From Desulfovibrio sp. OttesenSCG-928-G15 (GTDB lineage Bacteria; Desulfobacterota; Desulfovibrionia; Desulfovibrionales; Desulfovibrionaceae), in the NCBI GenBank assembly GCA_030266525.1, contig JAJDIC010000030.1, forward strand, positions 1-23,359: a stretch of DNA of 23,359 bases, written 5' to 3'. Shown one piece after another: positions 1 to 23,359 of this stretch (the first letter of the stretch is position 1; every line of letters begins with the position of its first letter). Both the position numbers and the translations under genes were made by a program. The notes under the pieces were generated by a model, which did not search any database, was not told where the DNA came from, and was given only the letters and a program-made list of their open reading frames with translations.

Positions 1-713
1 GCAACGGTCATCAACGGGGCGATCCAGACCTTGCCGATATCGCTTTTTTTCAGGCTGTCGCCCACGGCGCTTACATCAAGGTCGCCTTCCACTGTGCCTA
101 CAAAGGCACGAGCGTCTCGCGCCGTCAAATAATATTGCAGGGCCGGGTAATACACGCCCGCCGGGTGGTGGGTGCCGTGGCCCACAAAGAGGACAGCGTC
201 TTTTGCGTCGCGCTCTTTTGGCAGGCTTTGTAACAGGAGATCAGCCACTTCGCCCATGCTTTGCGTGTCATGCAGCAGCGGAGCGCACAGGGTCAGGCTG
301 TCTATGCCCTTGGGCATCCCCTGAAAGGCTTCCACTGTTTTGACAAGGCCGCTGTATTCCGCGCCGGGGATGATGTGCAGCGAGAGCACGGTTACCTTTT
401 TCACCCCTTCCGTGCCCAGCCGGGCAAGCGCTTCTTGCGGGGAAAGTACCGAACCGTCCTTGGGGGCCGTAGCCAGAAGCGAGCGGGCGGTCCAGGCCCA
501 GCGCACGTCTGCACCGGGCCTGGTGCTTTTTATCTGCCTCTCCACGTTGGCGTAAGAAATGCGAGCTTTTTCCACGCTGGTGCCAAAGGCTACTACCAGA
601 ACCGCTTCCTTTGTTGCGGCATCACTACCGGACTCTTGCGCCGCAAAGGCCGGGGCGCACAGAATGAAAAAAAACAAAAGAGTGACCTGAAAGCCCGCGC
701 AATACTTTTTCAT
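1..713 (-). CDS. cbiK: Periplasmic sirohydrochlorin cobaltochelatase, CbiK family (3' end outside window)
   Basis: CbiK-family chelatases insert Co2+ (or Fe2+) into sirohydrochlorin in the anaerobic cobalamin/heme pathways. The frame starts at 713 and stays open to the window edge, giving 237 residues of a protein that is usually somewhat under 300. The first 24 residues form a signal peptide (MKKY, a hydrophobic stretch with LLFFFIL, then APAFA before AQE), so the product should be exported, as for the periplasmic CbiK of Desulfovibrio vulgaris. Family marks are VVAFGTS (about 40-46), SLHIIPGAEY (111-120) and the metal-site motif FVGHGTHHP (176-184), where H179 is the expected catalytic histidine. 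The second catalytic histidine lies beyond the truncated end. An SD-like GGAG sits six bases before the ATG. It lies 46 bases downstream of cbiL on the same strand, so it is probably under the same cobalamin riboswitch. The assignment rests on motif recognition and is strong. Confidence 0.9.
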   Translation of the reverse strand, partial: MKKYCAGFQVTLLFFFILCAPAFAAQESGSDAATKEAVLVVAFGTSVEKARISYANVERQIKSTRPGADVRWAWTARSLLATAPKDGSVLSPQEALARLGTEGVKKVTVLSLHIIPGAEYSGLVKTVEAFQGMPKGIDSLTLCAPLLHDTQSMGEVADLLLQSLPKERDAKDAVLFVGHGTHHPAGVYYPALQYYLTARDARAFVGTVEGDLDVSAVGDSLKKSDIGKVWIAPLMTV

Positions 714-759
714 TGTATTCTCCGTATCGTAATTCGGTTACGCCCTTGCGCGTGCGGGC

Positions 760-1554
760 CTATTTCCGCCCGGAGGCGGGAAGCAGGAGCAAGGAAAGAT
801 AAGGGGGAGTCTCCGGCATGGAGTTTCCATCCAGCAGCATTTCATCCGGCAAGCCGAGACGGCTGGCAAACACAGCTTCCTTTCCCCGCCCGGCCCTTGC
901 TACAGCATCCCTGATTTGCGTCGCATTCTTGTACGCCTTGAGAATAACGGCGCTGTCCGCCAGCTTCAAGGCAGCGTCGAGCCGCTCGGGGCTGTTGATT
1001 CCTGATACAATCAGCAAGTTTTCCTCGCCTTCACACAACACCGTGCCGCTTCTGGCGGCGGCTTCCTGAAACGAAGTGATGCCCGGTTCCACACGGATGA
1101 CAACATCCGGCAAGAGGCGGCGCAATTCCTTTTTCAGGTAACCGAAGGTGCTGTACACAAGGGGGTCGCCCAGGGTGAGAAAAGCCGCGTCCTTACCGGT
1201 GCCGAGGGTTTCGGCAACAATACGGGCGTTGCGCTCCCACGCTTCACGAAGCAGGGACCGATCCCGGGTCATGGGAAAATCCAGACGAACGACCTGTGTT
1301 TGCGGCTGCACATGGGGCGCGGCAATGGCGAATGCAAGGGAAGCGTCATTTTTGGGCGAGGCAGCGGCAAAAACCACTGCAACGGAAGCCAGAACGCGAG
1401 CGGCCCGAAGGGTGAGCAAGTCAGGGTCACCCGGCCCCACGCCTATACCGTGCAGCGTGCCGACGGGCAGTCCGGTTTTTGCGCAGGGCGTCTGCGTCCC
1501 GGGCAAGCAGGAAGACGAAGGGGGGGGGGAAGAAGAAAGGGGGTTGGTTGTCAT
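760..1554 (-). CDS. cbiL: Precorrin-2/cobalt-factor II C20-methyltransferase
   Basis: This SAM-dependent tetrapyrrole methylase adds the C20 methyl group to (cobalt-)precorrin-2 in corrin ring synthesis. The 264-residue protein shows the SAM/tetrapyrrole methylase P-loop GIGVGPGDPDLLTLR (36-50), the LGDPLVYSTF motif (128-137) and EPGITSFQEAAA (156-167), all typical of CbiL/CobI. I chose the ATG at 1554 because a GGAGG lies nine bases upstream; the longer open frame to 1677 has no supporting site and would run into the riboswitch leader. The first 33 residues form a low-complexity Ser/Pro extension before the conserved domain, encoded partly by a run of ten C (1520-1529 on the plus strand as G). 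That run could slip and shift the frame. cbiK follows after 46 bases, and a cobalamin riboswitch precedes the gene. Confidence 0.9.
   Translation of the reverse strand: MTTNPLSSSPPPSSSCLPGTQTPCAKTGLPVGTLHGIGVGPGDPDLLTLRAARVLASVAVVFAAASPKNDASLAFAIAAPHVQPQTQVVRLDFPMTRDRSLLREAWERNARIVAETLGTGKDAAFLTLGDPLVYSTFGYLKKELRRLLPDVVIRVEPGITSFQEAAARSGTVLCEGEENLLIVSGINSPERLDAALKLADSAVILKAYKNATQIRDAVARAGRGKEAVFASRLGLPDEMLLDGNSMPETPPYLSLLLLPASGRK
1520..1529 (-). repeat. Homopolymer of ten C within the start of cbiL
   Basis: Ten consecutive G on the plus strand, read as C10 on the coding strand, encode part of the Pro/Ser extension near codons 9-12 of cbiL. A gain or loss of one base would break the frame before the catalytic domain. 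It could be a slippage (phase-variation) site or a place prone to sequencing error. Confidence 0.85.
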
Positions 1555-1558
1555 GAAG

Positions 1559-1584
1559 AATGGCCTCCGTTTGTCGGGGCCATT
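1559..1584 (-). promoter_or_regulatory. Hairpin sequestering the cbiL ribosome binding site
   Basis: On the minus strand AATGGCC (1584-1578) pairs with GGCCATT (1565-1559), extended by CCG/CGG around a one-base bulge and an ACAAA loop. The 3' arm contains the GGAGG Shine-Dalgarno of cbiL, so the folded hairpin would block translation. Its place at the end of the riboswitch leader suggests it is the expression platform. The pairing is directly visible; the switching role is inferred. Confidence 0.6.
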
Positions 1585-1729
1585 ACCAAAACGCCAAAAA
1601 GCGACCCGCAACACCCGAAGGATGCCGCCCGCCCGATAAGCAGCGCGGCGGCGTGGAGCGCAGGCGACTTCTCGCAAGACCTCAAGGCAAAGGCCCGTTG
1701 CCCAAGGTCAGTCCAGATGAGACTGTGCA

Positions 1730-1912
1730 AAGCAGGTCTTCCGGCTTGCCGACCGGCTTTTCGGCCTTCCCGAGTATCTCAGTGGCGCACAAGGCAATAC
1801 TGTCGCGAAATGGCTTTCGCCAAGGGGCAGCATTTGCCTGGAAAAGCGGTATTACGGCTTACGGCGGCGGCTCCGCTCCCGATTGTAACGGGATTCCCTC
1901 TTATGCTTCAAA
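1730..1912 (-). ncRNA. Cobalamin (B12) riboswitch
   Basis: Read on the minus strand, the segment holds the conserved blocks of the cobalamin riboswitch in order: AAGAGGGAATCCCG with a CAATCGGGAGCGG follow-on near the 5' end, GCCGTAAG, the GCCACTG core (complement of 1780-1786), GGGAAGGCCGAAAAGCC, and AAGCCGGAAGACCTGC at the 3' end. It sits upstream of cbiL-cbiK, which fits B12 feedback on corrin synthesis. About 175 bases separate it from the cbiL ATG; I see no U-tailed terminator in that leader, and the RBS-covering hairpin argues for translational control. Boundaries are approximate. Confidence 0.92.
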
Positions 1913-1913
1913 C

Positions 1914-1947
1914 GCGGGTTGCAGGGCATAGCCTGCAAACAACCCGC
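1914..1947 (-). terminator. Stem-loop after the alcohol dehydrogenase gene
   Basis: GCGGGTT(1914-1920)/AACCCGC(1941-1947) enclose GCAGG/CCTGC, giving a two-part stem of about 12 bp with a six-base loop and a small bulge. It lies 65 bases past the dehydrogenase stop and just before the riboswitch. There is no long U tract on the minus strand, so termination is likely but not certain; it could alternatively be the 5' flank of the riboswitch fold. Confidence 0.5.
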
Positions 1948-2011
1948 AAAAGCACTTTGCATTGTGGAAATATCAATCAATTCGCTTTGGAAGTCAACGC
2001 GAATCGCACCG

Positions 2012-3130
2012 TCAGTCCTGTATGACCACCAGCTTTGCATTTTGCAAAACAGCGAACAGGTCTTCCGCTTCGGGGCGGGCGAGGCAGTTGCCGATATTTT
2101 TGGTTACAATGGCTTTTTGTACGAAATGCCGGGCCTCTTGCCCGGTTATGGTGATTTCTTCACGCAACAGGCCGTTCAGCATATCGGAGAAGGCCCGCAC
2201 AGAGGCGAGGCCCATGTGCGCGAGCATGGCGGCAATTTCCTTCGGATGGCTTTTTTCCACAAACGCCAGAAACTCGCCGAGAATAAGCCCGTTGGCCCGC
2301 CCGTGATCCACTCCCCGATAATAGGTAAAGGGATAACCAAGAGCATGCACGGCTGTTGTGCCGGTATTGGCGATAACCATACCGGCCAGGGCGGAAGCGA
2401 CAAGCAATTCGTGGCGGGTTTCCAGCGAGATCTCTTCTTTTTCCAGTTCGCCCATGGAGTTCATGAGCATGGCGATGCTGCGCATGGCCATGCTGTCTGT
2501 CAGCACGGACGCGCGAAGGGTCAAAAGGCCTTCTACCGCGTGGGACAAGGCGTCAATGGCGGTGTTCACGGTAGTGACGCGGCCAAGCCCCAGCATGTAG
2601 CTGCCGTCCAGAAAGGCCAGGCGCGGAAAAATAAGCGGCGAACCAAGGTTGGTTTTGTTTTCCGTGTTGTTGTCGGTCAAAATGGCATAAGGGGTTACTT
2701 CCGACCCGGTTCCCGCCGTGGTAGGCACAGCGGCAATGGGCAGGCAGCGCGTGTAGCTTGCGCCAAACACGTCCCGGGGCGAAAGCCCGCCCTCATGGGC
2801 AGCCAACAGGGCCATGGCTTTTCCCGCGTCCATGGGCGAGCCGCCGCCTATAGCCAGAACAAAATCACACCGCTCTGCACGGGCCAGCGCAGCACCTTCA
2901 AGAGCGCATTCAATCGTAGGGTTACTGGTAACTTTATCATAGACAACGCTCTTCTGCCCGTTAGCTTCCAGCGCTTGCAGCGCATCGTCCAGCGAGCCGT
3001 TTTTACGCGCTGAGTGCGCCCCGGTGACAATCAGGCATTTTTCCCCAAGCGGCGCAAGCAATGCGCCTTTTTCGACCAGACAGCCGGTTCCGGCAACAAG
3101 CCTGGTGGGCATGGTATATTCAAAAAACAT
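2012..3130 (-). CDS. Iron-containing alcohol dehydrogenase (group III ADH)
   Basis: This family reduces aldehydes or oxidises alcohols with NAD(P)H and one Fe2+ (or other divalent metal) per subunit, in the cytoplasm. The 372-residue length is standard. The N-terminal nucleotide-binding domain carries AIGGGSPMDAGKA (93-105) and PTTAGTGSEVTPYAI (136-150). The C-terminal helical domain carries the metal ligands D193 and H197 (in NTAIDALSHAVEG), H262 (TAVHALGYPF) and H276 (GVDHGRANG). The ATG at 3130 is preceded by GGAGG inside a GGAGGCCTCC palindrome. The neighbouring aminotransferase is upstream on the same strand with a 129-base gap, so co-transcription is possible but unproven. The substrate cannot be read from the sequence; sulfoacetaldehyde, butanol and lactaldehyde enzymes all share this fold. 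Confidence 0.9.
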   Translation of the reverse strand: MFFEYTMPTRLVAGTGCLVEKGALLAPLGEKCLIVTGAHSARKNGSLDDALQALEANGQKSVVYDKVTSNPTIECALEGAALARAERCDFVLAIGGGSPMDAGKAMALLAAHEGGLSPRDVFGASYTRCLPIAAVPTTAGTGSEVTPYAILTDNNTENKTNLGSPLIFPRLAFLDGSYMLGLGRVTTVNTAIDALSHAVEGLLTLRASVLTDSMAMRSIAMLMNSMGELEKEEISLETRHELLVASALAGMVIANTGTTAVHALGYPFTYYRGVDHGRANGLILGEFLAFVEKSHPKEIAAMLAHMGLASVRAFSDMLNGLLREEITITGQEARHFVQKAIVTKNIGNCLARPEAEDLFAVLQNAKLVVIQD

Positions 3131-3259
3131 GGAGGCCTCCCTGTTTCACAGCAGGTTTGGTGGTAAAAACACAATGCGCTACATGCAATAAAAACGTCTC
3201 TGCCGTGCTATATACGGTACTATGCCTGTGGCATATGCTTCTGTTTAATCAGCGCTTTA

Positions 3260-4411
3260 TTAACGAAGCCCCTGATAGCCGGCCAGTCTCGCCATGGCCT
3301 CTTCGATGTTCTCCACGGAGCTGGCGTAGCTGAACCTGAGGTAGCCTTCCGCTCCGGGGCCGAAATCAATGCCGGGGGCCACGCCGATGTGGGCTTTTTC
3401 CAGAATGTCAAAAGCCAGGGCCAGACTGTCCGGGCGAGAGGGCGGCATAAGGTGGCGGGCGTCGGCCAGAACGTAAAACGCCCCCACCGGGTTTGAGCGC
3501 ACACCAAAGCCCAGGGCTTGCAGCCTGTCCACAATCAGCTTGCGCCGCTTGTCATATTCCGCTGCCATGCGGCGCACGTCTTCCCCCGCGCAGGTAAGGG
3601 CCGCAAGGCCCGCCCATTGGGAAATGCTGTTCGGGGAAATGAAGAAATTCTGCTGCAACACTTGCAGGGTGGGAATGAAGCGCCGGGGCACAACCATCCA
3701 GCCGAGCCTCCAGCCGGTCATGGCGTAGCGTTTGGAAAAACCGTCCAGCACGCACACCTCGCTGCCCACTTCCAGGGCCGAAACGGCTTTTCCTTCATAC
3801 GCAAGGCCGTGGTAAATTTCATCTGACACAAGCATGGTGCCGCAGTTAGCCAGCCGCTGCATGTTTTCGCGTGAAATAATCGTGCCTGCGGGGTTGGAAG
3901 GGGAGTTTACCAGCACGGCGGCAGTGGCGGGCGTAACAGCCGCCGCAACCGCAGCCGCGTCCAGTTGAAACCCGGCTTCTTCCGCAGCGGGAATGCGCAG
4001 GGTCTTTGCCCCGGCAAAGGTGACAAAACTTTCATAGCAGGCATAGGCCGGATCGCCCATGAGCACCGTATCACCCGCTTCACACAGCACGGAAAACAGC
4101 AGCAGCATGCCGGGCGACGAGCCATTGGTAATGACAACCTGCTCCGGGTGGACGCTCACGCCATACTCGCGCTCATAATATTCGGCTATGCCCTCACGCA
4201 GGGCAAGCAGCCCCATGCTGTGCGTATAGCCGGTTTTGTTGTCCTTGAGGGCACGGACAGCGGCCTCGACAACACATTCGGGCGTGGCAAAATCCGGCTG
4301 GCCTATTTCAAGGTGAATAACCTTTGCCCCCCGGCTTTCCAGCTCCTGCGCCTTTTCAAGCACATCCATGACCAGAAAGGAAGACAGCGTATCGCATACA
4401 GAACGAGCCAT
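3260..4411 (-). CDS. PLP-dependent class I/II aminotransferase
   Basis: A fold-type I aminotransferase that transfers amino groups between an amino acid and a 2-oxo acid in the cytoplasm. The 383-residue protein shows EIGQPDF (35-41), the N173 loop NSPSNPAGT (169-177), D197 and Y200 in SDEIYHGLAY, the PLP-binding lysine K227 in GFSKRYAMTGWRLGW, and a C-terminal carboxylate-binding arginine in GYLRFSYA. This pattern is closest to aspartate/alanine/aromatic aminotransferases of the I-gamma type; the exact amino acid cannot be told. The ATG at 4411 was chosen over the longer open frame to 4552 because it follows GGAG at nine bases and matches the usual family N-terminus. It is not the class III taurine:pyruvate aminotransferase. 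Confidence 0.88.
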   Translation of the reverse strand: MARSVCDTLSSFLVMDVLEKAQELESRGAKVIHLEIGQPDFATPECVVEAAVRALKDNKTGYTHSMGLLALREGIAEYYEREYGVSVHPEQVVITNGSSPGMLLLFSVLCEAGDTVLMGDPAYACYESFVTFAGAKTLRIPAAEEAGFQLDAAAVAAAVTPATAAVLVNSPSNPAGTIISRENMQRLANCGTMLVSDEIYHGLAYEGKAVSALEVGSEVCVLDGFSKRYAMTGWRLGWMVVPRRFIPTLQVLQQNFFISPNSISQWAGLAALTCAGEDVRRMAAEYDKRRKLIVDRLQALGFGVRSNPVGAFYVLADARHLMPPSRPDSLALAFDILEKAHIGVAPGIDFGPGAEGYLRFSYASSVENIEEAMARLAGYQGLR

Positions 4412-4720
4412 GCTAGTGTTCTCCGTGAAGAGTGTTTTGCTTGAAGCATTGGGACGCTTCGGATGTATTGCCGTATACTCCTTGGGCAGCAACGCGGTGC
4501 AGAAAAAAAACCACCGCTTCCGGCAAGAGCAACCTACTCCAAAAGTCTGCAAAACACGATAAAAAAACGAGCCGGACTACTCTTAAAGAGTAATCCGGCG
4601 TATGTTTTTGGCGAAAACCTCTGTTGCGATTGCGTGTCCGGCGTTTCCCGGCGCGGTAGATGAAACGCCTGCCACATGCGTGCCCCTGCGTACATATCGC
4701 GAACATGAGGCACGTCCCTG
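4412..4720. other. Gene-free stretch between aminotransferase and the 76-residue gene
   Basis: 309 bases hold the presumed promoter of the aminotransferase (minus strand) and the terminator at 4560-4599. I see no convincing -35/-10 pair and no supported gene; open frames crossing it lack ribosome binding sites. Confidence 0.6.
4560..4599 (-). terminator. Rho-independent terminator
   Basis: The arms GCCGGACTACTCTT and AAGAGTAATCCGGC (4571-4599) form a stem of about 14 bp with a single mismatch that becomes a G-U wobble on the minus strand. On that strand it runs into CTCGTTTTTTT (4567-4561), a clear U tract. It would end transcripts from the 76-residue gene about 120 bases past its stop codon; the plus-strand side has a weaker TTTTT. 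Confidence 0.85.
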
Positions 4721-4951
4721 TCAACGGCTGCTGTCTATGATCGTTCCCTTGCCCTCATAGGCAGCCGACAAAATGTTTTTACTCAGGTTGAAGGTGTCAT
4801 TCATGCTTGTGAACCCACCTTTGCTCTTTTTACCCTTCTTCCCTCCGGTTTTGTTCAGGTTGGACAGGGTTTGCGATACAATATCGCCCTTTACTTTTTC
4901 CAGCTCCGCAGTGGCAGCCAGGGTAAAGGCTTCAGCATCCTTGTTGCTCAT
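4721..4951 (-). CDS. Small hypothetical protein (76 aa), unrecognised
   Basis: I do not recognise this protein. It begins at the ATG at 4951, with a strong GGAGG seven bases upstream; the longer open frame to 5200 has no comparable signal. It has no signal peptide, membrane segment or cysteine. The sequence has three parts: a helical N-terminus (EAFTLAATAELEKVKGDIV, about 7-25), a very basic Gly/Lys linker (TGGKKGKKSKGG, 35-46), and a polar C-terminus (NDTFNLSKNILSAAYEGKG, 51-69). The good start site and a proper intrinsic terminator downstream support a real gene. It lies 320 bases downstream of hcp on the same strand, but a stem-loop after hcp makes an independent promoter likely. The basic linker could contact nucleic acid or a membrane surface, but that is speculation. 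Confidence 0.72.
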   Translation of the reverse strand: MSNKDAEAFTLAATAELEKVKGDIVSQTLSNLNKTGGKKGKKSKGGFTSMNDTFNLSKNILSAAYEGKGTIIDSSR

Positions 4952-5271
4952 GTTGCATCCTCCATAAAAGAGGAGTCCGCCACTTCTCTTATCGGCAGAC
5001 AGGCAGAGCGACTTTAGACAGTGCCGCCACGAATTTGGATTTTGTTCTCCGCCAAGGCGCGACAGGTTCACCTGGAGGGAGCGGACTCTTTCGCCCATGA
5101 CCCTATGGGGGTTCTGTCGCAACGCGGGCAGGGGGGGCAAAAGACATCTCGTGACGACACTATCCGGTGTTGCGTCCTTAAAATTCAGCGATAGCAACAC
5201 TCGTCGGCGGAGGAGAATATATGCCAGGGGGCGTCCGGCAGACAGTCCGGCAGCGGGCGCCCCCTGGAGTG
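4952..5271. other. Gene-free stretch between the 76-residue gene and hcp
   Basis: 320 bases contain the hcp stem-loop (5224-5267) and the presumed minus-strand promoter of the small gene. I found no conserved RNA motif. A GC-N10-CC-like pattern near 5188-5203 fails the GG/GC requirement of a sigma-54 promoter. Confidence 0.5.
5224..5267 (-). terminator. Stem-loop terminator after hcp
   Basis: CCAGGGGGCG (5224-5233) pairs perfectly with CGCCCCCTGG (5258-5267), four bases past the hcp stop codon. The loop carries two TCCGGCAG-like direct copies. No U tract follows on the minus strand (CATATATTC), so it may be a weak terminator or an mRNA 3'-end stabiliser. Confidence 0.65.
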
Positions 5272-6837
5272 TCAGGCTTTCAGGATAGCCTTGAGGTCTT
5301 CTTCCGGCGTGGTAATGGGGTGCAGGTCGAATTTTTCCACCAGCACGTTCAATACGTCTTTTGAGAAAAAGGCCGGGATGCTCGGCCCGATGTAGATGTT
5401 TTTCACACCGAGCGACAAGAGGGTCAGCAGGATGCAGACAGCCTTCTGCTCATACCAGGAAAGTACCAGCGTCAGGGGCAAATCGTTCACCCCGCAGTCA
5501 AAAGCGCCCGCCAGGGCAAGCGCTACCTGAATTGCGCCATACGCGTCGTTGCACTGCCCCATATCCAGTATGCGCGGAAAGGGGCCGATAGCGCCGATAG
5601 CGAGATCGTTAATCCTGTATTTGCCGCAGGCCAGGGTAAGCACCACGGTGTCTTGCGGAGCCTGTTTGACAAAATCGGTGTAGTAGTTGCGCCCCGGCTT
5701 TGCCCCGTCGCACCCGCCAACCAGGAAAAAGTGCTTGATCGCTCCGGCCTTCACCGCCTCGATGATGGTCGGCGCGTTGTCCAGAACCGTTTTGCGACCA
5801 AAGCCCGTTGTAACAACGCTGCCGCCGTTGATACCGGTAAGGGCCTTGTCTTCGCTGTAGCCGCCAAGCCTGAGAGCGTGCTCGATAAGGGCGCTGAAAT
5901 CCTTATGACCGTTCGGTTCAGCGGCAATGTGCCGCATTTCGGGGTAGGCCACCACGGAAGTTGTGTACACCCTGTCGCTGTAGCTCGCCTTGACCGGCAT
6001 CAGGCAGTTGGTCGTATACAGCAGCGGCGCGGGAATATTGTCAAATTCCTTTTGCTGGTTCTGCCAGGCCGTGCCGAAGTTGCCCTTGAGCTGGGCGTAT
6101 TTTTTCAGCTCCGGGTACCCGTGAGCGGGCAGCATTTCGCCGTGGGTGTAAATGTTGACGCCTTTGCCCTGAGTTTGTTCCAGCAGCATTTTCAGATCAT
6201 ACAGATCGTGCCCGGTAACGACGATAAAGGGGCCTTTTTCTATGGTCAGCGGAACCTGCACCGGCACGGGGTTGCCGTACGCGCCGGTGTTGGCCTCGTC
6301 AAGAAGGGCCATACATTTGAGGTTCACGCCGCCAAACTCCATCAACAGGCCCAGCCATTCGTCCACGGAATGCTCGTCAGCAAGGGCGGCCATGCCCTTT
6401 ACCAGCCAGGCGTCCACATCCGGGTCGCGCTTGCCGAGAACACGGGCGTGGTGCGCGTAAGCAGCCATGCCGCGCAGGCCGAAAAGCAGCGTGGAACGCA
6501 GGGAAACGGCGTTGGCATCGCCATGAAACAGGTCTTGCGTAGACACAGGCAGCTGCGCTTCGCCCCTTTTGGCCCTGATTGCCGCGATCAGGCCGCCAAG
6601 CCGGTCCACATCGAAGCTGACGTTGGTAATAGTGGTGAACAACCCGTCGCAAAGCAAGTCAACGCCTTCCGCGCAGGAGGCGTTCCTTTCGCTCATGAGC
6701 TTCGCCAGAGCGATCATCTCGCAGGTCAAAACATCCTGCTCATGCGCCACATCGGGCTTTTTGCCGCAAACGCCCGATACAGTACATCCTGTTCCTTTCG
6801 CCGTCTGTTCACACTGAAAGCAAAACATATTTTCCAT
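5272..6837 (-). CDS. hcp: Hybrid cluster protein (hydroxylamine/NO reductase, class I)
   Basis: Hcp (prismane protein) carries a cubane [4Fe-4S] and a 4Fe-2S-2O hybrid cluster and protects against nitrosative stress; hydroxylamine reduction and NO reduction have both been reported. The 521-residue product has the anaerobe-type N-terminal cluster motif C6-X2-C9-X8-C18-X5-C24. All eight hybrid-cluster ligands are present: H210 (VTGHDLYD), E234 (HGEMLPAHGY), C278 (TTNCLMP), C376 (VGGCDGAKPGRNYY, the persulfide cysteine), C404 (LACGKYRIN), C429 (MGQCNDAYGA), E463 and K465 (SWYEQKA). It is somewhat shorter than the 553-residue D. vulgaris protein but complete at both ends. The start at 6837 follows GGAGGGGATC. 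No ferredoxin/oxidoreductase partner (hcr) or hcpR-type regulator lies next to it in this window. Confidence 0.96.
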   Translation of the reverse strand: MENMFCFQCEQTAKGTGCTVSGVCGKKPDVAHEQDVLTCEMIALAKLMSERNASCAEGVDLLCDGLFTTITNVSFDVDRLGGLIAAIRAKRGEAQLPVSTQDLFHGDANAVSLRSTLLFGLRGMAAYAHHARVLGKRDPDVDAWLVKGMAALADEHSVDEWLGLLMEFGGVNLKCMALLDEANTGAYGNPVPVQVPLTIEKGPFIVVTGHDLYDLKMLLEQTQGKGVNIYTHGEMLPAHGYPELKKYAQLKGNFGTAWQNQQKEFDNIPAPLLYTTNCLMPVKASYSDRVYTTSVVAYPEMRHIAAEPNGHKDFSALIEHALRLGGYSEDKALTGINGGSVVTTGFGRKTVLDNAPTIIEAVKAGAIKHFFLVGGCDGAKPGRNYYTDFVKQAPQDTVVLTLACGKYRINDLAIGAIGPFPRILDMGQCNDAYGAIQVALALAGAFDCGVNDLPLTLVLSWYEQKAVCILLTLLSLGVKNIYIGPSIPAFFSKDVLNVLVEKFDLHPITTPEEDLKAILKA

Positions 6838-6994
6838 GATCCCCTCCGTAGGGTTTGTGGGTATGCGTGTGAGTAACCAGGCGGGTTCAGGGCAGGCGCT
6901 ATCGCCCCGCCCCATAACCCTCTTGCCGGACGGGGGGCACGTACCCGCCATCGGCCTCGTTCCCTAGAGGTACTCTCTTCGGCCAAACAAGGCC

Positions 6995-7008
6995 GTTGCA
7001 TTTGCAAC
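6995..7008. promoter_or_regulatory. Palindrome upstream of hcp, possible operator
   Basis: GTTGCA-TT-TGCAAC is a perfect inverted repeat about 158 bases upstream of the hcp ATG; another TGCAAC half follows at 7021-7026, and a CGGCC-N6-GGCCG inverted repeat abuts it at 6980-6995. CRP/FNR-type HcpR proteins control hcp in many anaerobes, so an operator is plausible, but the sequence is not an obvious match to a site I can quote. Confidence 0.35.
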
Positions 7009-7045
7009 ACGAGGGGTTTTTGCAACGATATTTACGAAGGCGAGC

Positions 7046-7080
7046 GAAAAAACAATGCCCGCAAAGCATGCGGGCATTGT
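7046..7080 (-). terminator. Rho-independent terminator after the GNAT gene
   Basis: ACAATGCCCGCA and TGCGGGCATTGT (7052-7080) form a perfect 12-bp stem around a five-base loop. On the minus strand it is followed by TTTTTT (7051-7046). It lies about 40 bases past the stop codon of the GNAT gene and ends the argJ-GNAT transcript before the hcp promoter. Confidence 0.9.
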
Positions 7081-7120
7081 AGCAGAGAGAAATGGCAAGG
7101 AGACCGGTAACGGCCCCGCC

Positions 7121-7696
7121 TCAGAGTATGCGCACGGTTCCCAGCCTGCCAACCAGTGCTCCACTGACAAGCTCGTACACCAGCACATGCTCGGCGGGCA
7201 ACTCGGCCGGCGCGTATTGGATGCGGAAATCGGAAACCGGCGCAAAGCCCAGACGCCCGTAGTAACCCGCATCTCCCACCAGAAACACGGCAGAATAGCC
7301 CAGTGCATGCGCCTTGGCCAGAACTTCGCGCACAAGCTGTGCCCCGAGCCCCTGACCGCGCCTGTCTTCCCTGACGCACAAGGGAGCCAGCAGCAGATAG
7401 GCCGCATCGGCCACAAGGCAGTTTTTCCACTCCGCGTCGCCCGGGTGAGGCTCATAGGGCAGACGGGTAAGTATAACATGACCGACCAGTGCCCCGGCTT
7501 CTTCCCCGGCAAGCCCTCCCGGTTCTTCCGCCACAAGAGCCAGCTCGGGAATATAACCGTTGCCCGCGCGTAGCTGGTTCACGAAATCCTGCTCGGTTCC
7601 ATCAGAAACGCGCGCCGTGGCAAAGGCTTCCTTCACCAGTTCATAAATGCGCGCGAATTCTTCGGCCCGCTCGGGGCGTATCAGACATGAAGCCAT
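7121..7696 (-). CDS. GNAT family N-acetyltransferase
   Basis: A 191-residue acetyltransferase that should use acetyl-CoA; the acceptor is unknown. The acetyl-CoA pyrophosphate loop appears as RRGQGLG (112-118), preceded by the beta-4 strand LLLAPLCV (101-108), and GDAGYYGRLGF (141-151) matches the YhbS-type subgroup (V/L-GD-x-x-YY-x-R-x-GF). The start at 7696 follows AAGGAAA at a good distance. It lies 39 bases downstream of argJ and ends in a strong terminator, so the two probably form one transcript. ArgJ itself carries out the acetyl transfers of arginine synthesis, and this protein shows no specific sign of being an ArgA-type synthase, so I do not assign it to that pathway. Confidence 0.85.
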   Translation of the reverse strand: MASCLIRPERAEEFARIYELVKEAFATARVSDGTEQDFVNQLRAGNGYIPELALVAEEPGGLAGEEAGALVGHVILTRLPYEPHPGDAEWKNCLVADAAYLLLAPLCVREDRRGQGLGAQLVREVLAKAHALGYSAVFLVGDAGYYGRLGFAPVSDFRIQYAPAELPAEHVLVYELVSGALVGRLGTVRIL

Positions 7697-7735
7697 GTAG
7701 TTTCCTTATTTATTGAGAGCAACCCCAGCCTTTTC

Positions 7736-8935
7736 CTACGAGCGATAGCTGGCGTTGATATTCACATACTCGTGCGTCAGGTCGGAAGCGAGCAGCGTGT
7801 AATGGCCGGGGCCATCGCCGAGCGAAATGTCCAGCGGCAGATCCTGCTGCTCCAGCGGTTCCTTGAGCAGGGCGTCAAAGTCCAGGGAAGAGGGACGTCC
7901 GTCCTTGAACAGCTCCACCCCGCACAGGGAAACGCGCACATCTTCCGGCGCAAAGGGCACGCCGCATCTGCCCAGCGCAGCGACAATGCGGCCCCAGTTG
8001 GCGTCTTTGCCGTACATGGCGGTTTTCACCAGTTGCGAATGGCCCACCGCACGGGCGGCAAGTTCCGCTTCGCCGTTGGTTTTTGCGCCTTTTACCGTAA
8101 TATGCATGACCTTGGTTGCCCCTTCGCCGTCCTGCACCAGCATGTAGGCGAGCGAGGCCAGAATGCGGGTAACGGCGGCTTCCAGCAGGGTCAGGTCGTC
8201 GCCTTTGGCCACGATATTGCTTGCCCCGTTTGCCAGAGCATAGACCGTATCATTTGTGCTGGTGTCGCCATCCACGGTGGCCCGGTTGAAGGTGGCCCCG
8301 ACCGCGCGCTCAAACAGGGCGTGCCAGTCTTCTTCCGCAACCGCCGCGTCGCACAGGACAACGGAAATCATGGTCGCCATGTTCGGGCAGATCATGCCCG
8401 CGCCTTTGGCAAAACCGGCCACGGTGACCACGCCCCCGCCAAGCGAAATCTGTTCGCCCGCCAGCTTCGGGAAAGCGTCTGAGGTCATGATGGCCCGAGC
8501 GAAGTCTTCCGGCCCGGCCTTGCCGAGGCCTTTGGCCAGATCCGGCGCAACCCCTTCCCACAGCTTCATCGGGAACTGTACGCCGATAACCCCGGTGGAT
8601 GCAGGCAGAATATCATTTGCCGAAAGGCCGGTGGCTGCGGCGACCAGTTCGGTAGTGGCAATGCAGTTGGTAATGCCTTCCTCACCTGTGCAGGCGTTGG
8701 CATTTCCCGCGTTCACAAGCACTGCGCGGGCAAGGGCCTTTTCGCGCACTCTTTTTTGCCCCACCTGAACCGGCGCGGCCTGAAAAAGATTGGTCGTGAA
8801 CAGGGCGGCAACCGTTGCCGGTGCCTCACTGACGGCCAGGGCTACATCTTGACGGCCCGCTGCTTTAAAGCCGGCGCTGGCTGTTGCAAGGGAGAAGCCT
8901 TTGGGAATGATCACGGAATGAGCGGTTTTTTGCAT
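7736..8935 (-). CDS. argJ: Bifunctional glutamate N-acetyltransferase/amino-acid acetyltransferase
   Basis: ArgJ transfers the acetyl group from N-acetylornithine to glutamate (the cyclic arginine pathway) and, in bifunctional forms, also uses acetyl-CoA. The protein is 399 residues, as expected. It shows NAGNANACTGEEG (75-87), the oxyanion-hole segment PASTGVIG (111-118) and KGAGMICPNMATMIS (177-191). The proenzyme is expected to cleave itself between A187 and T188 of the ATM motif, making T188 the nucleophile of the beta chain. SFN-type NRATVDGDTSTNDT (217-230) and the C-terminal YVNINASYRS also match. The start at 8935 has GAAGG upstream. Whether this copy is monofunctional or bifunctional cannot be told from sequence alone. 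The gene is divergent from the phosphate transporter. Confidence 0.96.
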   Translation of the reverse strand: MQKTAHSVIIPKGFSLATASAGFKAAGRQDVALAVSEAPATVAALFTTNLFQAAPVQVGQKRVREKALARAVLVNAGNANACTGEEGITNCIATTELVAAATGLSANDILPASTGVIGVQFPMKLWEGVAPDLAKGLGKAGPEDFARAIMTSDAFPKLAGEQISLGGGVVTVAGFAKGAGMICPNMATMISVVLCDAAVAEEDWHALFERAVGATFNRATVDGDTSTNDTVYALANGASNIVAKGDDLTLLEAAVTRILASLAYMLVQDGEGATKVMHITVKGAKTNGEAELAARAVGHSQLVKTAMYGKDANWGRIVAALGRCGVPFAPEDVRVSLCGVELFKDGRPSSLDFDALLKEPLEQQDLPLDISLGDGPGHYTLLASDLTHEYVNINASYRS

Positions 8936-9219
8936 GGGGTGCCTTCTTGAATATGCATTGCGTAATAACTTGACCGGACAAACGATGCCAAATTTCCCCC
9001 TGTTCGTCGAGCAAAATGCGTATTCGGGAATGTATTTTAGCGGGCCAGCGCCTTCTCAGGCAACGAATACTGCCGGGCAGACGAAATTTTCTCCCCGGCG
9101 TCTTGCGGGAATGCAGATCTGTATAGTACTGTGCTCTCGGCACAAAAAGTCCCAAGCCGCAAGAAAGCCCGCTTACAGCTTTCAAGCCGGTTCATCTGCT
9201 ATCTTCCCTTGGAGCGCCC
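8936..9219. other. Divergent promoter region, argJ / phosphate transporter
   Basis: 284 bases separate the two start codons. On the plus strand a TATAGT (9122-9127) is a possible -10 for the transporter, without a clear -35. I see no Pho box and no arginine operator that I would defend. Confidence 0.4.
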
Positions 9220-10464
9220 TTGGAACTTTCCCTGCTTATCCTTGGTGCCGCAGTGGTCTGCGGCTTTCTCATGGCTTTCAGCCTTGGCGCAAATGATGTT
9301 TCCAATGCCATGGCTTCCGCTGTCGGGGCAAAAGCCCTTTCGCTACGTCAGGCGCTTGTCATCGCGGCAGTGCTCAACTTTGCCGGTTCGGTATTTCTCG
9401 GCTCGCAGGTGGCTGCCACCATTTGCCGGGGCATCATCAATCCGGACGCGATACCTGACCAAAACCTGCTGATGCTCGGCATGTTTGCGGCCCTTTTATC
9501 TTCCGGGCTATGGGTTCTTATCGCCACGTACACTGCCCTGCCGGTTTCTTCCACCCACTCCATTGTCGGCAGTATTCTGGGCTTCGGAATCATTGCGGGC
9601 GGGCCGGATGTGGTGCACTGGTGGTCCTTGCTCGGCATTGTCGTATCCTGGATCATTTCTCCCTTTTTCGGTGCCTTCATCGCCTACCTCGTTTTTGTGC
9701 ATATACGCCGCTATATCTTGCACAAAAAGGACCTGATACAGGCGACGCTCTACTGGGCACCCGTATGGTGCGCCCTGACCATTGTGCTTGTGGTGCTCTC
9801 GTTCTGCTACAAAACACCCTATGGCAAAAGCCTGCACCTGGCAGGCTGGCAGGGGCTGGTCATTGCGTTTCTTGCCGGGGCCTTGGTGGTGGCCGCCATG
9901 CGCGCCTACCTGCCGAAAGTGTTCGCGCAAAGCACGGCCGACATGAAGCCCGCCCAGCAGACAGAAGAAGTGTTCCGCCGCATGCAGATAGGCACGGCCT
10001 GCTACGTAGCCCTTTCACAAGGGGCGAATGACGTGGCGAATGCTATCGGCCCGGTAATAGCCATTTACTTCATAGCCACCCAGGGCAGCATGGCCGGACA
10101 ACTGGACGTGCCCGTATGGCTGCTCATTCTTGGCGGGGTGGGCATTGCCGCCGGTATTGCCACCATGGGCTACAAGGTTATGGGCACCGTGGGCGAGCGC
10201 ATTACCAAAATGAACAACACCCGGGGTTTTGCGGTATCGTTCAGTTCCGCTACCACGGTGCTTATGGCTTCCAACCTCGGTTTGCCGGTTTCCACAACCC
10301 ATGCGACGGTCGGTTCTGTTGTCGGTGTAGGTCTGGCGCGGGGTTTTCATGCTGTGGACTTTCGCGTTCTGGCCCGTATTTTGTTGTTCTGGGTGCTTAC
10401 CGTACCCATTGCCGCATTCAGCTGCATACTTATTTTCCAAATATTACGCTGGACTTTTTTATAA
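9220..10464 (+). CDS. Inorganic phosphate transporter, PiT family
   Basis: PiT proteins are inner-membrane carriers that import metal-phosphate complexes with protons or Na+. The 414-residue protein is almost entirely hydrophobic helices and has the two inverted family signatures: GANDVSNAMASAVGAKAL (23-40) and SQGANDVANAIGPV (266-279). Each half also holds a PVSSTHS / PVSTTHA motif (about 107-113 and 352-358). The start is a TTG at 9220 with GGAG five bases upstream; the first ATG downstream (codon 18) would remove part of the first helix. The gene is followed after 89 bases by a DUF47 protein, the usual partner of Pit carriers. A low-affinity phosphate carrier is the likely role; sulfate has been proposed for some relatives. 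Confidence 0.92.
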   Translation: MELSLLILGAAVVCGFLMAFSLGANDVSNAMASAVGAKALSLRQALVIAAVLNFAGSVFLGSQVAATICRGIINPDAIPDQNLLMLGMFAALLSSGLWVLIATYTALPVSSTHSIVGSILGFGIIAGGPDVVHWWSLLGIVVSWIISPFFGAFIAYLVFVHIRRYILHKKDLIQATLYWAPVWCALTIVLVVLSFCYKTPYGKSLHLAGWQGLVIAFLAGALVVAAMRAYLPKVFAQSTADMKPAQQTEEVFRRMQIGTACYVALSQGANDVANAIGPVIAIYFIATQGSMAGQLDVPVWLLILGGVGIAAGIATMGYKVMGTVGERITKMNNTRGFAVSFSSATTVLMASNLGLPVSTTHATVGSVVGVGLARGFHAVDFRVLARILLFWVLTVPIAAFSCILIFQILRWTFL

Positions 10465-10480
10465 CCTTGCAGGAATAATG

Positions 10481-10535
10481 GTGTTGTGCGTCTGAGGCTG
10501 GCCTTGCTTACGCGCAGCCCCAAACGCCACAACAC
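10481..10535 (+). promoter_or_regulatory. Intercistronic stem-loop
   Basis: GTGTTGTG (10481-10488) pairs with CACAACAC (10528-10535), enclosing GGCTG/CAGCC. It fills the gap between the transporter and the DUF47 gene and ends 10 bases before the SD of the latter. No U tract follows, so mRNA processing or stability is more likely than full termination. Confidence 0.5.
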
Positions 10536-10553
10536 TACCAAAAGGATTTTCCC

Positions 10554-11237
10554 ATGGCCGTACGTATTCCCTTTTTCGGGCTTTTGTCCCTTCGTTCGCC
10601 CCTTCTCGGCTTTCTTGAGCATTATGAGCAGATTGCCAAGGGGATGAAACTTATTGAAGAATCCATGGAATGCTACATCACCGGCGGCACAGACCGGATG
10701 TGTACGGAATTTACCGCCCTGCAAAAAGAAGTGGATATTGCGGAAGAAAAGGCAGACACAATTAAGCGGAATATTCGCAACCACCTGCCGCGCGGCATCT
10801 TTTTGCCTGTGGAAAAACATATTTTCTTCAACTACACGCGCCACCAGGATGACATTCTGGACGCGGGCCAGTCGGCGCTCCAGTGGCTGGCCATGCGCCC
10901 GGTCAACGTGCCTGAACTTATTCAGCGCGACCTCATATTCTACCTTGGCGAAGTTTCCAAATGCATTGAAATGCTGCGCCCCGCCCTGGAAGGGACCATA
11001 GCCTGGGTAAATGAAGAGGGGCAGGACCGCGAAGACCTGAAAGACCTGTACCGGGCTTTACGCAAACAGCACAAGGTTGTCGCTGACCGAACCCACACAA
11101 TCAATTCCAGGATTTACCAGTCCGACATGGATTTCAAGGATATTTACCAGCTTATCCATTTTGTCGAATATCTGCACGCCATGAGCCACAGCGCGGAAGA
11201 CTGTGTCACACTGTTGCGGATCATGATTGCCAAGTAA
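10554..11237 (+). CDS. DUF47 family protein (PhoU-like Pit accessory protein)
   Basis: DUF47 (TIGR00153) proteins are PhoU-like helical bundles found beside Pit transporters and thought to modulate them. The 227-residue product is predominantly charged alpha-helix without a signal peptide. Recognisable segments are the N-terminal FFGLLSLRSPLLGFLEHYEQ (7-26), the ALQKEVDIAEEKADTIKRNI helix (55-74), HLPRGIFLPVEKHIFF (77-92) and the C-terminal DIYQLIHFVEYLHAMSHSAEDC (about 194-215). AAGGA lies eight bases before the ATG. It follows the transporter by 89 bases on the same strand. The function as regulator is family knowledge and is not shown for this gene. Confidence 0.9.
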   Translation: MAVRIPFFGLLSLRSPLLGFLEHYEQIAKGMKLIEESMECYITGGTDRMCTEFTALQKEVDIAEEKADTIKRNIRNHLPRGIFLPVEKHIFFNYTRHQDDILDAGQSALQWLAMRPVNVPELIQRDLIFYLGEVSKCIEMLRPALEGTIAWVNEEGQDREDLKDLYRALRKQHKVVADRTHTINSRIYQSDMDFKDIYQLIHFVEYLHAMSHSAEDCVTLLRIMIAK

Positions 11238-11265
11238 ACGATCACCAAAGAGCAGTGCTTCCTTA

Positions 11266-11314
11266 AGATTTGCCGCCTGGCTGCGGGCTTTGCCCGCCGC
11301 CAGGCGGCAAATCT
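11266..11314 (+). terminator. Very stable hairpin after the DUF47 gene
   Basis: AGATTTGCCGCCTGGC and GCCAGGCGGCAAATCT form a perfect 16-bp stem, continued after one mismatch by GCGGGC/GCCCGC with a TTT loop, so 22 of 23 positions pair. It begins 28 bases past the DUF47 stop. There is no U tract on either side, so it may act as a terminator, a 3'-end stabiliser or a repeat element. Confidence 0.6.
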
Positions 11315-11376
11315 GTAGCAAGGATTTGGGGACAAAACCCTGTAGGACATTTTACATTTTCACTGGTAAAACGCGC

Positions 11377-11403
11377 TAAAGAAGTTTTTCCTTTTACCGA
11401 TAC
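11377..11403 (+). promoter_or_regulatory. Sigma-28 (FliA) promoter candidate
   Basis: TAAA-N15-ACCGATAC matches the flagellar sigma-28 consensus TAAA-N15-GCCGATAA at 10 of 12 positions with exact spacing. It precedes a chemoreceptor gene by about 285 bases, and chemoreceptors are typical sigma-28 targets. The long leader is the one unusual point. Confidence 0.6.
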
Positions 11404-11689
11404 GGCGGCGTATACAATGCTGGCGTTTTCGCTTTTTCGGCAGACTTATAAATATATAAAGCATCCGCTTTTGCATTATATTTTTCTCACTTTTGTTACC
11501 GGTCTCTTTACAAAAAGCATCCATGCGATGTATAGTGCTTGAAAAAAAGAGTGCGATAGGATTTTGGTATATAGTATGTAATCAGAATTTCCTTGCGGGA
11601 GCGTGTTTTCCGTAGGGATTTTCGTGTGTTTCAATCGATGGTTCCCTTTTCACCTTGTAACAGACTAGACCGTTGTGTCGGGGGCGATA

Positions 11690-14101
11690 ATGACAACGAA
11701 AAATAAAATTCTTGCCGGTTTTGCAATCGTGGTGCTCATAATGGGCGTCGTGGCCTTTTTCGGCTATTCGGGCCTGCAGAACGCCACAAACAACTTTAAC
11801 GAATACCGCAGGCTCGCCAGGTTCAACGTTCTGACCAGCGAGATGGTCGCTGCCATGAACAGGGCGCTTGGTGCCATTTATCTGTTCACCACCACAGACG
11901 AAACCAAAAATCTGGATGAAGCCCGCTCAGAACTGAAAAAGATTTCCGCTCTGGTCACGGAAGCGGACGAATTCATTTCCCTGCCAGAGCGCCGCAAAGT
12001 TCTGGAGCAGCTTGTTGCTAACCAAAAAAATCTGGAACAAGGAGTCAATTCCATTGAAGAAGCCGTTGCTACGGTCATAAAACAGTATAGCGAGGTAGTG
12101 CTTCCCCTTTCGCATTCCATGACCAAGCAGGTTTCCGAAATGCATGCTCTGGCCCAGCAACTGAACAACACGGAACTGGATACCCGGCTTATGCAGGCAA
12201 TGGCCCAGCTTGGTACGGTACGCTCCTCTTCCAGCCGCTTTTCCCAATCGCGTGATGACAAAGACCGTCTGCGCGCTCTGGAAACGGCAAAGCAGCTTGA
12301 TGACATGCTCAAAGACTTGCCCTCCCTGATGGTAACTTCGCAGGCAAGGCAGCAGTTCAGGGCGCTGGATGCGGAACTGGACAAGTTTACCGCCGCCCTT
12401 GACGAAATGAGCAAGTACGGTCAGACCTTTCAGGCAAGCTTGAAGCGGACCGACGATGTGGGCGACGAAACCGTCAAAAACATCGGCATCCTGAGCGAAC
12501 AGGTGAACGACGACATGATCGCCCAGGGTACGCAAACCTTGGACTCCAACGAAAATACGCAACGCATCACCATGATGCTCAGCGTTGGCGGTTTCATTCT
12601 TGCCGTTGCTTTTGCAGCCATTTCGATTCTCGGCCTTTTGCGCGTGCTGCGCGAACTTGGCATTTTCTCTTCCGAAATTGCCAAGGGCAACTTCCACTAC
12701 ACTGTGCGCGTCAAGGAAAGGGGTGAAGTCGGGCAAATGGTTGATGCCATGCAGCAAATTCCCGATGCGCTCAACAGTATTCTTGCGGAATACCAAGGGC
12801 TTGAAAAGGATATTGAAAACGGCAACCTTGGCACCAGCGGCGACGTTTCCAAGTTCCGCGGCGAATTTGCCACCCTGGTTTCCGGCACCAACGCTGTTAT
12901 TTCGCGCTTCCGTATGGTGCTTGAAAGCATACCCACTCCGGTAATCATGATGAACAGCGACCGCCTGGCCGTTTACATGAACAAGCTCGCCAGAGACTGG
13001 AGCAGCGACGATTACAGGAACAAGACCATTTCCCAGCTTTTTGCCACGGAAGACTATGACACGGCCAACTGCTCCTTGCGCAAGGCTGTAGAGACCAACC
13101 AGAGCAGCACCAGTGAAACCCGCGCCCACCCCAAGGGCAAGAACATGGAAATAAGCTATACGGTTATTCCCATGTATAACGCGGAGAAAAAGCTCAGCTC
13201 CATCCTGGAACTGATGACAGACCTTACCTCGATCAAGGAAACCCAGCGCACAATCATGAACGTGGCTGCCCAGGCTTCGGAAATTTCCAGCCGGGTTGCT
13301 GCCGCTTCCGAGCAGCTTTCCGCCCAGGTGGAACAGGTTTCTCGCGGTGCTGAAATGCAGCGCTCCCGCGTGGAGTCCACGGCTTCGGCCATGACAGAAA
13401 TGAACGCCACGGTTCTGGAAGTCGCCCGTAACGCGGGTCAGGCTTCCGAGCAGAGCGAGATGACCAAGTCCAAGGCCAACGCCGGTTCGGAAATTGTGAA
13501 CAAGGTTGTGCACGCTACCGGCACAGTTAACGAAGTTGCCAGCCAGATGCACGTCAACATGCAAGAGCTCGGCAAGCTGGCTGAAGGTATCGGCGGCGTA
13601 ATGAACGTTATTTCCGACGTTGCGGACCAGACAAACCTTCTCGCCCTGAACGCGGCTATTGAAGCGGCCCGGGCCGGTGAAGCGGGACGCGGCTTTGCCG
13701 TGGTTGCCGACGAAGTGCGCAAACTGGCTGAAAGAACGATGGAAGCGACAACCCAGGTGGGCAGCAACATCACGGCTATCCAGCAGTCCGCACGGGTCAA
13801 CATTGAAGCCATGGGCAACGCATCCAAGGCGGTAGGCGACGCAACCGACCTGGCCAATGCTTCCGGCGAGGCCCTGGCGGAAATTCTGGATCTCGCGTCC
13901 AACAACTCCAACATTGTGGCTTCCATTGCCACGGCGGCAGAGGAACAAAGCGCGACTTCGGAAGAAATCAGCAACGCAATCAACGAAATCAACCGCATCG
14001 TGGGCGAAACCTCCGAAGGCATGATTCAGGCTTCCTCGGCTGTGCAGGACCTGTCGCAAATGGCTCAGGAGCTCAACCACGTCATGGAACAACTCAAGTA
14101 G
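11690..14101 (+). CDS. Methyl-accepting chemotaxis protein with PAS-like domain
   Basis: An inner-membrane chemoreceptor that controls the CheA-CheW complex. The ATG at 11690 is preferred over a GTG 15 bases upstream because the GGGGGCGATA just before it is the only SD-like sequence; the protein is then 803 residues. The order is: TM1 (about 7-25), a large helical periplasmic sensor region (about 30-290), TM2 (about 293-316), HAMP and a linker (about 317-405), a PAS-like domain (about 408-520, [18 protein letters not shown] onward), and the signalling domain (530-803). The hairpin tip is [34 protein letters not shown] in the 645-680 range, kept essentially canonical. There is no C-terminal CheR-binding pentapeptide. 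The ligand cannot be inferred. A perfect inverted repeat follows as terminator. Confidence 0.94.
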
Positions 14102-14128
14102 TAAAAGCCGATCTTGGTGCTTGCTCAC

Positions 14129-14186
14129 CCCGTAATGAAAAGACCTTTTACCCCGTTCTCGGGGTAAAAGGTCTTTTCATTACGGG
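14129..14186. terminator. Bidirectional terminator, perfect 27-bp inverted repeat
   Basis: The arms at 14129-14155 and 14160-14186 are exact reverse complements around a TTCT loop. The GC-rich tip (ACCCCG/CGGGGT) followed by TTTT in one direction and mirrored by AAAA in the other is the form of a two-way intrinsic terminator. It sits between the convergent chemoreceptor and beta-hexosaminidase genes. Confidence 0.85.
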
Positions 14187-14263
14187 TATCGTACTGGAGC
14201 CGGAGCGCTTTGCTTTTGCAACAATATATCTGCGAGAGCACAGTCAACGGCAATGCCCTTTAT

Positions 14264-14332
14264 GCCTCCGCAGCCTTCGCATACACCCAATCGGGTTTCC
14301 AAAGGGGGTCACCCCCTTTGGCCGCCGGAGGC
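14264..14332. repeat. Intergenic palindromic element, possible dispersed repeat
   Basis: CCAAAGGGGG-TCA-CCCCCTTTGG (14299-14321) is a perfect hairpin, followed by GCCGCCGGAGGC; GCCTCCG (14264-14270) and CGGAGGC (14326-14332) form an outer pair. The minus-strand form GCCTCCGGCGGCCAAAGGGG resembles intergenic elements I remember as common in Desulfovibrio genomes. It may also terminate the minus-strand hexosaminidase gene. Confidence 0.55.
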
Positions 14333-14390
14333 AATCACAAACGCAATCCAATCCCAACCAAAATCAAAACTGTCCCTTTCTGCTCTTTCT

Positions 14391-15563
14391 CTACCGTACT
14401 ATCCCTGCGGCTTTTTTCAGGGCGATAATCCGGTCATAGGAGGCCTTGATCCGCTCTTTGGTCAATGCGCCCTCGCGGACCAGTTCCAGGAGCAGGGCGT
14501 GAGCTTTACGGGCCTGCTGCGGATCGTGGCGCAGGTTGTTGCCGAGCAGCAGGATGTCCGCGCCTGCCGTTACGCACATACGCAGGGCCTCTTTTGTGCT
14601 GTAGTAGCCTTCAATGGCCTGCATCTGCAAATCGTCGGACACGACAACACCTTTCCAGCCGAGTTTTTTGCGCAGCAGGGACGTGATTATTGCGGGAGAG
14701 AGGGAGCTTGGCAAACCCCGGCCCATGCCCTTGTGTATGATATGGGCGGGCATGACCATGGCGGGCGGGCTTTGCGGCAATATTGTTCTGTAGGGCGCGA
14801 GTTCATACTGTTTGAAGCTCTTTGTAATGTCGGTCAGGCCGAGGTGGGTGTCGTTTGCAGCACTACCGTGGCCGGGGAAATGCTTGTAACAGGGAATAAC
14901 CCCGGTGGCGTATAGCCCCTGGGCAAAGGCCAGACCGTGCGCCGCGACTTTTTGCGGATCAGGTGAAAACGAGCGTTCCACAGCCCCGATGGCCGGGCTT
15001 TGCGGGTTCACGTCTACATCCAGCGAGGGGGCAAAATCCAGGTTGATACCGAGAGAACGCAAACCCCGACCGAGACCTTCGGCAAATGCCCTGGTCTGCG
15101 CAACCGTTCCCTTGCCCATTTCCTTGGCAGACGGAGTGTCGAAAAAGCCGTGTTCCTGCCGAAGGCGCTGCACTCTGCCACCTTCCTGGTCAATGCTGAC
15201 AAAAAGAGGAATGGACGCATCTTTTTGCAGCAAGGCGGAAAGCGCCTTGACCTGGGCCGCGCTTTTTACATTGCGGCCCGCGGTTTTGCTGAGAACATCC
15301 CGGTCAAAATAGATTACGCCGCCAACCCGGCCCGCCTTGATATCCTCCAGCAGAAAAGTGATATCCTGCGAAAGCGGTTTTTCACCGGTACCGCGAAAAC
15401 CGGCCAGAATCATTTGTCCGACCATGACTTCAAGGCCCGGCTCCGCGGAAGGAGCCACGGCAGGGGCCGAAGGCTGTTTACCGGCAAGGGGTGCCGGGGC
15501 CTTTTTAACGGAGGTACAGGAAACACAAAGCAGCAACACACACACAGCTGACAAAAGACGCAT
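14391..15563 (-). CDS. GH3 beta-N-acetylhexosaminidase, NagZ-like lipoprotein
   Basis: GH3 NagZ-type enzymes remove N-acetylglucosamine from muropeptides or other glycans. The 390-residue protein begins with a lipoprotein-type signal peptide (MRLLSAVCVLLLCVSC), with C16 as the likely lipidated cysteine, although the -3 residue is Cys rather than the usual Leu. A Pro/Ala-rich linker (22-43) leads to the catalytic TIM barrel. Key motifs are SIDQEGGRVQRL (123-134), KHFPGHG (227-233), the acid/base loop D238-T-H240, and the nucleophile D310 in VVSDDLQM. The start at 15563 follows AGGGG. Cytoplasmic NagZ of E. coli has no signal peptide, so this copy should act in the periplasm or on the outer membrane. 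It lies 71 bases downstream of a metallophosphoesterase on the same strand. Confidence 0.9.
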   Translation of the reverse strand: MRLLSAVCVLLLCVSCTSVKKAPAPLAGKQPSAPAVAPSAEPGLEVMVGQMILAGFRGTGEKPLSQDITFLLEDIKAGRVGGVIYFDRDVLSKTAGRNVKSAAQVKALSALLQKDASIPLFVSIDQEGGRVQRLRQEHGFFDTPSAKEMGKGTVAQTRAFAEGLGRGLRSLGINLDFAPSLDVDVNPQSPAIGAVERSFSPDPQKVAAHGLAFAQGLYATGVIPCYKHFPGHGSAANDTHLGLTDITKSFKQYELAPYRTILPQSPPAMVMPAHIIHKGMGRGLPSSLSPAIITSLLRKKLGWKGVVVSDDLQMQAIEGYYSTKEALRMCVTAGADILLLGNNLRHDPQQARKAHALLLELVREGALTKERIKASYDRIIALKKAAGIVR

Positions 15564-15634
15564 TACAAAACCCCTATTGCGTAATATATTCTCTGGTTAC
15601 ATATTCCACGATGGCGTGATGCCCAATGAAAAAC

Positions 15635-16321
15635 TCAAGGAAGTCTTGCTGTTTTCAATTCACCGGTTACGGAATCGCCCTGCTTGCGAACAAGCACATA
15701 GCCCCCGCCCTGTAAATCGCCGGGGTTGATCACATGGGTGTTGCCTATGTGATCTTCGCCGACAGATTCATGAATATGCCCGCACAGGCAAAGGGCCGGT
15801 TGGTGCTTTTCAATAAACTCGCGCACGGCAACGCTGCCCGCGCTAGCGCCGGAAGAAAGCTTGTCGCAAGCGCTGTCTCTGGGGGGCGTGTGGGAAACCA
15901 GAACCAGATACGGGGCTTGCCCGCCGTTGGCTCTGACCGCTTCGGCATGGGCTTCCTCCAGCCAGGCGGCAAGCTGTTTTTCACTGAATTCACTCGGGGT
16001 ATTAAAGGGGGTCGGGGTAGAGCCGCCCACGCCTATTGCGTACACGCCGGGAAAAAGTCGACCAGAGCGCACATGCAGGTTCCAGCCCCTGTCTTCCAGC
16101 CAGCCGGTTATCTGACTGCGGTCCATGTTGCCTATCTGGGCGTACAGGGTCGGGTTCAGCGCGATGATTGGTTCCAGAACTTTCGCGGCCTGGCTTATGC
16201 CCCCGGCAAAGGTGATGTCGCCGGTAACAAGCACCCCCTGCGCCCCGGCAATTTCCGGAATATTGGTCAAATTGTCCAGGTTTTCATGAATATCCCCAAA
16301 GGCGACCCAATACGGTTCCAT
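15635..16321 (-). CDS. Calcineurin-like metallophosphoesterase
   Basis: A 228-residue two-metal phosphoesterase. The metal-binding blocks are in the expected order: GDIHEN (D10, H12), VTGDIT (D35), GNMD (N65), SHTPP (H144) and CGHIHES (H182, H184). The third block normally reads GNHD; the histidine that helps protonate the leaving group is Met66 here, as in some Icc/YfcE-like relatives, so turnover or substrate range may differ. The ATG at 16321 follows AAGGGGAG; the open frame extends to 16399 without another start signal. There is no signal peptide. It is upstream of the lipoprotein hexosaminidase (71-base gap) and divergent from the formyl-THF cyclo-ligase gene. The substrate is unknown. 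Confidence 0.85.
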   Translation of the reverse strand: MEPYWVAFGDIHENLDNLTNIPEIAGAQGVLVTGDITFAGGISQAAKVLEPIIALNPTLYAQIGNMDRSQITGWLEDRGWNLHVRSGRLFPGVYAIGVGGSTPTPFNTPSEFSEKQLAAWLEEAHAEAVRANGGQAPYLVLVSHTPPRDSACDKLSSGASAGSVAVREFIEKHQPALCLCGHIHESVGEDHIGNTHVINPGDLQGGGYVLVRKQGDSVTGELKTARLP

Positions 16322-16393
16322 CACACTCCCCTTATGGCAAACAGGTAAAAATGTCGGGCAGATGGTACCAAGGCCGGGGTAAAAACACAATAA

Positions 16394-16427
16394 CGCCACT
16401 TTTCACTTGCCAGTCATAACAGTGGCG
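16394..16427. promoter_or_regulatory. Inverted repeat around the fthC -35 element
   Basis: CGCCACT (16394-16400) and AGTGGCG (16421-16427) are perfect 7-bp inverted arms with a 20-base spacer that contains the TTGCCA -35 element. A regulator binding here would overlap the promoter. It may equally be chance. Confidence 0.3.
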
Positions 16428-16434
16428 CTATACC
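16407..16434 (+). promoter_or_regulatory. Sigma-70-type promoter, possibly giving a leaderless mRNA
   Basis: TTGCCA-N16-TATACC is a fair sigma-70 promoter. A start site six to eight bases beyond the -10 would fall at about 16441-16443, at or next to the ATG at 16443. No Shine-Dalgarno lies before this ATG, which fits a leaderless transcript. Confidence 0.45.
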
Positions 16435-16442
16435 TTTGGTCC

Positions 16443-17030
16443 ATGCAAGAAACACCAGGAGACAAGGCGGCCTTGCGCAGCGCCATGCGACAAAAAAGAC
16501 TGGGCCAGCAAGCGGCGAAAAGCCTGCTGCTCTCCGGGATGGCGGCAGAGCATATTTTCGGCATGGCAGAGTGGTGCAAAGCACAAAGTGTAGCCCTGTA
16601 TATCGCCACTCGGGGTGAAACCGACACTGCCGTCCTGCTGGACAGGGCCTGGGCCGAGGGTAAAACCGTGCTTCTCCCCCTGTGCCTTGCCGACGCCCCC
16701 GGCCTTATGCGCCTCGTTCCCTGCGCAGGCCGGCATGAACTTGTGCCCGGTGCCTACAATATTCCCGAGCCGCGCCCCGCCGCCCTGCCCCAAAGCCAGG
16801 CTCCGGTGGACTTCATTCTTGTGCCCGGTCTGGCTTTTGACAAACGCGGTATACGCCTCGGGCAGGGCGGCGGCTATTACGACCGGCTTTTCTCCCGGCC
16901 GGAATACTCGTCCAGCTTCCGGCTGGGCTTTGCCTATTCCTGGCAAATTGTTGACTTTCTGCCATCGCAGCCCTGGGATGTTCCGGTACACGCCCTGTGC
17001 AGCGAGGAGGGTATTCAATGGACAGCGTAA
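16443..17030 (+). CDS. 5-formyltetrahydrofolate cyclo-ligase
   Basis: This enzyme (5,10-methenyl-THF synthetase; ygfA/fthC type) uses ATP to convert 5-formyl-THF to 5,10-methenyl-THF and so returns a storage/inhibitory folate to the active pool. The 195-residue protein has the N-terminal basic ATP-site helix KAALRSAMRQKR (8-19), the central ALYIATRGETDT (51-62, folate-site region), LVPGLAFDKRGIRLGQGGGYYDR (126-148) with the glycine-rich signature GQGGGYYDR, and the closing PVHAL (181-185). I chose the ATG at 16443; the frame can extend to a TTG at 16407 but that lies inside the likely promoter. Its end overlaps the start of the next gene by 13 bases, which suggests translational coupling. Confidence 0.9.
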   Translation: MQETPGDKAALRSAMRQKRLGQQAAKSLLLSGMAAEHIFGMAEWCKAQSVALYIATRGETDTAVLLDRAWAEGKTVLLPLCLADAPGLMRLVPCAGRHELVPGAYNIPEPRPAALPQSQAPVDFILVPGLAFDKRGIRLGQGGGYYDRLFSRPEYSSSFRLGFAYSWQIVDFLPSQPWDVPVHALCSEEGIQWTA

Positions 17031-17851
17031 GCGCCTCAGCATCATTTTCCGGGCAAGCCACGCCCGGCCATGCGCCAGCAGGCCAGACCACGGTCGCGCA
17101 CATGCCTGACGCCCCCCACGCGGACGGAGCCTTCATTTCCTTTGCCTTTCCCGGGGTTTCAGGCGTGCGCTGTGTTTTTACCACGGCAACGCGCGGAACC
17201 TATGGCATGGGCTATGGCGACGCAGGCAATAGCCCGGAAAACACCGGCCTTGCCGCTGCAAACCGGCAGGCGCTTCTGGCATCGTGCGGGCTTTCGCGCT
17301 GGGTTGAATTACGCCAGGTACACAAGGACCATATTGTGTTCAACCCCGAGCCGACGGGTGTAAACGAAAATTCCCGCCTGGAAGGGGACGGCGCGTCCAC
17401 CAAAGACAGGGGCCTGGCCCTGGCCATCAAGACAGCGGATTGCCAGCCCATTCTCCTGACCGACAAGGCGGGGTCGGCAGTTGCGGCGCTGCATGCCGGC
17501 TGGCGCGGCAATGCCATGAACTTTCCCGGAACCGGCGTTGCCCGCTTTTGCGAAGAATACGGCATTGCCCCCAAAGACGTTCTGGCGGTGCGCGGCCCAA
17601 GCCTTGGTCCGGCGGCGGCGGAGTTTGTCAATTTTGTCCGTGAATGGCCGGAGGAATTTACCCCCTGGTTCTGCCCGCCGAACAGGACAATGGACTTGTG
17701 GGGCCTGTGCAGAGCGCAGCTTGTGGCTGCGGGCCTTGAGCCGGGGAATGTGTTTTCGCTGGATCTATGCACCTTTTCCCTGCCGGGCCTGTTCTTTTCC
17801 CACCGTCGCGGGGATGCGGGGCGTCAGGTTTCTTTGATCTGGAAGGAGTAG
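17018..17851 (+). CDS. LACC1/YfiH-family (purine nucleoside phosphorylase-like, 'polyphenol oxidase')
   Basis: This family was annotated as laccase-domain polyphenol oxidase; later work showed purine nucleoside phosphorylase/adenosine deaminase activity for some members and a role in correcting peptidoglycan composition for E. coli PgeF. The 277-residue product keeps the Zn/copper-type triad H102 (LRQVHKDH), C142 (KTADCQP) and H159 (ALHAGWRG), plus DGASTKDRGLALAIKTADC and a late FFSHRRGDAGRQ. It carries an extra N-terminal segment of about 40 low-complexity residues before the domain. The ATG at 17018 has GAGGAGG seven bases upstream, lying inside the end of the cyclo-ligase gene. The gamma-glutamyltransferase homologue follows after two bases. 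Confidence 0.88.
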   Translation: MDSVSASASFSGQATPGHAPAGQTTVAHMPDAPHADGAFISFAFPGVSGVRCVFTTATRGTYGMGYGDAGNSPENTGLAAANRQALLASCGLSRWVELRQVHKDHIVFNPEPTGVNENSRLEGDGASTKDRGLALAIKTADCQPILLTDKAGSAVAALHAGWRGNAMNFPGTGVARFCEEYGIAPKDVLAVRGPSLGPAAAEFVNFVREWPEEFTPWFCPPNRTMDLWGLCRAQLVAAGLEPGNVFSLDLCTFSLPGLFFSHRRGDAGRQVSLIWKE

Positions 17852-17853
17852 CC

Positions 17854-19518
17854 ATGCGCACGGTCAGAGCGTACCACGGCGCGGTTGTCGCGCCCCACTC
17901 CCTTGCGGCAGAAGCCGGACTGGATATATTGAAAAAGGGCGGCACAGCAGTGCAGGCGGCTGTAGCCACCGCAGCTACCCTGTGTGTGGTGTATCCACAC
18001 ATGACAGGACTTGGCGGCGATGCCTTCTGGCAGATTATGCCTGGCCCGCTTGGCCAGACCGGTGCAAATTCGCCGGACTCGCCCCGGCTCGAACCGGTGT
18101 TTATTGACGCCTGCGGGCGCTCCGCTGCGCTTGGCACCCTTGACTGGTACCAGAACAAAGGGTCTGGCGGCAAAGTGCCCAAGCGTGGCGGGGCCTGCGC
18201 CCTGACCATGGCCGGGGCTGTTTCCGGCTGGGAAGCCGCGCTTTCGCTGCACCTTCCCTGCGGCGACAACGCAGCAACGCTCACCCTTGCGGATGTGTTT
18301 GCAAACGCCATCGGTTATGCGCAAGAGGGCTTCCCCGTATCAAACCTGCTGTCTAAAACCGTGCAGGCCGTGCGGCAGGAACTGGCAGACATTCCCGGCT
18401 TTGCCGAGACTTTTTTGTGTCACGGCACAATAGCGGGCCAGGCCCCAGACAAAGGCGCGCGCTTATACCTGCCCAACCTGGGCAACACCCTGCACCGCCT
18501 GGCGGAAGAAGGTCTGCACGCCTTTTACTCCGGCAGTCTGGCCAAAGAAACCGCCGCCGCCCTGGAAAAAGCCGGTTCTCCCCTGCGCGAGGAAGACTTT
18601 TTTGCGCACAAGGCCGAGATGTTGCGGCCGCTTTCGCTGCGCCTTGCAAAGGGCACTCTCTATAACAGCGCCCCGCCTACCCAGGGAGTGAGTTCGCTGA
18701 TGATTCTCGGCATCATGGAGCGTTACGCCGCAAAGCATGGCCTTGCCCGAAGCGAAGATGCCCTGATTCACGCGGCAGTGGAGGCGACAAAACAGGCCTT
18801 TTTACTGCGCGACAAATATCTTGGCGACCCGGAACACATGGGCCTGAACGCGCAGGAGCTGCTTGACGGCGCGCTGCTTGACAGGCTTGCCGCCGCCATT
18901 TCGCCGGATCGGGCCATGCCCTGGCCGCCCCCGCTCATGCCGCCCGGCGGCGATACGGTCTGGTTTGGCGCGGCAGACGTGTGGGGCAACATGGTCAGCT
19001 GTATCCAGAGTGTGTATCACGAGTTCGGCACCGGCCTTGTCTTGCCGCAAAGCGGCCTTACCTGGCATAACCGGGGACTGGGCTTTTGCTATACGCCGGG
19101 GCACCCCAACGGCCTCGGCCCCGGCAAAAAACCCTTTCACACCCTGAACCCGGCTTTTGCAGTAATGGATGACGGACGAAGAATTGCTTATGGCACAATG
19201 GGCGGTGAAGGCCAGCCCCAAACCCAGGCCGCTATTTTCACCCGCTACGCCCTGCTGGGCAAAAGCCCGGCCAAGGCCGTAGCCGCGCCGCGCTGGCTGC
19301 TGGGCCGTGCCTGGGGCGACCAGAGTGACACGCTCAAGCTGGAGGCTTCCTACGCTCCCGAGGTGTTTTCCCGTCTGGCAGATCTCGGGCATGACCTTGA
19401 GCGCGTTCCGGCTTTCAGTTCCATGATGGGGCATGCGGGCATGATAGTCAGACACCCGGATGCCCTGCTCGAAGCAGGGGCGGATCCGAGAAGTGACGGC
19501 GCCGCCTGCGCCTGGTAG
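17854..19518 (+). CDS. Gamma-glutamyltransferase family protein, cytoplasmic type
   Basis: An Ntn-hydrolase that normally cleaves itself into two subunits and acts on gamma-glutamyl or related amides. The 554-residue protein has MTGLGGDAFW (50-59), PPTQGVSS (274-281), the self-cleavage/nucleophile site at T368 in PPGGDTVWFGAADVWGNMVS (363-382), HNRG (405-408), and MGGEGQPQTQ (449-458). There is no signal peptide: the start at 17854, after a GGAAGGAG SD, goes straight into the domain. Periplasmic Ggt enzymes are exported, so this is nearer to YwrD or oxamate-amidohydrolase-like (HpxW) relatives, and glutathione need not be the substrate. The start lies two bases after the stop of the preceding gene, so these three genes are one operon. 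Confidence 0.88.
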   Translation: MRTVRAYHGAVVAPHSLAAEAGLDILKKGGTAVQAAVATAATLCVVYPHMTGLGGDAFWQIMPGPLGQTGANSPDSPRLEPVFIDACGRSAALGTLDWYQNKGSGGKVPKRGGACALTMAGAVSGWEAALSLHLPCGDNAATLTLADVFANAIGYAQEGFPVSNLLSKTVQAVRQELADIPGFAETFLCHGTIAGQAPDKGARLYLPNLGNTLHRLAEEGLHAFYSGSLAKETAAALEKAGSPLREEDFFAHKAEMLRPLSLRLAKGTLYNSAPPTQGVSSLMILGIMERYAAKHGLARSEDALIHAAVEATKQAFLLRDKYLGDPEHMGLNAQELLDGALLDRLAAAISPDRAMPWPPPLMPPGGDTVWFGAADVWGNMVSCIQSVYHEFGTGLVLPQSGLTWHNRGLGFCYTPGHPNGLGPGKKPFHTLNPAFAVMDDGRRIAYGTMGGEGQPQTQAAIFTRYALLGKSPAKAVAAPRWLLGRAWGDQSDTLKLEASYAPEVFSRLADLGHDLERVPAFSSMMGHAGMIVRHPDALLEAGADPRSDGAACAW

Positions 19519-19739
19519 GGAAAGGTCCGATTTTTTCCACCTGGACTGCGCTGCTTCGCCCTTTGCAAAAGCGGGCAGGACCAAAGAGTCCGGCCATCTT
19601 CCGCAAAGGACTCGCGCCTTGCCGGATACGCCTTGCCGGATACGCCTTGCCAGATGCGAAAAAACTACGAAAAACCCGGACCGTTCCCCGGCGCTTCCTT
19701 ACAATAATTTTTGAATGACCCACTATATCAGGAGTTCCC
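19519..19739. other. Gap between the Ggt-like gene and queD
   Basis: 221 bases hold a short tandem repeat and the presumed queD promoter. TTACAA (near 19699) and TATATC (near 19724) are loosely spaced. I find no preQ1 riboswitch pattern (no CTA...AAAAACTA fold), although queuosine genes often have one. Confidence 0.45.
19615..19656. repeat. 14-bp tandem repeat, three copies
   Basis: CGCCTTGCCGGATA occurs at 19615-19628 and 19629-19642 exactly, and at 19643-19656 with two changes. It lies in the gap upstream of queD. No function can be assigned. Confidence 0.8.
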
Positions 19740-20129
19740 ATGTCTCGTTCTTTTTGGCGACTGGCAGTCCGTTCGGACTTTTCCTCGGCCCACGCGCTTC
19801 GGCATTATCAGGGCAAATGCGAAAGCCCGCACGGTCATAATTTTCAGGTGGAAGTGATGGTGGAAGGCGACACCCTGACTCCGGATACGGAACTGCTGCT
19901 GGATTTTTCCGATATCAAGCGGGACTTGAAAAGCGTGCTGGACACGCTGGACCACAAAGACCTGAACACCACCCCGCCCTTTGACAAAATCAACCCTTCC
20001 TCGGAAAATCTGGCCCGCCACATCTACCGGGAACTGGCCCCCCTGACCGCCCGGCATGGGGTGCACCTGTACAGCGTAACAGTGAGCGAAAAGGCGGCGC
20101 AAAGCGCCACCTATTATGAAATGGCATAG
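19740..20129 (+). CDS. queD: 6-carboxy-tetrahydropterin synthase (PTPS family)
   Basis: QueD makes 6-carboxy-5,6,7,8-tetrahydropterin from dihydroneopterin triphosphate, the first committed step to queuosine, the modified base of several tRNAs. The 129-residue length is typical. The zinc ligands H18 (SSAHAL), H31 and H33 (SPHGHNF), the catalytic C27 (GKCESPHGH), the D71-H72 pair (LDHKDLN) and the pterin-anchoring E117 (VSEKAA) are all present. AGGAG lies five to six bases before the ATG. No other queuosine gene is in the window. A sister 6-pyruvoyl-tetrahydropterin synthase cannot be excluded, but the CxxxHGH spacing is that of QueD. Confidence 0.9.
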   Translation: MSRSFWRLAVRSDFSSAHALRHYQGKCESPHGHNFQVEVMVEGDTLTPDTELLLDFSDIKRDLKSVLDTLDHKDLNTTPPFDKINPSSENLARHIYRELAPLTARHGVHLYSVTVSEKAAQSATYYEMA

Positions 20130-20240
20130 GTACTGTTCCCTCCGGCGTTAGGGAACCGCTGATTACATAACAATGCATAGCAAAACAGAACAACGCGCAT
20201 TGCCATAGAAACAGTTCTCCCACAACACGCAGGAAACGAT

Positions 20241-20283
20241 GAAGCGTTTCGCAACGGGGAACACCCCCGTCACGAAACGCTTC
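20241..20283. terminator. Stem-loop between convergent queD and the dsrF-like gene
   Basis: GAAGCGTTTCG (20241-20251) pairs with CGAAACGCTTC (20273-20283), with an inner ACGGGG/CCCCGT. It sits between two converging genes. No strong U tract follows in either direction, so its termination strength is uncertain. Confidence 0.65.
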
Positions 20284-20332
20284 TCTGTTGCCAAAAACTC
20301 TCTGAAGTAAACAGGAAATACTGAGTATTTCC

Positions 20333-20665
20333 TTAAAACGTCAATACCGACCCTTCCCCCAACACTTCCGGAATATCCGCAGCAGGGGTAACGGTGATAC
20401 CGTCCGGCAGCATGGATTCCTCAATGCCGCGTTGTTCCATGTCTTCTTTTACGGCGTGAATTTCCCCTTCTTCACCCAGGAAGCGGGCAAAAAGGTTTTT
20501 CACATAGCCGCTTTTGCCGAGCACGCTGTAAATGCCGTCGCCCAACAGGATGATTTTCACGTCCATACCGGCGCTGGAAAACATGGCCCAGGCCGAGCGG
20601 ATACCCAATGTGGCTTCTTCCTTCCCAAGGGGCTTGCGAATCAGAACAGTACAGGAACTAATCAT
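20333..20665 (-). CDS. DsrF/TusC-like sulfur-relay protein
   Basis: A 110-residue protein of the DsrE/DsrF-like fold. The marks are GDGIYSVLGKSG (42-53), equivalent to the DGV/DGVFQLL segment of TusC, and AVKEDMEQRGI (71-81), equivalent to the segment before the C-terminal strand. In DsrEFH and TusBCD the F/C subunit is mainly structural and need not carry a persulfide cysteine; the only cysteine here is C5, near the N-terminus. The ATG at 20665 is preceded by AAGGCGG. It is the last gene of the four-gene minus-strand run, 11 bases after the DsrE-like gene. The family call is good, the exact orthology is moderate, because DsrE-fold proteins have many paralogues. Confidence 0.75.
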   Translation of the reverse strand: MISSCTVLIRKPLGKEEATLGIRSAWAMFSSAGMDVKIILLGDGIYSVLGKSGYVKNLFARFLGEEGEIHAVKEDMEQRGIEESMLPDGITVTPAADIPEVLGEGSVLTF

Positions 20666-20676
20666 GGTACACCGCC

Positions 20677-21078
20677 TTATTGTCCTATGGTAAACGCCAC
20701 ATCGGAAAGCATGAGCATTTTGGTGAAAGAGTCACCAACATCACCCCAGGCAACGCCCTCGGCATAGTCCAGCCCTTCGGTTCCCCGGCTGTACTCCGTG
20801 GTGTGGCAGGTGACAAGCTTCGCGCCTTTGGCGGCAAGGTCGCCTATGGCAGCTTCCAGCACAAAAGAATCCATATGAGCGCGCAATTCGTCGGAAATGG
20901 GCGAGCGCCCTTCCTTGTAGGGAACATTGGCGTTGGCCAGGTTACAGCCGTTGCCGTATAAAAAGATATTGACCTTGTTGCCCCTGTCCAGAAGGGCTTT
21001 GGCCAACTTGACCGCAAAGACCGCGTCTTCGCTTTCCGTGCTGCCCGAAAGAAGCGCAAAGGTAACTGTTTTTGCCAT
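20677..21078 (-). CDS. DsrE/TusD-like sulfurtransferase subunit
   Basis: A 133-residue DsrE-family protein. In DsrEFH and TusBCD this is the subunit whose conserved cysteine carries a persulfide and passes sulfur to DsrC/TusE. Here the fold pattern TVTFALLSGSTESEDAVFAV with the helix KLAKALLDRG (24-33), the strand VNIFLYGNGC (36-45) and the motif KLVTCHTTEYSRG (87-99) can be seen. C91, followed by a -RG, is where the active cysteine of DsrE/TusD (C-x-x-A-A-x-x-RG) is expected. A second cysteine is C45. The SD GGAGG is six bases before the ATG at 21078. The gene lies 10 bases from its upstream neighbour and 11 from its downstream one. No dsrC/tusE or tusA is in the window. Confidence 0.8.
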   Translation of the reverse strand: MAKTVTFALLSGSTESEDAVFAVKLAKALLDRGNKVNIFLYGNGCNLANANVPYKEGRSPISDELRAHMDSFVLEAAIGDLAAKGAKLVTCHTTEYSRGTEGLDYAEGVAWGDVGDSFTKMLMLSDVAFTIGQ

Positions 21079-21088
21079 TGTACGCCTC

Positions 21089-21370
21089 CTACAGCATTAT
21101 CACGGTTTCGAAATCTTCCAGCAGCCCGGCCATTTCGTCGTAATCCACGACTTCCACGTCATCGCCCGGGTCAAGCTGCCTTGCCTCAACAGCATCTTTT
21201 GCCGCATAAAAACTGTCCACATCCATGTCGGCAAAACGCTGCAACCCGGCTTCGCTGGAAAAAAAGACGCCGTCCGTCACAAAAAGGACGACTTTTTCGT
21301 CATCATCCGCGCTGAGCATAGCGAACTGCCGGACAGACTCACTGCTTGGCTTGTTGAGAATATAGAGCAT
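21089..21370 (-). CDS. DsrH/TusB-like sulfur-relay protein
   Basis: A 93-residue protein that starts MLYILNKPSSES and has KVVLFVTDGVFFSSE (26-40), which lines up with the opening and the 'LLIEDGV' strand of DsrH/TusB. It has no cysteine at all. DsrH of Allochromatium uses a conserved cysteine, but E. coli TusB also lacks one, so a structural role is the likelier one. The ATG at 21370 follows GGAAGGAA. Its place between an OsmC-like gene and dsrE- and dsrF-like genes makes the three-subunit reading stronger than the sequence alone would. The unusually acidic C-terminal half (DPGDDVEVVDYDEMAGLLEDF) is a feature of this copy. Confidence 0.72.
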   Translation of the reverse strand: MLYILNKPSSESVRQFAMLSADDDEKVVLFVTDGVFFSSEAGLQRFADMDVDSFYAAKDAVEARQLDPGDDVEVVDYDEMAGLLEDFETVIML

Positions 21371-21405
21371 GGTTTTCCTTCCTGTCCGTGAGAATGTGGT
21401 CGGTT

Positions 21406-21843
21406 TTAATCAATAAGCTCAATATCATAATCCATCTCTGTGCCCTCTTCCATGGTGTAGGTCACAAGAGAGCCGCGCATGAGCCCCCGACGAATGGGGT
21501 CAAACGCTTCCTGGGTAATGCCGTCGGCCTTTACTTCCACCTTGAGGGTATAAGGACCGAACTTGGTGCGCATGGCAGAGTCCTTTTCCTTTTCCACTTC
21601 GATGCTGGCCTTGAGCGAAACGGGCGTTCCCCCGGCGCGGATAATGTCGTTCCACAAAGAGTTGGTGAAGCAGGCCAGCGCACCGGCGGCAAGAAGGCGG
21701 CCGCCCATATGTTCGTCAGCCTTCTCCTCCGGGGTAAGCTTGTCAGAGCGGTAGTCAATCACGGGGTAGGCCACAGAGCCGGTTTTCAGTTCCCAGTGGG
21801 AACCGGAATCACGGGTCAATTCCAGATCAAAAGCGTGAGCCAT
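21406..21843 (-). CDS. OsmC-family protein
   Basis: A 145-residue protein of the OsmC/Ohr superfamily, whose classical members reduce organic hydroperoxides with two cysteines. The first cysteine region is present as GGRLLAAGALACFTNSLW (48-64), with C58 in place of the peroxidatic cysteine. The second, normally in a C-P-V-x-x-A-L motif, is replaced by RGSLVTYTMEEG (123-134) and the protein has no other cysteine. So it should not work as an ordinary OsmC/Ohr peroxidase; a single-cysteine thiol or persulfide role is possible. The ATG at 21843 follows AAGGAG. It is the first gene of the operon with the DsrH, DsrE and DsrF-like genes and is divergent from the sigma-54 regulator, with a sigma-54 promoter candidate upstream. 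Confidence 0.78.
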   Translation of the reverse strand: MAHAFDLELTRDSGSHWELKTGSVAYPVIDYRSDKLTPEEKADEHMGGRLLAAGALACFTNSLWNDIIRAGGTPVSLKASIEVEKEKDSAMRTKFGPYTLKVEVKADGITQEAFDPIRRGLMRGSLVTYTMEEGTEMDYDIELID

Positions 21844-21915
21844 GTGGGGTTTCTCCTTGTCAAAGGCGGTTGGGAAGGCACTGAAAAAAACTCGCCATGT
21901 TTCCTTGAAAAAGGG

Positions 21916-21939
21916 CGTTCGTGCATTTATGCACTAACG
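21916..21939. promoter_or_regulatory. Inverted repeat in the OsmC-operon leader
   Basis: CGTTCGTGCAT (21916-21926) and ATGCACTAACG (21929-21939) form 11-bp arms with one mismatch and a TT centre. It would lie at about +8 to +31 from the predicted sigma-54 start, where it could be an operator or a 5'-UTR hairpin. Confidence 0.5.
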
Positions 21940-21954
21940 TACTCCCGAGTCCAT

Positions 21955-21972
21955 TTAGCATATTCCATACCA
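21955..21972 (-). promoter_or_regulatory. Sigma-54 (RpoN) promoter candidate
   Basis: On the minus strand TGGTATGGAATATGCT has the invariant GG-N10-GC and matches the consensus TGGCACG-N4-TTGCW at 9 of 12 defined positions. It faces the OsmC-DsrHEF operon; the start site would be near 21946, leaving a leader of about 100 bases. The adjacent gene encodes a sigma-54 activator, which makes the site more credible. Confidence 0.65.
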
Positions 21973-22076
21973 CATCCTTTTTTATCCCTCTGATGCACAC
22001 TCCAAAGTCACGTATGATGTATGGGAAACGGGTAATCAGAGTTTTTTACTCCACCTGCCTGCGCACATTATTCGCA

Positions 22077-22109
22077 TTGACAGAAGACGAAAAGCCTTGC
22101 CAATATAGC
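22077..22109 (+). promoter_or_regulatory. Candidate sigma-70 promoter of the regulator gene
   Basis: A perfect TTGACA (22077-22082) is followed by CAATAT at 18 bases or TATAGC at 21 bases. The -10 is imperfect. Transcription would start within or next to the 16-bp palindrome. Confidence 0.4.
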
Positions 22110-22123
22110 GACAAATTTGTCGC
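22108..22123. promoter_or_regulatory. Perfect 16-bp palindrome, likely operator/enhancer
   Basis: GCGACAAATTTGTCGC is exactly self-complementary. It ends 25 bases before the regulator ATG and is about 165-175 bases upstream of the predicted sigma-54 start of the divergent operon. That is a suitable place for both an enhancer site of a Fis-type HTH and self-repression. Confidence 0.6.
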
Positions 22124-22148
22124 ACATTTCAGAAAGGCGGGTTCCCCC

Positions 22149-23359
22149 ATGTCGCAAGTTCTGTCCATCGAAGAAGTCCGCAGCAAGCTTTTCAACGCCG
22201 AAAGCACGCTCACCCGCCTGCTCAACCGCCTCCCGGGAATGGCCTACCGCTGCCGGGTGACGGACGATTTTCAATACAGCCTTGAATTCGCCAGCCGGGG
22301 CTGTCAGGCGATGATCGGCATTCCCCCCGAAGAATATAACTCCAACCATATTGAACAGATGATGCCCGACGCAGACAGGCTCCGGGCGCGCAACGCCATG
22401 AAAAACGCCATCCTTGCAGGCAAGGCCTACAAAATTTACTATCGAATAACCATGCCCGAGACAGGGCAAGAAAAATGGATATGGGATCAGGGAGAGGGCC
22501 TGTACGACGACAGCGGAAACTGTCTTTTTGTCGAAGGCATCATGATGGACGTTACCGAGCAGAAGAGCAAAGAACTGTCGCTCAAGGCAGAAAACAGGAA
22601 GCTTCGCCTGTCCATCAAGGATTCATACGGCCTTGGCAAAATCATCGGCAAAAGCGCTGCCATGCAACGCTGTTACCGCCTGCTGCTCAGGGCCGCGCAA
22701 AGCGACACGAATATCGCGCTTTACGGGGAAACCGGCGTGGGCAAGGAACTGGCAGCCCGGACCATGCATGACCTTTCCAACGTAAAAGGCCGCTTTGTGC
22801 CGGTAAACTGCGCGGCAATTCCCGATCAATTGCTGGAAAGCGAATTCTTCGGCTACATGAAAGGGGCTTTTTCCGGCGCGACCACCAATCACAACGGCTA
22901 TCTGGCAGCTGCCAACGGCGGTACGCTCTTTTTGGATGAAGTGGGCGAACTGCCCCTCAGGCTTCAAGGCAAGCTGCTTCGCGCGCTCGAAAGCCGCACC
23001 TATACCCCTGTCGGCTCTTCGGAAGTGCGCCAGTCCGACTTCCGCCTGGTCTGCGCGACAAACCGCAGTCTGGAGGAAATGGTTCGCCGGGGCGAAATGC
23101 GCTCGGACTTTTATTACCGCATCCATGTGCTGCCCATCCATTTGCCCGCCCTGCGCGAACGCATGGGAGATATCCCCCTTTTGGTGGACGCTTATGCCAG
23201 AGCCAGAGGAGTAACAGCCCAGCTTCCGGCCCCGGTCTTGATGGCAATGGAGCAGTATACCTGGCCCGGCAACGTGCGCGAGCTGCAAAACGCGCTGGAC
23301 AGGTATTGGGCCTTTGGCGAAATGGGCCTGCACACCAACCTGCTGCACGATATCCACAT
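22149..23359 (+). CDS. PAS-domain sigma-54-dependent transcriptional activator (3' end outside window)
   Basis: An enhancer-binding protein that uses ATP to open sigma-54 promoters. The frame is open from the ATG at 22149 (after AAAGGCGGG) to the window edge, 403 codons. The N-terminal part (about 20-140) is a PAS sensor domain, ending in the PAC-type GIMMDVTEQKSKELSL. The AAA+ domain starts near 165 with IIGKSAAMQ. Walker A is GETGVGK (193-199), the sigma-54 contact loop is GAFSGA (239-244) rather than the usual GAFTGA, Walker B is GTLFLDEVGE (258-267), and sensor/arginine-finger parts include FYYRIHVLPIHLPALRER (321-338) and WPGNVREL (372-379). The C-terminal HTH is beyond the window. There is no receiver domain, so the signal is sensed directly or by a partner. 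It is divergent from the OsmC-Dsr operon. Confidence 0.93.
   Translation, partial: MSQVLSIEEVRSKLFNAESTLTRLLNRLPGMAYRCRVTDDFQYSLEFASRGCQAMIGIPPEEYNSNHIEQMMPDADRLRARNAMKNAILAGKAYKIYYRITMPETGQEKWIWDQGEGLYDDSGNCLFVEGIMMDVTEQKSKELSLKAENRKLRLSIKDSYGLGKIIGKSAAMQRCYRLLLRAAQSDTNIALYGETGVGKELAARTMHDLSNVKGRFVPVNCAAIPDQLLESEFFGYMKGAFSGATTNHNGYLAAANGGTLFLDEVGELPLRLQGKLLRALESRTYTPVGSSEVRQSDFRLVCATNRSLEEMVRRGEMRSDFYYRIHVLPIHLPALRERMGDIPLLVDAYARARGVTAQLPAPVLMAMEQYTWPGNVRELQNALDRYWAFGEMGLHTNLLHDIH

Follow-up and report, generated by a model that had tools for sequence, protein, structure and literature searches.

A four-gene set encoding an OsmC-like protein and three small subunits resembling DsrE, DsrF and DsrH forms a conserved unit: all four genes occur together at each of the 27 places, in 24 genomes, where the DsrE-like subunit is strongly matched. 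The set probably represents a third DsrEFH-like relay type, one coupled to an OsmC with a single cysteine. Reading its sequences and neighbourhoods together, we propose that the four genes make up one thiol/sulfur relay, that this relay serves an AlkP-superfamily (PF01663) enzyme whose penultimate-cysteine tail is borne by the enzyme or by a partner, and that it can be exchanged for a lipoyl relay. We put the probability of this proposal at about 0.5. The probable substrate of the AlkP-type enzyme is an organosulfur compound brought into the cell; both this substrate and the chemistry are inferred.

The set was seen in a window of 23,359 nucleotides, the whole stretch of DNA that was analysed, and the named organisms closest to it are Desulfovibrio and Solidesulfovibrio. 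A sequence-only reading had described four tightly packed minus-strand genes here. Their coordinates, and the gaps of 35, 10 and 11 bases between the four open reading frames, were confirmed to the base (Table 1).

Table 1 Features of the cassette and its upstream region in the window
Feature	Position	Strand	Remarks
OsmC-like protein	21406-21843	-	145 aa, single cysteine Cys58
DsrH/TusB-like subunit	21089-21370	-	93 aa, no cysteine
DsrE/TusD-like subunit	20677-21078	-	133 aa; invariant Cys91; ~12 extra residues preceding Cys91
DsrF-like subunit	20333-20665	-	110 aa
Divergent PAS-sigma54 activator	21921-23357	+	runs off the window; Sigma54_activat 9e-62, PAS_3
Predicted sigma54-type -24/-12 site TGGTATGGAATATGCT	21957-21972	-	upstream of OsmC

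The OsmC-like protein matches the Pfam OsmC model with an E-value of 3e-5, its 24.8 bits lying under the cut-off of 27.5, and its profile matches solved OsmC structures in the PDB (E ~1e-4). The DsrH-like and DsrE-like proteins score over the cut-offs of Pfam DsrH (1.8e-5) and DsrE (8.5e-6), respectively. The fourth protein, which we call DsrF-like, is over the cut-off for DsrH (2.5e-5) and under that for DsrE (7e-4); its predicted structure has a DsrE fold (pLDDT 92.5), and the best matches among solved structures include YchN, A. vinosum DsrF, DsrH and TusC. Relatives of the DsrE-like and DsrF-like proteins were reached only through profiles and a structure model, as single-sequence searches of the PDB returned none for either. 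The cysteine proposed earlier to carry persulfide, Cys91 of the DsrE-like protein, is present as described and invariant in 40 of 40 aligned relatives. Cys45 of the same protein was considered as a second redox cysteine and rejected, not being universal among the relatives. Relatives of the DsrF-like protein have a cysteine near the N-terminus in 13 of 20 cases only, and the sole recurrent cysteine column among DsrH-like relatives is column 72 (14 of 18 sequences).

The small proteins had been placed with DsrEFH/TusBCD from the window alone, and this assignment survived in part. By sequence, the subunits find their counterparts among the E, H and F proteins of two other DsrEFH sets, at loci L031 and L059, with 24-29% identity (the H subunit of L059 had no match from the window set), and so they are not nearer to unrelated DsrE-fold paralogues. 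The TusBCD/type I label fell away: against the NCBIfam models TIGR03010, TIGR03011 and TIGR03012 the scores were 14.2, 31.5 and 21.1 bits where 94.15, 49.2 and 89.25 are needed, the 31.5 bits being those of the DsrH-like protein with the TusB model. A comparison with E. coli TusBCD gave no full-length match, the best being to TusD over 51 residues (E 0.005); Cys91 aligns with TusD Cys78. The L031 and L059 sets have a TusA-like neighbour, judged by eye, and they may be type I, not type II, because they are 25-41% identical to E. coli TusBCD.

The description of a non-standard OsmC-containing set without tusA also held. On the contig of the cassette and within 20 kb of it, tusA was found in none of the 24 carriers, a view limited by draft contig ends, and a Pfam scan of 22 proteins from the window found no TusA, DsrC or yeeE/yedE. 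Each of the 24 carriers has a TusA gene somewhere, the nearest ones lying ~24 kb (G056) and 27 kb (G110) from the cassette. The idea that DsrEFH is known just from sulfur oxidisers has to be corrected: a paper dated May 2026 reports DsrEFH type II from sulfate reducers, in synteny with tusA and yeeE/yedE and with an active Cys67 (PMC13293266). With that type II/YTD cluster, as published, the present set shares three small E/F/H-like subunits, in bacteria that probably have dsrAB-type metabolism, and the retained DsrE cysteine. It differs in having no tusA within 20 kb, in the constant presence of OsmC, which is absent from the main text of that paper, in its linkage to AlkP, an importer and sigma54, and in the later position of the cysteine (Cys91 rather than Cys67; PMC13293266). 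Type I/TusBCD likewise has DsrE-fold subunits, with E, F and H encoded together and the aligned TusD cysteine; the differences are that the window set lies under all the NCBIfam cut-offs, that its neighbours are others, and that its DsrH-like protein has no equivalent of DsrH Cys20. The set is not type I, and it is probably not type II either.

The arrangement is not unique to one genome, since it recurs in 24. Surveys with the DsrE profile found strong matches in 18 of 247 genomes from the class of a Desulfovibrio carrier (21 with any match) and in 19 of 288 from the family of the Desulfovibrio carrier. Among 199 genomes of one Chloroflexi class, and among 297 from the phylum of a Desulfarculus MAG, there was a single strong match each, the seed itself. 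The 27 strong places come from these surveys together with the seeds from an initial scan of genome contigs, which gave 5 loci only. Genomes with weak matches (3 of 21 in the Desulfovibrio class, 3 of 4 in the Chloroflexi class and 11 of 12 in the Desulfarculus phylum) were left out; these matches, with E-values from 1e-3 to 2e-10, are to other DsrE-fold proteins. The OsmC gene comes first at 11 of the 27 places and last at 16. At L003, in the Desulfarculus MAG, OsmC and DsrH form one fused open reading frame with a proline-rich linker, which suggests that the two proteins are in physical contact. The distribution of the set is sporadic, not universal. All five carrier genomes tested, two Chloroflexi MAGs among them, have dsrA, of reductive or oxidative type, over the cut-off, compared with 9 of 199 genomes in one Chloroflexi class. 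The gene is common in Desulfovibrionia, so the link between dsrA and carriage of the set is informative only for the Chloroflexi.

To describe the setting of the cassette, loci were extended to ~19 kb where possible. They hold a PF01663 AlkP-superfamily enzyme, EamA and YitT membrane proteins, a small protein (F12), a PAS-sigma54 activator and one importer, which is of the BCCT, taurine/SsuA-like ABC or TRAP type; not every part is in every locus. Of 24 cassette loci, 21 include the AlkP gene in the sequence retrieved; the others are L004 and two loci at contig ends (L038 and L043). At the level of genomes, it is present in 22 of the 24 carriers and was not found in G240, where the locus is at a contig end, or in G809, a 1.7-Mb genome. 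It is not seen within the 23,359 nucleotides of the window, and we infer that the window's own genome has this part. The linkage holds not just for Desulfovibrionia but also for one Chloroflexi, one Desulfarculus and one Proteobacteria MAG. In the Chloroflexi class, one of the 199 genomes carries the set, and the three best AlkP matches fall in that genome, two being on the set's own contig, beside it (44-56% over nearly full length); the next-best match, in G361, is 48% over one half.

Homologues of the window's PAS-sigma54 activator adjoin the cassette in relatives. Its open reading frame opens at 21921, and by eye the ATG at 22149 is the likelier start. The predicted sigma54-type site in the window is one match where 0.33 are expected, and is weak taken alone. 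A site of this type, scored as at least 9 of 12 positions, lies ahead of the cassette in each of the eight OsmC-first loci examined and in none of the three BCCT-type loci; the background at this threshold is 196 of 4000 random 250-bp windows. Such a site also precedes the lipoyl cassette of L103. For the ABC-type importer parts, the best names were those of NCBIfam SaoA and SaoP, of the SAO organometal transport reviewed in PMC13188914; this identity was rejected, as scores of 227-229 and 143-159 bits are far under the respective cut-offs of 360 and 295.

The AlkP enzyme is also found without the set, and there it tends to have another companion. AlkP matches were present in 67 of 285 genomes (two of them only 31-32% identical), 17 with the set and 50 without. 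We inspected the neighbourhoods in 20 of these 50: fifteen have Lpd plus OsmC and/or GcvH, a further one shows only OsmC, and four (L088, L095, L099 and L105, of which L095 and L099 are on short contigs) have neither cassette nearby. None of the 24 set-bearing loci has Lpd or GcvH. The OsmC type of this alternative cassette is found in 17 of 17 AlkP-only genomes versus 3 of 16 set-bearing ones among those tested (G078, G196 and G070; Fisher 9.8e-7, uncorrected for kinship). A match in G187, which is the OsmC of its own set, was left out and would make the latter figure 4 of 16. The exchange of cassettes is not strict. The earlier suggestion of a new sulfur-relay or persulfide module can be kept insofar as the set is real and recurrent; it does not stand alone, being one of two exchangeable cassettes of an AlkP/importer/sigma54 cluster.

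Lpd and GcvH of the alternative cassette pass their equivalog cut-offs. Glycine cleavage was nevertheless rejected as the role of this cassette, as a separate gene for the glycine-cleavage P protein (gcvP) lies elsewhere in 33 of 33 genomes, and the glycine-cleavage operons examined have their own GcvH in 10 of 10 cases and their own Lpd in 7 of 10. A GcvH-like carrier with a role outside glycine cleavage, beside sulfur-trafficking genes, recalls the lipoate-binding LbpA proteins of the sHdr pathway of sulfur oxidation (PMC6067878), from which the GcvH of the alternative cassette differs in passing the gcvH cut-off. In G105, a close relative of two carriers, the slot of the cassette is ~500 bp with weak traces of dsrE and dsrH. 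The dsrE trace scores 35.6 bits against L041 and 41.0 against L040, and the dsrH trace 39.2 bits against L040, where shuffled sequences reach at most 28.3 (200 shuffles each); against L049, one of the three relatives used, nothing rose above the shuffles. G105 retains the other OsmC type with Lpd elsewhere in its genome.

The residues of OsmC follow the type of its partner. The first cysteine (window Cys58, E. coli C59) is kept in all rows of both types, including 28 of 28 proteins of the set. The resolving cysteine (E. coli C125) is serine in all 28 set proteins and cysteine in each of the 20 distinct genes of the other type, which fill 21 alignment rows because one G070 gene occurs twice. 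The glutamate to which a catalytic role is assigned in OsmC/Ohr (E. coli E50; PMC5962072) is arginine in 28 of 28 set proteins. Ohr/OsmC enzymes are reported to form a disulfide that lipoyl proteins reduce, and exchange of either cysteine for serine in Ohr leads to a drastic loss of activity (PMC4486171). Because serine replaces the resolving cysteine, OsmC of the set type cannot form this disulfide. The likeness to the lipoyl-dependent peroxidases consists of the first cysteine and, in the alternative cassette, of Lpd and GcvH; the window OsmC differs in lacking the resolving cysteine and the catalytic glutamate, and in having a DsrEFH-like partner. By analogy, the alternative OsmC-Lpd-GcvH cassette is the lipoyl-reduction machinery of Ohr/OsmC.

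A further candidate for a thiol in this system is a penultimate cysteine. The small partner F12 ends in REPW[DE]KHDCA in 35 of 35 sequences, and in four TRAP-type loci without F12 the AlkP enzyme itself ends in HDCA. F12 matches the C-terminal part of the AlkP enzymes (hhalign E 4.6e-13; a modest best Foldseek E of 1.8e-3), and its tail, modelled with low confidence, is probably flexible. Among the 120 listed of 782 fused-AlkP relatives found, the penultimate cysteine is present in 85 and absent in 35, and a G.DC motif near the N-terminus occurs in 114. In Chloroflexi locus L002, the set-adjacent AlkP has no HDCA tail; other AlkP copies on its contig align through the end of the query. T53, D368, H372, D422, H423 and H557 of AlkP, which we take to be the metal site, are kept in at least 39 of 41 sequences. 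A small partner with a penultimate cysteine on a probably flexible tail resembles the carrier arm of DsrC/TusE, and in A. vinosum DsrC the penultimate cysteine receives sulfur from DsrE (PMC3397948). The difference is that this partner is AlkP-like, or that the tail is borne by the AlkP enzyme; a DsrC fold was not seen for F12, for which structure and profile comparisons both give AlkP-superfamily enzymes as the best matches.

In the relay that we propose, the importer would take up a small, probably sulfur-containing compound, and AlkP would transfer a group from it onto the tail thiol, from which Cys58 of OsmC would accept the adduct. In the lipoyl version, OsmC would then close its disulfide, to be reduced by lipoyl-GcvH and Lpd. 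In the other version, the DsrEFH-like carrier would take the place of the lipoyl carrier, and OsmC Cys58 would hand the cargo to DsrE Cys91, which would feed it into the Dsr pathway (DsrC/DsrAB). DsrE proteins are reported to carry persulfide (PMC3397948, PMC13293266), and DsrE3A thiosulfonate (PMC4175335). The last step is suggested because dsrA is present in all carriers tested and in few genomes of the Chloroflexi class.

Other explanations have to be weighed against this relay. The cassette could serve redox defence, OsmC reducing organic peroxides or reactive sulfur species, with the DsrEFH-like complex as reductant or persulfide sink and AlkP as a mere neighbour. OsmC/Ohr proteins are indeed known peroxidases regenerated by lipoyl proteins (PMC4486171), and the alternative cassette joins OsmC to Lpd and GcvH. 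We nevertheless regard this explanation as doubtful: the set proteins uniformly have serine and arginine at the resolving and catalytic positions, the cysteine-to-serine change being one that cripples Ohr (PMC4486171), and the AlkP linkage spans several phyla and three importer types. This linkage would carry little meaning if it arose because the neighbourhoods are mobile or share their regulation, without a common pathway, as the four AlkP clusters with neither cassette nearby and the 50 of 67 AlkP-positive genomes lacking the set might indicate. Its retention in Desulfovibrionia and in the Chloroflexi, Desulfarculus and Proteobacteria carriers named above speaks against such an origin, as does the Chloroflexi class, whose sole carrier has the three best AlkP matches, two alongside the set; coincidence of neighbourhoods therefore seems distinctly improbable.

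The set might instead be a familiar form of DsrEFH, whether type II or a subtype not yet recognised, that feeds sulfane sulfur to DsrC with the Dsr pathway running oxidatively. Its three E/F/H-like subunits, the conserved cysteine and dsrA in five of five carriers would all fit, as would the report of type II in sulfate reducers (PMC13293266). Yet none of the 24 carriers has tusA on the cassette's contig within 20 kb, the ever-present OsmC does not appear in the main text on type II (PMC13293266), identity to the two tusA-linked sets is ~24-29%, and the linkage to AlkP, importer and sigma54 would be unaccounted for, so that we consider a known kind of DsrEFH unlikely. An equivalent of TusBCD, acting in 2-thiouridine formation on tRNA, is far less credible still. 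The fold and a weak profile similarity point that way, and some databases so name relatives of the DsrE-like protein, but every TusB, TusC and TusD cut-off is missed, E. coli TusBCD has no full-length match, and occurrence is sporadic, in 18 of 247 and 19 of 288 genomes.

The set matters for annotation: DsrEFH type II has been proposed as a marker of sulfur oxidation in sulfate reducers (PMC13293266), and a divergent, OsmC-linked DsrEFH beside AlkP may mean something else and could mislead predictions of sulfur oxidation. The exchange of persulfide-type and lipoyl-type relays, matched by the resolving cysteine of OsmC, also offers a natural experiment on the function of one-cysteine OsmC proteins. 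We found no description of the AlkP enzyme with a penultimate-cysteine tail, or of its cluster, in the open-access full-text literature searched, and the enzyme may point to an undescribed pathway that Desulfovibrio of gut and sediment share with some Chloroflexi. A more speculative extension, which we think unlikely as it stands, is that the cluster constitutes a new organosulfur route in bacteria with the Dsr pathway: a metal-dependent AlkP transferase would load a sulfonyl-type group from a small organosulfur substrate onto a penultimate cysteine like that of DsrC. OsmC, together with the DsrEFH-type or lipoyl relay, would pass it to the Dsr pathway without ATP-dependent activation of sulfate, and the third kind of DsrEFH would in that case serve as an adaptor for particular substrates rather than as an indicator of sulfur oxidation. 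In Chloroflexi L002, the neighbours of the set include a CoA ligase, an enoyl-CoA hydratase, a hydroxyacyl-CoA dehydrogenase and a thiolase, and the carbon part of the substrate may therefore vary.

Downstream of the DsrF-like gene, the last of the OsmC-, DsrH-, DsrE- and DsrF-like cassette, the window carries a very stable hairpin. In the computed fold, the 106-nt stretch that holds it has a folding energy of -49.1 kcal/mol (z -7.8); no clear T run was found 3' of the hairpin in the window sequence. The QueD-type gene is convergent with the cassette. A CbiK chelatase family protein, truncated by the window start, is also encoded.

Features of the window outside the cassette
Feature	Position	Strand	Remarks
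Hairpin, very stable	20239-20285	-	Downstream of the DsrF-like gene
QueD-type protein	19740-20129	+	97.0 bits, above the equivalog cut-off of 89.25
Prismane/hybrid-cluster family protein	5272-6951	-	Pfam 1.9e-151

Among relatives, a Desulfarculus MAG (L003, 3946-4782) has OsmC and DsrH joined in a single frame by a proline-rich linker. Desulfovibrio sp. DV (L001) carries the cassette twice, at 2421-3458 and 7949-9447, about 5.5 kb apart, with the AlkP-superfamily enzyme (PF01663) and F12, its small partner protein ending in REPW[DE]KHDCA, situated between both copies. In genome G105, the ~500 bp separating the AlkP and F12 genes (L088, 8404-8903) retain weak traces of dsrE and dsrH, and this stretch is a putative decayed cassette.

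The AlkP enzyme has 26 matches within the single genome of a Chloroflexi MAG (G004, locus L004), at least two of which align as far as the end of the query, which bears the HDCA tail. At L092 (4411-5890) and similar loci, LipB and LipA genes adjoin the alternative OsmC-Lpd-GcvH lipoyl cassette. At L055, L056, L057 and L058, the DsrE profile weakly matches lone DsrE-like proteins whose CxxC motif reads CLTC or a similar sequence.
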